DNA of 64,000 nucleotides from Balneola sp. GTDB lineage: Bacteria; Bacteroidota; Rhodothermia; Balneolales; Balneolaceae. Position numbers and translations under genes: made by a program. Positions 1-64,000 of this stretch are shown here, piece after piece. The first letter of the stretch is position 1. Each line of letters begins with the position of its first letter. The stretch is taken from positions 62,001 through 126,000 of the forward strand of contig NZMW01000001.1 in the NCBI GenBank assembly GCA_002694685.1, given 5' to 3'. The notes under the pieces are model-generated. The model saw only the letters and a program-made list of their open reading frames with translations, searched no databases and was not told the DNA's origin.

Positions 1-171
1 GCTAAAAGCTTTGACTCGATGATGAATCAGATTAATAAAGGGCTCGAACAACCGGACTGTTGTACCGATGCTGCTCAAAAATATCTGGATAAACACATGC
101 TTTCTGCAGACGGTAAGAACTGCGAACGAATCTGGAAAGCGATTAATGAACTTGTAGACTCAGAAGGTTAA
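1..171 (+). CDS. C-terminal fragment of an unidentified protein
   Basis: An open frame enters from the left edge in frame 1 and ends with TAA at 169-171, leaving 56 C-terminal residues. The fragment is acidic and soluble, with a Cys-Cys pair (PDCCTDAAQKYL) and a closing helix (NCERIWKAINELVDSEG). It lies 33 bp upstream of two sulfotransferase genes in the same direction, so it may belong to the same polysaccharide-modification operon. The DGK-xxxERI-like ending is vaguely reminiscent of CDP-glycerol glycerophosphotransferase or capsule-synthesis C-termini, but that is only a guess. The 5' part lies outside the window. Confidence 0.6.
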   Translation, partial: AKSFDSMMNQINKGLEQPDCCTDAAQKYLDKHMLSADGKNCERIWKAINELVDSEG

Positions 172-204
172 CTTCCTGCCACATAAAGAATAAACGGTTA
201 TCCA

Positions 205-1206
205 GTGAGTAGCACCATCAATACAGAAGATCTTCAGGATACAAAAGACAGGATATTTTTCGTCGTGGGTACGAGTCGTTCCGGATCTACACTGCTGCAA
301 AGTATGCTGAGTTCGCATAGCGAGATGGTAATTCCTCCCGAGACTCATTTTTTCCATTCCTATGAATTTTTAAATCGAAAATTTGAGTCTGATTCTTCTG
401 AGTCGTTCAGAGAACGATTACTCCGGTTTTGGTACAGCGGTAAAACCAGAATTAAAGATCTGGGGCTTGATGAAAAAGCAGTTAGTGAACAAGCCAAGGA
501 GTTAGACTTGAAGACTCCAGAAGAACTTTTCACGCTCCAGTTAACGATGTACAGAAAGGAAAGAGGGAAGAAGATGATTGGGGAAAAAACGCCCCGGCAT
601 ATAATGCAGGTTAAAGAAATTTTAAAGGTTTATCCGAAAGCGAAATTCATCTCCATGTTTAGAGACCCAAGAGCTGCTGCATGGTCAGAAATTAAGGCTC
701 ATTTTGGTTCACCTTCTGTACTTGTAACAACTAGAAGGTGGCGGGAATACGTGAACATGCACGAACAACTTTCATCCCAATTGACTGACAAACAGTACAT
801 GATGCTCAGATATCAGGATTTGATCGATGACTCGGAAGGGATGTTAAAACAGATTTGTGCCTTCCTTGGGGTTAACTTTGAAGAGCAAATGCTGGAGTAC
901 TATAAAAGAGACGAAAAAGGTTTTGCTGAAGGAGAGAAGTCTTGGAAAAAAGGGACCCTTAAACCCATTCAAAAAGATAAAAATGAGGAATGGAAATCAA
1001 AGCTAACCAAATGGCAGATTTCTTTAGTAGAGAGTATGGCAGGGAAGAATCTTCAAAAAATGAATTACGAAAAGAGTGGAGAATCTCTTTCCTTTCCCAA
1101 AAAGTTGTTCTATCAATGCGTAGATTTCAGCAGATCGATTTGGGCCACTTTGACAAACGCTCGTTATGAGGGGTACAAAAATCCACGAAAAGGTAAATTT
1201 AAATAG
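205..1206 (+). CDS. Sulfotransferase family protein (Sulfotransfer_3 type)
   Basis: A PAPS-dependent sulfotransferase-like enzyme of 333 residues. The 5'-phosphosulfate-binding loop is near residues 18-30 (FFVVGTSRSGSTLLQSML), and the 3'-phosphate-binding region is near 150-165 (KFISMFRDPRAAAWSEI, with the Arg-Asp-Pro signature). A PETHFFH segment follows the P-loop, where the substrate-binding acid and His lie in this family. There is no signal peptide or membrane helix, so it is cytosolic or membrane-peripheral. The start is GTG at 205 without a clear Shine-Dalgarno site; no in-frame ATG precedes the P-loop. A second sulfotransferase follows after 22 bp, suggesting paired modification of a surface glycan or lipid. 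The acceptor cannot be read from sequence. Confidence 0.85.
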   Translation: MSSTINTEDLQDTKDRIFFVVGTSRSGSTLLQSMLSSHSEMVIPPETHFFHSYEFLNRKFESDSSESFRERLLRFWYSGKTRIKDLGLDEKAVSEQAKELDLKTPEELFTLQLTMYRKERGKKMIGEKTPRHIMQVKEILKVYPKAKFISMFRDPRAAAWSEIKAHFGSPSVLVTTRRWREYVNMHEQLSSQLTDKQYMMLRYQDLIDDSEGMLKQICAFLGVNFEEQMLEYYKRDEKGFAEGEKSWKKGTLKPIQKDKNEEWKSKLTKWQISLVESMAGKNLQKMNYEKSGESLSFPKKLFYQCVDFSRSIWATLTNARYEGYKNPRKGKFK

Positions 1207-1228
1207 ATTTAAAAGTTAGGAAGTAACA

Positions 1229-2134
1229 ATGGCGGTATTCAAAAAAATTGGTGAACAGATAACTGCTTTATCTGATGCACTTGGATTCGAACGTCGCGAC
1301 CTTCGTGCCGATCTTGGTATGCCCTGGGATTTTGTAAAAAGTAAAGTCATGAACTCTCACTTTAAGTGGGATTATGACGAAATAGAACGATACTGCATGT
1401 TTGTTGGATACCCACGTAGCGGCCACACCTTAGTTGGCTCTCTGCTGGATGCTCACCCAGACATGGTTATCTCTCACGAACTCGATGCATTACGATACCT
1501 AAGAGCCGGGTTTAGCCGAGAGCAAATTTTCAGTTTAATTTTGCATAAAGACAAAGTATTTACCGGAAAAGGACGTGAGTGGACGGGATACGATTATTCG
1601 ATTGAGGGATTATGGCAAGGACGCTACCGCAACCTCAAAGTAATCGGTGATAAGAAAGGAGGGGGTTCTTCTCTTCACCTCATAGCCCGGCCTAATATTA
1701 TTGAAAAACTGCGAGATGAAATGCAGTTGCCTATCAAGTTGATCCATATTGTACGGCACCCACTGGATAACATAGCTACACATAAGCGAAAATGGTCTGT
1801 AAACCCTACACTGCAAGAAGCTATAGATGGATACTTCGACAGAGTTGAAGCTAACGCTAAGCTAAAGTCTCAGGTTGCTGAGGATGAATGGTGTGAGCTC
1901 ACCCACGAAGAATTTATCGAAAATTCAGAAGATACGCTCAGGACACTCATTACTTTTCTAGAACTGGAGCCTTATGAAGATTATATCAAGGCGGCAGCAG
2001 CTAAAGTGTTTGATTCTCCATCCAAAAGCCGGACTAGAATTGAGTGGCCACAGGAAATGATTGATCAGGTTGCTGAACGAAGTCAAAAGTACGATTTTCT
2101 CAAGGATTATGAATTCACTGTTGAGGCTGACTAA
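1229..2134 (+). CDS. Second sulfotransferase family protein
   Basis: A sulfotransferase-domain protein of 301 residues. The phosphosulfate-binding loop is near residues 55-72 (MFVGYPRSGHTLVGSLLDAH) and the 3'-phosphate motif near 170-182 (LIHIVRHPLDNIATHKR). It begins at ATG 1229, preceded by AGGAAG at about 8 bp, one of the better ribosome sites here. It differs enough from its upstream neighbour to suggest a different acceptor rather than a recent duplication. Its stop overlaps the stop of the convergent flippase gene by 4 bp. The substrate is unknown; the flippase neighbour points to cell-surface polysaccharide. Confidence 0.85.
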   Translation: MAVFKKIGEQITALSDALGFERRDLRADLGMPWDFVKSKVMNSHFKWDYDEIERYCMFVGYPRSGHTLVGSLLDAHPDMVISHELDALRYLRAGFSREQIFSLILHKDKVFTGKGREWTGYDYSIEGLWQGRYRNLKVIGDKKGGGSSLHLIARPNIIEKLRDEMQLPIKLIHIVRHPLDNIATHKRKWSVNPTLQEAIDGYFDRVEANAKLKSQVAEDEWCELTHEEFIENSEDTLRTLITFLELEPYEDYIKAAAAKVFDSPSKSRTRIEWPQEMIDQVAERSQKYDFLKDYEFTVEAD

Positions 2135-3567
2135 CCACGTATAGCCTTAATCGCATCTTTTTCCAGGAACCATATTACGGTTGCGGTAATTGAAAAGACA
2201 AAGAGCGAAGCAAGAGCAACAGCCAGAATGGTAGTTTCCTCAAAGAAATAAGTTATTCCGTACCGAACAGCGTAAGCAAATGCAGCAAGAGGGATAAGGG
2301 TAATAAAGGCTGAAATACTTTTGAATCCGAATCTCCAGACGTTGGTCTCTGTGAGTTTTGCCCCAAAATAAACGATTACAAGAGAGGCTAGAGGGTATAC
2401 CGTCAACCATACTAAGGCTACTGCCATCATGCTTATTTGTGATGCTATCAAGAAACCAACAGGTAATAAAACTGCATTAGCTGACGTGAAATAGAAGATA
2501 AATTTCGCTTCGCCTTTAGCGTTGATCAGTTTAGGTAGTAGGGTTACAAGGCATTGTATAATTCCTACAGCTACAAAGATTCTCATGTATGGAACGGCAT
2601 CCATCCATTTTTCATAACCAACGAGTGGGAGAAACCAGTCGATATAGGTTCCAATAATCACCATAACCGTTCCTACCAAAAGCATGCTCGCTCTCGACAT
2701 TGTAAAGAAGTAATTCCTGAGACGAGGGATTTCGTACTGAAGTTTTGCAAATGTAGGGTATGCCACGCGGTTGATTACATTCGATAATTCTTTAACCGTG
2801 TCAAAAACCAGCCGGTATGCAAAGGAATAAATCCCAACTAACTCCATGGAAAAGAATTTACCAATAATGAGGTAATCTACGTTCATGTAGAACTTTTGGA
2901 AGAAATTTGAACCCGTTGTAAAAAGCCCGAATTCTATCAGGTGTTTCACCTGCTCATAGCTAAACCTGAAACGTGGGAAGTATGGTTTGAAGAACATACA
3001 GAATACCATCTGACCCACTTTATTTGCCAGTTCAGCAAGGATGATGGCCCACGCTCCCCAACCGTTAAAAGCCAGATAAATCATCAAACCTGCAGAAGAA
3101 GCTAGCGCCACATTATCACTGATGGCCAGCTTCTTAAATTCGAGATCCCGCATCATTAGTTTGCTCGAAATCATATAGAAACTAAATGCTATAATGCCCA
3201 GCATGTAAACCCGAATCATTGAAGACAAAACAGGGGTATCGTAGAATTGCCCTACAAAAGGAGCAGCAAGGTAAATCAAACCATAAACGACAATAGAAAG
3301 GATAAAACTAGTCCAGAAAAGTGAATCAACCTGAGTACGACCGATTCTGTTTTCTTGAACAATGGCTGTTCCCAAACCCAACTCAGTTATTGCTTTCGTA
3401 GTGCTAAAAAAAGCGAGAGCTATAGCAGCAATTCCAAATTGCTCTTCAGAAATAACTTTAAGGGTATAAAAAAGAGCTACGGCATTAAGAAGACGTGCTG
3501 TAACAGAACCTAACCCACTGTACAGCACTGAGGAAGCCACTCTTCGGGCAAACGATTTATTGCTCAT
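2131..3567 (-). CDS. Polysaccharide flippase, MVF/Polysacc_synt_3 (WzxC-like)
   Basis: An integral membrane protein of 478 residues with about 12-14 hydrophobic segments, typical of oligosaccharide-lipid flippases of the MOP superfamily (RfbX/WzxC). The N-terminus (residues 8-60) has the family pattern: an amphipathic start, a first helix rich in Gly/Ala, then a LGLGTAIVQ segment near 63-71. Such proteins turn undecaprenyl-linked repeat units across the inner membrane for O-antigen, capsule or exopolysaccharide. It converges with the sulfotransferase gene at a 4 bp overlap and points away from the inositol genes. No Wzy polymerase or glycosyltransferase is visible in the window, so the main glycan cluster must lie to the left. 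Confidence 0.87.
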   Translation of the reverse strand: MSNKSFARRVASSVLYSGLGSVTARLLNAVALFYTLKVISEEQFGIAAIALAFFSTTKAITELGLGTAIVQENRIGRTQVDSLFWTSFILSIVVYGLIYLAAPFVGQFYDTPVLSSMIRVYMLGIIAFSFYMISSKLMMRDLEFKKLAISDNVALASSAGLMIYLAFNGWGAWAIILAELANKVGQMVFCMFFKPYFPRFRFSYEQVKHLIEFGLFTTGSNFFQKFYMNVDYLIIGKFFSMELVGIYSFAYRLVFDTVKELSNVINRVAYPTFAKLQYEIPRLRNYFFTMSRASMLLVGTVMVIIGTYIDWFLPLVGYEKWMDAVPYMRIFVAVGIIQCLVTLLPKLINAKGEAKFIFYFTSANAVLLPVGFLIASQISMMAVALVWLTVYPLASLVIVYFGAKLTETNVWRFGFKSISAFITLIPLAAFAYAVRYGITYFFEETTILAVALASLFVFSITATVIWFLEKDAIKAIRG

Positions 3568-3766
3568 TATTGAGTTTTGTCATCGTGAATAGTTTCTCAT
3601 GATTTTGAGATTTAGCGAAAACAAATATAGGGCGAAGAAGACGCAATTGAAACGAACGATCGGAACAGTATTTACGAATTCTTATAGAATTACCAATTAT
3701 AAGCTAACATAACATTAACAAGTTCTTTATCTTTAAGGATTAAAATTTTCAGCTAAAAAGTTAGGA

Positions 3767-5086
3767 ATGTCAAAAACCACCAATCAATCAGCCGCAGACG
3801 GAAAGTTATTAGTATTAACTCCGGGTATGGGCGCAGTAGCAACAACATTTATCGCAGGAGTTGAGTCAATCCGAAAGGGACTCTCAAAGCCAATCGGCTC
3901 ACTCACACAGATGCAAACTATTCGTTTAGGTGCTCGTTCTGAGAATCGAAGCCCGCTCATTAAAGACTTCCTGCCCCTGGCTGATTTGAATGATCTGGAA
4001 TTTGGAGGTTGGGATGTAAAGCCTGACAATGTATATGACGCTTGTGTTCATGCAAGTGTACTTAAGCCTCAGGATCTGGAGCCTATTTCAGAGTTTCTCA
4101 AAACGATTAAGCCAATGTCGGCTGCTTTTGAGCAGAAGTATGTGAAGAAGCTTGAAGGACCTAATGTCAAAGATTTTACCACTAAGAAGGATCTTGCTGA
4201 GCAATTGCGCGAAGACATTCGAAACAGAATGGAAGAAACCGGAGCTTCACGCGCAGTTATGGTTTGGTGTGGTTCAACGGAAGTGTACCAATCTGCATCA
4301 GAGTGCCATATGTCTATAGAGGCATTCGAAAAAGGCCTGGAAGAGAATGATGAAGCAATTGCTCCATCACAGCTTTATGCATATGCAGCTATCATGGAAG
4401 GAGTACCTTACGCAAATGGTGCTCCAAATTTGTCGGCTGATATTCCTGCTCTTACTCAGCTTGCTGAACAAAAAGGTGTGCCAATTGCCGGAAAAGATTT
4501 CAAAACAGGGCAGACATTAATGAAAACCATTTTGGCTCCGGGTTTTAAAACCAGAATGTTGGGAATCCGAGGCTGGTTCTCTACAAATATCTTAGGTAAC
4601 CGTGACGGTGAAGTACTGGATGATCCGGAAAGCTTCAAATCAAAAGAAGTAACTAAGTCTGGCGTATTAGATACAATCTTACAGCCCGATACTTACAAAG
4701 ACCTCTACAAAGACCTCTATCATAAAGTAAGAATTAACTATTACCCACCACGAGGTGATGAGAAAGAAGGTTGGGATAACATCGATATTTTCGGATGGAT
4801 GAGCTACCCAATGCAGATCAAAGTTGATTTCTTATGCCGTGACTCTATTCTTGCCGCCCCAATCGTTTTGGATTTGGCTCTGTTTCTTGATCTTGCAAAA
4901 CGGAACGGTAAAGCTGGAATTCAGGAATGGTTGAGTTTCTACTTCAAGAGTCCACAAGTAGAAGATGGTCACGTTCAGGAGCATGATATTTTCATACAGC
5001 ATTTCCGTCTAAAAAATACTCTCCGTGTGATGGGTGGTGAAGAACCGGTAACCCACCTTTCTGAAAATTACGACTCTTACAAATAG
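3767..5086 (+). CDS. ino1: Myo-inositol-1-phosphate synthase
   Basis: NAD-dependent isomerase converting glucose-6-phosphate to myo-inositol-1-phosphate; 439 residues, matching bacterial and eukaryotic enzymes. Visible hallmarks are the N-terminal nucleotide loop (LTPGMGAVATTFIAGVES, near 17-34), the GGWDV segment (near 81), NGAPNLSADIPAL (near 212-224), the active-site GKDFKTGQTLMKTILAP region (near 238-254), and the C-terminal DSILAAPIVLDLALF core. ATG 3767 is preceded by TTAGGA. A perfect 12 bp tandem duplication at 4694-4717 encodes YKDLYKDLYHK. The cytidylyltransferase starts 5 bp downstream, so the two are almost certainly co-transcribed to make activated inositol. Confidence 0.95.
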   Translation: MSKTTNQSAADGKLLVLTPGMGAVATTFIAGVESIRKGLSKPIGSLTQMQTIRLGARSENRSPLIKDFLPLADLNDLEFGGWDVKPDNVYDACVHASVLKPQDLEPISEFLKTIKPMSAAFEQKYVKKLEGPNVKDFTTKKDLAEQLREDIRNRMEETGASRAVMVWCGSTEVYQSASECHMSIEAFEKGLEENDEAIAPSQLYAYAAIMEGVPYANGAPNLSADIPALTQLAEQKGVPIAGKDFKTGQTLMKTILAPGFKTRMLGIRGWFSTNILGNRDGEVLDDPESFKSKEVTKSGVLDTILQPDTYKDLYKDLYHKVRINYYPPRGDEKEGWDNIDIFGWMSYPMQIKVDFLCRDSILAAPIVLDLALFLDLAKRNGKAGIQEWLSFYFKSPQVEDGHVQEHDIFIQHFRLKNTLRVMGGEEPVTHLSENYDSYK

Positions 5087-5091
5087 AACCT

Positions 5092-5844
5092 ATGTCTGAT
5101 ACTGATCAGCAAAAGACAGGTGTAATTCTTGCAGCTGGCTTCGGTTCACGCCTAAAAGGGGTGGACTCGAATACAGTTTTAAAACCCTTAACAAGCGTTA
5201 ATGATAAGCCTCTGATTTATAGAACAATCAGAAGCTTAAAAGTTGCAGGATGCAGTAAGGTTGTTATCGTGCTTGGATATGGCTTTGAAGAAATTAAGAA
5301 TGATATCCTGGAATCCTATACCGGCAACTTGCCGATAGAATTTGCTCATAACAAAAAGTATGACTTGAGTAACGGCATTTCTGTTCTTGCAGCTGCGCCA
5401 TTAATAAATGATACGTTCATTCTTACAATGGCCGATCACATTCTTTCTGATGAGATGATGAAACTGGCCGGAGCACACCGCCCGGATAAAGGCACGGCGA
5501 CCTTATTGGTAGATTACAAAGTGGACGAAATCTTTGACATGGACGACGCCACTAAAGTAAAAGTAAAAGAAGGGCGTGTAAAAGCAATCGGTAAGCAGAT
5601 CACCGACTATAACTGTATCGATACTGGTGTATTCGTTTGTACAGAAGGTTTGCTTAGTGAGATTGAAAAGGTTTACAAAGCCACCGGTGATGCTTCACTA
5701 TCTGATGGTGTTCGGACTCTGGCAGAATCAGGAAAAATGCACACGCTCGATATTGGTGATGCTTTTTGGCAAGATGTAGATACTCCTGAAATGCTCGAAC
5801 ATGCCGAAAAAGTATTGAGATCTAAGTCCCGTACTTTTATTTAG
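5092..5844 (+). CDS. Nucleotidyltransferase, probable CTP:inositol-1-phosphate cytidylyltransferase
   Basis: A GT-A-fold NTP transferase of 250 residues with the pyrophosphorylase signature at the N-terminus (VILAAGFGSRLKG, near 11-23, then LKPL), an NGISVL segment near 103 and MADHILS near 121, which resemble the inositol-1-phosphate cytidylyltransferase half of archaeal IPCT/DIPPS. The NGxS and M(A/G)DH motifs separate this group from sugar-1-phosphate nucleotidylyltransferases. The gene directly follows inositol-phosphate synthase, supporting CDP-inositol as product. CDP-inositol is used for di-inositol phosphates or inositol phospholipids, yet no CDP-alcohol phosphatidyltransferase is in the window. 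An alternative is another sugar- or polyol-phosphate nucleotidyltransferase. Its stop overlaps the convergent lipocalin-like gene by 8 bp. Confidence 0.75.
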   Translation: MSDTDQQKTGVILAAGFGSRLKGVDSNTVLKPLTSVNDKPLIYRTIRSLKVAGCSKVVIVLGYGFEEIKNDILESYTGNLPIEFAHNKKYDLSNGISVLAAAPLINDTFILTMADHILSDEMMKLAGAHRPDKGTATLLVDYKVDEIFDMDDATKVKVKEGRVKAIGKQITDYNCIDTGVFVCTEGLLSEIEKVYKATGDASLSDGVRTLAESGKMHTLDIGDAFWQDVDTPEMLEHAEKVLRSKSRTFI

Positions 5845-6880
5845 CGACCAGGTAATAAAAGTAACCCGGTCTGTTCCCGTTAATGGTAACGGTACCGTTC
5901 AGTTCAACAAGCTCCCCGCCAATAACCTGTTTAGCCAGGAATTTTTTAATACCGCCAAGTTCGTTGAGCAGCGAATAGGTATCCATGTGCTTCTTTACTC
6001 TAACATTCAAAAGATCTGTTTGGTAGGGTTTGATTTGAACATAGCGATCTAATTCCCTGGTTTTGCTATCCGACTCGATACGGTCGATATATGAAGGAGT
6101 GATCAGAAAAGGATTTCCATTATTATACCCAACACCGTAGCCTATGGGAACCTGAAGGTTGGCCTTTTTTAACGTCAGAAAGTGAAAATACATCCCATTT
6201 TCATCATCACCTGTTTTGATGCGGTAGCTTCGGTCAATGATTTCTGAGGAAAGATTATTCTGATAAATATGATCCATATAGCCGGTGCCGGTAACCTGAA
6301 GGGTATCCCCGTTAATGGCCACGATACCTTTTACTTTTGCGTGGGGCATCAGAAGAGAGATTCCGATTTCATTGTCTCCAACTTTATAGACTCCATCCCC
6401 TAAGGTTTTACCCTTGGCAATATCATAGAAAGTGAGGTCGACATCGTACTGAACGCCATCTTTCGTGTTATGAAAAAAGAGCCGGTGTTCGTCATCAAAA
6501 CTTCCTTTCGCCCAATAGGGGCGGTCAGGATTTAGCCTGATATAATTGTCCTCGGGATTCGCTTGAAATGTAGATGTGTCATATTCCTTATTGACTACAT
6601 AAGTATTTCCATCTTTCCAGCTCACCGATAATTTCACTCCGGTAGCACGGCCTTTAAACGAGCCAAAGTCATTAATTGAAAACGTATTAATAATCTGAAC
6701 ACCGTTATCCAGATTGATGTGGTAAGTCCAGAGTTCATTATAATATTTGCTGGGCAAATTCCTCGCAACGAAGTCATCTCCATCAGAATCCTCAAAATTT
6801 CCGGTAGGGAAGTAGATAGTCTGAGCCTGAAGATTCAACGAAATAAAACAAGCAAAGAGCAGCTTGATAAATATTTTCAT
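5837..6880 (-). CDS. Secreted lipocalin-like (CrtC/Svf1-type) protein
   Basis: An exported protein of 347 residues. The chosen ATG at 6880 gives an ideal signal peptide (MKIFIKLLFACFISLNLQAQ, cut after AQA/Q); a longer frame begins at TTG 6916 but would bury the signal 12 residues in. The body is beta-rich with repeated WxxGxxYxV-like strands and a GTGYMDHIYQ motif near 200, matching the GxGYxDH signature of the double-lipocalin family that includes hydroxyneurosporene synthase CrtC and Svf1. The family binds or hydrates hydrophobic lipids and carotenoids; the ligand here is unknown. A relation to the convergent inositol genes is not shown. Confidence 0.6.
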   Translation of the reverse strand: MKIFIKLLFACFISLNLQAQTIYFPTGNFEDSDGDDFVARNLPSKYYNELWTYHINLDNGVQIINTFSINDFGSFKGRATGVKLSVSWKDGNTYVVNKEYDTSTFQANPEDNYIRLNPDRPYWAKGSFDDEHRLFFHNTKDGVQYDVDLTFYDIAKGKTLGDGVYKVGDNEIGISLLMPHAKVKGIVAINGDTLQVTGTGYMDHIYQNNLSSEIIDRSYRIKTGDDENGMYFHFLTLKKANLQVPIGYGVGYNNGNPFLITPSYIDRIESDSKTRELDRYVQIKPYQTDLLNVRVKKHMDTYSLLNELGGIKKFLAKQVIGGELVELNGTVTINGNRPGYFYYLVAK

Positions 6881-7305
6881 TAATGATGAAGTCTTAGATA
6901 GTGGGTGATTGAGCAAAAGAAATAATTGGATGAATATAGATCACTTATCTCATTGATGTACTATCAACGCAAATATTGTTACTTCCATTTGGTATTAAAG
7001 TATAAGAATTGAATGGTTGAGACATTGCTGAATTGTTAAGAAATAAAATACTTTTTCAGGGTAGCTAACGAAGCGGATTTTTCTTTAGTCTGTTATGAAA
7101 AGATTATGCAACTGCCGGTAATAAATGAGTAGAAAAAAAGTTAATTTATGCGCTTGTCGGATTGAATAGAATGTTCTTTATGTTGAACGCCAATGAGGAA
7201 AAGTTTTAAATCTCAAGAACAATACAAACTTTAGTACAGGTTTTACTTGAAACGATTTCCAGAAAAAGCATCCCGACTAAGTGAACCAAAGATCTTATTT
7301 TTTAA
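6881..7305. other. Intergenic region, no gene seen
   Basis: This 425 bp AT-rich stretch lies between the divergent lipocalin-like gene and the RND exporter. I see no conserved ORF, tRNA or strong hairpin. It should carry the promoters of both genes, but no convincing Bacteroidota -33/-7 pair stands out by eye. Confidence 0.5.
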
Positions 7306-9801
7306 ATGAAACAACTTCTCAGGCTTTTTAAGCCCCTTTTGAAATTCAATTATTCACATCCTTACTGGGTTATTTTTCTATGTTTAGTGATTGCAGGATG
7401 TGCCGGATATTTTGCCATCCAGCTTCGCGTTGACACTGATATTGCAAATCTCCTTCCTGAAGATCACCCTAATGTTCTTGCGCTGGAAAGGCTGAGTGAA
7501 TCCGTTGGTGGTGAAACAGAGATGCTGGTTGTTATAAATTCGCCAAGTTTTGAGGCGAACAAAGCTTTTGCTGATACACTGATCGAGCGATCTCTAAAGC
7601 TCTATTATCCCAGATACGAAGACAATTATTTTAAGCGGGCTGAATTTAGAAGAGAAACAGAGTTTGTCAAAAATAATGCCCTTTATTTAGCGAGCGACCA
7701 AGAACTGGACGAAGTTACCCAGTTTCTAAAAGATGAAATTGAGCAGGCTAAAGAAGAAGCAAACCCATTTTACTTTGACTTAGGTGACGAGGAAGAAGAC
7801 ACAAATTCAGACCCGTCTAACTTCGAGGACAGCTATAACACCTTAGTGCCATCCGAATATCCGGTAAATGAAGACAGCACCATTATGGTGGTAAAATTCT
7901 TTCCAACCGGTTCCAAAAGTGATATTAAATATCTGGAAGATATGTTTGCTGAGTACGATGAAATGCTCGCATCGATGAATCCCAGAGCCTACCATCCGGA
8001 AATGGAAGTCAGGTTTGGAGGGCGTTTAAAACGTCACCTCGAAGAACTGACCTCTATAATGAATGACGTAATTGGCAGTTTTGCTTCCGGTATAAGCAGT
8101 GTGATTTTATTAGTGATGCTCTACTTTTTCTTCAAGAAATACCTTCACTACCGGAAAGGCACGAATGGCAATGGTGAATATTCATTTTGGTCTCACCTCG
8201 TTCGGATGCCGGTCCCGGTCATTGTTATAGGCTTGCCGTTAATTATCAGTTTGATGTGGACTTTTGGGCTTACCTACTTTTACCTGGGTATGCTTAACAC
8301 CATGACTTCGGTGCTATTTGTAATCCTGTTTGGACTCGGAATTGATTATGGTATTCACTTTTATGCCCGCTATATCGAATTGCGATCGTCGGGGATGAAC
8401 GTGCACGACGCCATCATTGAAACCAATTCAAAGACTGGAGAGGCGATCCTCGTATCTGCATTTACTACAGCAGCTGCCTTATATATTCTGATGTTGGCAG
8501 ACTTTCGCGGGTTCTCTGAATTCGGCTTTATTTCCGGAACCGGAATTTTACTTTCCCTAATGGGGATGCTCTACATTCTACCGGCACTGCTCGTCATCTT
8601 TGATGAGCGGTTGAACTGGATATTGATAAGCAATGAATCTGACAAAGAGGCCAAAGGCGCACATCGCTACCCATTTGCACGTACAATTGTAACGGTTGGA
8701 CTGATTGCTTCAGCCGTGGTTGTCGGTTTCAGCGGAAATTTAAAATTCCAATATGATTTTGGTGAGCTAGAACCAACCTTCCCTGATTATGAAGAATTCC
8801 GATCTTTTGCTGGTCAGGTAGACGATAACAGCAAGCGAAACCCTGCGTACATCATTGCCGAGAATAACGAACAGGTTGAAGAAATTACGTCCATCCTAAA
8901 AGAGCGAATGCGTTCTGATACTACCTCACCAACTATTCAAAGCGTGGAAACTTTGCAGGAGCGTTATCCTACCTATGAAGAGGATGAACAAGAGAAGCTA
9001 CAGCGTATAGCTGAGATCAGGGAGCTTTTGCAGGATCCATTTTTAGTAAATCAGGATGATGAAGAACTGGAGAAGCTCAGAAAGGCTGCTCAGACAACGG
9101 AACCGATTGCCCTTGAACAAATTCCGAATTATCTAAAGTCTCGTTTTATAACAAAAGACGGAGAAGTGGGACGGTTTGTGATTATCTATCCTTCGGTTGG
9201 ACTGGGGGACGGGAAAAAATCCATTGCCTTCAAAAATGATGTCGGCGTTGTGGAGTTGGATAACAGTGAGGAATTTTATGCAGCAAGTACTTCGATTGTA
9301 GCCGCTTCCATGCTCGACTTGATGAGGACGGAAAGCCCATACATGGTAGGAGCCACCTTTATCTTTATTTACTTCTTCATGCTGTTTTCATTCCGATCGT
9401 TCCGATGGTCTATAATTGCCATGCTACCACTCTTGGTAGGCTTACTCTGGCTGTTCGGGTTGATGATGATATTTGGGTTGCAGTTTAACTTCTATAACCT
9501 GGTCGTGCTTCCGGCCATCCTTGGGATTGGGGAAGACAGCGGAGTTCATCTTGCTCACCGCTACCGCGAAGAAGGAAAGAACAGCATGTGGCAAGTGCTA
9601 TCAAGTACCGGGCAGCATATAACCATGGGGTCCATAACGACTATGCTTGGTTTTGCAGGGTTGCTGTTTACAAATCATCCCGGCCTTCAATCTATTGGTG
9701 TAATGGCTGTTTTGGGAATTGGAATGACTTTGCTTACCTCCATAACCTTTCTACCAGCTCTCATCCAATTACTGGAAGACAAAGACTGGATTCGGTTTTA
9801 G
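7306..9801 (+). CDS. MMPL/RND family exporter (HpnN-like)
   Basis: A resistance-nodulation-division permease of 831 residues in the usual 2x6-TM layout: TM1 near 18-36, a periplasmic domain to about 250, TM2-6 near 255-430, a second periplasmic domain to about 680, and TM8-12 to the end. TM4 has the proton-relay pattern FGLGIDYGIHFYARY (near 345-359), and the second half has the matching LGIGEDSGVHLAHRYRE (near 740-756). This SSD-like architecture is that of HpnN/MmpL lipid exporters, which move hopanoids, sterols or other lipids to the outer membrane. There is no adjacent membrane-fusion protein or TolC, consistent with the single-gene family. Substrate not determinable. Confidence 0.87.
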   Translation: MKQLLRLFKPLLKFNYSHPYWVIFLCLVIAGCAGYFAIQLRVDTDIANLLPEDHPNVLALERLSESVGGETEMLVVINSPSFEANKAFADTLIERSLKLYYPRYEDNYFKRAEFRRETEFVKNNALYLASDQELDEVTQFLKDEIEQAKEEANPFYFDLGDEEEDTNSDPSNFEDSYNTLVPSEYPVNEDSTIMVVKFFPTGSKSDIKYLEDMFAEYDEMLASMNPRAYHPEMEVRFGGRLKRHLEELTSIMNDVIGSFASGISSVILLVMLYFFFKKYLHYRKGTNGNGEYSFWSHLVRMPVPVIVIGLPLIISLMWTFGLTYFYLGMLNTMTSVLFVILFGLGIDYGIHFYARYIELRSSGMNVHDAIIETNSKTGEAILVSAFTTAAALYILMLADFRGFSEFGFISGTGILLSLMGMLYILPALLVIFDERLNWILISNESDKEAKGAHRYPFARTIVTVGLIASAVVVGFSGNLKFQYDFGELEPTFPDYEEFRSFAGQVDDNSKRNPAYIIAENNEQVEEITSILKERMRSDTTSPTIQSVETLQERYPTYEEDEQEKLQRIAEIRELLQDPFLVNQDDEELEKLRKAAQTTEPIALEQIPNYLKSRFITKDGEVGRFVIIYPSVGLGDGKKSIAFKNDVGVVELDNSEEFYAASTSIVAASMLDLMRTESPYMVGATFIFIYFFMLFSFRSFRWSIIAMLPLLVGLLWLFGLMMIFGLQFNFYNLVVLPAILGIGEDSGVHLAHRYREEGKNSMWQVLSSTGQHITMGSITTMLGFAGLLFTNHPGLQSIGVMAVLGIGMTLLTSITFLPALIQLLEDKDWIRF

Positions 9802-9820
9802 TTTTTTAGATGTTAGTAGT

Positions 9821-9864
9821 GAGATTTGAGATTAAAGATGGCTTTTCTCTCAGATCTCGTTTTA
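9821..9864 (+). terminator. Possible terminator of the RND gene
   Basis: An 11 bp inverted repeat with one mismatch (GAGATTTGAGA at 9821-9831 and TCTCAGATCTC at 9848-9858) begins 20 bp after the RND stop and is followed by GTTTTATA. The loop is long (16 bp) and the U-tract short, so termination is only plausible. Confidence 0.35.
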
Positions 9865-10026
9865 TACATATTCTAAAACATTTGATATCCTGATTTTGAC
9901 CAGGTTCCGGATTCTGCTAAATATTTAGACTAAAAAACCAGTCTTAGGTATTTCTATTCTGATTTTTTTGAAAGGTTTTTAAAAAACTTCTCGCATAGTA
10001 CTAAAAACCTATAAATGGAATGTATT

Positions 10027-12066
10027 ATGCGAACTCTGATTATCATACTTACTTTATTCTTTGCCGGATCCTTTAATGCTTTAGCTCAAGTAGAGGGACA
10101 AGCTTTGTATCATAGTTTCATTGACCAAGAAGATTTTGAATTTCAATATTCATACGAAACTTCGGAGGCAGAATATGAGGGAACAACCAATTATTTTGGA
10201 AAAGAAAATATACCCTATCCGACATATAGGGGTTTTTCAAATCCAGTTTTTTATGCAAAAAATACGGGAACAGTTAGTATTACCTTTGATGATATCGTCA
10301 TAAATGGGTTTACAGATTTAAATTTTAAAGCAGAATTCGCAAGTAACTCTTTCTCCTGGGATACTGGGGATTACGTCAGAATAAGTGGAAGTATTGACGG
10401 AGGGGCATCTTTTCCGCTCATCTGGATTGAGAATGACGGGACATCGTCTTCCTACCCTTATTTTGATGATGACCACAATGGTGTGGGTGATGTGTCATCA
10501 AAAAACAGACTCTCTAGTACTGGTAAATTCGAAACGGTTTTTTTTAGTGGAACTGGTAAAAAGATGAGCATTACCATTGAGATAAATCTGGGAGATTCAA
10601 ACGATGAAGTAGTGTTGGACAATATTGCCATAGGTGGTTATGAGCCTGAGATAGAGAATCTAACTGTTTCCGGAAATGCTGGCTGGAGACTTCTTTCAGC
10701 TCCAACTTATGAATATACAATGGGTATTTTCAGGGATGATATTTATACCCAGGGATATCCACATTCTTATTTCCCGGAAGCTGCACAATCAAATGTTTAT
10801 ATATATAATACTGAAAGTGATGCTTGGGAGGAGCCTGTTGATCAGTATGCCGTAATTCCTTATGGAAGGGGAGTTGCCATTTATTTCTTTGATGAGGATC
10901 CTCAGTTTTCAGGTTCCCCATCCACAGAACTTCCGGTAGATATAGACACAAGGGGGGCTTTAACTCCGGATATATCTACGGACCTCAATACAAATGCAAA
11001 TGGGTACACGCTGTTAGGGAATCCGTTCAATGCTCCATATGATGCCAGCAAAATGACCGTAAGTGGAGGATCCATTCAGAATAATATTCACTTTTGGGAC
11101 CCTGGTCTTGGGTCTTACCAGGTTCGGGATCGAACTACGCCATTTATCATTGATCGCTGGCAGGGATTTTTTGTTCAGCGGGATGCAACGGGTGGTTCGG
11201 CTACCATAAGTTTTGAAGAGGCAGATACGGTAGCTGGAAGTGCAACCGAAACGTTCTTTTCAAAAGAGATTAAAGAGGAGAGGTATGACATTGAATTTTC
11301 ACTAAGATCTGACAGCACTACGGACGTTGCTACGCGCCTCACTTTCCATCCTGAAGCTGAGTTCGAATACGATTTGTTTGATGCAGGAAAGCTCCAGCCG
11401 CTTACTCCTCAATATGCTATAATTGGATTTAGTAATAAGGAAAATGAATTGAAATCAGTGGAATCCCTTCCATTCGAAATTCAGGAAGAAGTATACCTGC
11501 CAATGGATCTAAAGGTTGCTAATGTTGAGGGTGAGCTTGAGTTTTCATGGAAAGGGATGGATCATTTGCCAGCAGAGTTGAGCATGATGTTAGCTGACTA
11601 TGAAACAGGTGAAAAAATAGATATGAAGATAGACTCATCGTATTCATTTGATGCACCTTTAAATTCCTCAAAACAGAAAGTAAGTACACTTTCAATACTC
11701 AATGGACCACAAGCGGTTGCTTTAGAAACGGAAGCAGAGGAGCGGTTTGGGATTACCATTAGTCCGGCTGCTTTAACAAGTAATGAAGCTGTATCAACTC
11801 CCAAAAAGTTTAGCCTTGAGCAAAACTATCCAAACCCTTTCAACCCAACTACAACCATTCGGTATTCTGTTGAAGAGGCTGGAGACGTAACGCTTACCGT
11901 ATATAACCTAATGGGACAACGAGTGGCAACGCTTGTAAACGAACAGAAGAATACTGGTGAGTTCAATGTAAGCTGGGATGCATCAGATGTAGCGAGTGGA
12001 ATGTACTACTACCAGCTTGTTTCAAATGGTAAAACGCTTACCCGAAAAATGACACTCATCAAATAA
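10027..12066 (+). CDS. Secreted protein with type IX sorting domain (T9SS type A)
   Basis: A surface or secreted protein of 679 residues. The ATG at 10027 gives a clean signal peptide (MRTLIIILTLFFAGSFNALAQ) and has TGGAA about 7 bp upstream; an ATG 12 bp earlier is less likely. The middle is beta-rich with no enzyme motif, consistent with adhesin or jelly-roll modules. The last 85 residues are a Por-secretion sorting domain: FSLEQNYPNPFNPTTTIRY, then VYNLMGQRVATLVN, then the GMYYYQLVSNG and KMTLIK end. That domain directs export through T9SS and often attachment to A-LPS. It is followed after a long hairpin by a PID-CTERM gene. Confidence 0.85.
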   Translation: MRTLIIILTLFFAGSFNALAQVEGQALYHSFIDQEDFEFQYSYETSEAEYEGTTNYFGKENIPYPTYRGFSNPVFYAKNTGTVSITFDDIVINGFTDLNFKAEFASNSFSWDTGDYVRISGSIDGGASFPLIWIENDGTSSSYPYFDDDHNGVGDVSSKNRLSSTGKFETVFFSGTGKKMSITIEINLGDSNDEVVLDNIAIGGYEPEIENLTVSGNAGWRLLSAPTYEYTMGIFRDDIYTQGYPHSYFPEAAQSNVYIYNTESDAWEEPVDQYAVIPYGRGVAIYFFDEDPQFSGSPSTELPVDIDTRGALTPDISTDLNTNANGYTLLGNPFNAPYDASKMTVSGGSIQNNIHFWDPGLGSYQVRDRTTPFIIDRWQGFFVQRDATGGSATISFEEADTVAGSATETFFSKEIKEERYDIEFSLRSDSTTDVATRLTFHPEAEFEYDLFDAGKLQPLTPQYAIIGFSNKENELKSVESLPFEIQEEVYLPMDLKVANVEGELEFSWKGMDHLPAELSMMLADYETGEKIDMKIDSSYSFDAPLNSSKQKVSTLSILNGPQAVALETEAEERFGITISPAALTSNEAVSTPKKFSLEQNYPNPFNPTTTIRYSVEEAGDVTLTVYNLMGQRVATLVNEQKNTGEFNVSWDASDVASGMYYYQLVSNGKTLTRKMTLIK

Positions 12067-12152
12067 TTCAAAATTTAAAATGAAAAATTATAAATGAGAC
12101 TAACTCAAAAGCGTTAAGTCCATTTATAATTTTGAATTTTTAATTCTTAATT
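12065..12152. repeat. Long AU-rich imperfect inverted repeat
   Basis: The left arm at 12065-12096 and right arm at 12121-12152 are complementary over about 30 bp. The innermost 12-13 bp next to the loop (ATTATAAATG against CATTTATAAT, extended) match best, and the rest is imperfect A/T pairing. The loop is 24 bp. It starts at the stop codon of the T9SS-sorted protein gene and ends just before the PID-CTERM gene. It could be a terminator, an RNA-stability element or a small dispersed repeat. Confidence 0.6.
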
Positions 12153-12159
12153 CAGAAAA

Positions 12160-12348
12160 ATGAAAACACTGATCTATATATCACTGGCCATTCTTTTCAC
12201 CATATTGATGACATCCATACTCTTAGCTCAACCAGGGCTCCCAGCGGCACCAAGTCAGGCTCCTATAGACGGTGGGCTTAGCTTACTTGCTTTAGCGGGA
12301 GGGGGATATGCTATTAAGAAACTCAGGGATAAGAGAGTAGAATGGTAG
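12160..12348 (+). CDS. PID-CTERM small exported protein
   Basis: A 62-residue protein with an N-terminal signal or membrane helix (residues 1-23, ending LLAQ), a short Pro/Ala linker (PGLPAAPSQA), then the PIDGG motif, a second hydrophobic stretch (LSLLALAGGGYAI) and a basic tail (KKLRDKR). This motif-helix-basic order is the PID-CTERM sorting class of Bacteroidota, proposed to be handled by an exosortase-like system. Nearly the whole protein is signal plus sorting tail, leaving about ten residues of mature linker. It follows the T9SS-sorted gene in the same direction. Function unknown. Confidence 0.75.
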   Translation: MKTLIYISLAILFTILMTSILLAQPGLPAAPSQAPIDGGLSLLALAGGGYAIKKLRDKRVEW

Positions 12349-12387
12349 TTTTAAATATCAAGCTCAAAATCGGGCAGTAAATGTATA

Positions 12388-14949
12388 TTAGCTCTCAGAA
12401 TCTTGAGATAAGAGATCATTTATTCGATCCAGTTCCTCTGAAATATCCGATGTTGAGTATTCCCTGAATCTATTAAGTGATGCGTTCAGATTGCTATAAG
12501 CGGAAGTTGAAAAATTACCGTTGCTAATTAGTTGCTCAAGCTTGTCGTAAGCTGTATCAAATCTAGTCTGTACTGATCCATTCTCTATCAATAATGCAGA
12601 AAGCTCTTCATTTATTAAAGCAACTATAGTCCATGGGTGGTTTTCCCCTAATACCTCATCGTATATCTGAAATGATCTAGAATAGTGTTGGTAGCTTTTC
12701 TGAGGCTCCCCGGAAACCAGATAAGAGTTACCAAGAGAGCTAATTTCTGAGGCTGTGCGCCAGTGAAGTTCACCGTAATGATTTTTTATAATTTCAATCT
12801 GTTTGAGGGTGTGCATTTTAGCTTCTTCCAGTTTGTTTTGTAGAAAGAGAATACCCCGAATATTATTAGCTAGAATTAAAGACCGTGGGTGAGCTTCTCC
12901 GTAAATATCAACCATATAAGATTGTGCTTCTCTGTAATGAAATTCAGCTTTCTTATACTCTTTTTTCCGACTATATAAATATCCCAGATTATTATCGGTC
13001 ACACTCTTAATCCCGGTTAGGTTTAGAGATTCTGATATTTTAATGCTTTCAAGAATATCCAGGTAGACAGCCTCAGCTTTTTCAAACTCCTGCCTTGTTC
13101 TGTAATTAATGCCCAGATAATTTTTTGAATTCAGGATCCGATCAAGACGGGCGTTATTTTGTTCAAGAAGATCTATACTTTCTAAGAGATAATTCTCCGC
13201 AGAATCAGGATTTAGATAATTCAATGCCTGACCAACATTATTTAGGGCAGATGCTTTCAGATACCAATTATCAGGAAAATAGGCTTCTGAAATTCTATAA
13301 GCCTTTTCAGCATATTCCAAAGCAGCGTTATAATTTCTGTCATTGATATAAGTTTTTGTCCTATTAATACTGGTTTTCAGTACCTCAAAATGATTTTCTG
13401 GATAAATTTCATTCGCAAAAGAATCTGCTGCGATATGAATCTGACCACTACGATCCCAATCCCCTACTCTATAATAGGCATCCCCAATAGCTGCTAAAAA
13501 ACCGAGTTGTAACTCAGGTTGTCCTTCTAAATCATTGATCTTATCCAAGCCAAGGTCCAACAGGTTGAAGACGGTTAGTGTATCATTTTGGTTTTTTTCA
13601 GGATTGGCTAGCGCAAACAAGTCAATGATATAATCTGTGACCTGAGTAGCTTTTTTGGCTTCCAAATTGGCACGATTACGTTCAGCCGAAATTTCATAAA
13701 AATGGTAGGTACCGAATGAGATCGCACTGATTAGCATTGTGAGGGAAATAGCAATAGCCCTTCTGTTCCGCCTCAAAAACTTTCTGCTCTTATACTGAAA
13801 AGAGCCATTTACAGCAGCAACGGGTAAGTTCTGCTCGAACCGCTCAATATCTTCCAGAAACTCACCAGCTGAGTCATAACGTTCTTCTGGTTCTTTACGA
13901 AGGGCTTTTTGAACGATAGACTCTAAATCGCCCTGTAGTGTTTCTTGGGTATTTTGATTCTCATTTTTTGATTCAAATCCTGCAGCCAGCGGACGTGGAT
14001 TTTCTTTCAAAATCATAGCTTCCACTTCATGCAGACTCTTGTTTGTGAAGTCAAAAGGAGTGGTATTGGTCAGAATGGAATACAGTAATGCCCCAAGTCC
14101 GTAAATATCAGTTTGGATTCGGGAAGGCCGTTCCAGGATTTGTTCTGGCGCGGCATAAGAGGGCGTCCAGACTCTTTCTCCACTTTGGGTTAGTTCTGGA
14201 TCCTGATCTTCTTTAATACTCAGGGTCTTGGCAATTCCAAAGTCCAGTACTTTCAGGTTTTGTTCTTCATCAATCAAGATATTGGAAGGCTTTAAATCCC
14301 GATGGATAATCAGGTTGGAATGGGCATGCTTTATAGCCGCAAGTACTTTTTTGAATAACGCTAGTCGTTCAGAAACGGAAAGCTGGTGCTTTTGACAAAA
14401 CTCATCAATAGGAAGGCCCTGCACATATTCCATAATTAGATAAGGAAAGCCTTCTTCGGTAAATCCTCCGTCAAAAAGGGTAGCGATATTGGGATGATTA
14501 AGATTGGCCAGAATTTCCTGTTCCATACGGAAACGCTCAACTACCGCATCACTGAATCCTCTGGCATTGATAAACTTAATGGCCACAGTTTGATTAAACT
14601 GTCCGTCGTGGCGGTTCGCCTTATACACTGATCCCATACCGCCTGCACCCAGCTCAGATTCAATTTTATAGGGACCCACTTTTTTCCCGATTATAGAATC
14701 TTTCAGGGAAGCCCCGGGTAAGTGGACAGAACCCAAATCCTGAAAAAGAGCAGCATGATCTTCCAGGTTATTATCCAGAAAGCCTTCCTTTTCAGACTGT
14801 TCTATAGATTGTAGATATTCTTTTACCTCGGAAATTAAATCCGGCTGATCTGCAAAGTGAGTATCAAGGTAATTGGTCCTCTTTTCCTTGCTTAGGGTTA
14901 GCAGGGTGTCAAGAATGGTTGATATTTTATTCCATTTTTGGTCGTTCAT
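12388..14949 (-). CDS. Transmembrane Ser/Thr protein kinase with TPR sensor domain
   Basis: A protein of 853 residues. An N-terminal 95-residue region precedes a Hanks-type kinase domain (about 95-375): glycine loop ELGAGGMGSVYKA, lysine VAIKFI, catalytic loop IIHRDLKPSNIL, DFG as VLDFGIAK, all key residues intact. A single membrane helix sits near 400-420 (AIAISLTMLISAISFG). The C-terminal 400 residues are TPR-like repeats, probably periplasmic. The ECF sigma gene lies 56 bp upstream on the same strand, and sigma plus TPR-kinase pairs are common in Planctomycetes and Balneolales-type genomes. Phosphorylation of the sigma factor or of a partner is a reasonable inference, not shown here. Confidence 0.9.
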   Translation of the reverse strand: MNDQKWNKISTILDTLLTLSKEKRTNYLDTHFADQPDLISEVKEYLQSIEQSEKEGFLDNNLEDHAALFQDLGSVHLPGASLKDSIIGKKVGPYKIESELGAGGMGSVYKANRHDGQFNQTVAIKFINARGFSDAVVERFRMEQEILANLNHPNIATLFDGGFTEEGFPYLIMEYVQGLPIDEFCQKHQLSVSERLALFKKVLAAIKHAHSNLIIHRDLKPSNILIDEEQNLKVLDFGIAKTLSIKEDQDPELTQSGERVWTPSYAAPEQILERPSRIQTDIYGLGALLYSILTNTTPFDFTNKSLHEVEAMILKENPRPLAAGFESKNENQNTQETLQGDLESIVQKALRKEPEERYDSAGEFLEDIERFEQNLPVAAVNGSFQYKSRKFLRRNRRAIAISLTMLISAISFGTYHFYEISAERNRANLEAKKATQVTDYIIDLFALANPEKNQNDTLTVFNLLDLGLDKINDLEGQPELQLGFLAAIGDAYYRVGDWDRSGQIHIAADSFANEIYPENHFEVLKTSINRTKTYINDRNYNAALEYAEKAYRISEAYFPDNWYLKASALNNVGQALNYLNPDSAENYLLESIDLLEQNNARLDRILNSKNYLGINYRTRQEFEKAEAVYLDILESIKISESLNLTGIKSVTDNNLGYLYSRKKEYKKAEFHYREAQSYMVDIYGEAHPRSLILANNIRGILFLQNKLEEAKMHTLKQIEIIKNHYGELHWRTASEISSLGNSYLVSGEPQKSYQHYSRSFQIYDEVLGENHPWTIVALINEELSALLIENGSVQTRFDTAYDKLEQLISNGNFSTSAYSNLNASLNRFREYSTSDISEELDRINDLLSQDSES

Positions 14950-15005
14950 AAAAAGTGGTTCGTGCGTTTAATAGATCATGCGGGAAATTTGAACTATTTC
15001 CGTCA

Positions 15006-15569
15006 TCAACTTTGGCTTTTAAGTTCTTTGTGAAGCCATCCCCGTGCTTTTTCCCAATCCCTTCGCACTGTACTGGCAGAAATCCCCAAGGCTTCTGCGG
15101 TATCGTCAATTGTCATTTCTCCGAAATACCGGCATTCCACTAGTTTTGCAAGCCGTTCATCCAGCTGTTGTAGTTTGTTAAGAGCTGCATCCAGATCCAG
15201 CAGGTCAGAAGCTTCCTTTTGCTGCTTCACCATGTTATCAATAAGCGTGATTTTCTGATTATCGCCTCCGCGTTTGTCCGCTAATTTTTTTCGGGCATAA
15301 TCGATCAAAATCTGGCGCATGCATTTCGAAGCAATTGCATAGAAATGAGATCGGTCTTTCCAATCCATTTCATTGTAGTTACACAGCTTCAGGTAGGCCT
15401 CATGGACCAGCTCTGTTCTGGAATAGGTGTGGTTATGATATTCTTTGGATAGATGCTGATTGGCCATCGACCGGAGCTTCTCATAAATATGAGGCATAAG
15501 ATGGTCGTAAGCAGATAGCTCGCCCTGACCAGCTTTCTTGATGAGTTGAGTAATTTCAGCTTCCTGCAT
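15006..15569 (-). CDS. ECF-subfamily RNA polymerase sigma factor (TIGR02999-like)
   Basis: A sigma-70 family regulator of 187 residues. Region 2 lies near 15-85 (RTELVHEAYLKL, then DRSHFYAIASKCMRQILIDY, the -10 recognition segment with the ARKKLADKRGG linker). Region 4 lies near 125-180 with a helix-turn-helix (MTIDDTAEALGISASTVRRD). The ATG at 15569 is preferred over a TTG 18 bp upstream. It is the first gene of a two-gene unit with the TPR kinase. No anti-sigma gene is adjacent, so the kinase may fill the regulatory role, as proposed for related sigma/kinase pairs. Confidence 0.88.
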   Translation of the reverse strand: MQEAEITQLIKKAGQGELSAYDHLMPHIYEKLRSMANQHLSKEYHNHTYSRTELVHEAYLKLCNYNEMDWKDRSHFYAIASKCMRQILIDYARKKLADKRGGDNQKITLIDNMVKQQKEASDLLDLDAALNKLQQLDERLAKLVECRYFGEMTIDDTAEALGISASTVRRDWEKARGWLHKELKSQS

Positions 15570-15773
15570 AAAAAGGACAGTGTTCAATACTTGATGAATA
15601 ATAGAACGAAATAATCTACACGAACAAGATTTTTAAATCAATAGGTTTATGGGACTGATGAGTAGATTCTGTTAGACTTATGATTTAAAATAATGAAAGT
15701 ACAGAGGATCACGAGAAAAAGAACAAGACTACGGTTCCATTTAATTAGACCCTTCAATTACGTATTTTCAGGT

Positions 15774-17330
15774 ATGCAAAAAGAACTACAGATCCGAGTG
15801 CTGCCAGAGGTGGCAGGGGAACCACAACTACTTAAAGACTATCTCATCAACAAGGAGGGGCTTGATTCCAAAGATCTTCGCCACGTAGAAGTTTTACGGA
15901 GCTCTATTGATGCACGGGCTCGCCAAGCTTACTACCAGCTTAAAGTACGGCTATACATCGGTGAGGAATACACTCCTGAAGAAGTCACGCTGCCTGATTA
16001 TCCGAATGTGAGCAATGCAAAGGAAGTGATCGTGATTGGAGCCGGACCTGCCGGCCTTTTTGCTGCTCTGGAACTTATGGAGAGGGGATTAAAACCGGTT
16101 ATTCTTGAGAGAGGTAAGAACGCAAAAGAGCGGATTCAGGATCTTAAAGCAATTAATGTCAGGCACGAAGTAAACGAGGATTCTAATTACTGTTTTGGGG
16201 AAGGGGGAGCCGGAACCTACTCAGATGGAAAGCTCTACACACGGTCAAAAAAGCGCGGAAACGTTACAAAGGTTCTGGAAAGGCTGGTTGGATTTGGAGC
16301 CGTTCGTAATATTTTGGTTGATTCTCATCCTCACATAGGAACGAACAAATTGCCGGGTATCATCGCAAATATGCGGGAATGTATCATTCAGAATGGGGGA
16401 GAAATTCATTTCAACACGAGGGTGACCGACTTGATCATTGATGCAGGAAGCATCCGCGGAGCCAAAACACTAAATGGTGAGACTTTTAATGCAGACCATG
16501 TGATACTTGCCACCGGTCACAGTGCCAGAGATATTTTTCGACTATTGCACCGAAAGGAGATAGCCATTGAGCTGAAGCCTCTGGCCATTGGAGTCAGGGT
16601 AGAGCATCCTCAGTCTTTGATCGATTCCATACAGTATAATTGTGATACCCGGGGCGAGTATTTACCGCCCGCTTCATACAACATCGTGAAGCAGGCCGGA
16701 GATCGGGGCGTGTATTCGTTTTGTATGTGTCCGGGCGGGGTTATAGCGCCCTGTGCAACCTCTCCGGGGGAGATAGTGACCAATGGATGGTCTTCGTCAA
16801 GGCGGGCGCGCTCAACGGCAAATTCGGGGATTGTCTTAGAGCTTAAGCCCAGCGATTTTAAACAATTTGAAAAACACGGGCCTTTAGCTGCAATGGAATT
16901 TCAGCATGCCATTGAAAAAGCAGCGTGGAAAGAGGGAGGCAAAACTCAGACAGCTCCCGCCCAGCTTTTAAAAGACTTTGTAGATGGCAAAGTATCGGAG
17001 TCACTTCCCAATACCTCTTATTCACCGGGCATTACTTCTGTTGATTTGCGAAGCGTCTTGCCTAAGCTCATTTATAATTCACTCAAAGATGGCTTCCGGC
17101 AGTTTGACCGAAGCATGAATGGCTACCTGACCAATGATGCCGTTGTCCATGCCCCGGAAACCAGAACCTCCAGTCCCGTAAAGATTCCCCGGGATGACGA
17201 AACGCTTCAGCATATACAGATCAAGGGACTATACCCTTGCGGGGAAGGAGCGGGATACGCCGGTGGAATTGTCTCTGCCGCAATGGATGGCATAAAATGT
17301 GCAACGGCTGTTTCTGTTAGCCCAAACTAA
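15774..17330 (+). CDS. FAD-dependent dehydrogenase (COG2509 family)
   Basis: A flavoprotein of 518 residues. The dinucleotide-binding motif is VIGAGPAGLFAALELMERG (near 85-103 from the chosen start), followed by the family-specific CFGEGGAGTYSDGKLYTR and an ATGHSARD segment. The C-terminal CGEGAGYAGGIVSAAMDG is the second FAD-contact motif. The N-terminal 80 residues (LQIRVLPEVAGE...) form the small domain always found ahead of the Rossmann fold in this family, so ATG 15774 is the likely start; an ATG at 15693 would add a basic 27-residue extension. The reaction is undefined across the family. It stands alone, followed by the cassette-like island. Confidence 0.8.
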   Translation: MQKELQIRVLPEVAGEPQLLKDYLINKEGLDSKDLRHVEVLRSSIDARARQAYYQLKVRLYIGEEYTPEEVTLPDYPNVSNAKEVIVIGAGPAGLFAALELMERGLKPVILERGKNAKERIQDLKAINVRHEVNEDSNYCFGEGGAGTYSDGKLYTRSKKRGNVTKVLERLVGFGAVRNILVDSHPHIGTNKLPGIIANMRECIIQNGGEIHFNTRVTDLIIDAGSIRGAKTLNGETFNADHVILATGHSARDIFRLLHRKEIAIELKPLAIGVRVEHPQSLIDSIQYNCDTRGEYLPPASYNIVKQAGDRGVYSFCMCPGGVIAPCATSPGEIVTNGWSSSRRARSTANSGIVLELKPSDFKQFEKHGPLAAMEFQHAIEKAAWKEGGKTQTAPAQLLKDFVDGKVSESLPNTSYSPGITSVDLRSVLPKLIYNSLKDGFRQFDRSMNGYLTNDAVVHAPETRTSSPVKIPRDDETLQHIQIKGLYPCGEGAGYAGGIVSAAMDGIKCATAVSVSPN

Positions 17331-17407
17331 TTACATCATTCCTGTGATAGTGTGATTGTCTCTTCAATACTTTTCTTTTTTAGGATAATTTGTGCACTTT
17401 CTTCTGG

Positions 17408-17454
17408 GGATATTATACGTATCGTATAGGCGAACGCCCGTTCGGATAATATCC
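17408..17454. repeat. Palindromic element at left edge of cassette island
   Basis: GGATATTAT (17408-17416) pairs with ATAATATCC (17446-17454), with an inner GGCG-AA-CGCC hairpin (17429-17438). The 13-mer GTTCGGATAATAT occurs at 17440-17452 and again at 17536-17548, just before the island boundary. A smaller inverted pair AGCGAA/TTCGCT lies at 17491-17496 and 17516-17521. Together they suggest a structured recombination or insertion site. Confidence 0.5.
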
Positions 17455-17603
17455 AAATAATCACAGTATGCGGATGAGAAGTGCGATTAAAGCGAATCAG
17501 AAAGGTTTTACATGGTTCGCTCTAACAAACGGCTTGTTCGGATAATATTATGTTATATGCCATTGTTAACTGCTCTATCAAAAAAAAACGCGAAAATTGG
17601 AAA

Positions 17604-18077
17604 ATGAGAAAAATTGCCGATAATCAAGAGCTTGAATTAGTTTATAAAAAAGGAAATGGAGCTTGGACATACCATATTGTGATTCCAAACACAGCTGATA
17701 TAGATGGAACTTGGGGCTCGTTAAAAGTATCTGGATTGATTGATGATTACGAGTTAGAAGAAATGAATTTGGCGCCAAGGAAAGAAGAAGATAAAATGAT
17801 TTCAATAAACGAAGAAATCAGAAAAGCAATCGGTAAAACTGGTGGTGATAAAGTTACCGTTTCTTTATACCTGCATACACACGACAGAATTGATAATAAT
17901 TCTGAAATTCTCAAATGTTTTGAAGATGCAGGCGTATTGGACTCTTTCAGATCAATGAATAAAGACGAACAAAATGAAATTATAACTGAAATCAGTTCAA
18001 AAAGAACTGAGGCAAAACAAATTGAGCAAATAAATCACCACATCAATGAGTTGCTTAATCAAAAAAATAGCGGGTAA
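17604..18077 (+). CDS. DUF1905/YdeI-like protein
   Basis: A protein of 157 residues from ATG 17604; a longer frame opens at 17550 but would start inside the inverted repeat. Residues 1-80 look like DUF1905 (a small beta-barrel: WTYHIVIP ... GSLKVSGLIDDYEL ... MISINEEIRKAIGKTGGDKV). The C-terminal helices resemble the YdeI/OmdA 'bacteriocin-protection' domain (LDSFRSMNKDEQNEIITEI). Proteins of this class recur in mobile cassettes; the biochemical role is unclear. Its TAA shares one base with the ATG of the endonuclease III gene (TAATG), implying translational coupling. The gene is AT-rich relative to the neighbouring COG2509 gene. Confidence 0.7.
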   Translation: MRKIADNQELELVYKKGNGAWTYHIVIPNTADIDGTWGSLKVSGLIDDYELEEMNLAPRKEEDKMISINEEIRKAIGKTGGDKVTVSLYLHTHDRIDNNSEILKCFEDAGVLDSFRSMNKDEQNEIITEISSKRTEAKQIEQINHHINELLNQKNSG

Positions 18078-18730
18078 TGGCGAAAAAGAATCTTGAAAAA
18101 ATTTATGAAATATTAAGTGAAGAATATAAGGTATTTGCTGAAACCGACAACGAATGGGATAATAATGGATTGAACAGTACGGATTTCAAAAGCCTCGTTT
18201 CGGTTATGCTTTCCGCAATGACACATACAAAGCGAGTCGTGAGAGCATGTAACGCTCTTTACAAAAAAGCTACGACACCAGAGGAAATAATCGCTTTGAA
18301 AGATGACGAACTAACCGAAATGATAAGACCGGTTGCTCATTACAATAGAAAAACAAAACATTTAAAAGAATTATGTAGACAGATAATTGAGGAATTCGAT
18401 GGCGAAGTGCCAAATACCAAACAAGAACTGATGTCTCTTAAAGGGGTCGGTCGCAAATCAGCTGACATACTTATGAACTTCAATTTTGGTGGAGAGACAA
18501 TTGCTGTAGATACACACGTACATCGTCTTTTAAACCGTTTAGGCATAGTTGAAACTAAAAATAGTAAAGAAACGGCAGATATAATCAACGATATTACCCC
18601 GAAGAAGTATAAAAAACACGCACACGAATGGCTTATTCAGCACGGTGGAAATATTTGTAAAGCACGAAAACCAAAGTGCCAAGAATGTGTCGTTTACGAA
18701 TTCTGCGATTACAACGAAAAAACTATTTAA
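18077..18730 (+). CDS. nth: Endonuclease III-like DNA glycosylase
   Basis: A base-excision-repair HhH-GPD glycosylase/AP lyase of 217 residues, the standard length. The helix-hairpin-helix with catalytic lysine is LKGVGRKSADILM (near 125-137), the catalytic aspartate is in VDTHVHRLLNRLG (near 148-160), and the C-terminal 4Fe-4S ligands follow the canonical Cys-x6-Cys-x2-Cys-x5-Cys spacing (CKARKPKCQECVVYEFC, near 194-210). It should remove oxidised pyrimidines and nick AP sites. It overlaps the DUF1905 gene by one base inside the cassette-like unit. Whether this is the genome's only nth or an acquired extra copy cannot be told from the window. Confidence 0.9.
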   Translation: MAKKNLEKIYEILSEEYKVFAETDNEWDNNGLNSTDFKSLVSVMLSAMTHTKRVVRACNALYKKATTPEEIIALKDDELTEMIRPVAHYNRKTKHLKELCRQIIEEFDGEVPNTKQELMSLKGVGRKSADILMNFNFGGETIAVDTHVHRLLNRLGIVETKNSKETADIINDITPKKYKKHAHEWLIQHGGNICKARKPKCQECVVYEFCDYNEKTI

Positions 18731-18935
18731 GTTAAACATCAGAAAAAACACTGCAGGTAACAATGGCATATAACAATGCGTTTTAAATCGGACGCGGACG
18801 GGGTGCGATGGAAACTTGATTGCCAAAAATTAATTTCACTATTTCGGTCAACTCATACCCCCCCGCGCCATATAAACGCTGGGACGTTATATAACTTATT
18901 TCGCAAAGCTTACATACAATTTTTGATCATACCCT

Positions 18936-19409
18936 ATGAAAAGATTAATCCCACTTATTTTTATTCTAATTCCCTTTTCAATACATGCTCAAAACACTGA
19001 ATACAATATAAGCTCGTATTTAGAAGAAGGATTCAAAGCTCCCAATACGAATCATATTGGCGATGCATGGTTAAACTTTTTAGTACAGGCAAGTGAGGAT
19101 TTTGACTATAATCTTACCCAAGCAACTTTTAGCCCAAACTCTACCTTGGATTGGCACAAACATGCAACTGCTCAGGTTCTTATCATTGTGGATGGCAAAG
19201 GATACTATCAAGAAAGAGATAAGGAACCGACCATCTTAAGAAAAGGTGATGTCATAAAATGTGCAAAGGATACTGAGCATTGGCATACATCCTCCGCAGA
19301 TAGCTCGGTTACATATATTGCTATATATGGAAGTTCATCAACTACATGGACTGAGAAGTTAACCAAAGAGTACTATGACGGTGTAGCTGATAAATTGGAA
19401 GATAATTAA
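18936..19409 (+). CDS. Secreted cupin-domain protein
   Basis: A protein of 157 residues with a signal peptide (MKRLIPLIFILIPFSIHAQ, start ATG 18936). The mature part is a single cupin: motif 1 is WHKHATAQVLIIVDGKGYY (near 69-87, giving His-x-His metal ligands), and motif 2 is GDVIKCAKDTEHWHTS (near 104-119, third His). This is the COG1917 type often found with carboxymuconolactone decarboxylase-like proteins. Export of a cupin is somewhat unusual but seen in Bacteroidota. It lies between two attC-like structures (ending 18892 and starting 19425), so it may be a second cassette. Substrate unknown. Confidence 0.78.
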   Translation: MKRLIPLIFILIPFSIHAQNTEYNISSYLEEGFKAPNTNHIGDAWLNFLVQASEDFDYNLTQATFSPNSTLDWHKHATAQVLIIVDGKGYYQERDKEPTILRKGDVIKCAKDTEHWHTSSADSSVTYIAIYGSSSTTWTEKLTKEYYDGVADKLEDN

Positions 19410-19424
19410 TCACGAGAATACACT

Positions 19425-19515
19425 CTATAACAAAGCCTTTTAAGTGGACTCGATTTGGGTTCAAGACTTTTATTTTTAACTCCAGACTCGTTGCTTAAAC
19501 CCCAAGCCGTTACAA
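19425..19515 (+). other. Weaker attC-like structure after the cupin gene
   Basis: CTATAAC (19425-19431) and GTTACAA (19509-19515) are candidate R'' and R' boxes. Internal complementary segments are TTTTAAG (19438-19444) and CTTAAA (19494-19499), with GCC-TT against AAGCC next to the boxes. The arrangement and 91 bp length fit attC dimensions, but the pairing is looser than at 18768-18892. Confidence 0.35.
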
Positions 19516-19522
19516 AAACCCC

Positions 19523-20056
19523 ATGTGGTACAAAAACATAAAAGCTCAAAACTTTCTGATTGTCTTTTTCTCATTGATTGGGATTGTAGGTTCTTTGTAC
19601 TTCGTGAATCTGAATCCGGGCTTAAGTGTAGAAGAAGAACGGCAGATTGAAACGGCTGTGTTTTCAGCTTTCATAAAAAATATCTCAAGTCACCCCGATG
19701 CCGACCCGGACTATTTCTTTCTCGGAGTTTCGGGGAAAGATCCGGCACCAAGGGTTTTAAATCACTTCAACCAACATTCACCCAAAGTAGAGGGGCTGTC
19801 TAACTCAAGCACCGATTTTGGCTTTTCAGCATCGGTGGCTCATAAATCGAATGCGGATAAGAAAGGAATCATTGTTGACCTCCGGCTGATGGATACGAAA
19901 GAAAATGGGGAGGTGTGGGTTCGCTCTTCCGTGTACGAAGACCGGGGCTCATCTGCGACCTATGAGTATATCCTTAAAAAGCACGATGGCATTTTTAAGG
20001 TAATCTCAGTAAAGTATCCTGACCGCAGCGAAATGATTGAGATGTTGAGTCGGTGA
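19523..20056 (+). CDS. Hypothetical membrane-anchored protein
   Basis: A 177-residue protein I do not recognise. One N-terminal membrane helix (residues 10-30, FLIVFFSLIGIVGSLYFV) is followed by a soluble, presumably periplasmic domain with alternating beta and charged segments and no cysteines or catalytic motif. The overall look (helix then alpha/beta tail ending in FKVISVKY) suggests a nuclear-transport-factor-2-like or stress-related fold, but this is speculative. It begins 8 bp after the second attC-like structure, so it could be the first chromosomal gene after the island or a further cassette. Confidence 0.6.
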   Translation: MWYKNIKAQNFLIVFFSLIGIVGSLYFVNLNPGLSVEEERQIETAVFSAFIKNISSHPDADPDYFFLGVSGKDPAPRVLNHFNQHSPKVEGLSNSSTDFGFSASVAHKSNADKKGIIVDLRLMDTKENGEVWVRSSVYEDRGSSATYEYILKKHDGIFKVISVKYPDRSEMIEMLSR

Positions 20057-20100
20057 AGCAGGCATTTCGTGGTCGGTAGCTTTAACGAATCTCTTGATAA

Positions 20101-20487
20101 ATGGAAAAAGCGAAGATCATAGGCAGTGCACCCATCTTGTTGGTGAAGGATGTGGAGAAATCAGCAAATTACTATCGGGATAAAGTCGGTTTTAGGTACA
20201 ACCGGTTTTGGGGTGATCCCCCGGGTTTTTGTATCCTGCATCGAGATCAGTTCAGCCTGATGCTCAGTCGGGCAGAGGATGAAAAGCATATTGTACCTCA
20301 TTGGAAAGTCGTCCATAATATGTGGAATGTGTACTTCTGGGTGGATGATGCACAAAAGATGTACGATGAGATGGTCACTTCGGGAGCGGAAATTGACTAT
20401 CACCTGGAGAAAAAAGCGCACGGTACGCTGGAGTTCGGTATTCAGGATTTAGACGGATATGATATCGCTTTTGGTGAGGAGATTTAG
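20101..20487 (+). CDS. VOC superfamily (glyoxalase/bleomycin-resistance-like) protein
   Basis: A 128-residue single-module VOC protein. The start APILLVKDVEKSANYYRDKVGF (split by the usual Asp and Tyr positions) is the classic beta-alpha opening. The second half has VYFWVDDAQKMYDEM and ends GIQDLDGYDIAFGEE, where the family's metal-binding Glu lies near the C-terminus. It probably acts as a dimer. Reaction not assignable: dioxygenase, glyoxalase-like and drug-binding members share this pattern. The alpha/beta hydrolase gene follows 42 bp downstream and may be co-transcribed. Confidence 0.82.
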   Translation: MEKAKIIGSAPILLVKDVEKSANYYRDKVGFRYNRFWGDPPGFCILHRDQFSLMLSRAEDEKHIVPHWKVVHNMWNVYFWVDDAQKMYDEMVTSGAEIDYHLEKKAHGTLEFGIQDLDGYDIAFGEEI

Positions 20488-20529
20488 AACAAACGACTTT
20501 TAAAAGTTAACTAAACGGGATAGGTACAA

Positions 20530-21402
20530 ATGGGAAAGGATATCTTTAAAAACATAGAGGCTCGTGAACGACAGGAAGAATGGTATCAGCGGTTTCTGGT
20601 TCGTGCAAATTGCAAAGTAGAGTCGCAATCAGTGCCCACTTCTTTTGGTGAAAGTCATGTGCTAACAGCCGGTGATTCTTCAAAGCCTGTGCTTGTATGC
20701 CTGCATGCTATGTTAACCAGTTCAGCGCATCTGCTTTCTGAAATCCGGCATTTAACCGATCATTATCATTTAGTACTGCCGGATATTCCGGGCCACTCCG
20801 TTAAAGCCATTCCGGAAAGATTCTCCTTTAAGAGTGCTGATCATATCAAATGGCTCAAGGAGATACTGGATCATTTCGAGTTAGAAAAGGTGAATATTTT
20901 CGGGGTAAGTCTGGGTGGTTATGTAGCCCGAGCATTTGCATCTGAATATCCTGAACGTACTTCGAAACTGGCTTTATTGGTTCCGGCGGGTATTGTTCAG
21001 GCTTCCGTGATTAAAGGACTAATGAGCATGGCTATTCCTATGATTAAATATAAGGTGAATGCTTCAGAGGAAAACCTGAAGAAGGTGGTTAATTTTTTAA
21101 TCACGGAATGGGATGATGACTGGGCACATTTTCTGGGTGATTCCATGAATGATTTCATCACGCCTAAAACAATCCCACCGCTGGCTTCGGAAGAAGAACT
21201 CCAGAACCTAACGATGCCTGTATTGGCTATTACAGCTGAGAAAGATATTTCCTTTCCGGGGGAACCACTGATAGAAAGAGTAAAGGCAAATATTCCTTCG
21301 GTTGAAACAGAGTTACTGGAAGATGCCCGTCACTGTCCGCTAACCAACGAAGAATTCCGAAGATGGCTGGCACATAGGTTGGTTAAGTTTTTGGATCTGT
21401 AA
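20530..21402 (+). CDS. Alpha/beta-fold hydrolase
   Basis: A 290-residue serine hydrolase. The strand-3 oxyanion region is VLVCLHAMLTSS (near 56-67), the nucleophile elbow is GVSLGGYVAR (Ser near 136), the acid is likely Asp in AEKDISFPG (near 238), and the His is in EDARHCPLTNEEF (near 264). A helical cap spans about 155-215. No signal peptide, so cytosolic. GGATAGG lies about 8 bp ahead of ATG 20530. Substrate unknown; the order VOC then hydrolase hints at small-molecule degradation or detoxification. Confidence 0.85.
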   Translation: MGKDIFKNIEARERQEEWYQRFLVRANCKVESQSVPTSFGESHVLTAGDSSKPVLVCLHAMLTSSAHLLSEIRHLTDHYHLVLPDIPGHSVKAIPERFSFKSADHIKWLKEILDHFELEKVNIFGVSLGGYVARAFASEYPERTSKLALLVPAGIVQASVIKGLMSMAIPMIKYKVNASEENLKKVVNFLITEWDDDWAHFLGDSMNDFITPKTIPPLASEEELQNLTMPVLAITAEKDISFPGEPLIERVKANIPSVETELLEDARHCPLTNEEFRRWLAHRLVKFLDL

Positions 21403-21487
21403 TCTAAACTTGCAATCTGATTCCAACCCTTGCCAAGTATTCAATATTTTGTTAGATAGACATGAACGTGGTACCTAATCTTTTCCA

Positions 21488-22330
21488 ATGAGTAGTCTCA
21501 AACAGTTATATCCTTCATTTAGATTTCCATCAGCTGGGTTATTCTCAGCTGAACACAAAAGGTATTTTATAGGATTCTGTGCTTTTTGGATTCTCATTGC
21601 CTTTCTGGAATTTGGTCAGGATTACATTAGCTCGATCTTACAGGACACGGCATTTAGAATGGGGGAATCCCTTTCCTATAAACTGTTTTGGCCGCTATTC
21701 ATCCCATTTTTTATTCTCTTGGATTTCGGCCTTGCAAAATCAGGAAAGGCATTGACAGGTGCCTTGTATGTTTTCGGAGTTATTCTGCAAATCATAGCGG
21801 TAACACTGATGCATCTGCTGGTTTTTTCGATGATACTATTCGGTGTTTCCATTCTGATTCATGAGGATCCGGTAAGCTTGATATTGGTTCTTTATGAAAA
21901 GCTATCGACTCGCTTATACATCGCTTTTTCGGCATATGCAGCACTTTCGGTTTTAACCTTATTTGTTAAGCAAAGGCGATCTCAACAGAAGAATCAGTCG
22001 GTGGATCTGCCCAAAACCATCACGGTAAAAAATGGAAAGAGTTCGGTGTTGGTGGATATTGCTGATATCAATTGGATCGGATCGGATGGAGCTTATCTTG
22101 ATATTAATACTGAAACTCAGAAGCATGTAGTAGTAGATAGTCTCAAAAATATCATCAAAAGTCTTCCTGACAATTTTAAAAGAATTCATAAATCTACCAT
22201 CGTGAATATTGACCGTATCGAAAAGCTGGAGTCTCGGGGAAATGGAGATTATGATGTTTTACTGGATGATAATCAGAAGCTGCGCCTTAGCAGGAACTAC
22301 TCCAAATCTCTCAAAGGGATTCTGTTATAA
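21488..22330 (+). CDS. Membrane-bound LytTR-family transcriptional regulator
   Basis: A 280-residue protein with an N-terminal block of about four membrane helices (near 28-48, 66-84, 90-118, 135-158) and a C-terminal LytTR DNA-binding domain (near 172-280: ITVKNGKSSVLVDIADINWI ... IHKSTIVNIDRIEKLE ... LRLSRNYSKSLKG). This is a one-component layout common in Bacteroidota, in which a membrane signal is passed to DNA without a histidine kinase. LytTR proteins bind paired direct repeats about two helical turns apart; exact 10 bp repeats spaced 21 bp lie 287 bp downstream, at 22617-22647, ahead of the next gene. Confidence 0.88.
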   Translation: MSSLKQLYPSFRFPSAGLFSAEHKRYFIGFCAFWILIAFLEFGQDYISSILQDTAFRMGESLSYKLFWPLFIPFFILLDFGLAKSGKALTGALYVFGVILQIIAVTLMHLLVFSMILFGVSILIHEDPVSLILVLYEKLSTRLYIAFSAYAALSVLTLFVKQRRSQQKNQSVDLPKTITVKNGKSSVLVDIADINWIGSDGAYLDINTETQKHVVVDSLKNIIKSLPDNFKRIHKSTIVNIDRIEKLESRGNGDYDVLLDDNQKLRLSRNYSKSLKGILL

Positions 22331-22387
22331 TCTGAGTTCGATTATAAAAATTGAGAATTCCTCTACTTTGTATATCGGTAATTAAGT

Positions 22388-22497
22388 TGTCACCCTGAAC
22401 TTGATTCAGGGTCTGAGAAGAGTGATTTTCAGATCTCGGAAAGCTTCTTCGCTAACACCTCGTCCTTTTCAGATGCTGAATCAAGTTCAGCATGACA
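22388..22497. repeat. Dispersed palindromic repeat (REP-like)
   Basis: The 110 bp element opens TGTCACCCTGAACTTGATTC and ends in the near reverse complement GCTGAATCAAGTTCAGCATG plus ACA. Each end also folds alone: CCCTGAAC-TTGATTCAGGG on the left and TGCTGAA-TCAAGTTCAGCA on the right. I recognise this as a type of intergenic repeat widespread in Bacteroidota and Alphaproteobacteria. No protein is encoded. Confidence 0.75.
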
Positions 22498-22616
22498 ACC
22501 TGTTAACACTTCTAGCCATATCTGCCTTAGACTAACCTAAAAAACTATACATGCAGAAGTAGGCTGAGTGAAGACAACAAGTGTTTTCTAAATCGAATCT
22601 AAGTTTATAGAATAAC

Positions 22617-22664
22617 TACTCGTCTTATGGTACAGATTACTCGTCTTGTACCATTCCCCTCTGA
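22617..22664 (+). promoter_or_regulatory. Candidate LytTR-type operator: 10 bp direct repeats 21 bp apart
   Basis: TACTCGTCTT occurs at 22617-22626 and again at 22638-22647, exactly 21 bp apart. An overlapping inverted pair, ATGGTAC (near 22627) and GTACCAT (near 22648), brackets the second copy. The site is about 90 bp upstream of the intradiol-dioxygenase-like gene and follows the LytTR regulator gene. The repeat does not match the published LytTR consensus, so only spacing and context support the call. Confidence 0.4.
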
Positions 22665-22734
22665 AAAGCACTTCTGAATAGATAGATTGGCCATAGAAGC
22701 ACATCAGTGCCAAACATCAACCAATCCGGAATTC

Positions 22735-23370
22735 ATGCTTTATATCAAATGTATCTTACCTGTAATACTTTTTATCCTAAGTTCATGTTCAGGTTTTGCA
22801 CAGAAAAAGTCCGTTCAAAATGCCAGGCTTGTGGGCGGACCTTGTCAGGGTTGTGAAGCTGTACTCGGCTTTACCGATCAAACTCTTTCACCCACCGATA
22901 CACTTCCGGAATTTACCGATTCAGAACCAAAGCTTAAGATAACCGGAACGGTCTATCAAAATGATGGAGTAACTCCGGCCGAAGGAGTGATTCTATTTGT
23001 ACACCAAACAAATACGGAAGGAGTCTATCCAACCCGTGGTGATGAAAAAGGCTGGGAGCGAGGTTACGGTTACATCCATGGATGGATAAAAACGGGAGCG
23101 GATGGAAAGTATGCGTTCTATACGTTTCGTCCCGGGTCGTACGGTAGAAACGCGGCTCACATACACCCAGTCATCCTCGAACCCAGTGGGAGATATTATT
23201 GGGTTGAAGCGTTTTTCTTTGATGACGATCCTAAGCTATCGGATGAGCACACAAACTCGAACCGTCCTAGAGGTGGAAGTGATGGAGTTCTTTCCCTTAG
23301 AGAAGAAGATGGACTATTGGTAGGCGAACGGGATTTTATCCTGGGAAAAAATATCCAGAATTATGAGTAG
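22735..23370 (+). CDS. Exported intradiol ring-cleavage dioxygenase-like protein
   Basis: A 211-residue protein from ATG 22735 (CCGGA 5 bp upstream); a frame from TTG 22687 is less likely. The N-terminus is a signal with a lipobox-like LSSC at residues 14-17 or signal-peptidase cleavage at FAQ. The domain resembles the beta subunit of protocatechuate 3,4-dioxygenase: a GTVYQNDGVTPAEGVILFV strand pair, an ERGYGYIHGW Tyr region, TFRPGSYGRNAAHIHPVI with the His-x-His non-heme iron ligands and candidate Tyr ligands. Exported members of this family exist but their substrates are mostly unknown. It overlaps the YceI gene by 8 bp. Confidence 0.82.
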   Translation: MLYIKCILPVILFILSSCSGFAQKKSVQNARLVGGPCQGCEAVLGFTDQTLSPTDTLPEFTDSEPKLKITGTVYQNDGVTPAEGVILFVHQTNTEGVYPTRGDEKGWERGYGYIHGWIKTGADGKYAFYTFRPGSYGRNAAHIHPVILEPSGRYYWVEAFFFDDDPKLSDEHTNSNRPRGGSDGVLSLREEDGLLVGERDFILGKNIQNYE

Positions 23371-24028
23371 CAGGAAAATGTCCATCGTTTTGTTTTGTTG
23401 TTTGATGATTGGGATTGAAGCGCATTCTAAAGCGATTCAACAGAATGATTTTTCTGAGTCAACCGATTCATCCGATGCAGTTACTTTACCCATCGATACT
23501 AAAAGATCACTAGTGGAATGGCGGGGAACCGAAAGGCGGGGAAGGAGCAGTCATGAGGGTATTTTAACATTGAGTAACGGACATCTTGAAATAGAAAAGG
23601 GTCAGCTTATTGGAGGCTATTTTATAGCTGATATGCACTCGATTACAGTTACTGACATTCCCGAAAGCGATCCAATCCCAAGAAGAAACCTTACAGAGCA
23701 CCTCAAAAGTGAAGATTTCTTTCATGTGGAAGAGTACCCCATAGCCAAGTTTGGAATTATGAGTGCAAAAGCCATAGAAGAGGGTAGATTAATGATAGTT
23801 GGAGATTTGTCCATAAGAGATATAACGAAAAGTATTTCCTTTGAGGCTACTAAAGTTGAAGGAAGGGAATCCAGTATTTCTTATGAAGCTTCGTTTCAAA
23901 TAAACCGGTTTGATTGGAATATTTCATATCAGGGGAGTTATTGGGAGAGGATCACAAGTATCATCGATAATAACTTTGTGGATGCAGAAATGGATATTAC
24001 TGTTAAACTAACAGCCTCTAAAAAGTGA
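23363..24028 (+). CDS. YceI-family periplasmic protein
   Basis: A 221-residue exported protein: signal helix near residues 6-22, then a YceI-like lipocalin-type barrel (about 40-220). Visible hallmarks are SLVEWRGTE at the first strand, GYFIADMHSITVTD, LTEHLKSEDFFHVEEYPIAKF (the most conserved YceI segment) and LSIRDITKSISF. YceI barrels bind long polyisoprenoid or fatty chains. It starts inside the upstream dioxygenase-like gene (8 bp overlap), so the two are translated together, perhaps acting on the same quinone-like or phenolic lipid. Confidence 0.88.
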   Translation: MSSRKMSIVLFCCLMIGIEAHSKAIQQNDFSESTDSSDAVTLPIDTKRSLVEWRGTERRGRSSHEGILTLSNGHLEIEKGQLIGGYFIADMHSITVTDIPESDPIPRRNLTEHLKSEDFFHVEEYPIAKFGIMSAKAIEEGRLMIVGDLSIRDITKSISFEATKVEGRESSISYEASFQINRFDWNISYQGSYWERITSIIDNNFVDAEMDITVKLTASKK

Positions 24029-24050
24029 AGAACTGACTTCAGGGGGCAGA

Positions 24051-25565
24051 TTACTGTTTCCAGAAAGCAGGAGAAAAGATAATCAACACGGTAAAGATTT
24101 CGAGTCGGCCGACCATCATCAACATGATGAGAATCCATTTGCCGAGATAAGGTAAACCGGCGAAGCTATCAGTGGGACCGAAATCACCCCAACCGGGACC
24201 AATATTCCCAATAGCAGCAATACTTGCCCCAATAGAGGACATGATATCATACCCGAACAAACTGATGCAAAAAGCCCCAAGTGCAAAAATGAAAATATAT
24301 AGAATGAAAAAGCTCAGTACCGTGCGTTGTATGTTTTGGTTGATAGCCTGATCGCCAATTCGGACAGGCAGAATGGCTTTAGGGTGAATGATTTGCTTGA
24401 TTTCCCTTCCGGTATTTCGGATCAAAATCATCCAGCGTATCATTTTAATTCCACCACCGGTTGAGCCTGCGCAGCCTCCGGTAAAAAAGAGAAGGAATAA
24501 GAAGAAAGCACCTACGGTATTCCAGATTTCGTAATTATCGGTACCAAAGCCGGTAGTGGTCACAATAGCCAATACCTGAAAAGCTCCGTATCTCAGTGCG
24601 TCAAGGATGTTATAATTATCAATCACCCATAAAGAACCTGAGATTATAAAGATCCCAATAAATATTACAAGCGTATAAAAACGAATTTCACGATTGGCAA
24701 AGAAAGCTTTTCGGTCTCCTTGAATAAGCCGGAAATGCATGGCAAAGTTAACCCCAGCCAGATACATAAAAATGATGATCACCCAGTCGATATACGCAGA
24801 GTTGAAAGCCTGGATACTGGCATTTTTAGTTGAGAACCCTCCGGTAGCCATGGTGGCAAAGGCGTGATTGATGGCTTCAAACCAATCCATAGCAGGATGT
24901 AACCAAAGCAGAATAAATTCAGCAAAAGTAAAAGCTACATAAATTCCCCACAGAAGTTTGGCCGTCTCCTGAACTCGAGGTGTTAGCTTGTCGGCAGTAG
25001 GGCCCGGGGATTCAGCCTGAAACAACTGCATTCCTCCAATGCCTAACAAAGGGAGGATAGCAAGGGAAAGGACAATGATTCCCATTCCGCCTAACCAATG
25101 AGCCAGGGAACGCCAGAATAGAAAGCTTTTTGGGATATCTTCAATTTGTGGATTCGCAAAGCCATCACTGGTAGTACCGCCTAGAATGGTGGAACCGGTG
25201 GTGCTTAAACCGCTCATCGTTTCAAAAACGGCATCGGTAAAAGAGGGTAGAATTCCTGAAATGACAAAAGGCAGGGCCCCTACAAGGGAAAGTGACAGCC
25301 AGGTAAGACTAACTACTAAAAATCCCTCCCGAATTCTGAGTTCCTCTTTAGGACGAAAAGAGTACCACAAAGCACCGCCTACAACAAAGGCGATAGCTGC
25401 AGAAAATAAAAAGGAATGCCATGTGTCTTCTCCGTAAATAAGGTCGATGCCGGCAGGGAGCAGGAGAGCGAATCCCATAAAGAATATAAAGGCCCCCAAA
25501 ACGCCTAGAACAACAAGGAAGTCAATTTTAGCACGGTTTAAATGCGTTGCGCCTGCTATGCTCAT
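24051..25565 (-). CDS. trkH: TrkH-family potassium uptake permease
   Basis: A 504-residue membrane protein with the four-fold M1-P-M2 organisation of TrkH/KtrB. The selectivity-filter loops contain a conserved glycine, visible as TMSGLSTTGSTIL (near 115-127), MATGGFSTKN, TTTGFGTDN and IGNIGPGWGDFG. K+ passes through this subunit into the cell, gated by the TrkA ring. Its ATG shares one base with the trkA stop, so trkA-trkH form one operon on the minus strand. It converges with YceI at a 22 bp gap. Confidence 0.93.
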   Translation of the reverse strand: MSIAGATHLNRAKIDFLVVLGVLGAFIFFMGFALLLPAGIDLIYGEDTWHSFLFSAAIAFVVGGALWYSFRPKEELRIREGFLVVSLTWLSLSLVGALPFVISGILPSFTDAVFETMSGLSTTGSTILGGTTSDGFANPQIEDIPKSFLFWRSLAHWLGGMGIIVLSLAILPLLGIGGMQLFQAESPGPTADKLTPRVQETAKLLWGIYVAFTFAEFILLWLHPAMDWFEAINHAFATMATGGFSTKNASIQAFNSAYIDWVIIIFMYLAGVNFAMHFRLIQGDRKAFFANREIRFYTLVIFIGIFIISGSLWVIDNYNILDALRYGAFQVLAIVTTTGFGTDNYEIWNTVGAFFLFLLFFTGGCAGSTGGGIKMIRWMILIRNTGREIKQIIHPKAILPVRIGDQAINQNIQRTVLSFFILYIFIFALGAFCISLFGYDIMSSIGASIAAIGNIGPGWGDFGPTDSFAGLPYLGKWILIMLMMVGRLEIFTVLIIFSPAFWKQ

Positions 25566-26917
25566 TATTGAAAGAGCTTTGTGATTTTATCGATAGCAGA
25601 CGGCACACAGAATATCATCACTCTATCGTTAGGTTTTACTTCGGTCTCGCCGGTCGCAATCTCAACGGAACCTTCACACAAAACACCGCCAATTACACAA
25701 CCCTCCGGAAGCTTGAGTTTTTTGATGGGTTTCTGTGTCACCTTTGAACCTTCATTAGCCTGAAGTTCTATAACTTCGGCTTTTATACCTCTTAGTTCAG
25801 TGACAGAAATAACCCTTCCACGGCGAACGTAACGATGAATTTCGTTGGAAGCGGCTACTTTTTTGTTGATGACCGCATCAAGACCGATGGTTTGGGCAAG
25901 TGGTATAAAGTCAGGCTTAGAAACCAGCGCAACCGTTTTTTTGACCTCCAAATGTTTAGCCATCAGGCAAGAAATGATATTGGATTCCTCGTCATCCGTA
26001 ACCGCTATGAAAGCATCCATGTCGCTGATACCTTCTGTGGCCAAAAGATCAGGGTCGGTAGGATTTCCATTTAGAACCATGACGTCTTTAAGTTCAATAG
26101 CGAGTTCTTCAGCGGTATCGTAGTCAGGTTCAATAAGTTTGATAGACCAGTTTTTGGTAGGGTCTGAACACAGGATGCGGGCAATCATAGCTCCCATATC
26201 AGAGCCACCGGCAATCATAACTGAATGCAGCTCAGTTTCTTTCTTACCGGTTGTTTCAATAATAGCAGCGATATCTTCAGTTATAGCCAATACAAAAACC
26301 TGGTCATAATTCTGAAGCTTGATGGAACCGTTGGGAATGATCGTTCTTCCGCGGCGTCCAATTGCTACAACCCTGAACTTTATATCCGAATGCATTGCGG
26401 CATATTCGTTCAGTGACTTCCCAATAAGGGGAGAGTTTTTTTCGAGGCGAATTCCAATTAGCTGCATTCGGTCTTCAGCTAGATTTATAACATCGCTGGC
26501 TGAGGATCTTTTCAGGAGTTGGGCAATTTCTTGAGCCGCACTCAGCTCGGGGTGAATCATTACATCAATACCGAGATCAGAGGGGGTGAGAGGAGCATTC
26601 TCATCCGAAAATTCGTCACTTCGAATTCGGGCAATTACCATTTTACTGCCCAGGCGTTTACCAATCATTCCTGAGATCATGTTCACCTCATCGATACTGG
26701 TAACAGAAATCAGGATGTCAGCTTCACCAACCTCTGCTTTAACCAGATCTTTGACGGATGTGGCATTACCTTCTATGGTAAGTACGTCAAGGGAGTCAGA
26801 AACTCGTGACAAGGATTCCTTGTCTCTGTCAAGTACGATAACATCGTGTTTCTCTGATGATAAAACACTGGCAAGGTCGTAGCCGATTTCTCCAGCACCA
26901 ATAATTACAATCTTCAA
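25565..26917 (-). CDS. trkA: Trk system potassium transporter TrkA
   Basis: A 450-residue cytosolic gating subunit with two RCK modules. RCK-N1 begins KIVIIGAGEIGYDLASVL (GxGxxG NAD/ATP-binding motif, near 2-19) and ends VLDRD; RCK-N2 begins HSVMIAGGSDMGAMIARIL (near 230-248). Each is followed by a TrkA-C domain, the second ending near 448. The ring senses nucleotides and controls TrkH, so this pair serves osmotic and pH balance. It is the first gene of the operon and overlaps trkH by one base. Confidence 0.93.
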   Translation of the reverse strand: MKIVIIGAGEIGYDLASVLSSEKHDVIVLDRDKESLSRVSDSLDVLTIEGNATSVKDLVKAEVGEADILISVTSIDEVNMISGMIGKRLGSKMVIARIRSDEFSDENAPLTPSDLGIDVMIHPELSAAQEIAQLLKRSSASDVINLAEDRMQLIGIRLEKNSPLIGKSLNEYAAMHSDIKFRVVAIGRRGRTIIPNGSIKLQNYDQVFVLAITEDIAAIIETTGKKETELHSVMIAGGSDMGAMIARILCSDPTKNWSIKLIEPDYDTAEELAIELKDVMVLNGNPTDPDLLATEGISDMDAFIAVTDDEESNIISCLMAKHLEVKKTVALVSKPDFIPLAQTIGLDAVINKKVAASNEIHRYVRRGRVISVTELRGIKAEVIELQANEGSKVTQKPIKKLKLPEGCVIGGVLCEGSVEIATGETEVKPNDRVMIFCVPSAIDKITKLFQ

Positions 26918-27024
26918 ATGAAGCCTGTTAGTTAATTAGAAAACGTCCAATGTTACCATCTTTTTCACTGAAAATAAAACCTTATGGAATATTTTAAGTC
27001 TATAATAAACTTGGGTATGCGGTT

Positions 27025-30000
27025 CTACTCAGTGATAATAACGATTTCGGTTTCAACAGGTAAGGATTGTTCCACCTGTAAGTCAACCACTTGAACAGTG
27101 AAGCGATTTTCACCTTCCTGAACGGGGAGGTTTATTCGATATCCGGTTCCAATTTCTTCCTCATTTTTAAACCAGGTAAACTTAACATTGGAAACCTGCC
27201 GATTTACTTCCGGAGCCTGAATTACTGTGAATGGGTTAGCCGGATTCCATTCTGCATTTCTAAGGGTATCTGAAGCAGAAACAAACCGGAGTGGTTCAGA
27301 TACAGTAATTGGGAATGAAACCTGTGAGGTTGGTAGGTTTTCATAAAACCACATCAGTTTAAATTCGGTTTCGCCTGGTGATTGTGCCTCCCAAGTGGTG
27401 ACATACTCTCCAGCGATGGCAAACTTCCAGTTATTGGGTTGGGGGATACCGAGCTCGCTAATGGATAATGTTCCACCAAGACTTATACGGGAAGGGTAGT
27501 CTGGGGTCATATCGGGATGACCGATTGGAATGATATCAACTACCGCAGAGTCAATAGAATTAGAGATACCTCTGCCATCATCCTGAACCAAAGTAACACG
27601 ATATCTTCCCAATTCGGTAGGGGTAAAGCTGGAGCCCTCCAAAGCTTGTCCATTCACTTTCCAGATACTCGTTAACTGATCTCCATCCCTATCAACCTGT
27701 GGTCCGCCTGAGAGCTGTATTTGTCGATTTAGATAGATTCTTCCGGGGGCTTCAATTTCCGGTTGCGGAGAACTGTTGGAGAAGAAGGTTTTCTCCATGC
27801 GTGCTTTATTATTTTCGGAGGGAGAGTTGTCCTGAACTTCTAATACCACGGTGTGATTTCCCGGTTCTTCTGTTTTGATAATTTCAGATGCATTTCTACT
27901 GATTAGTTCACCATCGAGATACCATTTAAAATCCTTGATATATCCATCTGGATCTTTTGAAAGCAAGGCATTCAGGTTCAAATCTGCTCCGGCTGGCACT
28001 ACCTCAGGAAGCGTCCAGTTGATTTCCGGGGCCGCATTGACCTTCAGAGATTTAGTAAGACTCACTGAATTACAGCTGGTGGATGAACTGGTTCTTAAAA
28101 ACAGAGTTACCAAATATTCACCGGGTTCATTAAACTGGTAATCTGTCTGAATACCTTCAACAGTTTCCATGGATTCTGTAGGTACATACTCAATGCGCCA
28201 CTCGGCGTAGGTAATTTCATCTTCCGAAGTTGAAGCTGTTCCATCAAGGGTAATTACATCACCCGGCGTAGCCCACTCCTGAATTTCAAAAGCTGCATTT
28301 GGTCCCTGAACTACACGAACATTTGCACGCACCTGATTGGTATTTCCACATTGTGGGGAGCCGGAACCTTCCACCGTCAAAGAAACAGGGTAAACTCCCG
28401 GTTCGGTGTAAACGTGCTGAATCTTAGGTCCGCTTTCAGTTGAGCCATCACCTAAACTCCAAACTAAGGAGGGGAGCGCACCTGAAGGATCACGGCTGTT
28501 TGAGCCGTCAAAGTTAATGGCCGTGTTCACGCAGATAGTAGTATCACTCACATTCATTTTCGCAACCGGAGAGCCCTCTACAATGACTGGTATCTTGGCG
28601 ATGGTTTTCTCTTGAGAGATACCATCTTCGAGCTCAAGTCGGGCTTCATAAATTCCAGGAGCATCATAGATATAGGAAGGATTGGCTTCGTTTGAGACAT
28701 CGCCATTACCGAAGTACCAGGTCACATCAAAATTGTTGCCATCGGGATCATAACTGCTGGAACTGTTAAAAAGAACGGTCTGTCCACTACACGTGGAGAT
28801 TAAAGAATCGACCATAGCTTCAACAGGACGGTTAATAAGTACGCGTATGGTTTCCTGGTTTGAGCTGTTGCTGAGCCCAAGTCCATCATTGACAGTCAGT
28901 CCAATAATATGAACTCCAAATTCCGGGGCTCTCCAGCTGAAGCTGGCTTCGTTTCGTTTTGATCCATCGGGAAGGGTCCATTCAAAAAACACCTGATCGT
29001 TATCAACGTCGTAAGTATCTGAGGCGTCCAGTTTTACATCCAGAGAATTGGAGCGAACTACCCTTTCAGTAATGATATACGGTTCATGATTCACATTTAC
29101 AGCGCCTTGTCTTGCAGTAGCTGAGTTAGCCATGTCCTGATTATCTACCGCTGTAAGTGTGAAATACTGTGGCCCGCTTTCATCAAAAGTCTTGGTTACT
29201 TCTGTACCGCTGAATTCTGTTTCGTCTGCAAAAGTCCAGATCAGTTCCTGTATTTCACCATCGGCGTCATAGCTTTGAGAAGCGTTTAACGTTACTTCGT
29301 CGCCGGGGGCTATTTTATCGGGACTAATGCTCCATTTAGGAACGGGGCCGTAATTTACCCAAACGTCTTTACTGGAAAGATCCTGAGCATTTTCATGTCC
29401 GGAATTATCCTGGACTCTAAGTGAAATAGTGTGAACTCCGGGATCTTCAATCGTAATGGTGGGTTTTGCTCCTGTAGCAACCGGAATACCATCTACAAAC
29501 CATTGATAGTTTGTTATAAAGCCATCGTTATCAATACTAGGGGAACCATCAACACGGAAGGGATGACCTGCTGCAAGGGTATCTGCAATATTAAATGAGG
29601 CCTCAGGATAATCGTTAATTACTATAATATGACGTTCTTTTTTAACCTCATCACCATTTCTGATGGTTACATTAACCGCATAGGTTCCGGGGGTTTCATA
29701 TAAGTGATCCGGGTTTTCTCCACTTGCAGTTGTTCCATCTCCAAAGTCCCATTCGTATTCTGCTCCGGCGTTGTCTTCAGGTGAGGATAATGAATCGTCA
29801 AGAGCAAAAGCTACTTTTGATGCTGAAGATACTCTGGGAGCGTTGATGATGGTTTGGGGAACAAAAACGGGTGGTGCAACTACCGGTGGAGTAACAGTTT
29901 CTTGTGAATTTGTAGTTACAGTTTCTGTATCTGGATCATTGGTTGTAGTATCCGTGATGGCCGAATCTGCTGTTACTATTTCCGGTTCTGGCTCAGGAGC

Positions 30001-31647
30001 AGGTGGAGCGACCGTGTATGACCGTGTTACCGAGTAGGTTGAATTCTGAGTTTCAGTGTTATCATTCACCGTTAGGGTAATATCAAAAGTACCGGTAGCC
30101 ATATGACTGACTACAACCTCTCCGGATGTTATATCACTGCTAACCACACCTAAGCCATCCCACTCAAAGCTAAGCTCATCTTGATCAGGATCACTCACGT
30201 TTGTGGCTGAGAAGGTCAGATACTCTCCGGTCTGGAAAAGAGAGTCATACTCGATTTCTGCATAAGGCTGAGCATTCACCTTTATCCGAACTTGTCGCTG
30301 GCTGCTGTTGCATGCACTAACCGTTCCAGCATTATAAACGCGCACAGAAACGATGTAGGTTCCTGGTTCTTCAGATGAAAAATCATAAGTTGGGCCATTT
30401 GCTACAGGTCTTCCATCAATAAACCAAGTGTAAGTCAACCCTTGTCCATTTAGGTCATAAGAATTTTGAGCCGACAAGGTCATGGTCTCGCCGGGTGCTA
30501 AAACCTCTTTGGGCGTTTCAAGTCGTGCATTGGGTCGGGTTGTTATATTTACCTGAAGCTGTTTTAGCCAGTATTTCGGGAAAGCTGAAGCTCTTGAATT
30601 AGGAATCAGAACGTTGAGTGTTTGATTGCCTCTCGCAGTGAATCCAATAGTTGGGGTTGCACCTCTTCCCAAAACACTTCCATCTAGGCGCCATTCTGCA
30701 TCTCGAAGCTGCATTTGAGGGTAGTTTGTACTTATCAGCCTAAAGGACTTGTCCGTACAATTATTTGCGGTGGATGTACTTACTTCAAATTCTGGTCTTT
30801 GGGATTCTGCGAACGAGACATCATATAGCCATAGCTGGGGTTCATTCTTCCCATAAATAGTGAGGTTATTGAGTACTTCTTCTGATCCACTAATGCTTAA
30901 GGCCCATTCATTTTGAATGCCAAAGCGATCTTCTATTATTTGTCCAGCTGTAGAATCAAGAGGATGAGCTACTCCAAAAGCGTCGATTATATCTACCCGG
31001 CTGTCTTCCTCACCGTCTGTAACAAGTTCAGGAAGGTAACTGTCCGGATTATAAGGTTTGATCAGAGCTGAACGATTCGATTTCATATCAAAAAATCCAA
31101 CTGCCAGATCAATTGCGATTACTTTCCACGAATTATTATTCTGCTGAATACCTGTAGTATTTATGACTCGAAGGCCGAAATTATTTATATCACCGCCGTT
31201 ATCAGTAGTTACCCTTACAATGAAACCATTTTCGGAGTCAGGAAGAATCTCAGAAAATTCCTCCCATCTTTTTTTGTAGAAATCCTCGTCTTTGGCTCTA
31301 AGAGTATCAACCGCTACGGCAGGTTCATTTTTCTTAACAGGCCTTCCGTTATTGAGTGAGTAGAGGTCGTTGAATTTATATAACCAAAAGGTAGTGGTGG
31401 TATTCGCATTGGTGGTTGTAATTTGATCAATATCACCGTTTATGCCGGCGTCATAAACCTGCAGGAATGCTTTCCTTGCATCAGATTCCGGTTTAATCCA
31501 GATATCATATTCATGCCGTGTGTCACCGCTGCGAAATTCATTAGACTTACCTGAAATAGATAGAAAGAGGTCCTGACTCTGAACGGATATAAATGGACAG
31601 GCCATCAACACAAGAAGAAAACTTATAAATACAGATGATTTCTTCAT
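27025..31647 (-). CDS. Giant exported PKD-repeat protein
   Basis: A 1540-residue protein with a signal peptide (residues 1-25, ending VQSQ). After a 340-residue N-terminal region, about eleven PKD/Ig-like repeats follow; typical cores are EWDFGDGTTASGENPDHLYE (near 630), VTWYFGNGDVSNEANPSY (near 985) and VWSLGDGSTESG (near 1070). A Pro/Glu/Thr-rich linker near 550-610 splits the array. No type IX sorting domain, lipobox or C-terminal membrane helix is visible, so it may be periplasmic or exported by an unseen route. The ATG overlaps the FecR gene stop by one base. It probably works with that FecR/LysM protein and the histidine kinase; its binding partner is unknown. Confidence 0.85.
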   Translation of the reverse strand: MKKSSVFISFLLVLMACPFISVQSQDLFLSISGKSNEFRSGDTRHEYDIWIKPESDARKAFLQVYDAGINGDIDQITTTNANTTTTFWLYKFNDLYSLNNGRPVKKNEPAVAVDTLRAKDEDFYKKRWEEFSEILPDSENGFIVRVTTDNGGDINNFGLRVINTTGIQQNNNSWKVIAIDLAVGFFDMKSNRSALIKPYNPDSYLPELVTDGEEDSRVDIIDAFGVAHPLDSTAGQIIEDRFGIQNEWALSISGSEEVLNNLTIYGKNEPQLWLYDVSFAESQRPEFEVSTSTANNCTDKSFRLISTNYPQMQLRDAEWRLDGSVLGRGATPTIGFTARGNQTLNVLIPNSRASAFPKYWLKQLQVNITTRPNARLETPKEVLAPGETMTLSAQNSYDLNGQGLTYTWFIDGRPVANGPTYDFSSEEPGTYIVSVRVYNAGTVSACNSSQRQVRIKVNAQPYAEIEYDSLFQTGEYLTFSATNVSDPDQDELSFEWDGLGVVSSDITSGEVVVSHMATGTFDITLTVNDNTETQNSTYSVTRSYTVAPPAPEPEPEIVTADSAITDTTTNDPDTETVTTNSQETVTPPVVAPPVFVPQTIINAPRVSSASKVAFALDDSLSSPEDNAGAEYEWDFGDGTTASGENPDHLYETPGTYAVNVTIRNGDEVKKERHIIVINDYPEASFNIADTLAAGHPFRVDGSPSIDNDGFITNYQWFVDGIPVATGAKPTITIEDPGVHTISLRVQDNSGHENAQDLSSKDVWVNYGPVPKWSISPDKIAPGDEVTLNASQSYDADGEIQELIWTFADETEFSGTEVTKTFDESGPQYFTLTAVDNQDMANSATARQGAVNVNHEPYIITERVVRSNSLDVKLDASDTYDVDNDQVFFEWTLPDGSKRNEASFSWRAPEFGVHIIGLTVNDGLGLSNSSNQETIRVLINRPVEAMVDSLISTCSGQTVLFNSSSSYDPDGNNFDVTWYFGNGDVSNEANPSYIYDAPGIYEARLELEDGISQEKTIAKIPVIVEGSPVAKMNVSDTTICVNTAINFDGSNSRDPSGALPSLVWSLGDGSTESGPKIQHVYTEPGVYPVSLTVEGSGSPQCGNTNQVRANVRVVQGPNAAFEIQEWATPGDVITLDGTASTSEDEITYAEWRIEYVPTESMETVEGIQTDYQFNEPGEYLVTLFLRTSSSTSCNSVSLTKSLKVNAAPEINWTLPEVVPAGADLNLNALLSKDPDGYIKDFKWYLDGELISRNASEIIKTEEPGNHTVVLEVQDNSPSENNKARMEKTFFSNSSPQPEIEAPGRIYLNRQIQLSGGPQVDRDGDQLTSIWKVNGQALEGSSFTPTELGRYRVTLVQDDGRGISNSIDSAVVDIIPIGHPDMTPDYPSRISLGGTLSISELGIPQPNNWKFAIAGEYVTTWEAQSPGETEFKLMWFYENLPTSQVSFPITVSEPLRFVSASDTLRNAEWNPANPFTVIQAPEVNRQVSNVKFTWFKNEEEIGTGYRINLPVQEGENRFTVQVVDLQVEQSLPVETEIVIITE

Positions 31648-33416
31648 TAAATGCCCCCAACTTTAAAAGACTTGGATATAAAAGTTTGCTCGGTTTTAAT
31701 ATCGTCAAAAGAAATAGTAAGGTTGCCGGGAATAAGAGACATTTTTGTGCCCCAGCGACCTTGTTTATCAGTTATGATAGTTCGGCTTTGTTCTTGATTA
31801 GTAATAGTGATTCTCAATCCGGGATAGGCTTTAGCCGAGAAGATTGTGCTACCGGAAGAAACTTGTTGAGAATTTAAGGCTGATTCACGGCCAATGCTAA
31901 AATCAAAAAGCACATCTTCAGTTAACAGAACTACTCTTAAAGTTGTCTCAGACTGATTACCTGACGGATCTCTTGATATCAGTGTCAATTCAGTTTCCCC
32001 TGATAATCCGTTTAACATGTGTGAAAAACGTCCGGAAGTCATAACATTCACTTTCTTCCCATTCACAGTTAGGAAAGCATCGGGTTCGGTAACACCCTCA
32101 AGGGCAAAGTCTTCCTGAGTGGTCAAAATAGTGTTATCAGTCATATTATCTACAAAAACCGGAGGAGGTTTATTGTCGGTAGTTCGTATGATGCGAGCCG
32201 TTTTGGAATAAGGTCCTCGTAAGCCAAGCTGATCGGTAGCCTGAACCCGAACGTACATCATCCCAAGTGGTAAGTTTGGAATATTGACAGCTGTTTCCTG
32301 TGTTGTAATTTCTGTCAGCTGCTGATCAAAATCGGGAGAAGTACTGTATTGTATTTCATAGCTTGCAGCGCCTTCAATTTCGAGATAAGAAAAAAGCAGG
32401 CTTTCTTTGTTGATGACGGTATCCGCAGATGACCAGGTAAGGGTAGGAGCTGGAAGAAGTTTTACCGGTTGAAGTGGATCTTTACCTTCCTCGACAATAG
32501 TTCCTTCATTCTTCTGGATGGAGATCGTGACGTTGTTTGAATTAATAATCGCTTCCCCGTCATAATTAGATAGCTTGGCAATTTGCGGTCCGTCAGCTTC
32601 AGCATAAAAATTTTGGCTTTTAAGTTCGGTTCGGGAAGGACCGGCATTCAGTACAAAAGTGCTTTTTTGTTTGCTGGCTGCAGAAAGCTTTGCTAGGAGT
32701 CCGCCATCTTCCAAAGTGATTTCGGTATCGGAGGCATCGTTAAGCTTATCAATTCTGGATTTTCGAATAACCGCTACCGTATTTGGATTGACCTGAATAT
32801 CACTTCCATCAGTGAAAGAAAGAGTGGCGTAGCTTTCAATCATAGTCCGTATACCATCAGCCTGTTTAAAAAAGTCGCCAAGAAGAGCGTCAGTCCAGTT
32901 TCCCAGGATACCTATCTTCTTATCAACCTCACCTTTTTTCTTGCTGAGCTGAGCCTGAACGTCAACTACCCGGTTTTCCATTAATGTGGTTTCAAGCAAG
33001 TCGACTTCTTGTAACAGGTTTTCAGCGTGGGTGATGGCTTCCTCAAGATTGCCATCATCAATTGCAGCGTTATGGCTGGCGATCACATCCTTAACTACAA
33101 CATATTGCTCCATAGCAAAAACTGTTGCACCGCTGTTGATTAACTGGCTAATTCTGGTTTTTTGCTCATTCACCATCACAGAAAAAGATGCAAAATTTTG
33201 TAGCTGAAGTACGTCAGATGCCTGTAGTGTAAACGAATTTTCACTGACATTATGAGAAGCTACTTCGATGACTAACGGCCAGTTAACTGCACTTCCCGTA
33301 TAGCGTTGTGATATAAGCTGAAGATCTTTAGCCTGAAAGGTAACATTACTCTGCCGGGCAATAGAATGTGTACTAAAGCCTATCAGAACTGCTAATAAGA
33401 TTACGCACTCCTTCAT
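31647..33416 (-). CDS. Exported LysM/FecR-domain protein with FN3-like modules
   Basis: A 589-residue protein with a signal peptide (residues 1-20). Residues 25-75 look like a degenerate LysM (LQLISQRYTGSAVNWPLVIE), then a helical segment with coiled-coil character (near 100-170), a FecR-like beta domain (near 185-300: SYATLSFTDGSDIQVNPNTV), a fibronectin-III-like module (near 320-410) and Ig/big-like domains to the end. LysM plus FecR proteins (COG4254) typically bind peptidoglycan. It overlaps the histidine kinase gene by ATGA and the PKD gene by one base. It is not a FecI-type anti-sigma: no cytosolic N-terminus or sigma gene is adjacent. Confidence 0.8.
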   Translation of the reverse strand: MKECVILLAVLIGFSTHSIARQSNVTFQAKDLQLISQRYTGSAVNWPLVIEVASHNVSENSFTLQASDVLQLQNFASFSVMVNEQKTRISQLINSGATVFAMEQYVVVKDVIASHNAAIDDGNLEEAITHAENLLQEVDLLETTLMENRVVDVQAQLSKKKGEVDKKIGILGNWTDALLGDFFKQADGIRTMIESYATLSFTDGSDIQVNPNTVAVIRKSRIDKLNDASDTEITLEDGGLLAKLSAASKQKSTFVLNAGPSRTELKSQNFYAEADGPQIAKLSNYDGEAIINSNNVTISIQKNEGTIVEEGKDPLQPVKLLPAPTLTWSSADTVINKESLLFSYLEIEGAASYEIQYSTSPDFDQQLTEITTQETAVNIPNLPLGMMYVRVQATDQLGLRGPYSKTARIIRTTDNKPPPVFVDNMTDNTILTTQEDFALEGVTEPDAFLTVNGKKVNVMTSGRFSHMLNGLSGETELTLISRDPSGNQSETTLRVVLLTEDVLFDFSIGRESALNSQQVSSGSTIFSAKAYPGLRITITNQEQSRTIITDKQGRWGTKMSLIPGNLTISFDDIKTEQTFISKSFKVGGI

Positions 33417-35539
33417 GCTTCGCTAGTTACTTCTGTTTGTGAACTTACTTTGGGGAAAACAAGGGTAAAACGCGTTCCTATACTTTGGTTTGATTCCAGC
33501 TCTATCTCACCATTATGTTTGTTCATGATTTCACGAACGTAAGCAAGTCCAAGGCCGGTTCCTTTTTCACGAGCTGATTTAGCATTCGATTTAACCCTGA
33601 AAAACTTATCAAAAACTTTTTTCTGATCTTCTATACTGATGCCATATCCAAAATCAGTTACACTCACTTTGAGCTGGTGGTCTAAATCCTGAATGGCAAT
33701 TTCTATAGTACGCCGGGGTTCCCCATACTTCACGGCGTTGCTGAGAAGGTTTTGAATGGCGTCAAATACCAGGTCACTATTGGCTTTGATCTTGAAGTTT
33801 TTGCCTTCCTTAGTAACGTTGGTTTTAAGATTCTTTTCACTAAGAAGAGGGTGGGTAACGCTACAGACGTTTTGAACAATTTTTGCAATATCTACATTCT
33901 CAAAATCAATGCTTACTCGTCCGGATTCAAGCCTTTGGATATCAAGGAATCGGTTTACCAACCCATTCATACGTTCGCCGGATAAATTTATCTCATTCAG
34001 CAAAACCTTCTGCTCTTCTTTATCGATGGCTTCATTATCAAGCATAATTTTGGATAAGCCCATGACTCCGGTGATCGGATTTTTCAACTCATGGACAATT
34101 ATATTGATCATGTCGTTTCGCTTGATTTCGTTGAGGCGGTCTTCCGTTTTATCATGAAGGATAATCAAAGCAGCCTGTTCAACATCATCTTTATCTACAA
34201 TTGAAACAAATTGGAAGTCGTAGTAATCACTCTTTTCATTATTCAAATAAAAAGCGAGTTCACAGCGGTTAATTTTGATGGTATAAGGATCCGGGTAGTG
34301 GCTCGACTGTTCAAACTTAGACGTGGTGATATTATTATGATTCATCACGTCTTCGAGAGTACATTTTTTAGGATTCAGCTTAAGATTTTCCAGAAACTGA
34401 TAGAAGTTGTTGTTGACGAAACTAAATTGTTTAGACTCATCCAGAATTCCGATCAAATCTTCCGAATAGGTCATCATGTATTTGTTCTTCCACTCTTCCA
34501 GAATGATTTTCTCAACATTGATCTTCTGATACCTATTAAGCGTTATCCTGATATTTTCGAGCGTTTCCTGCATCAGGTCAAATTCAGGTAGGGCAAGAGG
34601 TTGTATCTGATGATCGAAATTCAGTTCGCTCATATATTCAACATCTTTAATAATCTGCTCTACCGGTTTATTAACCCGAACGCTAACATACCAGCTAAAG
34701 GTAAAGAGGATAAGAAGTATGCCTCCTCCGGTAAAAAGAGAAAAAACGATCAGGTCATAAACCGGCTGTAGAATGAATGAATCTTCTACTGCAATGACAT
34801 GCCAAAAGGGGGTAGTCTCAAAGCGAGATGTCATTACAAACCAGTTTCTCCCATTGAGTTCAATCTGAGACTGATCGGAGTAACTAGCGTCTCCTACAAG
34901 GTAAGAGGGGAATTCAAAAGGTTGTGTGGGTACAATATTATTTCCGTCTCCACTTACCACATTAGCTACATAGGTTCCCCCAAGCGGAATATTAATCATT
35001 TCTGTGGTGATAGAAGTAGCATCAAAAAACATATTCACCTGAAATATGCTTTCTCCAATTTGAATAACACGCTCAGCTACAAAGAAATGTATAGTCTGAA
35101 ACGGATCACGACTCCAGCTAACAATAATTTTTGGGTCAATACGGGAAGGGTACCAATCGTAAGGAATATTACTGAAGTCGATATCGTCATAAAGAGATCT
35201 TCGTACATCAAAAGCCTCATCGGCGCCTTGTTCAGAAATCCGGATGCGCATCAGTCCCGGAGTAAGGTTAATAGTCTTGGTGACAATACTTTCTGTTTCA
35301 GATGGAGCGCGGACAATTTCTTCTGCCATGTAGTTAACAGAATTCAGCCAGTTTCGAATAACCTGATCGGTACGCTTTAGCGAATATTCCTGTAGCTGAG
35401 AAACAATGGTGGTACGTTCGTTAATAATTGCTTCCCTGTATTGTGGACGTACGAATGTCCATATCATAGCAAAAGCTAGAATTATTAAGAGGGAGGAGAA
35501 CAGAAAAATCCTGTTTCTCAGTGTAAAACCATCAAGCAT
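33413..35539 (-). CDS. Membrane sensor histidine kinase (Cache-HAMP-PAS-HisKA)
   Basis: A 708-residue kinase. TM1 near 10-27 and TM2 near 265-285 enclose a periplasmic Cache-like sensor domain. HAMP follows (near 285-340), then a PAS-like domain (near 355-460), a HisKA dimerisation helix with the phospho-acceptor motif NIIVHELKNPITGVMG (near 480-495), and HATPase_c with N-box DAIQNLLSNAVKYGEP, G1 DFGYGISIEDQKKVF and G2 KGTGLGLAYVREIM. All catalytic boxes are intact. No response regulator is adjacent, which is unusual. The gene heads a tightly overlapping operon with exported FecR and PKD proteins, which suggests envelope sensing. Confidence 0.92.
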   Translation of the reverse strand: MLDGFTLRNRIFLFSSLLIILAFAMIWTFVRPQYREAIINERTTIVSQLQEYSLKRTDQVIRNWLNSVNYMAEEIVRAPSETESIVTKTINLTPGLMRIRISEQGADEAFDVRRSLYDDIDFSNIPYDWYPSRIDPKIIVSWSRDPFQTIHFFVAERVIQIGESIFQVNMFFDATSITTEMINIPLGGTYVANVVSGDGNNIVPTQPFEFPSYLVGDASYSDQSQIELNGRNWFVMTSRFETTPFWHVIAVEDSFILQPVYDLIVFSLFTGGGILLILFTFSWYVSVRVNKPVEQIIKDVEYMSELNFDHQIQPLALPEFDLMQETLENIRITLNRYQKINVEKIILEEWKNKYMMTYSEDLIGILDESKQFSFVNNNFYQFLENLKLNPKKCTLEDVMNHNNITTSKFEQSSHYPDPYTIKINRCELAFYLNNEKSDYYDFQFVSIVDKDDVEQAALIILHDKTEDRLNEIKRNDMINIIVHELKNPITGVMGLSKIMLDNEAIDKEEQKVLLNEINLSGERMNGLVNRFLDIQRLESGRVSIDFENVDIAKIVQNVCSVTHPLLSEKNLKTNVTKEGKNFKIKANSDLVFDAIQNLLSNAVKYGEPRRTIEIAIQDLDHQLKVSVTDFGYGISIEDQKKVFDKFFRVKSNAKSAREKGTGLGLAYVREIMNKHNGEIELESNQSIGTRFTLVFPKVSSQTEVTSEA

Positions 35540-35697
35540 AGAACCCTTTTTTTATAGCTGTTAAGTTCAGTTTAATGCGGCTAATATTCGATTAGAATAG
35601 TCTTATTAATTTTAGTGATCTACAACAGGAAACCAGCCTTGTTAACATTAGCATAATATTATCTTAACGTTTTGTTTAGCTGAAATGAGCATTCTAT

Positions 35698-35985
35698 GTG
35701 CTAAATCAACTTGTACATAGTATGCTTATAGGCGGAGATTTTAACAATAGAGCAAAACAGCTACTCTCATTGCTGGCTCAACTAAGTGACAATAACCCGG
35801 AAGAAAAGGTTTCGGTACAGGATTTGGTTGCCAAGCTCGAAACAGATCGTGCAGAACTAAAAAATTTACTGGAGTATCTCGAGAATAAAGGCCTGATCAG
35901 TATTGCTTCTATAGGCGGACCCTTTTTATACGGACATATCAAAATTACCGAGAAAGGAATCATCAAATCAGCAAAAAACAAGTGA
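35698..35985 (+). CDS. Small winged-helix protein
   Basis: A 95-residue protein with a winged-helix-like core (VSVQDLVAKLETDRAELKNL then LEYLENKGLISI and the FLYGHIKITEKG wing). The GTG at 35698 gives the full frame; an ATG at 35722 would remove eight residues and is equally possible. It is transcribed divergently from the histidine-kinase operon across a 158 bp region, so it could regulate that operon, but nothing shows this directly. It ends at a bidirectional-looking hairpin shared with the metalloprotease gene. Confidence 0.6.
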   Translation: MLNQLVHSMLIGGDFNNRAKQLLSLLAQLSDNNPEEKVSVQDLVAKLETDRAELKNLLEYLENKGLISIASIGGPFLYGHIKITEKGIIKSAKNK

Positions 35986-35988
35986 AAT

Positions 35989-36018
35989 AAAAAAGCCCCT
36001 GAATATTCAGAGGCTTTA
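35989..36018 (-). terminator. Terminator hairpin between convergent genes
   Basis: AAAAGCCCCTGAATATTCAG followed by AGGCTTT forms a stem of about 12 bp with one mismatch around a self-complementary GAATATTC centre. On the minus strand it is followed by a T-run (from AAAAAA at 35988-35993), so it should end the metalloprotease transcript; it may also serve the winged-helix gene. Confidence 0.8.
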
Positions 36019-36039
36019 GAAAAGTATTTGGACTTTGGT

Positions 36040-38505
36040 TTAGTCGTCTGAGTCTAAGATATCATCAATTCTCGTCAAGATATCAGCAATGTGAGCTCTT
36101 GATACCCGATCAGAAATTCGGGTTTGAGCACGCTGCAAATCATTTTGAAGCTGATTAAGCTCAACACGAAGCAGGGGACGAATATCAGAAGTTGGTATAT
36201 CAACCCGATCTCTAAAACCACCGCCTTGGTCGTTTGTGAACAGCTCTTCAATATTATGAATGTATAATCGCTGCAAGTTTCTGCGGAAAGGATCGATGGT
36301 GGTTTGGTCATAGATTTCACTCCAAACACCTTGGCGAAGATCTTCGAGCATTTCCAGAGGCTCATACGCTTCTTCGCCTTCAAAAATAGCAGTCTCGTTT
36401 AATCGGATCATAACATCGGCTGCCATTACATCACTGAGTAAACGTGATTGCAGATTACTGACCCGATCCAAAGCACCGGCATGTTCAATTCGTCGAAGAA
36501 TTTCTTTATCCAGCAACCAATCAGGAGTTGTAAACACGTGGTCATTCAAAAACTCAAGCGCACTTACCTGATAGTCTTGAGGAACCGGAGTGTATAGAAC
36601 TCCATCCTGATCCGAGCTTTTTCTGCTTTGGTACATTCCACCAACATTGGTTGAAACGTGACCGGCATATCGGGCCCACTGAAATACTAATTCACCATAA
36701 ATTTCCTCTAAATCATCATAGCCTTCGCCCGGAGTAGAGGTCCATTCAATCAGATTAGGAACTACTCTTTTGAGATTCATTAATCCATAGGTACTTGCCT
36801 GAACAGGGTCGTTGGATAAGTCTTCTGTTTGAGAAGAAGGGTCCCAGCCGGTAGAGGAAGCAAAGCGATAAATGGGATCATCGGCTTTATCGGTAATCCA
36901 TTTGTCCAGAATTGGTTTTTCATCTTCTGGAGTTTCAGCTTCGGGAATTACTCGGTATCCCCAGTTTACAGAATATTTGTCATAAGGTCCGATTTGTCGG
37001 ATGAACCTAATGTTTTCGTCACCCGGCTGAGCGATATAATTTTGGCGTGCGTACTCCATAATAGTAGTAGCAATACCATATTCCTGTGTGAAAGAACCTG
37101 ATCGAAGAGAATCGACCGGATAAGCAGAACTTGACTGCATGTTGTGGGGAAGACCAATAGCATGACCAACCTCATGAGATATAACCCGGCGCATAGTTTC
37201 GCCAATCAAATCGTCATCAAGCTGAAGTTTACGGGCAGCTGGGTTAGCAGCACCGGTCTCAATCATAAGCCGGTTTCGGTACGAGCGCATGTGGTTATGA
37301 TACCAAACGATATCACTTTCAATAATTTCACCGGTTCGGGGATCGCTGACGCTTGGCCCAACAGCATTACGAATGGTGCTGGCAACCCAACGAACGGTTG
37401 AATAGCGAATATCTTCAGGACTCCAGTCCCGATCTTCTTCAGGAGATGGAGCTTCTTTTGCTATCACTGCATTTTTAAATCCAGCTGCTTCAAAAGCTTC
37501 ATTCCAGTCTTCAACACCCTGTTTAATGTAAGGCACGTATTTAGTAGGAGTAGCAGGGTCAAGGTAATATACAATTGGTTTAACAGGCTCAACTAACTCT
37601 CCCCGGGCATAAGCTTCGGGGTCTTTAGGTTCTAATCTCCAGCGGCGGATATAGCTGACTTCTTTGGCTTTTTGAGCTTCTAAGCCGTAATCAATTTGAT
37701 CTACCGTAAACCAGCCAACCCGATAATCTTCGTAGCGTGGGCGCATCGGCTCTTCAGGAAGAAGAACCATAGACTGATTCATTAACATCGACAGTGTGTT
37801 TGTTCCTTGGTCGGATGGAGGATTACCTGCGCTGTATGTAAGAACATGGCGGACTTCAATGTTTTCCGGAAAGCTCTTGGCTGATTCTATATAAGTCCGG
37901 TTGCCATCTAAACGACGAACCTGATACTCTCTTCGGAGAAAGTTGATAGCCCCACTGATGGCTTCAATATCAGAAGTGAAAAAGTCGGTCATTTCAATAA
38001 CCACTGTGCTGGAATCTTCACCTATTGTCTCGATAGGAAAGGCTGCAAGAATGGGAGCAAAGTTATTGGCCTTCACCGATTTATAGATAGGAAGGGTATC
38101 ACTTGCTACCGCATTATAAGATTGCTTGCGAAGCAGAATTTGATCTTTCTGACGTTCGAAAGTGATAACCTGCTCAGCCGTTTTAGATCCACCGGAGAAA
38201 AAACCAAAGTAATCACTGGGGACCTCGGCAATACGGCTAACCAAAAGCATTTCTCGATCTAAAAGGTCATTGGGAATTTCATAATAGAGCTTGTCATCAA
38301 CCCAATGAACGCTAAACAAACCCTCATCTGTTTTTGCCTTGCTGGTGATAATTTCAGAATAAGGCTTCATTCCATCTGAAGCCGCTTTAGCTGACCTGGA
38401 AGGAGTGTTGGATGAAGTAGCGACTTTTTCTGAAGTGGAGCACCCCACAATTAGAAAAGCCGATAGTAAAAGCGCTGATAAATTTTTTGGTGAAAAGACC
38501 GACAT
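36040..38505 (-). CDS. Zinc-dependent metalloprotease lipoprotein (DUF5117/DUF4953 type)
   Basis: An 821-residue lipoprotein: signal with lipobox near residues 14-22 (AFLIVGCS), so outer-membrane anchored. The N-terminal half matches the DUF5117 region (LVSRIAEVPSDYFGF). The metzincin zinc site is HEVGHAIGLPHN (HExxHxxGxxH, near 444-455), followed by a Met-turn candidate TTIMEYARQNY (near 478-488). Such proteins are common in Bacteroidota; substrates are peptides or proteins at the surface. It stands alone on the minus strand and shares the terminator with the small winged-helix gene. Confidence 0.9.
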   Translation of the reverse strand: MSVFSPKNLSALLLSAFLIVGCSTSEKVATSSNTPSRSAKAASDGMKPYSEIITSKAKTDEGLFSVHWVDDKLYYEIPNDLLDREMLLVSRIAEVPSDYFGFFSGGSKTAEQVITFERQKDQILLRKQSYNAVASDTLPIYKSVKANNFAPILAAFPIETIGEDSSTVVIEMTDFFTSDIEAISGAINFLRREYQVRRLDGNRTYIESAKSFPENIEVRHVLTYSAGNPPSDQGTNTLSMLMNQSMVLLPEEPMRPRYEDYRVGWFTVDQIDYGLEAQKAKEVSYIRRWRLEPKDPEAYARGELVEPVKPIVYYLDPATPTKYVPYIKQGVEDWNEAFEAAGFKNAVIAKEAPSPEEDRDWSPEDIRYSTVRWVASTIRNAVGPSVSDPRTGEIIESDIVWYHNHMRSYRNRLMIETGAANPAARKLQLDDDLIGETMRRVISHEVGHAIGLPHNMQSSSAYPVDSLRSGSFTQEYGIATTIMEYARQNYIAQPGDENIRFIRQIGPYDKYSVNWGYRVIPEAETPEDEKPILDKWITDKADDPIYRFASSTGWDPSSQTEDLSNDPVQASTYGLMNLKRVVPNLIEWTSTPGEGYDDLEEIYGELVFQWARYAGHVSTNVGGMYQSRKSSDQDGVLYTPVPQDYQVSALEFLNDHVFTTPDWLLDKEILRRIEHAGALDRVSNLQSRLLSDVMAADVMIRLNETAIFEGEEAYEPLEMLEDLRQGVWSEIYDQTTIDPFRRNLQRLYIHNIEELFTNDQGGGFRDRVDIPTSDIRPLLRVELNQLQNDLQRAQTRISDRVSRAHIADILTRIDDILDSDD

Positions 38506-38695
38506 ATGATTCAGTTTTGGTTTACGAAAGTAATGTTGGGGAAATTAGTGGAAATGATTCAAAATTTTAGACATTTAACATCAAATAACAAATAATCTTT
38601 AGTGCTCTTATTTTCAAATTTTGATTAGCCAGTTTAGGATAAAAATACCTACCTTTTCGTCCCTTAAATAACTGCATAACAAACCCTTTTTTATC

Positions 38696-39811
38696 ATGAT
38701 TATTGGAGTCCCAAAAGAGATTAAAACCCACGAGAATAGAGTAGCTATTCAGCCGGGCGGCGTTGTCCAAATGAAGCGTAATGGCCATGAGGTATTGATT
38801 GAAAACAATGCCGGTGTTGGCAGCGGCTTCAGCAATCAGCAATACATTGATGCCGGCGCTACCATTATTGATGACGTAGAAGAAGTTTGGAAAAAGGCTG
38901 AAATGATCATGAAAGTGAAAGAGCCGATCGCTGTTGAATATCCAAGAATGAGGGAAGGACAGGTAATCTTCACGTATTTTCACTTTGCAGCTGAAGAAGC
39001 ATTAACCAAAGCTGTTGTTGATGCCAAGTGTATTGCGATTGCTTACGAAACAGTTGAAAAAGCAGACCGATCACTGCCGTTGCTGATCCCGATGAGTGAA
39101 GTTGCAGGACGAATGGCAGCACAGGAAGGAGCAGTTTATCTCGAGAAACCCAAAGGCGGATTAGGAAAACTGATGGGCGGAATTCCGGGCGTTCCTCCAG
39201 CCAAAGTTCTGGTATTGGGTGGTGGTATTGTTGGCGTGAATGCCGCTAAAATTGCTGCCGGAATGGGAGCTGATACCACGATCATGGATATCAATATGCC
39301 AAGACTGCGATATCTGGACGATGTGATGGATAAGAATGTGAACACCATGTTTTCATCCGAAGCGAATATCAGAAAAATGCTTCCGGATGTAGACTTGATT
39401 ATTGGCGCTGTACTGAAGCCCGGCGCTAAAGCTCCGCACTTGGTAACTCGCGATATGCTTAAAGACATGAAGCCCGGAACCGTATTGGTTGACGTGGCTA
39501 TTGACCAGGGTGGATGTTTTGAAACCTCTAAGCCAACTACCCACAAAGATCCTGTTTATATGGTTGAAGATGTGGTGCACTATTGCGTGGCCAACATGCC
39601 GGGAGCTGTACCTTACACCTCAACCATGGGGCTTACAAACGTGACTCTTCCTTACGCAGTGTCTCTGGCAAACAAGGGCTGGAAACAAGCGCTTAAAGAT
39701 GACAAGGAACTCCTGCAAGGTCTTAACATCGCTAACGGCACGATTGTATACAAAGACGTAGCCGAAGCTTTCGATATGGAATGGTCCGAAGTAAACTCCG
39801 TTCTGAACTAA
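38696..39811 (+). CDS. ald: Alanine dehydrogenase
   Basis: NAD-dependent L-alanine dehydrogenase of 371 residues, the family's normal size. Markers: MIIGVPKEIKTHENRVAIQP at the N-terminus (pyruvate-binding Arg and Lys), FTYFHFAAEEALTKA with the conserved His (near 96), the nucleotide-binding VLVLGGGIVGVNAAKIAAGM (near 169-188), and the C-terminal NMPGAVPYTSTMGLTNVTLP. It interconverts alanine and pyruvate with ammonia. It is monocistronic, ending in a strong terminator. A divergent or antisense frame across its 5' end is not credible. Confidence 0.95.
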   Translation: MIIGVPKEIKTHENRVAIQPGGVVQMKRNGHEVLIENNAGVGSGFSNQQYIDAGATIIDDVEEVWKKAEMIMKVKEPIAVEYPRMREGQVIFTYFHFAAEEALTKAVVDAKCIAIAYETVEKADRSLPLLIPMSEVAGRMAAQEGAVYLEKPKGGLGKLMGGIPGVPPAKVLVLGGGIVGVNAAKIAAGMGADTTIMDINMPRLRYLDDVMDKNVNTMFSSEANIRKMLPDVDLIIGAVLKPGAKAPHLVTRDMLKDMKPGTVLVDVAIDQGGCFETSKPTTHKDPVYMVEDVVHYCVANMPGAVPYTSTMGLTNVTLPYAVSLANKGWKQALKDDKELLQGLNIANGTIVYKDVAEAFDMEWSEVNSVLN

Positions 39812-39840
39812 GCTCAAAATTCATACAGATTATACCTGTA

Positions 39841-39866
39841 GGGCGGACAGTTTGTCCGCCCTTTTT
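39841..39866 (+). terminator. Rho-independent terminator of ald
   Basis: GGGCGGACA pairs perfectly with TGTCCGCCC (9 bp, loop GTT) and is followed by TTTTT. It lies 30 bp after the ald stop codon. Confidence 0.92.
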
Positions 39867-39878
39867 GTTGTAATTTTT

Positions 39879-40142
39879 TTGCCCCACCTATCAGGACCCT
39901 ATCTCTGTCTCTTTCCCTCCGGCGTGCCTTTCATACATTTTAAGCCTTAGAGAGGCCGCAAGGAAAGAGGACTCCTTGGGGAGATACATGAATTAAATAC
40001 TATTTGGGTGATAAAAACGGCCGCTTCAACTGAATAATAGATAAGAAGTAGCTAAAATCTCTTACAGGTGTCTCCTTCCTTGCGGAGCGTTAGCGTCACG
40101 GAGGGAAGGAACAAGGATGGGTCCTGTTAGGAAAGGCAAGAT
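39879..40142 (+). repeat. Hairpin repeat element, copy 1
   Basis: A 264 bp noncoding element. The left end TTGCCCCACCTATCAGGACC is an imperfect inverted match of the right end (reverse complement CTTGCCTTTCCTAACAGGAC). Next inward, CTCTTTCCCTCCGG (39909-39922) pairs with CGGAGGGAAGGA (40100-40110), and CCGCAAGGAAAGAGGAC pairs with GTCTCCTTCCTTGCGG. The middle of about 100 bp is not conserved. The outer 80 bp on the right differ from copy 2 at only two positions. Confidence 0.75.
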
Positions 40143-40192
40143 GGGTAGAATCTAAAGCTTGAAGTTTTCCTCAAAATAAATCTAATTCTTAC

Positions 40193-40567
40193 ATGAATCT
40201 CACTTGGAAATCCATAACAGAAATAGCAAGAGAGCTGCGTACGAATCCAACTCCTTCCGAGAAATTATTATGGAAATATTTGAGAAACCGCCAGCTTGGT
40301 GGATACAAATTCCTTCGTCAAAAGCCCATTGTACATGAGCAACACAACAAACGCCGATATTTCTACATCGCGGATTTCTATTGTGCTGAATTGAAATTGG
40401 TTGTTGAACTAGATGGCAAGATCCATGATTTCCAAAAGAGTTATGATTATCAGCGAGACTATGTACTTAATGGGTTGGGATTGAATGTGCTTCGAATTGA
40501 GAATGAAGAGTTGATGGATTTGGATAGGGTGTTGAGGAAGATTTTGGACTATTCTGAAAAGAATTAG
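40193..40567 (+). CDS. DUF559 (Vsr-like) endonuclease-domain protein
   Basis: A 124-residue protein of the DUF559 family, related to very-short-patch-repair and PD-(D/E)xK nucleases. The N-terminus ARELRTNPTPSEKLLWKYLR is the family signature (T-xx-E-x-LLW), followed by GYKFLRQKPI, the putative active-site strands YIADFYCAELKLVVELDGKI-H (Asp, Glu, Asp in the expected spacing) and RDYVLNGLGLNVLRIENEEL. The family is spread by gene transfer and its cellular role is unsettled. The gene is enclosed by two copies of a 260 bp repeat. Active-site residues look intact. Confidence 0.88.
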   Translation: MNLTWKSITEIARELRTNPTPSEKLLWKYLRNRQLGGYKFLRQKPIVHEQHNKRRYFYIADFYCAELKLVVELDGKIHDFQKSYDYQRDYVLNGLGLNVLRIENEELMDLDRVLRKILDYSEKN

Positions 40568-40824
40568 TTTGCCCTCAGGGTAGGACCCTATCTCTGTCTC
40601 TTTCCCTCCGGCACGCCTGTAGTACATTCTATCCCTTTCTTTGGCCGCAAGGAAAGAGGACGCCTTGGGGAGGGTAGTGTTGAAAAATTATTTGGGCTTT
40701 AAGGTTATTCTTTTGGCTGGATTTAAGCAGCAGCTAAAAACTCTTACAGGCGTCTCCTTCCTTGCGGAGCGTTAACGTCACGGAGGGAAGGAACAAGGAT
40801 GGGTCCTGTTAGGAAAGGCAAGAT
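40568..40824 (+). repeat. Hairpin repeat element, copy 2
   Basis: A 257 bp copy in the same orientation as copy 1, beginning immediately after the DUF559 stop codon and ending 8 bp before the stop of the convergent membrane hydrolase. The first 31 bp from AGGACCC (40582-40612) are identical to copy 1 (39893-39923); the centre differs. In the inner stem one position has changed on both sides relative to copy 1 (T opposite T becomes G opposite C). Confidence 0.75.
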
Positions 40825-40831
40825 CTCTTCC

Positions 40832-41821
40832 CTAAAACAACATCTCCAAAAACGCCTCCCGAACTTTCTCACTGGCATCCCTATACGCCCCAAACTCCAC
40901 ATGCTGATTAGTGTTCGCCGTATCAATCTCAATTCCCCAGAGAGGAGATAGCGTAGTGGGGAGCATCGAATAGCGCCCATCTCCAATGACGTTATTGTAA
41001 TCAGGATGCTGAATCAAAACCCCATCTGATAGTTTAGAGAAACGGGCGATGTCGTTATACAAAGTAGTTCCTTTCAGGTGTCTGAATTCCTGCTCCCATT
41101 TGAGGAGGGGTGCGGTTTCGCCTTTATAAATTATAGGCTCAGCAAAGGGAATGAGCTTAGCTCCAGCCGAATAGAGCTTATCATCGGCCACATAGCGAAT
41201 GCTCCACAGCCACTGGTTGGCGATGGTGGGTTTTACGATGAGCTGACTGATTTCGTGATTGTTGGCTTCGGCAAGTTGCCAAGCAATCTGAGTGGCTTTT
41301 CGCTGTTGCGAAAATCCGAAGAGGAGATACAGCGCTATCCATCCGAGGGCGAGCCAGGCGTAGAGTTGCTTCCGGTTGTAGAAGGCTATCCCGGTGAAGG
41401 CAATAACCCAAATTGTGAACAGGGGATCAAAGACGGAGATAATATCCAGAGAAACACGGGTATCCGTAAACGGCCAAAAAAGGAGCACGCCGTAGCTGGT
41501 AAAGACATCGGTAATACCCGCGGTGGCATAACCGGCTAAACTGAACAAGTAGGTTTCTTTGAGGGTGAGATATTTCTTTACAAACATCCATAGCAGGAGA
41601 GTAGCTACCAAAGCACCAATAGGAATGAACACAATGGAATGAGTAAACTGCCGGTGCAACTCCAGGTTTAACAGCGGATCGGAGGCGCTGGAAAGGAACA
41701 CATCGAGGTCGGCGAGCATGGCTGAGGCCAGTCCCGTAAAAGCCGCCGCCCGAAAGCTTCGTTTGTCCGCAAATGATTGCGAAGCGGTGGCACCAATAAG
41801 TCCGTGGGTGACGGGGTCCAT
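40832..41821 (-). CDS. Membrane metal-dependent hydrolase (YdjM/PF04307 type)
   Basis: A 329-residue protein. The N-terminus MDPVTHGLIGATASQSF carries the first His motif, then ADLDVFL (Asp-x-Asp) and HRQFTHSIVFIP, the hallmark pattern of the LexA-binding/YdjM membrane hydrolase family. About four membrane helices follow (near 55-175), then a 150-residue soluble C-terminal domain. The family is predicted to be zinc-dependent; no substrate is known. It abuts repeat copy 2 and converges with the DUF559 gene. Both flanks of this gene are repeat-filled. Confidence 0.82.
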   Translation of the reverse strand: MDPVTHGLIGATASQSFADKRSFRAAAFTGLASAMLADLDVFLSSASDPLLNLELHRQFTHSIVFIPIGALVATLLLWMFVKKYLTLKETYLFSLAGYATAGITDVFTSYGVLLFWPFTDTRVSLDIISVFDPLFTIWVIAFTGIAFYNRKQLYAWLALGWIALYLLFGFSQQRKATQIAWQLAEANNHEISQLIVKPTIANQWLWSIRYVADDKLYSAGAKLIPFAEPIIYKGETAPLLKWEQEFRHLKGTTLYNDIARFSKLSDGVLIQHPDYNNVIGDGRYSMLPTTLSPLWGIEIDTANTNQHVEFGAYRDASEKVREAFLEMLF

Positions 41822-41907
41822 TTATTTTTTCTGATGGTTGATTTAGAGTCTACTGATAAGGAGTTAGAAAAGTAAATTTATAACAGCAAAAGTTTGATAA
41901 TTTTTTA

Positions 41908-41948
41908 TCCTCGTTCCATAGCCCCGCTGCGGAATACCCAATCGAGGC
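41908..41948 (+). repeat. 41 bp hairpin repeat, copy A
   Basis: It begins TCCTCGTTCC and ends ATCGAGGC, so CCTCG pairs with CGAGG at the ends. An inner stem CCGC-T-GCGG sits in the centre (41924-41932). It matches copy B at 33 of 41 positions without gaps, and one changed position pair keeps the inner stem paired. Confidence 0.7.
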
Positions 41949-41982
41949 TCTAGCCTAAAACTAAATCCAGTCGAGGTATTTA

Positions 41983-42049
41983 TCATTTCGCGGCGAATGC
42001 CCGAAATCTGGATGTATGTTAGGGTACAGTTTTGATTTATTGGCACCAT
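41983..42049 (+). repeat. 67 bp direct repeat, copy A
   Basis: Begins TCATTTCGCGGCGAATGC and ends TTTATTGGCACCAT. It aligns without gaps to 42425-42491 with roughly nine mismatches. The pair brackets the 41 bp unit B and the third large hairpin element. Confidence 0.75.
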
Positions 42050-42055
42050 CCAGAT

Positions 42056-42071
42056 CCCTGCCTTCGTAGGG
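42056..42071 (+). repeat. Mini-hairpin CCCTGC-CTTC-G(T)AGGG, copy A
   Basis: A 6 bp stem (one G-U type pair) with a CTTC loop, matching a second copy at 42584-42599. This CCCTGCCTTCGCAGGG type is a short dispersed palindrome. Confidence 0.6.
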
Positions 42072-42094
42072 ATGACTGACTTACGCTAATCCTA

Positions 42095-42135
42095 TCCTCG
42101 TTCAGTAGCTCAGCTGCTGAATGCCGGATCGAGGC
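42095..42135 (+). repeat. 41 bp hairpin repeat, copy B
   Basis: The same CCTCG/CGAGG ends as copy A; the inner stem is TCAGC-T-GCTGA (42110-42120). Relative to copy A, position 42112 is A instead of C and position 42118 is T instead of G, so the pair changes from C-G to A-T together. Confidence 0.7.
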
Positions 42136-42146
42136 TTCGCCTCTCA

Positions 42147-42390
42147 AGGACCCTATCTCTGTCTCTTTCCCTACGGCACATCGGTAATACAATTTATCCC
42201 TTAGTTGGGCCGCAAGGAAAGAGGACTCCTTGGTGATAGCAAAGTAGTGAAAGCTTGTCGGGTTTTTTGATTTTCCTTGCTGGCTTGATGCAGAAAACAC
42301 TATCAGAACTCAGAAAAGTGTCTCCTTCGTTGGTCCCGCTTAGCGGGATTAGGGAAGGAACAAGGATGGGTCCTGTTAGGAGGGGTTACA
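42147..42390 (+). repeat. Hairpin repeat element, copy 3 (diverged)
   Basis: It has the same left end (AGGACCCTATCTCTGTCTCT) and right end (GGAACAAGGATGGGTCCTGT) as copies 1 and 2, in the same orientation. In the terminal stem the left side reads CCCTA (42169-42173) and the right side TAGGG (42350-42354), where copies 1 and 2 have CCCTC and GAGGG: a compensatory change. An extra hairpin CCCGC-TTA-GCGGG lies within the right arm. No DUF559 gene is attached to this copy. Confidence 0.72.
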
Positions 42391-42424
42391 ATGGTTGTAC
42401 CCCTTTGTTTATAAATCATAAATG

Positions 42425-42491
42425 TCATTTTGCGGCGAATGCTCGGAATCTGGATGTATGTTAGGTTTTAGCTTTGATTTATTGGTGCCAT
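42425..42491 (+). repeat. 67 bp direct repeat, copy B
   Basis: Begins TCATTTTGCGGCGAATGC and ends TTTATTGGTGCCAT; gapless partner of 41983-42049. Confidence 0.75.
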
Positions 42492-42583
42492 GGGGAGCTA
42501 AATCATGCTTTTGCAGATCCTTCGAGAGTGCTCTTAGGATGACTTGGTGAGTTCAGCCTCTCGCATCAAATATACACCTAAAT

Positions 42584-42599
42584 CCCTGCCTTCGCAGGG
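42584..42599 (+). repeat. Mini-hairpin CCCTGC-CTTC-GCAGGG, copy B
   Basis: A perfect 6 bp stem with a CTTC tetraloop, just beyond the stop of the LolC/E permease. No T-run follows on the minus strand, so a role as a terminator is doubtful. Confidence 0.6.
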
Positions 42600-42605
42600 T
42601 TGATA

Positions 42606-43832
42606 TTATCGCCCAAACGAAATAACCTTAACCGGATCAGTATTGGCGGCGACGCGGGCCGGGAAGTATGAAGCTATTGCTGAAAGGAAAAGAGTCACAA
42701 CAGTAGCAATCAAGAAGTCAATGAGGTGCGGTTCAACCGGAGCATAGCTCATGTAGTAATTTTCCTGAGAGAGAGGGATAAGTTGGAAGTTGGCTTGAAG
42801 GAACCAGAAAAGTAAAGATATACCAATCCCTATGATAAGACCGACTCCCGCGACCATTAAACCCTCCATCAAAAATATCCGGCGTATAATCTTGGATTTA
42901 CTACCAATGGTTTTAAGCACACCGATATCGCGGGTACGTTCTAAAACCATCATCAAAATAGCTCCGATTAAATTAAAAGCTGCTACTATAATCATCCCGC
43001 TAATGACCAGAGGAATCATATTTTCCTGCAATTCAACCCAAGCAAAAATATTCCCGAATACATTATAAATGGTTTCATTGTAATAAGGGAAAACCACGGT
43101 TTCGCTAAGCTTTTCTTTGAACTGAAAGATCTCCTTGTCATCGTGCAAACGAAGTTCAATTCCACTGGCTTCTGTATCATGAAAACGGAAGAGTTTTTTG
43201 GCATGAGCCCGGTCGACCATAGCGAAAACATTGTCGAAGCGATCAATGCCAGTTTCATAAATTCCGGCAAGCCGGAATTGTTTAATCTCTGGTGAGTTGA
43301 TTAGGGAAGGAACGCCTTCAATGGTATAAATGGTAATCACGGAACCAAGCTGAGCCTGAATTTCCCGACCCAGTTCGGCTCCTAGTACTATTCCGGGCAT
43401 CCCGGTAGAATCACGTTCTAAGTTAAATTCACCTTTAGAAATATACTTGCCAACACCAAAGCTGGGTTTATCCAAATCTACTCCTTTTAGCACAGTGCCG
43501 GAGACCGCATCACGGGTTTGGATCATGACCTGCCCCTGAATAATGATCTGCTTGCTTTCAATCTCGGGATACCGGTCGAGGTAGCTATATAAAGTATCTA
43601 CCCGCTGAATGGGTTTATCGGTGAAGGTGGTAACCGTGATATGAGGCGCAAAGTCCATGATCTTACCATTGATGGTAGACTTAAAGCCATGCACAACAGA
43701 AAGAGCAATTAACAATCCGGCCGATCCAACTGCGATCCCGGCTATGGACATATACTTAATAAAGGAGAGAAAGCCTGAACTCTTACGGGAACCCTTGAAA
43801 TACCGAAGCGCGAGATACCATTCAAATTTCAT
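42606..43832 (-). CDS. LolC/E-family ABC transporter permease
   Basis: A 408-residue inner-membrane permease with the MacB/LolC layout: TM1 near 25-48 (SIAGIAVGSAGLLIALSVV, after the ALRYFKG coupling segment), a large periplasmic domain (about 50-265), and three C-terminal helices (near 270-295, 315-345, 370-395) with the FtsX signature including ERTRDIGVLKTIGSK. With a LolD ATPase such proteins extract lipoproteins for the outer membrane. No ATPase gene is adjacent, so lolD must be elsewhere. The 153 bp to lysS shows no strong signal. Confidence 0.88.
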   Translation of the reverse strand: MKFEWYLALRYFKGSRKSSGFLSFIKYMSIAGIAVGSAGLLIALSVVHGFKSTINGKIMDFAPHITVTTFTDKPIQRVDTLYSYLDRYPEIESKQIIIQGQVMIQTRDAVSGTVLKGVDLDKPSFGVGKYISKGEFNLERDSTGMPGIVLGAELGREIQAQLGSVITIYTIEGVPSLINSPEIKQFRLAGIYETGIDRFDNVFAMVDRAHAKKLFRFHDTEASGIELRLHDDKEIFQFKEKLSETVVFPYYNETIYNVFGNIFAWVELQENMIPLVISGMIIVAAFNLIGAILMMVLERTRDIGVLKTIGSKSKIIRRIFLMEGLMVAGVGLIIGIGISLLFWFLQANFQLIPLSQENYYMSYAPVEPHLIDFLIATVVTLFLSAIASYFPARVAANTDPVKVISFGR

Positions 43833-43985
43833 GGGTTCCTTATTAGTTATTCGTTACTGATTAGTGAATGAGTCAACATAGTACTTTCATAGAATATTGT
43901 GGGCGTATTCACTGACATCGAGTAACGAATATGCCATTAACGAAAACAATCTTGGTCATTGAGATTTGGAATTTGGAGCTTAAAA

Positions 43986-45533
43986 TCACTCCGGTTTCAT
44001 TTGTGGGAAGAAAAGTACATCGCGAATAGAATCCGAATTCGTCATAATCATAGCGAGTCGATCGATCCCAATACCAATTCCAGCCGTTGGTGGCATTCCA
44101 TATTCTAGTGCGCGGATGAAGTCCTCATCAATGGTCATAGCTTCATCATCGCCGCCTGCTCTGAGTTTGGCTTGCTCTTCCAGTCTTTCACGCTGATCGA
44201 TAGGATCGTTAAGCTCGGTGTAAGCATTGGCAATTTCTTTTCCGTTGCAGATGGCTTCGAAGCGTTCTACTAATCCTTCTTTGGATCGGTGCTTCTTAGT
44301 CAGTGGACTCATTTCCAGAGGATAGTCCGTAATGAAAGTAGGCTGAATGAGTTTCCCTTCAACATACTCTCCAAAAATTTCGTCGATGATTTTTCCAGCT
44401 CCAAATGAATCTTCAAGTTCAATATGCAGCTCTTTAGCAACGGATTTGAGTTCTTCCAAATCCTTGCCGTAGAGATCATATCCGGTTTCTTTTTCAATAG
44501 CTTCGAAAAGAGGAATGCGAGGCCAGGGAGTTTTGAAATCAATTTCGTTTTCTCCGACCTGAACTTTAGTTGAGCCATGTAATTCGAGAGCAATGTTTTG
44601 AAGCATGTTCTCAGTGAATTCCATCATCCAGTTGTAGTCTTTGTAAGCTACATATAACTCAACCTGCGTAAATTCTGGATTGTGAAAGCGGGAGAGTCCT
44701 TCATTTCTAAAGTCTTTTGAGAACTCATAAACGCCATCATAACCACCTACAATCAATCGCTTTAGGTAAAGTTCGTTAGCAATACGGAGATATAAATCCA
44801 TATCCAGCGCGTTGTGGTGCGTCACAAATGGTTTTGCTGCAGCTCCTCCATAAACAGGCTGAAGGATAGGGGTCTCAACTTCCAGGTAACCACGCTCGTT
44901 CATGGTATTCCGCATTACCTGAACCATTTTTGTTCGCTGCTGGAAGGTTTCACGAACTTCGGGATTCACAATTAAATCCACGTAACGCATGCGGTAACGC
45001 TGTTCCTTATCGGTGAAGGCATCATGCACTACCGTTTCGCCATCTTCATTTTCCACTTCTTTGGGTGTAGGAATAGGGCGAATGGTTTTGGAAAGGAAAT
45101 GAAATTCCTGAGCGTGAATGGTCGTTTCGCCAGTGCCTGTTTTAAAAACAAATCCGGTGATGCCGACGATATCACCAATATCCACCAGCTTCTTAAATAC
45201 TTTATTGTAAAGATCGGTGCCAAGTTCTTCAGTAGCTACATCATCCCGTCGGATATATACCTGGATGGTGCCTTCAGAATCCTGGAGGTTGAAGAAAGAG
45301 GCTTTCCCCATAATACGGCGAGTCATTACACGCCCGGCAACCGTTACAATTTCTGAATCAGGGTTGGTTTCTTCATCTCTGATCAGTTTATCCTCATTAT
45401 CCAAAATGTGTTTTGATGTATGAGTAACCTCGAAAGAATATGGATAAGGATTCACTCCTAAATCATGGAGTTCATCAAGCTTTTCTCTGCGAATTTCTTC
45501 CTGTTCAGATAGGGATAATTCCTGTTCAGACAT
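43986..45533 (-). CDS. lysS: Lysyl-tRNA synthetase (class II)
   Basis: A class II aminoacyl-tRNA synthetase of 515 residues, normal for LysS. The N-terminal OB-fold anticodon-binding domain spans about 60-175 ([19 protein letters not shown]), then the catalytic core with motif 1 around [20 protein letters not shown], motif 2 in [20 protein letters not shown] (near 280) and motif 3 in [16 protein letters not shown] (near 490). It charges tRNA-Lys. ATG at 45533 is the only reasonable start. It is the upstream neighbour of the LolC/E-like permease on the same strand. Confidence 0.96.
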
Positions 45534-45901
45534 GTACGATCTACTAAAATTTGGTTGGAAATTATTTTAAGCCTTAAAAATACCGAAATCCCTTGAGAAT
45601 TGTGAGCATTAACTATATAAAAAGGAATCAGGTGGGAATACTATCACTTTATCGGAAATATAGGTACTTGTACCTAGATAAAATGAGTAACACTACTCAT
45701 GAATTTAAGTGAATATGTAGATAGATTGATTTTAACTTTAATGTGAAAGTGATAAATCATCTATTAAACAACTTAATTAGAGTTTTCTAAGTAGTTGGAT
45801 GAAAGAAAACTTTTAGATTAATGAGTAACATTTTCACGCTTTAGGATGAATCTAAGTCCTTGGGTAACTATAAAATTCTAGCAACAGAAAGGGTATAAAT
45901 T
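45534..45901. other. Intergenic region with GTAC palindrome and inverted repeat
   Basis: This 368 bp region upstream of the beta-barrel gene has no ORF I trust. It holds TAGGTAC-TT-GTACCTA (45661-45676) followed by ATGAGTA-ACAC-TACTCAT (45684-45700), and a second ATGAGTAACA at 45823-45832. These are candidate operator sites; no RNA gene is visible. Confidence 0.5.
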
Positions 45902-46567
45902 ATGAATAGAAAACACATTTTAAGGATGTGTGCGTTGGCAATTCTTGTCTCACTCAGTACACAGTTCGCACAGGCTCAAATGGCAATTGGGATTAAAGCA
46001 GGTTCAACAGGTTTTGGAGGAGAAGTCACAAGATCAATGTCCGAGAAATTTAATGTGCGAATTTCAGGCACATTTTTCAATTATCAAACAAATGGCGTGT
46101 ATGCCGATCAAGAGCCTAGTATCGCTTATGATGTTGAAGGCGCCATGACTTCTATAGGGATAATTGCCGACTTCTTTCCGGCAAGAAGAGGCTTCAAATT
46201 ATCAGCGGGGCTTTTCTATCACGACTTCTTAATTGATGGAGGAGCGAGCCCAAATGAAGACTATGAATTTAATGATCAGAAGACATTTAGCCGCGACAAA
46301 TTAGGCTCATTGACTGGATCAGTTGATTATGAGTCAAAATTGGTGCCATATGCAGGTATTGGAGTAGGTAATCCCGTTGCTCCGGGAAGTAAGATTAAGC
46401 TGAACTTTAATATTGGTGCTATGTATACAAACTCACCCAGAGTTACTATGGAGGGAGAGGGTTTGATTGGCCCAACAGCAAATCAGGGACAAGATTTCGA
46501 AGATGGAATGCAAGACTTTAAGTTTTATCCGGTAATTAATCTCGGTCTCAGCTTCCGCCTTCAATAG
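45902..46567 (+). CDS. Putative outer-membrane beta-barrel protein
   Basis: A 221-residue exported protein. The signal peptide is MNRKHILRMCALAILVSL... to AQAQ (cut near residue 26). The mature part alternates polar and nonpolar residues and ends in ...VINLGLSFRLQ, a terminal strand with aromatic F three residues from the end, typical of OmpA-like or porin-type eight-stranded barrels (YfaZ/'OmpW-like' in general style). No specific family was recognised. It is the first of a row of secreted or lipoprotein genes and lies 45 bp from the next. Confidence 0.65.
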   Translation: MNRKHILRMCALAILVSLSTQFAQAQMAIGIKAGSTGFGGEVTRSMSEKFNVRISGTFFNYQTNGVYADQEPSIAYDVEGAMTSIGIIADFFPARRGFKLSAGLFYHDFLIDGGASPNEDYEFNDQKTFSRDKLGSLTGSVDYESKLVPYAGIGVGNPVAPGSKIKLNFNIGAMYTNSPRVTMEGEGLIGPTANQGQDFEDGMQDFKFYPVINLGLSFRLQ

Positions 46568-46612
46568 ATATTATTAAAGCCAAAAATTTTTAAGAACATA
46601 AATAACACGATT

Positions 46613-48253
46613 ATGAAACCAATAAAACAAAAATTAGGTGTACTGCTTATACTACTTACTGGATTTGGGGTGGCAAGCTGTGATTTTAGTGGCTTAAGCA
46701 ATGCAGTAGACGACTTTAAAGTTGTGGTAGGGTTAGACCCTATTAATACTTCTTCTGCGGTATTATTAACAGATGCAGCTACCGGTGAACTAATAACTGC
46801 AAATGTAGAAGTAATATTTGAGGGAGAAAATGGCGACGATGTAATAGACATTTATAGTGACCCTATTAGTGAAAAAGAAGTGAGTAGTGGTATTCTTACT
46901 TTTGGAATTTCTAATAACGTGGTACCCACTGAAGAATCACCTGTTAGTGTAAGAATACGATTGCGAGCAGACGGTTACCTGTCCACTACTAAAACTGCTA
47001 GATTAACCACAGAGGGAACCAATGAGTTTTCCTTTAAAATGATCAGAGCTAATAATAAACCTGAAGGAATTACTACTACCTCAAGTACAGCAGGTCGATC
47101 AGGTTCTAGTGGAGCAGTAGAAGAGGAATTTGTAGTTGAGGCCAATTCAGATGATGGGGATGATGCCGGGGTGTCTATCTCAGTTGCGCAGGGAACGGTA
47201 TTCCGGGATGCAAACGGGAATGCTTTAACCGGACGACTTACGACTGAAATGAGTTATTTTAACCCCAACAAAGCGGGAGCAATGCTCTCATTACCGGTTG
47301 AACTGGAAGATGAGGAGGGGAGCTTGTTGATTTCAGCTGGTGCCAGTACCATTTCAATCCGGGATGCAAACGGCAACCTTGCTGCATCCTCTGCAGCAGC
47401 TCCTGCAAAAGGAGTACAGGGAAAGGCCATGGTTGGAGGAACTTCCTATACTGTAGCGGTAACCCCGGGATTTATCAATCCTAATACGAATGCCGCTGTT
47501 GCAGTTGGTGATGAAGTATCGGTAATACTTTATGACTCAAACAATAATTACATAACTAGTGTGCCAAGCACTATAACAGAACTTGCGGGCGGGAGACTTG
47601 GAGTAAATGTAGAATCGGAAAGAGTACCGGGGATTCTTCTTCTTTCATTCAAAATAGTAACCTCTGCTAGGTGCAACAGGGCACTATTAAGTTTAACCCG
47701 AAACGGGGATGAAGGCAGTGTAAATATGAGTGTGTTTGGGGCAGGTTATGGGGCAGAATTTGTCGTACCAGCTAATACTACCAATTATACAGCTGCAGTA
47801 AACATTTTATCAAAGTCTTTTAATTACAGATTACAGGCCTCCAGTGGCGTGGTGGAAGGAACCCATAACTTCTGCGAGGGTCCATTGGATGTATCGTTAC
47901 CTGGTTTTGATGCAAATGCTAACGTTATTGATGCCACGGTAAATGTAAATCTGTCGTGCCAAAATAGTGATGAAACAGTAAGCGTAACAGATATTCCCGG
48001 AGCTTCTGTTGCCTATCGCAAGCAAAATGCTGTACAAGGTACTCCATGGAAAATTGCTTCTTCCCTGAACTGGAACTTCGACGAAGCTAGCAATAGCCTG
48101 ACAGGTGGTAGTTTCGATGTTAAAGGGGTAGAACAAGGTGAGTTTTATACCTTCAAAATTGTATATGAAGGCGAAACATTTACAAGGGATGTGGAAATTA
48201 CAGGCACAACGGTCAGCTATACCGAAATTATTGACAGCGGTATTTGCCAGTAA
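46613..48253 (+). CDS. Hypothetical lipoprotein, beta-rich
   Basis: A 546-residue lipoprotein: lipobox near residues 20-24 (FGVASCDF). Residues 45-150 resemble a carboxypeptidase-regulatory or invasin-like beta domain (LTDAATGELITANVEV ...), and later segments such as VFRDANGNALTGRLTTEMSY resemble a carbohydrate-binding or surface-repeat module. No enzyme motif is seen; a role at the cell surface is inferred from the lipobox only. It is co-directional with the barrel gene and ends in a strong terminator. Confidence 0.7.
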   Translation: MKPIKQKLGVLLILLTGFGVASCDFSGLSNAVDDFKVVVGLDPINTSSAVLLTDAATGELITANVEVIFEGENGDDVIDIYSDPISEKEVSSGILTFGISNNVVPTEESPVSVRIRLRADGYLSTTKTARLTTEGTNEFSFKMIRANNKPEGITTTSSTAGRSGSSGAVEEEFVVEANSDDGDDAGVSISVAQGTVFRDANGNALTGRLTTEMSYFNPNKAGAMLSLPVELEDEEGSLLISAGASTISIRDANGNLAASSAAAPAKGVQGKAMVGGTSYTVAVTPGFINPNTNAAVAVGDEVSVILYDSNNNYITSVPSTITELAGGRLGVNVESERVPGILLLSFKIVTSARCNRALLSLTRNGDEGSVNMSVFGAGYGAEFVVPANTTNYTAAVNILSKSFNYRLQASSGVVEGTHNFCEGPLDVSLPGFDANANVIDATVNVNLSCQNSDETVSVTDIPGASVAYRKQNAVQGTPWKIASSLNWNFDEASNSLTGGSFDVKGVEQGEFYTFKIVYEGETFTRDVEITGTTVSYTEIIDSGICQ

Positions 48254-48290
48254 TCGTATTTCCGATTTCTTACCACGATTAATCAATGAA

Positions 48291-48320
48291 AACCCGACTA
48301 AAATCTAGTCGGGTTTTTTT
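48291..48320 (+). terminator. Rho-independent terminator
   Basis: AACCCGACTA pairs with TAGTCGGGTT across an AAATC loop, followed by a T-run (TTTTTT). It lies 37 bp after the lipoprotein stop and closes the two-gene unit starting at 45902. Confidence 0.9.
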
Positions 48321-48606
48321 ATGCACTTATTTTACCCAAATTGGATTTAGTTATACCCTTTACTCAAGCTTAGCGACAGAAAAAGTATTTACCATCGATT
48401 TTATGACTATTTTCCCAACTGAAGGTATCATTGCCAAATTATATTGAGGGACTAAACAGCAATACTACATGATTAGGTGGTTTTTCTGGCTAAATCATTT
48501 TTAACTTTTTATACTATAGATGCTTTGATAGCTTTAGGAATACTGTCGAACCTACCTTAAGGTACTTTCTTCGGGATCACAGAAAACATAAAAAACATAC
48601 TCGTCA
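48321..48606. other. Intergenic region upstream of lipoprotein gene
   Basis: About 290 bp with no gene. A perfect 12 bp palindrome TACCTTAAGGTA lies at 48553-48564. Nothing else is recognisable; it should contain the promoter for the 48607-52489 pair. Confidence 0.4.
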
Positions 48607-50949
48607 ATGCAGATCAATAAACTTTTACTAGTCGTACTTGCTATAGGTGTGGCTGTTGCCGGTTGCGAAATACCGAAAAAGCCAGACTTTAGAACTTCTC
48701 AAAAAGTTGAAGCTCCGGTTCTCTACAACAAAACCTATCAATTTATGGGTGATTCTACTGCCTTGATTGATACAACATCAGGAGATTTGGATTCCCTCTT
48801 CACCGTAAATGGGACAAATAACTTCATTACAATCTCTAAAGAACAAGATTTTGAGTTTGGAGATCTGAACGATGCTGTCCCGGCAGTAAGTGTAGAGCCA
48901 ACTGAATTTGAATCAGAGGTTGGGGAAATTGAGCTTACTGACTTCTCTTCGGGAGGAGGAGATTTAGGTTCTGCTAATATTGAGGAAGTTACCGGAAGTG
49001 ATCCCAATCTGGTTCCTGCAGGAACACCTATCCCAGCTGGGAATAACTCTGCATCACCTGTAAGAATTGGAATTGGTGCCAACACCGATTTCTTTCAGAG
49101 TGCTACGATTAAAAGCGGAGCTATGGCGGTGCAACTCTCCAATACCCTAGGATTTGACTTTGAAACAGCGACCATTCAGGTTATAGATACTGTAACAAAT
49201 ACACCAATTGGCAGCGCTGCTGAATTTAGTGCAACTAATGGAAACCAGCTCCTCGATGATGCAACTGAAACAGCCTCAATCACTTTTTCTGAAGGAGATG
49301 AACTTAGGAATTTAGGTGTTGAGATTACGGTTTCCTGGCAAAATTTTTCTTTCCCGGCTGACCCACAGGCATTGACTGTAAATTCAGTTCAAGGTGAAAA
49401 TTTAATTGTATCAGAAGTACAAGCCGCTCTGGATGAGCAGGATTTTACAACCACAAGTACAGCTACTTTTGGTGATGAGGAATTTGAATTTACAAGTCCG
49501 AATCATTTTGTACAGCTAGAAACAGGTAGAATCATTGTTGCTCCAGTTGAGAATGAAATGGAATTCCGAATTACAATGGAAATCGTTTTTACAGATATTC
49601 GGGAATGTCCGGCCTCATTAGTTGGAAATAATTTCGTTACTAATAACGACCCGTTAACCATTGATTACTCTGGAAACGAAAGAATCAGACGAGCAAATGG
49701 AGGGGTGTCTGGATTCTCACCAGAAGCTAACATTAGCCTTGCCGGTTGTAAACTTTATGCAACCAATAACGAAGTGGCTTACACCATCAGTGCTACCACG
49801 GAGAATACAAAAGATGCTGCTCCTGGTGACCAGGTTCGGGTAATCAACGAGACCCAGGCCATTTCTTCCAGTGTTGAGATAAGCAATCTTCAAATTCAGG
49901 AAGCTACCGGTATTGTAAAACAACAAATCGTACTTCTAAATGATGAAGATGCACAAGATGCTGATGATGATCTTGATCTTTTTAATGATAATGAAGCTGA
50001 ACTGACAGAGATTGACGGTTTAAGTGATTTATCTTCTCAGTTGGATGGATTGAACTTCACAAACCCAAGACTTTCTATCAATTATACTTCTGATATTACC
50101 GTCCCTACTACTATTTACGGTGCTTTTGTAGGTATTAATGGGGAAGGAGAAGAGAGATTTCTCAGAGGATTAGCAGGTGAGGAATTTGAAGTGCAAGCTG
50201 GAGATCCAATTGATGGACTACAGATTCGAGGCACGGATTTACTCCCTGAGCAGATGATCAAATTTACCCTTGATACTCCTGAAACTCCCGGGGATAGTAT
50301 TACTACTGAAATTGAGTTTAACAGAACGAATACCAGTGTTGTTAATTTCCTTAACAACCTGCCAAGTGAAATTAGATTTATCGGGAAAGCAGTTGTTAAC
50401 GAAGATGAAGAAGAAGTTACTATTCTTAATAATCTGAACTTCACTCCAAAGATTGCGATTGACATCCCATTGGCATTCTCTACAGAGCAAGCGGCTACAT
50501 TTACCGATACCACCAAGAACGATCTGGGGGATCTTCCATCAGAAGAAAAAGGGGATGAACTATTTATTGAAAACGGAAAACTGATTATTGAGTATACCAA
50601 TGGTTTACCTCTTTCTGTGAATCTAAACATTACCTTCATGGATTCATTGAAACAAGAAATCACAAGTATCCCTCAAGGTGCTGATGATTTGGGGATTTTG
50701 GCTGCAGGTATTAATGATGATACCCGATTCGCGAATGACCCGACACCTGGGACGATCGAGATTTCGTTAACTAAAACCCAACTCGACGAACTGTATAAAA
50801 CCAAGTTTTTGAAAGTAGCAGCTTCCCTTGTTACAACAGACAATTCTGGAAATGGTGAGGGCGACAATATTCGTATGCGAACCACTGACTTTATTACTCT
50901 TTCTTTGAGAGCTGAACTAAATATCGAATCTCAAGTTGGAGGAAACTAA
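48607..50949 (+). CDS. Large hypothetical lipoprotein
   Basis: A 780-residue lipoprotein: signal and lipobox near residues 12-20 (AIGVAVAGCEIP), so it is outer-membrane anchored or surface displayed. The sequence is acidic, Thr/Ser/Asn-rich, with repeated beta-sandwich-like stretches and no catalytic motif. It lies one base before the DUF5723 gene, whose Shine-Dalgarno site (GGAGG at 50938) is inside its last codons, so the two are translated together. Its likely role is as a partner of that outer-membrane barrel, but this is inference from the overlap. Confidence 0.7.
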   Translation: MQINKLLLVVLAIGVAVAGCEIPKKPDFRTSQKVEAPVLYNKTYQFMGDSTALIDTTSGDLDSLFTVNGTNNFITISKEQDFEFGDLNDAVPAVSVEPTEFESEVGEIELTDFSSGGGDLGSANIEEVTGSDPNLVPAGTPIPAGNNSASPVRIGIGANTDFFQSATIKSGAMAVQLSNTLGFDFETATIQVIDTVTNTPIGSAAEFSATNGNQLLDDATETASITFSEGDELRNLGVEITVSWQNFSFPADPQALTVNSVQGENLIVSEVQAALDEQDFTTTSTATFGDEEFEFTSPNHFVQLETGRIIVAPVENEMEFRITMEIVFTDIRECPASLVGNNFVTNNDPLTIDYSGNERIRRANGGVSGFSPEANISLAGCKLYATNNEVAYTISATTENTKDAAPGDQVRVINETQAISSSVEISNLQIQEATGIVKQQIVLLNDEDAQDADDDLDLFNDNEAELTEIDGLSDLSSQLDGLNFTNPRLSINYTSDITVPTTIYGAFVGINGEGEERFLRGLAGEEFEVQAGDPIDGLQIRGTDLLPEQMIKFTLDTPETPGDSITTEIEFNRTNTSVVNFLNNLPSEIRFIGKAVVNEDEEEVTILNNLNFTPKIAIDIPLAFSTEQAATFTDTTKNDLGDLPSEEKGDELFIENGKLIIEYTNGLPLSVNLNITFMDSLKQEITSIPQGADDLGILAAGINDDTRFANDPTPGTIEISLTKTQLDELYKTKFLKVAASLVTTDNSGNGEGDNIRMRTTDFITLSLRAELNIESQVGGN

Positions 50950-50950
50950 A

Positions 50951-52489
50951 ATGAATTTCACGGCTTACTTAAAAATCATGAAAAAAAGTATTTCTCTAAT
51001 AATCCTATTATTAGCAGCCAGCACAGTGGTGTATGGGCAATCCAGGCATTACACTTCTCAATCTCTTGGTATGGGAAGTGGTGGTACAGCTTATGTAGAT
51101 GGTTACCATGCTAATTTTGTAAATCCAGCTAACTTAATGTTAGATACCCATCGAAAAAACACTCAGGTGGGAATAGCAAATATAGGATTCAAAGCAGGTG
51201 GAAGTCTGGGTAACATCTCTGTTTACAATGAATACCTGACAAGCGGCCAGCTAATTACCGACGATGTTCGATCAAGCATGCTTGATTCTTGGTTTGGTAA
51301 CAGCTCAGAAAATACAAGGGAAATCTCTACTACTTTTAGTATTTCTCCAATCGGGTTTTCACACCGTGGTTCTAACCAAGCTTTTAGTTTGGCTTCCAGG
51401 GTAAGAATTACTGAAGATATTTCTGTTAGTAAAGGTCTCGCTGAACTTTATTTCTATGGTTTAGATTCGGATAAATTTTCTACTCCAACGCCCATAGATT
51501 TTAGTTCTAACACAGTAGCTTTTGCTGAAGTATCTGTCGGCTATGCAAGGCATATTGATTTTATTGAAATCCCTGACCTGTTATTTGCCAAGGATATCGA
51601 GCTTTTTGTAGGTGTCGCTCCTAAATATTTATATGGTATTTACACCGCAAATTTAGATTTCAATTCTGATCTTCTGATTAACAATGGAAGCGATGGATCT
51701 AACTTCAGAATCAATCACCGATTCGATTACAGCCTCCAAACAATAGGAGAGCTATCTCGCCAGCTTCAGGCTTACAGCACGGCTTATCAACAAAACAGTG
51801 ATGCTGATTTTGGTGATTACGTAGATGTTGGGGATGCAGCTAGTAATGACTTAGGGTCGGCTCAGGCTACCGGATTTGGGTTAGACTTGGGAGCTACTGT
51901 CCAGATGGATATTTCTTCAGTTCCTATTCCATTATTTATGGATAAGAAGAAGACTTTGAGAATTTCTATGTCATTAACAGATTTAGGAAAACTTAACTAC
52001 GATAATGACGCTTCCAGTGTCCAAGCAGTAACTGATGAGTTTACTTATGAAGGTGTAGGTAACGACGACGATGTCAATACCTTCTTTGACAACCTTTCTG
52101 ATAGTTTACAAAGTGATGTATATGGTAATTTTAACGCTGTAGGAACCAATGGGATCAACTACAACCTGCCATCTATGTTCAACTTTGGAGCTTCTCTGGA
52201 AATGGGTAAACTGCTCCTCGCGCTGGATTATGGAAAGGGATTTAACAATAATGGTATCAACTCTGACAGAAGTGTATTGAGCCTTGGAGCACAGTATAAG
52301 CTGTTAGGTTTTATTCCTATTCGTGTAGGGACCCGAATGGGAGGTTATTCATCAGTAGCTTATTCAGCAGGTATTGGGCTTGACTTTAGCTTCCTTGAAT
52401 TTACCGTTGGTGCATCTAATGTTGCTAACTCAGAAGCTTATGGTTCAGCAGCTGGTGTAGCCTGGAGTGGATTACTACTTCGCTTCTAG
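50951..52489 (+). CDS. DUF5723 family outer-membrane protein
   Basis: A 512-residue exported protein. ATG 50951 has GGAGG 8 bp upstream; an ATG at 50978 would give an even shorter signal peptide (MKKSISLIILLLAAS...). The opening after the signal (LGMGSGGTAYVDGYHANFVNPANLM) is the DUF5723 and FadL/PorV-like start, where the N-terminal segment plugs the barrel. The rest alternates as beta strands and ends with an aromatic terminal strand (VAWSGLLLRF). The function is unknown; co-translation with the 780-residue lipoprotein suggests a joint outer-membrane complex. Confidence 0.75.
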   Translation: MNFTAYLKIMKKSISLIILLLAASTVVYGQSRHYTSQSLGMGSGGTAYVDGYHANFVNPANLMLDTHRKNTQVGIANIGFKAGGSLGNISVYNEYLTSGQLITDDVRSSMLDSWFGNSSENTREISTTFSISPIGFSHRGSNQAFSLASRVRITEDISVSKGLAELYFYGLDSDKFSTPTPIDFSSNTVAFAEVSVGYARHIDFIEIPDLLFAKDIELFVGVAPKYLYGIYTANLDFNSDLLINNGSDGSNFRINHRFDYSLQTIGELSRQLQAYSTAYQQNSDADFGDYVDVGDAASNDLGSAQATGFGLDLGATVQMDISSVPIPLFMDKKKTLRISMSLTDLGKLNYDNDASSVQAVTDEFTYEGVGNDDDVNTFFDNLSDSLQSDVYGNFNAVGTNGINYNLPSMFNFGASLEMGKLLLALDYGKGFNNNGINSDRSVLSLGAQYKLLGFIPIRVGTRMGGYSSVAYSAGIGLDFSFLEFTVGASNVANSEAYGSAAGVAWSGLLLRF

Positions 52490-52552
52490 ATAGTATTATA
52501 CTTTACTGAATTAAATAGTTTAAAAGCTCGTTTTAGGCGATGAATTAATTTC

Positions 52553-52891
52553 ATGCTTATGACGAGCTTTGCTATTTATGAACTTATCGGTTTTATCCTG
52601 GCTTTACCTCTTAGCTATGGGATGGCATATTTTGCTCGGAAGTATTCTAGGGATACGTATAAAGACGAACTCCACAGACTTTACTCTGCAGTATGGAATG
52701 GAGAAGAAGAAGACGAACTGAATGCATGGCTGAAAGTGAAACAGATTTTTCTGGATAAAAAAGCCCCGAAAAAGAAGAAATACATTCAGAAAAGAATCAA
52801 CGAGCTGAATAAGCAGAACCTCTACAGCAATACCTTAGTTGATGAGAAAGGAAGATTAAAGGTGTCGGAAAGGTCAGAACCGATTAAGTGA
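52553..52891 (+). CDS. Hypothetical small membrane protein
   Basis: A 112-residue protein with one N-terminal membrane helix (near 8-27, ELIGFILALPLSYGMAYF) followed by a basic, helical tail with a charged Lys-rich segment (KKAPKKKKYIQK). No homolog is recognised. Its C-terminus overlaps the convergent FAD-oxidoreductase gene by 18 bp. A role as a small inner-membrane accessory protein is all that can be said. Confidence 0.55.
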   Translation: MLMTSFAIYELIGFILALPLSYGMAYFARKYSRDTYKDELHRLYSAVWNGEEEDELNAWLKVKQIFLDKKAPKKKKYIQKRINELNKQNLYSNTLVDEKGRLKVSERSEPIK

Positions 52892-53965
52892 AATCTCTTT
52901 TGGTATTGCTGACCCCTTGAGAATATAATCAGTCAATGCTTTTCCTAAATAAGCACTATACAGTAGACCTTTTGAACCCAGGGCGGTAAAGATAAACATG
53001 TGTTCATGATCAGGATGTCTTCCCAAAATGGGTTTCTTATTAGGACTTGAAGCTCGAACTCCTGCCCACTGATCTACAAGGGTCGCGTGTTCAAATAATG
53101 AAGGATATACTCCACTCAACCTGTTAGTCAAATAATCCAACCCTTCATTGTCAGGGTTTGTGTGATTGTAGTTGTGCTCGTAAGTACTTCCAGCGACAAA
53201 ACGTGACTTTGATTTTGAGGCGATGTAACCAAGGGCTGAAATAGAGTATTTAAAATCTTTGGTCTTTGGAGACTCAAAAACAGCTACCTGACCTTTGATA
53301 GGATGGATTGGCAGATATTCCCAGTAGGGAGAATTCTTAGTTTCTGAACCTGAAGCACAAATGATGTTTTTTGCCTGAAGGTTTTCCGAATCTGTTAATC
53401 TGATTTCATACTCTTCACGTTTTTCGGAAATGGAATAATCAAGATTGGTAAAGATTTTTAATCCCTCCTCAGATAATCTCTGGGCTTTTGCTTTAAGGTA
53501 AGCCTCAACAACAACAGTGAGCCCGTGTGGGAGCCACATAGCGCCTTCAACGCAATGAATTTCAGGATTAAGCTCGTTCACTTCGATTTTATCCAGCCAG
53601 CTACACCAGCCTTCCGACCACTTACTCTTTTGAACATTCTCATGCATACGAGTAGCCATTTTATCATCCTGTGCAGGTCGAAGGACGCCCGTTTTATCAA
53701 ACAACCGAATATCGGTGCCCGACTGTACTTCTTTTAAGTCCTCGTAAATCTCGGTGTAGCAATCTTCAGCACGCCACGACTTTTTTCCATACCGTCCTGT
53801 GGCGGGATTCACGAGCCCAAGTGGGGTTCCTGAAGCGCCTGAGGCAATGTCACCCACATCAATAAGGCAGACCGTTGCACCGCTTTCAATTAAACTTTTA
53901 CTGACGGCGAGACCTGCAAGGCCAGCACCTAATACACAAAAATCAAAGTGGTTAGAGTTGTTCAA
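52874..53965 (-). CDS. FAD-dependent amine/amino-acid oxidoreductase (DAO family)
   Basis: A 363-residue DAO-superfamily flavoprotein. FAD motif at the N-terminus: FDFCVLGAGLAGLAVSKSL (near 7-25), then the GDIASGASGTPLGLVNPA segment where the substrate pocket starts, GQVAVFES in the middle, and GVRASSPNKKPILGRHPDH then TALGSKGLLYSAYLG near the end, a pattern shared with the C-terminal MnmC oxidoreductase domain. It lies 4 bp after the pncA stop, so it is the third gene of the NAD-salvage operon. Oxidation of an amine or amino acid is likely; a role with nicotinate is not obvious. Confidence 0.82.
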   Translation of the reverse strand: MNNSNHFDFCVLGAGLAGLAVSKSLIESGATVCLIDVGDIASGASGTPLGLVNPATGRYGKKSWRAEDCYTEIYEDLKEVQSGTDIRLFDKTGVLRPAQDDKMATRMHENVQKSKWSEGWCSWLDKIEVNELNPEIHCVEGAMWLPHGLTVVVEAYLKAKAQRLSEEGLKIFTNLDYSISEKREEYEIRLTDSENLQAKNIICASGSETKNSPYWEYLPIHPIKGQVAVFESPKTKDFKYSISALGYIASKSKSRFVAGSTYEHNYNHTNPDNEGLDYLTNRLSGVYPSLFEHATLVDQWAGVRASSPNKKPILGRHPDHEHMFIFTALGSKGLLYSAYLGKALTDYILKGSAIPKEISLNRF

Positions 53966-53969
53966 CTTA

Positions 53970-54581
53970 TTAGGAGATCTCTTTTGAGTTTATAAATTCT
54001 ACGCCGTTTTCCTTCATTTCTTCTACAGCCTTTTTAACTGATCCATCAATGTCGATTCCTCTGACTGCATCTTCTACTATATTTACTTTATAGCCTAATT
54101 TTCGTGCATCTAAGGCCGTCCATTTCACACAAAAGTCAGTAGCAAGGCCAACTACAAAAAGTTCATCAACTCCACGCTCCTGAAGGAGGCCATGCAAACC
54201 GGTTACGGTATTATGATCATTTTCGAAGAACGCCGAATAGGAGTCGATGTGTTTTCTAAATCCTTTTCGGATGATGACCTGAGATGTTTTTGTCTTTAGC
54301 TTGGAATGAAATTCAGCACCATCCGTTCCCTGTACACAGTGATCAGGCCAAAGCACCTGTTCGCCGTATTCCATCTCAATGGTACCATAGGGTTCTTTTT
54401 CTTTATGGTTTGAAGCAAAAGAAGAATGATCCTGAGGATGCCAATCCTGTGTTTGTATGATGCAATCAAATTTAGGAAGAAGGCTATTTGTAGGAGTGAT
54501 AACGTCATCACCATTCGGAACGGCAAGCGCTCCACCGGGACAAAAATCATTTTGTATATCAACAATCACTAATGCTCTCAT
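53970..54581 (-). CDS. pncA: Nicotinamidase (pyrazinamidase)
   Basis: A cysteine hydrolase of 203 residues that deaminates nicotinamide to nicotinate. Visible residues: Asp in VDIQNDFCPGGALAVPNGDD (near 7-26), metal ligands in QDWHPQDHSSF (Asp-x-His-x3-His), catalytic Lys region RKGFRKHID, and the Cys motif VGLATDFCVKWTALDARKLGY (Cys near 151). ATG 54581 is preferred over an adjacent GTG at 54584. It follows pncB by about 4 bp, and its product feeds pncB directly. Confidence 0.94.
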   Translation of the reverse strand: MRALVIVDIQNDFCPGGALAVPNGDDVITPTNSLLPKFDCIIQTQDWHPQDHSSFASNHKEKEPYGTIEMEYGEQVLWPDHCVQGTDGAEFHSKLKTKTSQVIIRKGFRKHIDSYSAFFENDHNTVTGLHGLLQERGVDELFVVGLATDFCVKWTALDARKLGYKVNIVEDAVRGIDIDGSVKKAVEEMKENGVEFINSKEIS

Positions 54582-54585
54582 CACA

Positions 54586-55983
54586 CTAATTATTTTGAAC
54601 GAGTTGGTCTTTTAATTCGCGCAGTTTTTTACTGACTCCCACTTTATATACATGCGGATTATCAAAGCGTTTATGCTCGTCATTTAGTTTCGAAAGTCGC
54701 TTTTTAGCATAGTCAGCACTTTCTTTAATGGAGGGAGGGTCTATCGTTATTTTTCCATTTTCTACCATTTTGTGCAACAGTTGTTCGGATTGAAGCTCAG
54801 ATACATCCGTTGACTTATGTGTAATAAAAGGATGGTAAACGGTTTTCGGAGTGTCTTCACCATGCAGATAAATTCCATCACAATTAAAACTCCCATCACT
54901 ATTAAAAAATCGGGTCAGCTGTTTGACATCAGGGAGAGTAATCTTTTCAACGTTCTCAGAAATCTTAAGCGTAGGCTTATCATTAATTGAGCTAAGTTTA
55001 TACACGCCGTCCAGTGCGGGTTCATCATAAGCCGTTACTAACTTAGTACCCACTCCAAATAGATCGATGGGGGCATTTTGATCGAGAATACTTTTAATGA
55101 CATATTCATCTAACTGATTGGAAGCAGCAATCTGAACATAATCTAAACCTGCGTTATCAAGCATGTGCCGACTCTTTCGGGCCAAGTAGGCAAGATCACC
55201 GCTGTCTAATCGGATGGCTTTCAGTTTATGGCCTTTCTCCTCAAGTTCCTTAGCCACTTTTATCGCATTGGGAATGCCGCTTTTGATCGTGTTGTAGGTG
55301 TCGACCAACAGAATAGTAGAATCCGGATAATGTTCAGCATAAGTACGAAAAGCCGAGAGTTCATCTTCAAAAGACTGTACCCAGGAATGTGCCATGGTGC
55401 CACTGACCGGAATATCATATAGCTGTCCCGCCAATACGTTTGAGGAGCCTTCAACGCCTCCAATCATGGCAGACTTGGATGCTTGTAAGCCACCAAGCCC
55501 TTGCGACCGTCTGAGCCCAAAATCGAGCACGGGCTTATCACCGGCAACCTGTTTAATGCGAGCAGCTTTCGTAGCAATAAGTGATGCAAAATTCAGGGTA
55601 TTCAGTAATACCGATTCCACAATCTGAGTTTCAAGGATATTTCCTTCCACTCGCAGTGTTGGTTCATTAGGGAATACAACTTCGCCTTCCTTCACTGAGA
55701 ATATTGATCCCTTGAAGCTGAAGTCTTTCAAGTAATTCAAAAAGGAGTCTTTGAAGCCCTGTTCTTTTAGATAGGCAAGTTCATCATTGTGAAATTGAAA
55801 GTTCTCAATGATTTCAAGTAAATCAGAAAGCCCTGCAAAAACTACATATCCTCCATTGAAGGGCAGGCTGCGGAAGAAATAATCAAAGTTAGCGTGTTGT
55901 TGATGGCGTTCGGACAAGAAATACCCCTGAGCCATGGTGAGTTCATAGAGGTCAGTATAAAGAGCAGGTTTTTTTAATATCAT
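54586..55983 (-). CDS. pncB: Nicotinate phosphoribosyltransferase
   Basis: A 465-residue type II PRTase converting nicotinate and PRPP to NaMN in NAD salvage. Markers: YTDLYELTMAQGYFLS at the N-terminus, LDFGLRRSQGLGG (near 154-166), the catalytic region SGTMAHSWVQSFEDE (with the conserved His), LVDTYNTIKSGI and the phosphate-binding RLDSGDLAYLARK. The operon order is pncB, pncA, FAD oxidase on the minus strand, starting just inside a terminator that closes the LpoB unit. Confidence 0.94.
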   Translation of the reverse strand: MILKKPALYTDLYELTMAQGYFLSERHQQHANFDYFFRSLPFNGGYVVFAGLSDLLEIIENFQFHNDELAYLKEQGFKDSFLNYLKDFSFKGSIFSVKEGEVVFPNEPTLRVEGNILETQIVESVLLNTLNFASLIATKAARIKQVAGDKPVLDFGLRRSQGLGGLQASKSAMIGGVEGSSNVLAGQLYDIPVSGTMAHSWVQSFEDELSAFRTYAEHYPDSTILLVDTYNTIKSGIPNAIKVAKELEEKGHKLKAIRLDSGDLAYLARKSRHMLDNAGLDYVQIAASNQLDEYVIKSILDQNAPIDLFGVGTKLVTAYDEPALDGVYKLSSINDKPTLKISENVEKITLPDVKQLTRFFNSDGSFNCDGIYLHGEDTPKTVYHPFITHKSTDVSELQSEQLLHKMVENGKITIDPPSIKESADYAKKRLSKLNDEHKRFDNPHVYKVGVSKKLRELKDQLVQNN

Positions 55984-55993
55984 ACTTATAAAA

Positions 55994-56026
55994 TAAAAAA
56001 AGGCTTCCTGAAAACAGAAAGCCTAT
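55994..56026 (-). terminator. Terminator downstream of the LpoB unit
   Basis: On the minus strand AGGCTTTCTG, loop TTTT, CAGGAAGCCT is followed by a T-run (the AAAAAA tract at 55995-56000). It ends the COG3014-LPP20-LpoB transcript 23 bp after the lpoB-like stop and just before pncB. Confidence 0.9.
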
Positions 56027-56048
56027 TAAATTTATTATGACTTGAGTT

Positions 56049-56654
56049 TTAGCCCCTGAGTTTTCTTCGCTCAATGAGTTTTTTAATCTCTTTGTTTCCA
56101 ATCCAGACTTTACGATTGGTTTCAACATCAATAAGCTCAAGATTTACTTTATAGAAAATAGCTGCATCTTTTCCGCTTAATGACTCATCAACAATTGAAT
56201 TTATGTTACCAATCAACATGAAGTCGGCACCTACTTCCTGTGCCATTGCAGACGTAGTTTCATAAGAAGAGTAGCTCTGCTGATCCTGACGTTCTTCACG
56301 GAGCTGGGATCGCTCTTGTTGGCTGGCAACCACATGAACCTGTCCGCTATTGATAAAAGCACGTTCCATTTCTTTGGTTATGACTTCAGTATCGATGTGT
56401 TCCATGGTTTCGTTGCGGACACGGCCAACGATTGTTACCGGCTGATTGCTATTATCTTGTTTATAATTGCTCAGCCAAGGTTGTGATAAGGCATCACTGA
56501 TCATTTCTTCAGCTACCAGGCGAGCATCGGTATCATTCCAGCGTCCCGATAGATCGGTTTGAGTATCGGCTGCAACGCGACTTACGGATTGAGAAGGCGC
56601 ACAACCCGACACTAATAATGAACAAAATAAAAGGGGGAGAAGAAGATATTTCAT
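56049..56654 (-). CDS. LpoB-like penicillin-binding-protein activator lipoprotein
   Basis: A 201-residue lipoprotein: lipobox near residues 12-18 (LLVSGCAP). The domain matches PF13036 (LpoB/CsgG-like): DARLVAEEMISDAL, then NQPVTIVGRVRNETMEHID, EMERAFINSGQVHVVA and VGADFMLIGNINSI, with a final IELKxWIG-like strand. In Enterobacteria LpoB activates PBP1B; in this lineage the partner is not known. It is the last gene of an operon behind an LPP20 protein and a COG3014 lipoprotein, 12 bp from its neighbour. Confidence 0.85.
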   Translation of the reverse strand: MKYLLLPLLFCSLLVSGCAPSQSVSRVAADTQTDLSGRWNDTDARLVAEEMISDALSQPWLSNYKQDNSNQPVTIVGRVRNETMEHIDTEVITKEMERAFINSGQVHVVASQQERSQLREERQDQQSYSSYETTSAMAQEVGADFMLIGNINSIVDESLSGKDAAIFYKVNLELIDVETNRKVWIGNKEIKKLIERRKLRG

Positions 56655-56666
56655 AATAGGCAGTGG

Positions 56667-57722
56667 TTAATTGATTTGTAGTAATTCGTTATTTAAAAAT
56701 TGCGCAAAATCTTTTTCGATTTTATTTCGGGCAGTAAAATCAGCGCGCTTAAGGGCATCAGAATAAGAAGGGGCGCCATCTCGTCCTTCAACCATAAATG
56801 TTCTGAATGAACGGTCACTTTGTTTATCCTCAATTTCAATAACAAGTTCCCATTTTACAAACTCGGCATCATCTCGGTTCAAGTTTGCCTCTTGGGTTTG
56901 ATAATTAATAGTAACGCCCAAAATTGCATTTTCAGTATTCTCAATTATGCTAAATCCTTCTTTCTGAAAAGCACCTGCCACTGCTGATTTAACGGTATAG
57001 GTCGCATTGTCAGATTGAATACTCACGTTGGCTTGTTGTTGAATAGCGCGGAATTTCTCCTGAATTCTGGTAAGTGTTGTAGTTGCATCGCCACCGGTGC
57101 CTGCGCCGCCTTGTATAACATTAAGCTGCCGTGTTAAAACTTCATTTGCGCTTGCTACTGCACGTGCTTTAGTTAGAAGTACCAGCTTCTGAAGGATATT
57201 GCTTTCATTGGATGCATTATTTTCAAATTCGCTGATTTTGATCTGGTTGTTTGAAATTTCCTGACTGTAAATGCGAGAAGTCTCAGCCCGATCCATTCCG
57301 GCCAGCGCATGATAAGTTCCAAATTTATCCACCTCAGAAGTTAGGATGGAGGTATTCATTAGCTCTTGGTTAGTCCCAATTTTAATATTGTTGAGTAACT
57401 GTGAAGTGCTTTCTGAATAGAAGTTGTTATTGGTACTTCTGTCGATGACTTCGGTAGTTAACTGCTGGGTAGCATCAATATCCATTTGGAAAATTTGTGA
57501 TAACTGTGAAAAGGCATCACCCCGGGCTTCATTAAGTGTTGAACCACTACCAACAGCCATCAGATATTTGGCCTCACTATATTCAGAGCCAGGGTTTTCA
57601 ACCCAACCCGGGATACCGTTGCTATTTGAATTACCGGATGTATTCCCCGAAGAACCACATCCCATCCCCACAACAAATGTGATTGAGATTAAAAGCATTA
57701 AAGTTTTTTTCATGATCGTCAT
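56667..57722 (-). CDS. LPP20 family lipoprotein
   Basis: A 351-residue lipoprotein: lipobox near residues 18-24 (FVVGMGCGS). The N-terminal PGWVENPGSEYSEAKYLMAV and ARGDAFSQLSQIFQMDI opening is the LPP20/LptE-like pattern (PxWx-nPP followed by DARxxAxxxL). A helical centre is followed by a C-terminal domain (VNYQTQEANLNRDDAEFVKW). Together with the LpoB-like and COG3014 genes this is a conserved three-gene set seen in several Gram-negative groups; their joint role in the envelope is undefined. Confidence 0.8.
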   Translation of the reverse strand: MTIMKKTLMLLISITFVVGMGCGSSGNTSGNSNSNGIPGWVENPGSEYSEAKYLMAVGSGSTLNEARGDAFSQLSQIFQMDIDATQQLTTEVIDRSTNNNFYSESTSQLLNNIKIGTNQELMNTSILTSEVDKFGTYHALAGMDRAETSRIYSQEISNNQIKISEFENNASNESNILQKLVLLTKARAVASANEVLTRQLNVIQGGAGTGGDATTTLTRIQEKFRAIQQQANVSIQSDNATYTVKSAVAGAFQKEGFSIIENTENAILGVTINYQTQEANLNRDDAEFVKWELVIEIEDKQSDRSFRTFMVEGRDGAPSYSDALKRADFTARNKIEKDFAQFLNNELLQIN

Positions 57723-57736
57723 GTTTCCATTATTCG

Positions 57737-59044
57737 TTAGTTCCAGTATATGGACTCTACCAGTTCAAGAGTTTCGTTCTCGCTTACCGTAATTGTTTTA
57801 GTTTCAGTAGATACAACTTCATTGAACGAACCTAAATATTCAATTTGAATCGTGTGTTCTCCCGGAGGCAGATTCAACACGCCTGCATAGGCTTTACCGG
57901 GCATAGTTTGCCAACTTCTTAAATCAGCCTTTTCTGTTGCTTCCTGAGCAATTTTACCCATTATATTCACAAAGCTGCCAAGGGCATCACTTTCCTTTTT
58001 GGCTTCTTTCTTTAGCTTATTGGCAGCAACGGCTTTCAAGAACGAACGCACTACCGCACGGGCGTAGATGATGGGTTCTTTGACTTTATAGACTTCCTTA
58101 GCAACCATATCCATTTCTTCGATGAGACTGAGTTGAACAGGAAGTTCATCGTTAACCGTGACATTAATAGCTCGAACTTTGGAAGTGTAGACCTTTAGCG
58201 AAGGAAGCGAAAATTTGATGTACGTGTCGGACTCTTCTAAATAGAACCGAACGTCGTTCTGTTTCTTTATGGGTGCGCGGCCTGAGAATGCCTGAATGAG
58301 AACATTATATGAATTTGCATCGGTTAGTTTTCTGAGTTCACTCTCATCAGGCCTAGCGGCTGAATATACTGAGGGTTGATCTCGGTAAGCTTTCAATAAA
58401 TTTTCGTACTCAATACGTGCATCATCAGGTTTGTCTGTTTTAGCATAAAGAATGGTTGAAAGGTAACGGCCTAAAGCACTGTTCTGAACGTTTGTTTCTC
58501 CGGCCTTCCATTTATCTTCGCCCGTAGTGGTGGTATCAGCTTTGGATAAAGACTCTACAAGACCACTGTACTTTTGCTCAAGGCGATCAAGCTTATAGTT
58601 AACTCTGCGTACTTCTACCAGAGCCCCTTCAAAATCATTCATATGAATGTAATTCAGGCTTTTGAAGATATTCAGATAGATATCTTCGTAATCTTCTCCA
58701 TCATAAGCCAGGGTGTTGTCGTTTACTACAAAAGACTTAACGGCCCGGCTTACACTCTTGGTAAACAAAGCGTCCATTTCTTGTTCCGCTTCGGTGAAAT
58801 ACTGACTACTTTCCTGATAGTTACTGGCAAAGTGATTTACCATTCCGCGCTCAAGGTAGAGAAGAACTTGATCCTTACTTTGGTAGACGTCTTTCTGATC
58901 TAATTTTTTAATGAGTTCAGCGGTGGAATTAAAATCCCCGGAAGCATAGGAAGTACGCAGATCATTCTGAGCAGAATCAAGCTGGTATGCAGCGCATCCA
59001 CCAAGCAAAAACAGTAAAGCAACTAACCCCGTTAACCGTTTCAT
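57737..59044 (-). CDS. COG3014-type TPR lipoprotein
   Basis: A 435-residue lipoprotein: lipobox near residues 12-18 (LLGGCAAY). The first 180 residues look like TPR-like helices (ELIKKLDQ ... VLLYLERGMVNHFASNYQES...), followed by YDGEDYEDIYLNIFKSLNYI, a segment typical of COG3014, and a C-terminal beta domain (PPGEHTIQIEYLGSFNE). It starts the operon with LPP20 (14 bp) and the LpoB-like gene. The set is often found together and may support an outer-membrane complex. Confidence 0.82.
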   Translation of the reverse strand: MKRLTGLVALLFLLGGCAAYQLDSAQNDLRTSYASGDFNSTAELIKKLDQKDVYQSKDQVLLYLERGMVNHFASNYQESSQYFTEAEQEMDALFTKSVSRAVKSFVVNDNTLAYDGEDYEDIYLNIFKSLNYIHMNDFEGALVEVRRVNYKLDRLEQKYSGLVESLSKADTTTTGEDKWKAGETNVQNSALGRYLSTILYAKTDKPDDARIEYENLLKAYRDQPSVYSAARPDESELRKLTDANSYNVLIQAFSGRAPIKKQNDVRFYLEESDTYIKFSLPSLKVYTSKVRAINVTVNDELPVQLSLIEEMDMVAKEVYKVKEPIIYARAVVRSFLKAVAANKLKKEAKKESDALGSFVNIMGKIAQEATEKADLRSWQTMPGKAYAGVLNLPPGEHTIQIEYLGSFNEVVSTETKTITVSENETLELVESIYWN

Positions 59045-59347
59045 GGTTCTAAATTTTCTTAACTAACTATGGGCTTTACCTAAACAGTAAAACCGTAAAG
59101 AGCACACACATAAATATGGATTTTTTTGTTCTTTCCCAATCACAACATATCCCTAATAACTATTTGTCAATCGCCGACATAGCTACGTAGAAATAATTTA
59201 TTAGATTCACTCAAATAACGAGAACAACCAATGTGTAGGATTACACTAAGTTAGAGCAATTCAGAATCTTAAAGAACTTTTTATTGTAATCCTTCGTCTA
59301 AGGTTCAAATTATTCGCAAAAACCAAAAACCTTCGGAATTTCACACT
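59045..59347. other. Intergenic region, no gene seen
   Basis: A 303 bp divergent spacer between the COG3014 lipoprotein gene and the beta-propeller lipoprotein gene. I see no ORF, tRNA or obvious terminator. It should hold both promoters. Confidence 0.45.
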
Positions 59348-60529
59348 ATGTCAAAATCGAATTCGCCTCTATATTTCACATTAGTCCTTTTCTTAGTAGC
59401 GTTTACGGCCTGTTCTGGAGCCAAAGAAGAAACGTCTCAAGTTAAAACCGTTGATGGTGTTATTATGAATCCCTCAACAGGAAAATGGCAGGGGAGTGAT
59501 TACGAGCCCCTTCAATTTGACCTTGTACAGACTATTGATCTTTCAACGATTGAAGAGCCGGTAATAAGCAGCTTGGGGTATTTGAGGCTCGATGATGAGG
59601 GAAATTTCTATTTCTATGATCGAAATATATCTAAGCTTATATCAGTGGATTCGGAGGGGAACCTCCGGTGGGCTGTTGGTCAGGAAGGTAAAGGTCCGGG
59701 AGATTTTGAGAATCCATTTGGGATGGATATCTATAATGATAAAATCTATGTCATGAATGTTCAGGGCTCCAGACTGGATGAATTTGACATGAATGGCTCA
59801 TTTATCAGGAGCTTAGATGTTCCTAAATCAGTTCAATTTCCAAGCTTGGTTGGTATTCGAGAAGATGGGTTGATTCTTTTAAGCGGGGCTAAGTTCGGAA
59901 CGGTTGGTACAGAGATTTATACCGTCCGAATTGGTGATTCTCTACAAGTGGTTGATAATTTCAGCATAATAGAAACAGATGCTGAGGAGTATGAGCGGGC
60001 TACGACCCGAGGAAGTGTGTCGATGGGGGAAGATATGTTTGTCTATTCATTCAGTATCGATTACAAATTCCACACATACAGTTATAGTGGCGAACTGTTA
60101 ACTCAGGTTGATCGAGAATTTGAAGGTGTGTTAGGTCCCGGTATCTATGCCGTTGAGGGAAGTGTAAGTATGTACAGTTTGGGGCGTGTGGGAAGCAGAA
60201 CGATGCTTGATGATGGTAAATATCTTATCGAAGTACGATATCCTACAAATATTAAAGACCCTAATGCTTATGCCCGCCGTGCTTCAACAGGAGAAACCGA
60301 CAGTCCGGAATATGTTGAGTTTCTAGATCTTTATAGCCCCAACCATGAACTTCTCTATACTTTTGACAATAGTGAATTTGTGGAAGGACTTGGTAACTTG
60401 TCTATTCGGGATGCCAACGGATATTATTATTCCCCGTTTAGTTCAGAGCTTATGATCAAAAAGTACGATATAAAATCACGGACAAACGAAATGGAGACAG
60501 AAGAATTTTTTATGGAATCCTCCGATTAA
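59348..60529 (+). CDS. 6-bladed beta-propeller lipoprotein
   Basis: A 393-residue lipoprotein: lipobox near residues 18-24 (AFTACSG). The body has the 6-bladed NHL-like pattern seen in Bacteroidota: LRLDDEGNFYFYDRNISKLI, then WAVGQEGKGPGDFENPFGMD and IYVMNVQGSRLDEFDMNGSF, each a propeller blade with the GxGPGEF-type motif. Such proteins bind ligands or partners at the surface; no enzyme motif is visible. It begins at ATG 59348 and lies 112 bp before the next lipoprotein. Confidence 0.82.
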   Translation: MSKSNSPLYFTLVLFLVAFTACSGAKEETSQVKTVDGVIMNPSTGKWQGSDYEPLQFDLVQTIDLSTIEEPVISSLGYLRLDDEGNFYFYDRNISKLISVDSEGNLRWAVGQEGKGPGDFENPFGMDIYNDKIYVMNVQGSRLDEFDMNGSFIRSLDVPKSVQFPSLVGIREDGLILLSGAKFGTVGTEIYTVRIGDSLQVVDNFSIIETDAEEYERATTRGSVSMGEDMFVYSFSIDYKFHTYSYSGELLTQVDREFEGVLGPGIYAVEGSVSMYSLGRVGSRTMLDDGKYLIEVRYPTNIKDPNAYARRASTGETDSPEYVEFLDLYSPNHELLYTFDNSEFVEGLGNLSIRDANGYYYSPFSSELMIKKYDIKSRTNEMETEEFFMESSD

Positions 60530-60641
60530 TAACTGATAAGAGAGGGTGTTGTTAGTAAATATTAGTCTAAAGATTTGCATACGCCTATCCGATCAAATTG
60601 CCTATATTGGACGACGTAAATTTTAAAAGAATTATTACTAT

Positions 60642-62264
60642 TTGAAGTCCCCTAAAAAGCATCGCTTTCTTTTATTTGGATTGATTATCGCAGGCGCTAT
60701 TTCGTGTGCCACACCCCGGGCACCAACAGGTGGGCCTTCAGATAAAGCCGGTCCTAAAGTGGAATACACTATACCTGAAACCGGAACAACCAATTTTGAT
60801 GGGCGTTCTTTCACCTTTCAGTTTAATGAATTTGTAAATCGTTCTACGGTTGCAAGCGCGATCACCGTGGAGCCTGACTTAGGAATTGAATACAAGTTAG
60901 ACTGGCGTAGAACGCAACTCACCATCGAGTTTGAAGATTCCTTTCCTGATTCAACAACCATCATCTTAACGCTGGGAACAGATCTTTCTGACACCAAAGG
61001 GAATAAACTGGGCAGCCCAATCAGGTTGGCTATTTCTACCGGGGATGAAATTGATCAGGGAGAAGTCTCAGGACGGATTCGACTCGCATCCAATGGGAGA
61101 GGAGCCGGAGATCAGAAAGTATTGCTATATAGGTCACCGTTCGACTTCACCCAAAAAGCCAGCTATGAAGCTCAAACCGATACAGGAGGAGTTTTTGAGT
61201 TTTCTTATTTAGCGGATGGAAGATATAAAGCTCTCTATGTGGATGATCGCAACAGAAACAAAATTTGGGATCAGGGTTCTGAGTCGGCTTACCCTTTTTT
61301 CAAAGAATTCATCACACTAGAGAAAGAAGGTAAGGATACGCTGGATGTAATCTACACTTCACAAATTGATTCTATAGCACCAAACCTTCAAGGGGTAGGG
61401 CTATTTTCTACAAACAGAATGAGGCTCAGGTTTAGTGAAAATGTTAGGATAACAGAAAATACCGAACTGACCATTTTAGACTCGCTGGGAAGCCAATATT
61501 CAACTGCTTATCCGCTCTATATTTCACCCAAGGAGCAATTTGTGGCTTTTGCACAAAGTGAAGAACCGCTACTGGAGAACAAAGACTATACTTTAAGATT
61601 ATCAGGGATAACAGATGCATCGGGTAATTCGGTTGATACATCAGGCTATGCTTTCACAGGTTCGGCTCAGGAAGACACCACCATGCAGCGCCATATTTCG
61701 GCAAACGGAGCAAACGGTATTCTTCAGGATGAAGTGTTTGAAGTTACTTTCGCTGCCCCTATAACTGACACCGACATCATAGACTCTACCGTAGTGATAG
61801 AAGGACAGGTAGATTTTGATGACTGGCCGGAAATGGAAACCAACCGAAATAAGCTTTTGATTAGACCACAGGGTGAGTGGATAGCGGGAGTGGAGTACCA
61901 GTTTTTGGTTTGGAATCCGGTTACTCAGCGCCGAAAGTTGTATGAGCCGCAAGTATGGGATTCAACTGAGTATGGTGAAATTGAAGTGGTCCTTGAGAAT
62001 GTAGATTCTACGGATATACATTACCTCAGAGTACTAAGTCCGGATGGTGAAGAGCAGTCATTTACGAAATTCAATCAAACCACGACGGTTTCAGCATTAC
62101 CACCTCTTTCATACACACTGATCCTATTTAAGGATAAAAACGGCGACGGAAAGTGGAATCGAGGTTCTGTTGTTCCTTACAAATCACCTGAGCGATATTA
62201 TGTCCAGGAAGGACTCCGCGTGCAAGAGGGGTTCACTTCAGGAGTGAACATCAATTTCGATTAA
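60642..62264 (+). CDS. Ig-like (Big_5) domain lipoprotein
   Basis: A 540-residue lipoprotein with a TTG start at 60642; no in-frame ATG follows until well inside, and the N-terminus fits a signal with a lipobox (GAISCATP, near residues 18-24). Residues 30-135 form a Big_5 Ig-like domain (VEYTIPETGTTNF ... RSFTFQFNEFV ... IILTLGTDLSD). Two more beta domains follow, the first like a carboxypeptidase-regulatory fold (near 140-230). The C-terminus carries DKNGDGKWNRGS, a calcium-binding-like loop. Function unknown; probably surface-exposed. Confidence 0.75.
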   Translation: MKSPKKHRFLLFGLIIAGAISCATPRAPTGGPSDKAGPKVEYTIPETGTTNFDGRSFTFQFNEFVNRSTVASAITVEPDLGIEYKLDWRRTQLTIEFEDSFPDSTTIILTLGTDLSDTKGNKLGSPIRLAISTGDEIDQGEVSGRIRLASNGRGAGDQKVLLYRSPFDFTQKASYEAQTDTGGVFEFSYLADGRYKALYVDDRNRNKIWDQGSESAYPFFKEFITLEKEGKDTLDVIYTSQIDSIAPNLQGVGLFSTNRMRLRFSENVRITENTELTILDSLGSQYSTAYPLYISPKEQFVAFAQSEEPLLENKDYTLRLSGITDASGNSVDTSGYAFTGSAQEDTTMQRHISANGANGILQDEVFEVTFAAPITDTDIIDSTVVIEGQVDFDDWPEMETNRNKLLIRPQGEWIAGVEYQFLVWNPVTQRRKLYEPQVWDSTEYGEIEVVLENVDSTDIHYLRVLSPDGEEQSFTKFNQTTTVSALPPLSYTLILFKDKNGDGKWNRGSVVPYKSPERYYVQEGLRVQEGFTSGVNINFD

Positions 62265-62450
62265 AAAGCACAATTTTTTGTTGCTGACATTGAAATTCTA
62301 TGATGTATACCTGCGTTAATCCACCTGAAAGCATTTAAACCCATTTAAAGCATGGATTTTTGAAAATTGTAATATTCGATCAAGAAACTTAAAAATCCCT
62401 GCTGTAATCCGTATCTTCTGGAACCGCTTCCAATATCAATTAATAAGAAT

Positions 62451-64000
62451 ATGTCGGTAAACACTAAAACATCACCAACTAAGAAAGCTTCAGCTCAACC
62501 TTCAAATGCTCAGCATGTGCAGGAGCCGTATTCAGCCAAAAACAAAATTCGCTTTGTAACAGCCGCCAGTTTATTTGATGGCCACGATGCCAGTATCAAC
62601 ATAATGCGTCGTATTTTGCAAAGTAGTGGAGCTGAGGTTATTCACTTAGGCCATAATCGCTCGGTACACGAGATTGTAAACTGCGCTATTCAGGAAGATG
62701 CCCAGGGTATAGCAATAAGTTCTTACCAAGGCGGACACGTTGAGTATTTTAAATATATGATTGAACTGCTCGAAGAGCACGGAGCAGGTCACATCAAAGT
62801 ATTTGGCGGTGGCGGTGGTGTGATTGTTGAGTCTGAAATTGAAGAACTTCATAATGCCGGAGTAACCCGAATCTTTTCAGTAGATGATGGAAGCTCAATG
62901 GGATTGCAGGGCATGATCAACTTCATGCTGAAAGAATGTGACTTCAACCCTCTTTCTGTAGCTAAGCCGGAAATCAAAAAGCTAAAGCAAAGAGATACCA
63001 TTGCACTCTCCAGAGCTTTAACCGCTATTGAGAATGAAGCCGATGATGTGCTTAGCCTGAAAGAAGGCAAGCTGACGGATGCAAAAGGCAAAGAAATTGA
63101 ACTGTCTGAAAAGATCATTCCTTTAGTTGGAATCACCGGAACAGGCGGAGCAGGAAAAAGCTCGCTTACCGATGAACTCGTACGCCGTTTCCTTACAGAA
63201 TTTGAAGACCTCACCATTGGTATTATTTCAGTAGATCCATCCAAGGTGAAAACAGGCGGTGCGCTTTTGGGAGACCGCATCCGAATGAACAGCATTGATA
63301 CCGACAGAGTGTTTATGCGAAGTATGGCAACCCGTGCTTCTAATCGATCTACCAGTAAGGGATTATTGGGAGCTATTGAGCTTTATAAAGCGGCAGGATT
63401 TGATCTTATCGTTGTTGAAACCTCAGGAATTGGACAGAGTGGAACCGAGATTGTAGATATCACTGATATTCCGATGTATGTGATGACCAGTGAGTATGGA
63501 GCTGCTACCCAGCTAGAAAAAATCAACATGCTCGATCTGGCTGAACTGGTTGTGCTTAATAAATTTGAGAAGAAAGGTTCTCTGGATGCACTGCGGGATG
63601 TTCGCAAGCAAATGATTCGAAATATGGGTCAGTGGCATGCCAAGCAGGAAGATATGCCGGTTTACCCAACTATAGCCGCGCAGTTTAATGATGAAGGCGT
63701 GAACCGCTTATTCAAGGCTTTGGTCGATAAGATTAATGGCCATTACAGTATTGGTTGGGAAACCAAGATATACAACAATCCGGCTCCTGCTGAGAACATT
63801 CAGGCACAGGCTATTATCCCCGGAAAACGGGTGAGGTATTTATCTGAGATTTCAGAAACTGTTCGTGATTATCATACTTGGGTGGAAGATCAGGTTGATG
63901 TGGCGTCGAAACTGGATCAGGTTTCAGGAACAATAGATCAGTTAGAAAACTGGAACCCTGATGAAAAAGCGATTATGAAAGACAATCTCTCTACGATGAG
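62451..64000 (+). CDS. icmF: Fused isobutyryl-CoA mutase IcmF, 5' part (cut by window end)
   Basis: From ATG 62451 the frame stays open to the window edge, giving 516 codons of a longer protein (the family is about 1100 residues). After a 30-residue Ser/Ala-rich start comes the B12-binding domain, with the cobalt-ligand motif FDGHDASINIMRRIL (near 43-57) and ISSYQGGHVEYFKYM, then GGGG. From about 220 there is a MeaB-like G-protein chaperone: P-loop GITGTGGAGKSSL, Mg site IISVDPS, ETSGIGQSGTE and NKFEKKG. The mutase barrel must follow beyond 64000. It needs coenzyme B12 and isomerises isobutyryl- and n-butyryl-CoA or related acyl-CoAs. Confidence 0.93.
   Translation, partial: MSVNTKTSPTKKASAQPSNAQHVQEPYSAKNKIRFVTAASLFDGHDASINIMRRILQSSGAEVIHLGHNRSVHEIVNCAIQEDAQGIAISSYQGGHVEYFKYMIELLEEHGAGHIKVFGGGGGVIVESEIEELHNAGVTRIFSVDDGSSMGLQGMINFMLKECDFNPLSVAKPEIKKLKQRDTIALSRALTAIENEADDVLSLKEGKLTDAKGKEIELSEKIIPLVGITGTGGAGKSSLTDELVRRFLTEFEDLTIGIISVDPSKVKTGGALLGDRIRMNSIDTDRVFMRSMATRASNRSTSKGLLGAIELYKAAGFDLIVVETSGIGQSGTEIVDITDIPMYVMTSEYGAATQLEKINMLDLAELVVLNKFEKKGSLDALRDVRKQMIRNMGQWHAKQEDMPVYPTIAAQFNDEGVNRLFKALVDKINGHYSIGWETKIYNNPAPAENIQAQAIIPGKRVRYLSEISETVRDYHTWVEDQVDVASKLDQVSGTIDQLENWNPDEKAIMKDNLSTM

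Follow-up and report, generated by a model that had tools for sequence, protein, structure and literature searches.

Holder et al. 2015 (PMC4666352) described intrastrand-triplex repeats of the BoxC/PIT/TM type, which occur in over 260 genomes and number 23 in Escherichia coli MG1655; triplex formation was reported for the E. coli motif. These repeats are intergenic, linked to rearrangements and, in five E. coli cases, arranged as inverted pairs; they were not associated with transposons, phages or plasmids, their neighbors belong to no functional class, and no regulatory pattern was found for the E. coli copies. No enzyme is known for BoxC/TM repeats (PMC4666352), and the role of the DUF559/YcjD nucleases is not agreed. 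The name 'ycjD' is absent from the main text of PMC4666352, and we found no link between DUF559 and repeats in the open-access literature searched. CGTC-tagged REPs form a REP superfamily that reportedly has no enzyme of its own (PMC3733652), and the same paper names the Rickettsia palindromic elements. The latter are palindromic repeats that lie in frame within protein genes, and to our knowledge they carry no nuclease gene.

The window (the whole stretch of 64,000 nucleotides of Balneola sp. DNA that was analysed) contains a lone DUF559 gene flanked by two direct copies of a repeat of ~250 bp. Our results suggest that this locus likely belongs to a mobile-element system with a Vsr-fold DUF559 nuclease as its sole gene, triplex-forming ends and gene-less REPIN-like copies; recognition and cutting of the repeat are inferred, without biochemistry, and no movement was seen. 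The features of the locus are as follows.

38696..39811, + strand: alanine dehydrogenase-like gene (ald), upstream host flank
39893..40142, + strand: repeat copy A, REPIN-like, with a variable AT-rich middle between two inverted hairpin/triplex units
39897..39968, - strand: left triplex unit of copy A, pyrimidine arm-tip-purine arm-ACA-third strand, third strand outermost
40074..40122, + strand: right triplex unit of copy A, from the triplex-motif scan
40193..40567, + strand: DUF559 (YcjD-like, Vsr-fold PD-(D/E)XK) nuclease gene, 124 aa
40582..40824, + strand: repeat copy B, in direct orientation relative to copy A
40586..40657, - strand: left triplex unit of copy B
40756..40804, + strand: right triplex unit of copy B
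40832..41821, - strand: membrane hydrolase-like gene, downstream host flank
42147..42381, + strand: repeat copy C, solo and gene-less
42151..42222, - strand: left triplex unit of copy C

The product of 38696..39811, which stays beside the DUF559 unit in two sister species, is what we take, from its sequence, to be an alanine dehydrogenase-like protein, and that of 40832..41821 is likewise taken to be membrane hydrolase-like. Copies A and B are 80% identical as a whole, with 85% identity over the left 91 nt and 95% over the right 101 nt, and the outer inverted ends of copy A extend a few bases further left (TTGCC..CAGGACCC / GGGTCCTG..GGCAA, read by eye). The earlier note, made by a model from the sequence alone, had claimed two direct noncoding copies around a lone DUF559 gene, which held; it had placed them 50 bp before and 0 bp after the gene, of which the distance to the ATG was right and the second failed, the actual spacing being 14 bp after the stop codon. 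Its claim that the ends are imperfect inverted repeats able to fold was also borne out, ssDNA folding giving z = -3.3 in the window copy and -3.7 in one on contig C17, and it had omitted the solo copy C, the triplex architecture, the link to BoxC and the spread over phyla. Chance pairing at this locus is excluded, because a flank-versus-flank control (700 bp per side) was positive at 1 of 123 window positions and that one was this very locus. Rfam gave no window match at the curators' cut-offs.

The genome from which the window comes (G000; 3.95 Mb, 17 contigs) holds about ten copies of the repeat (17 blast pieces) and three PF04480 matches. Both solitary DUF559 genes, the second being C17:135997-136338 between two copies, are enclosed by copies, and each has an extra solo copy nearby; the third match is weak and lies within a 1473-aa frame (C17:242886-243068, L026 region), which is maybe a further in-frame case. 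Copies without a nearby DUF559 gene are found on C3, C4 and C16. As separate observations, three weaker class-0-like right hairpins (class 0 being the repeat class of the window) are spaced by ~415 bp at C10:526656-527525 in a tandem-array-like manner, and a different dispersed repeat of ~95 bp lies on both sides of solo copy C (41983-42077, and a second at about 42425-42491), with copies numbering at least nearly thirty in G008 and upwards of ten in G000.

Alignment A1, composed of 22 chosen class-0 copies (diverged copies of G001, G005 and G007 were left out), displays an outer stem, a hairpin, an inner stem around a variable AT-rich middle, and a second hairpin. The RNAalifold consensus of these copies is a four-way junction, with both-sided changes in just 3 of 28 pairs, and by eye the hairpin tips appear swapped wholesale between copies yet still palindromic. 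When each hairpin is read with its purine arm on the 3' side, it leads into a short linker (mostly ACA) and then into a tail that mirrors the purine arm: the right end reads AGGGAAGGA-ACA-AGGATGGGT and the left end AGGGAAAGAG-ACA-GAGATAGGGT, the stems of the window copies being TCCTTCCTT/AGGGAAGGA. The element end fits the rule of a purine-motif intrastrand triplex, a potential that is inferred from the sequence, physical folding not having been shown. At the left end, tail and stem covary in 21/21 copies (T:T-A in 11, C:C-G in 10, and one gap among the 22), where the counts refer to copies and not to independent events. A hairpin with a purine arm and a mirrored third strand is present in both units of copies A and B and in the left unit only of copy C, whose right unit (about 42317-42371) gave no match in the strict triplex scan. 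Note that a T.G mismatch beside the tip of the class-0 right hairpins is kept in 21 of the 22 copies. Vsr is known to cut at T.G. The mismatch was dropped as a general Vsr-type cue because it is missing from the perfect hairpins of classes 2 and 3.

The window protein belongs to Pfam PF04480 (DUF559; 107 bits, cut-off 20.6), and no known transposase family reached its Pfam cut-off in this protein (HTH_Tnp_Tc3_2, 21.4 against 31.5). Residues E23, D61, H78 and D85 are invariant among 43 diverse homologues, E72 and D74 are conserved at ≥90%, and an AlphaFold2 model (pLDDT 87.6) matched 3hrl (Z 14.9), a domain of the homing endonuclease I-Bth0305I (Z 12.0; sequence match E 0.048) and Vsr (Z 9.6). 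Judged by conservation and structure matches, the fold of the protein is Vsr-like and its acidic and His residues are conserved. The protein is likely a nuclease, because of the four invariant residues and the matches of the predicted model to 3hrl, I-Bth0305I and Vsr; its cut site is unknown. A reading of DUF559 as a defence gene was not retained, as PADLOC gave only weak matches (restriction-enzyme profiles). In four DUF559 copies (L066, L073, L109 and L235) a stop lies inside the matched domain, and these are perhaps decaying genes.

The association between gene and repeat is general. PF04480 is present in 31 of 57 order-level relatives, a few of them with weak matches only, and 84 of the 96 listed places were analysed, 12 being omitted because the match was weak or truncated at a contig end, or because it adjoined an included gene (two of the omitted places, L053 and L054, displayed no direct repeats). 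Direct repeats between the 500 bp upstream and the 500 bp downstream (E 1e-3 or better) were found at 57/84 loci, that is 31/34 in the own genus and 26/50 outside it, the gap to the ATG often being 45-60 bp and that behind the stop codon 0-30 bp. Using 400-bp flanks and E 1e-5, and leaving out 6 long ORFs, direct or inverted repeats flanked 59 of 78 genes versus 1 of 151 shifted control positions. Triplex motifs lie at the three genus loci that have no direct repeats (L079, L092 and L105), so that all 34 genus DUF559 genes tested (3 weak or contig-cut matches excluded) adjoin a direct repeat or a triplex motif. The earlier note had named DUF559 genes of the clade without any such repeats as a refutation, and this test thus came out in its favor.

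Beyond the order, we gathered a wide set of DUF559 loci from named genomes, which is biased toward the window protein because the best 80 of 565 relatives were kept, and which overlaps the order set at least twice (L202 and L258 are apparently the same genes as L098 and L033). It covers Bacteroidota, Nitrospirota, Pseudomonadota, Chloroflexota, Acidobacteriota and Cyanobacteria, as well as Zixibacteria, Brocadia, KSB1 and Patescibacteria, and flanking direct or inverted repeats were found for 25 of 61 testable genes versus 4 of 121 control positions. Segments of 300 bp adjoining the gene were scanned for the triplex motif, which was required to have 8 triplets, with up to 1 mismatch allowed where the linker is short and no mismatch where it is a hairpin. 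The motif was present in 94/156 near segments of the order set (56/78 genes), versus 1-4% of distant segments and 4/780 shuffles; in 71/129 near segments of the wide set (48/67 genes), versus 2-5% and 4/645; and in 14/24 near segments of a plasmid-collection set (11/12 genes), versus 0-4% and 0/120. The last sample consists of 12 genes chosen from 37 matches and includes two near-identical A. brasilense loci and two loci from one Sphingomonas strain. Because distant segments are richer in coding sequence, a gene-level background was counted too, in four annotated 50-kb stretches of DUF559-carrying replicons from the plasmid-collection set: 7 of 175 background genes, and 1 of the 50 under 600 bp, have the motif within 300 bp. 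The strict scan found nothing beside 22/78 order-set and 19/67 wide-set genes; by class, the motif was lacking for 2/5 rep3, 1/2 rep4, 9/19 other repeat-flanked genes and 10/26 genes without direct repeats. The outermost upstream motif lies on the minus strand in 27 cases versus 19, and in 29 versus 20 for the wide and plasmid sets, and the outward-facing order is a mere tendency.

Two further points concern the distribution. A role as phage or plasmid cargo was rejected, with matches in 2 of 50,697 phage and 37 of 72,556 plasmid records, several of the latter being chromosome-sized. In G025, 15 dispersed matches to the class-0 hairpin model form a compact REPIN-like family, with several inverted pairs of ~105 bp overall, one of them near the DUF559 locus L076.

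Repeats of at least 40 bp from 52 loci fell into five multi-locus classes (11, 9, 6, 5 and 2 loci) and 19 singletons. On the protein tree of 84 nucleases, the five class labels over 33 loci need 4 changes, the minimum possible, and 0 of 500 shuffles were as low for the window class, which forms a single clade of 11 (SH-aLRT 95). Counted against all other tree rows, rep1 takes 3 changes and rep3 takes 2; branch support is 99 for rep4 and 42 for rep2. Note that the tree rests on 128 columns and that many of its forks are unresolved. These results show that the repeat class follows the nuclease clade, as cognate classes. Part of this congruence reflects the vertical inheritance of one locus; the window class alone is found in several places that are unrelated, G000 having two of these.

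The repeats tend to go with the nuclease, without being strictly tied to it. The generic motif GRGGGGATTNAGGGGTG occurs in 12 of the 57 relatives, namely 12/31 with DUF559 and 0/26 without (p = 0.0002), and within the family in 12/24 versus 0/10 (p = 0.006), these p values being uncorrected for relatedness. Class-0 model matches occur in 14/57 genomes, among them G008 (two class-0 copies, no DUF559) and G003 (five matches, four of them strong, no class-0 nuclease), indicating that solo copies outlive the nuclease, which counts against strict dependence. The earlier note had held that repeats equally common beside unrelated genes in genomes without DUF559 would refute its reading. This test, too, came out in its favor, the generic motif being found in none of the 26 such genomes, although the two copies of G008 count against it.

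Comparison of orthologous sites showed presence and absence of the unit. The C17 unit is missing in 6/6 relatives displayed, and in G001, G005 and G007 the neighboring gene runs near-directly into the next shared sequence. A solo class-0 copy between two genes that we take to be stress-protein genes (names by eye) is missing in five relatives displayed, and G006 has at this spot a full unit of another class instead. Inspection by eye of the C17 sites, where the intergenic DNA is too diverged, revealed no target-site duplication. The window locus, for its part, seems to be ancient and vertically inherited, the order ald-unit-hydrolase being common to G000, G005 and G007. In G001 this site is split in three, namely ald with a solo element, a unit beside what we take to be a kinase-like gene (name by eye), and an element with the hydrolase; the unit beside the kinase-like gene carries a copy of the ald downstream flank, and every break falls at a repeat.

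DUF559 units were also found to reside inside host proteins. Nineteen long DUF559 ORFs had been set aside as a negative control, for which they proved useless because they bear the motif themselves, many as in-frame insertions: the motif lies within 1.1 kb of 17/19 long ORFs versus 116/145 solitary genes, and with short linkers only, over the whole locus, in 14/19. A Pfam scan of 10 of the 19 found host domains on both sides of DUF559 in 8, the hosts being LeuRS, PheT, IleRS, TatD (whose second stretch was left unplaced by the Pfam table), three HsdR and an Eco57I-type methylase; the short-linker motif was absent in PheT, one HsdR (L042) and the methylase (L049). In the LeuRS of G041, ~170 residues break into the start of the editing domain, with a detected motif at the end of the insert and, by eye, a motif-like palindrome at its start. 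Among 30 genomes drawn from the order, LeuRS was matched on both sides of the gap in 27 of the 28 others with LeuRS matches, and the insert is missing in 11/11 aligned relatives, some of which have short extensions of their own. These in-frame DUF559 stretches look like insertions of a discrete unit with the frame kept. The earlier note had asked for orthologous loci without the unit, and both the C17 unit and the LeuRS insert provide them.

What is shown is the genetic side of this proposal, namely the unit, how widely it is spread over phyla, the cognate classes, the filled and empty orthologous sites, and the in-frame residence in conserved genes. By these genetics, DUF559 and the triplex-type repeats form one system. 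That the nuclease recognises the folded repeat end and drives copying is an inference, made likely because the repeat class matches the nuclease clade, and without experimental test. As a putative mechanism, the G-rich strand would become single-stranded (on the lagging strand or by cruciform extrusion) and its end would fold; the nuclease would recognise the folded end and nick beside it, and repair or strand transfer would then copy the element elsewhere, with or without the gene. Gene-less copies would be dependants of the REPIN type. A REPIN-gene-REPIN tandem would result from the entry of a gene-bearing copy into a resident REPIN or from recombination between the two, and the element repeats may later act as recombination breakpoints. 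The earlier note had suggested that the repeat is the substrate of the nuclease, which is supported although cutting of the repeat remains an inference, and that the trio is a mobile unit like REP/RAYT with a different enzyme, which the generality of the association and the empty sites support.

Three other readings should be weighed. In a homing reading, a free-standing homing endonuclease would cut alleles that lack DUF559, the repeats would be homology arms or landing sites, and spread would occur by recombination and not by triplex recognition. In its favor, the I-Bth0305I catalytic domain is the closest solved relative after 3hrl (Z 12.0; sequence E 0.048), the in-frame stay within conserved genes resembles that of homing endonucleases in inteins, and a single crossover at a REPIN would give REPIN-gene-REPIN. 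Empty LeuRS alleles exist (11/11 aligned), but that they are cut is only a supposition of this reading. However, plain homing predicts neither the dispersed gene-less copies nor the tie of each multi-locus class to one nuclease group, with the window class at unrelated sites, and we consider this reading unlikely.

A bystander reading, in which some other enzyme inserts triplex repeats that gather around dispensable small genes including DUF559, can point to repeats that lie away from DUF559 and outlive the nuclease. It is nevertheless very unlikely, given the 11/12 plasmid-collection DUF559 genes with the motif against 7/175 others (1/50 under 600 bp), the class-clade congruence, the restriction of the generic motif to DUF559-positive relatives (12/31 versus 0/26) and the motifs that accompany the gene into coding sequences. 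The remaining possibility, that the repeats are terminators, attenuators or insulators of a dangerous nuclease or defence gene, would fit the way they hug both gene ends and the weak restriction-enzyme profile matches of the nuclease. It is made very unlikely by the G000 copies on C3, C4 and C16, with no DUF559 gene nearby, by the lack of a regulatory pattern for the E. coli copies (PMC4666352) and by the residence within LeuRS, where terminators would not be expected in frame.

Returning to the mobile-element reading, two orphans would, if it is true, explain each other, as BoxC/TM repeats would gain an enzyme and DUF559/YcjD nucleases a function; a three-stranded fold would serve for the recognition of mobile DNA, and a nuclease of the restriction type would move it. 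The in-frame copies in tRNA synthetases would represent a selfish element tolerated within essential enzymes. A bolder version, toward which we lean without firm conviction, is that this is an unrecognised class of mobile elements present in many phyla, that BoxC/TM repeats are its gene-less derivatives, and that its full units can settle in frame within essential genes such as those of LeuRS and IleRS. The proposal is directly testable, because E. coli ycjD is then predicted to affect the stability of 23 mapped sites.

Compared with known systems, the class-0 hairpins resemble CGTC-tagged REPs in often having a GCGTC-like inner tag, and the AT at the stem start and the CCA tail of CGTC REPs are absent from them. 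Up to 300 bp from DUF559, a scan of 80 loci detected only two half-motifs of the GTCATTCCC type, each with one mismatch (L256, at 160 bp; L224, at 299 bp); the sole full pair was at a distance of 655-728 bp (L263). DUF559 is not shown to be the CGTC REP enzyme, because these two half-motifs were all that occurred within 300 bp and the full pair is distant; CGTC REPs as its partner are unsupported, with no full pair within 300 bp in the 80 loci. Separately, an inverted CGTC-type REP pair, not beside DUF559, lies at L294:41329-41410 on an Azospirillum lipoferum plasmid, a replicon that it shares with triplex-type pairs.

With EDxHD/Vsr-like homing endonucleases (I-Bth0305I), the system shares the fold, the conserved acidic and His residues and the residence within conserved genes, but DUF559 units occupy many different sites and have dispersed gene-less repeats. 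REPIN/RAYT systems (REPtrons) are similar in their inverted hairpin pairs, their dispersed gene-less copies and an enzyme gene flanked by cognate repeats, all of which are seen here. In contrast, the enzyme here is a Vsr-fold PD-(D/E)XK nuclease and not an HUH tyrosine transposase, and the element has a triplex-type tail; the GTAG tag of REPIN/RAYT is absent from the class-0 hairpins, as read on alignment A1.

The E. coli repeats provide another parallel. A motif ~168 bp after E. coli ycjD (L292), a gene so named in the record annotation, has exactly the sequence of TMECO no. 9 (PMC4666352, Table 1), and we take ycjD to lie at the coordinates of this copy in MG1655. The gene-plus-motif stretch is present at ≥80% in 3364 of 5426 E. 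coli genomes, and 5375 of the 5426 contain relatives of the 56-bp motif stretch, with a median of 18 places per genome. The copy beside ycjD fits the G/C-rich E. coli-type consensus and the window copies do not, so that the window repeat is TM-like in its predicted working without being named a member of the E. coli family. Altogether, the E. coli and window repeats have in common a hairpin with a mirrored purine third strand, whereas the Balneolaceae sequences depart from the E. coli consensus, and BoxC/TM was described without an enzyme whereas the repeats studied here are tied to a nuclease family.
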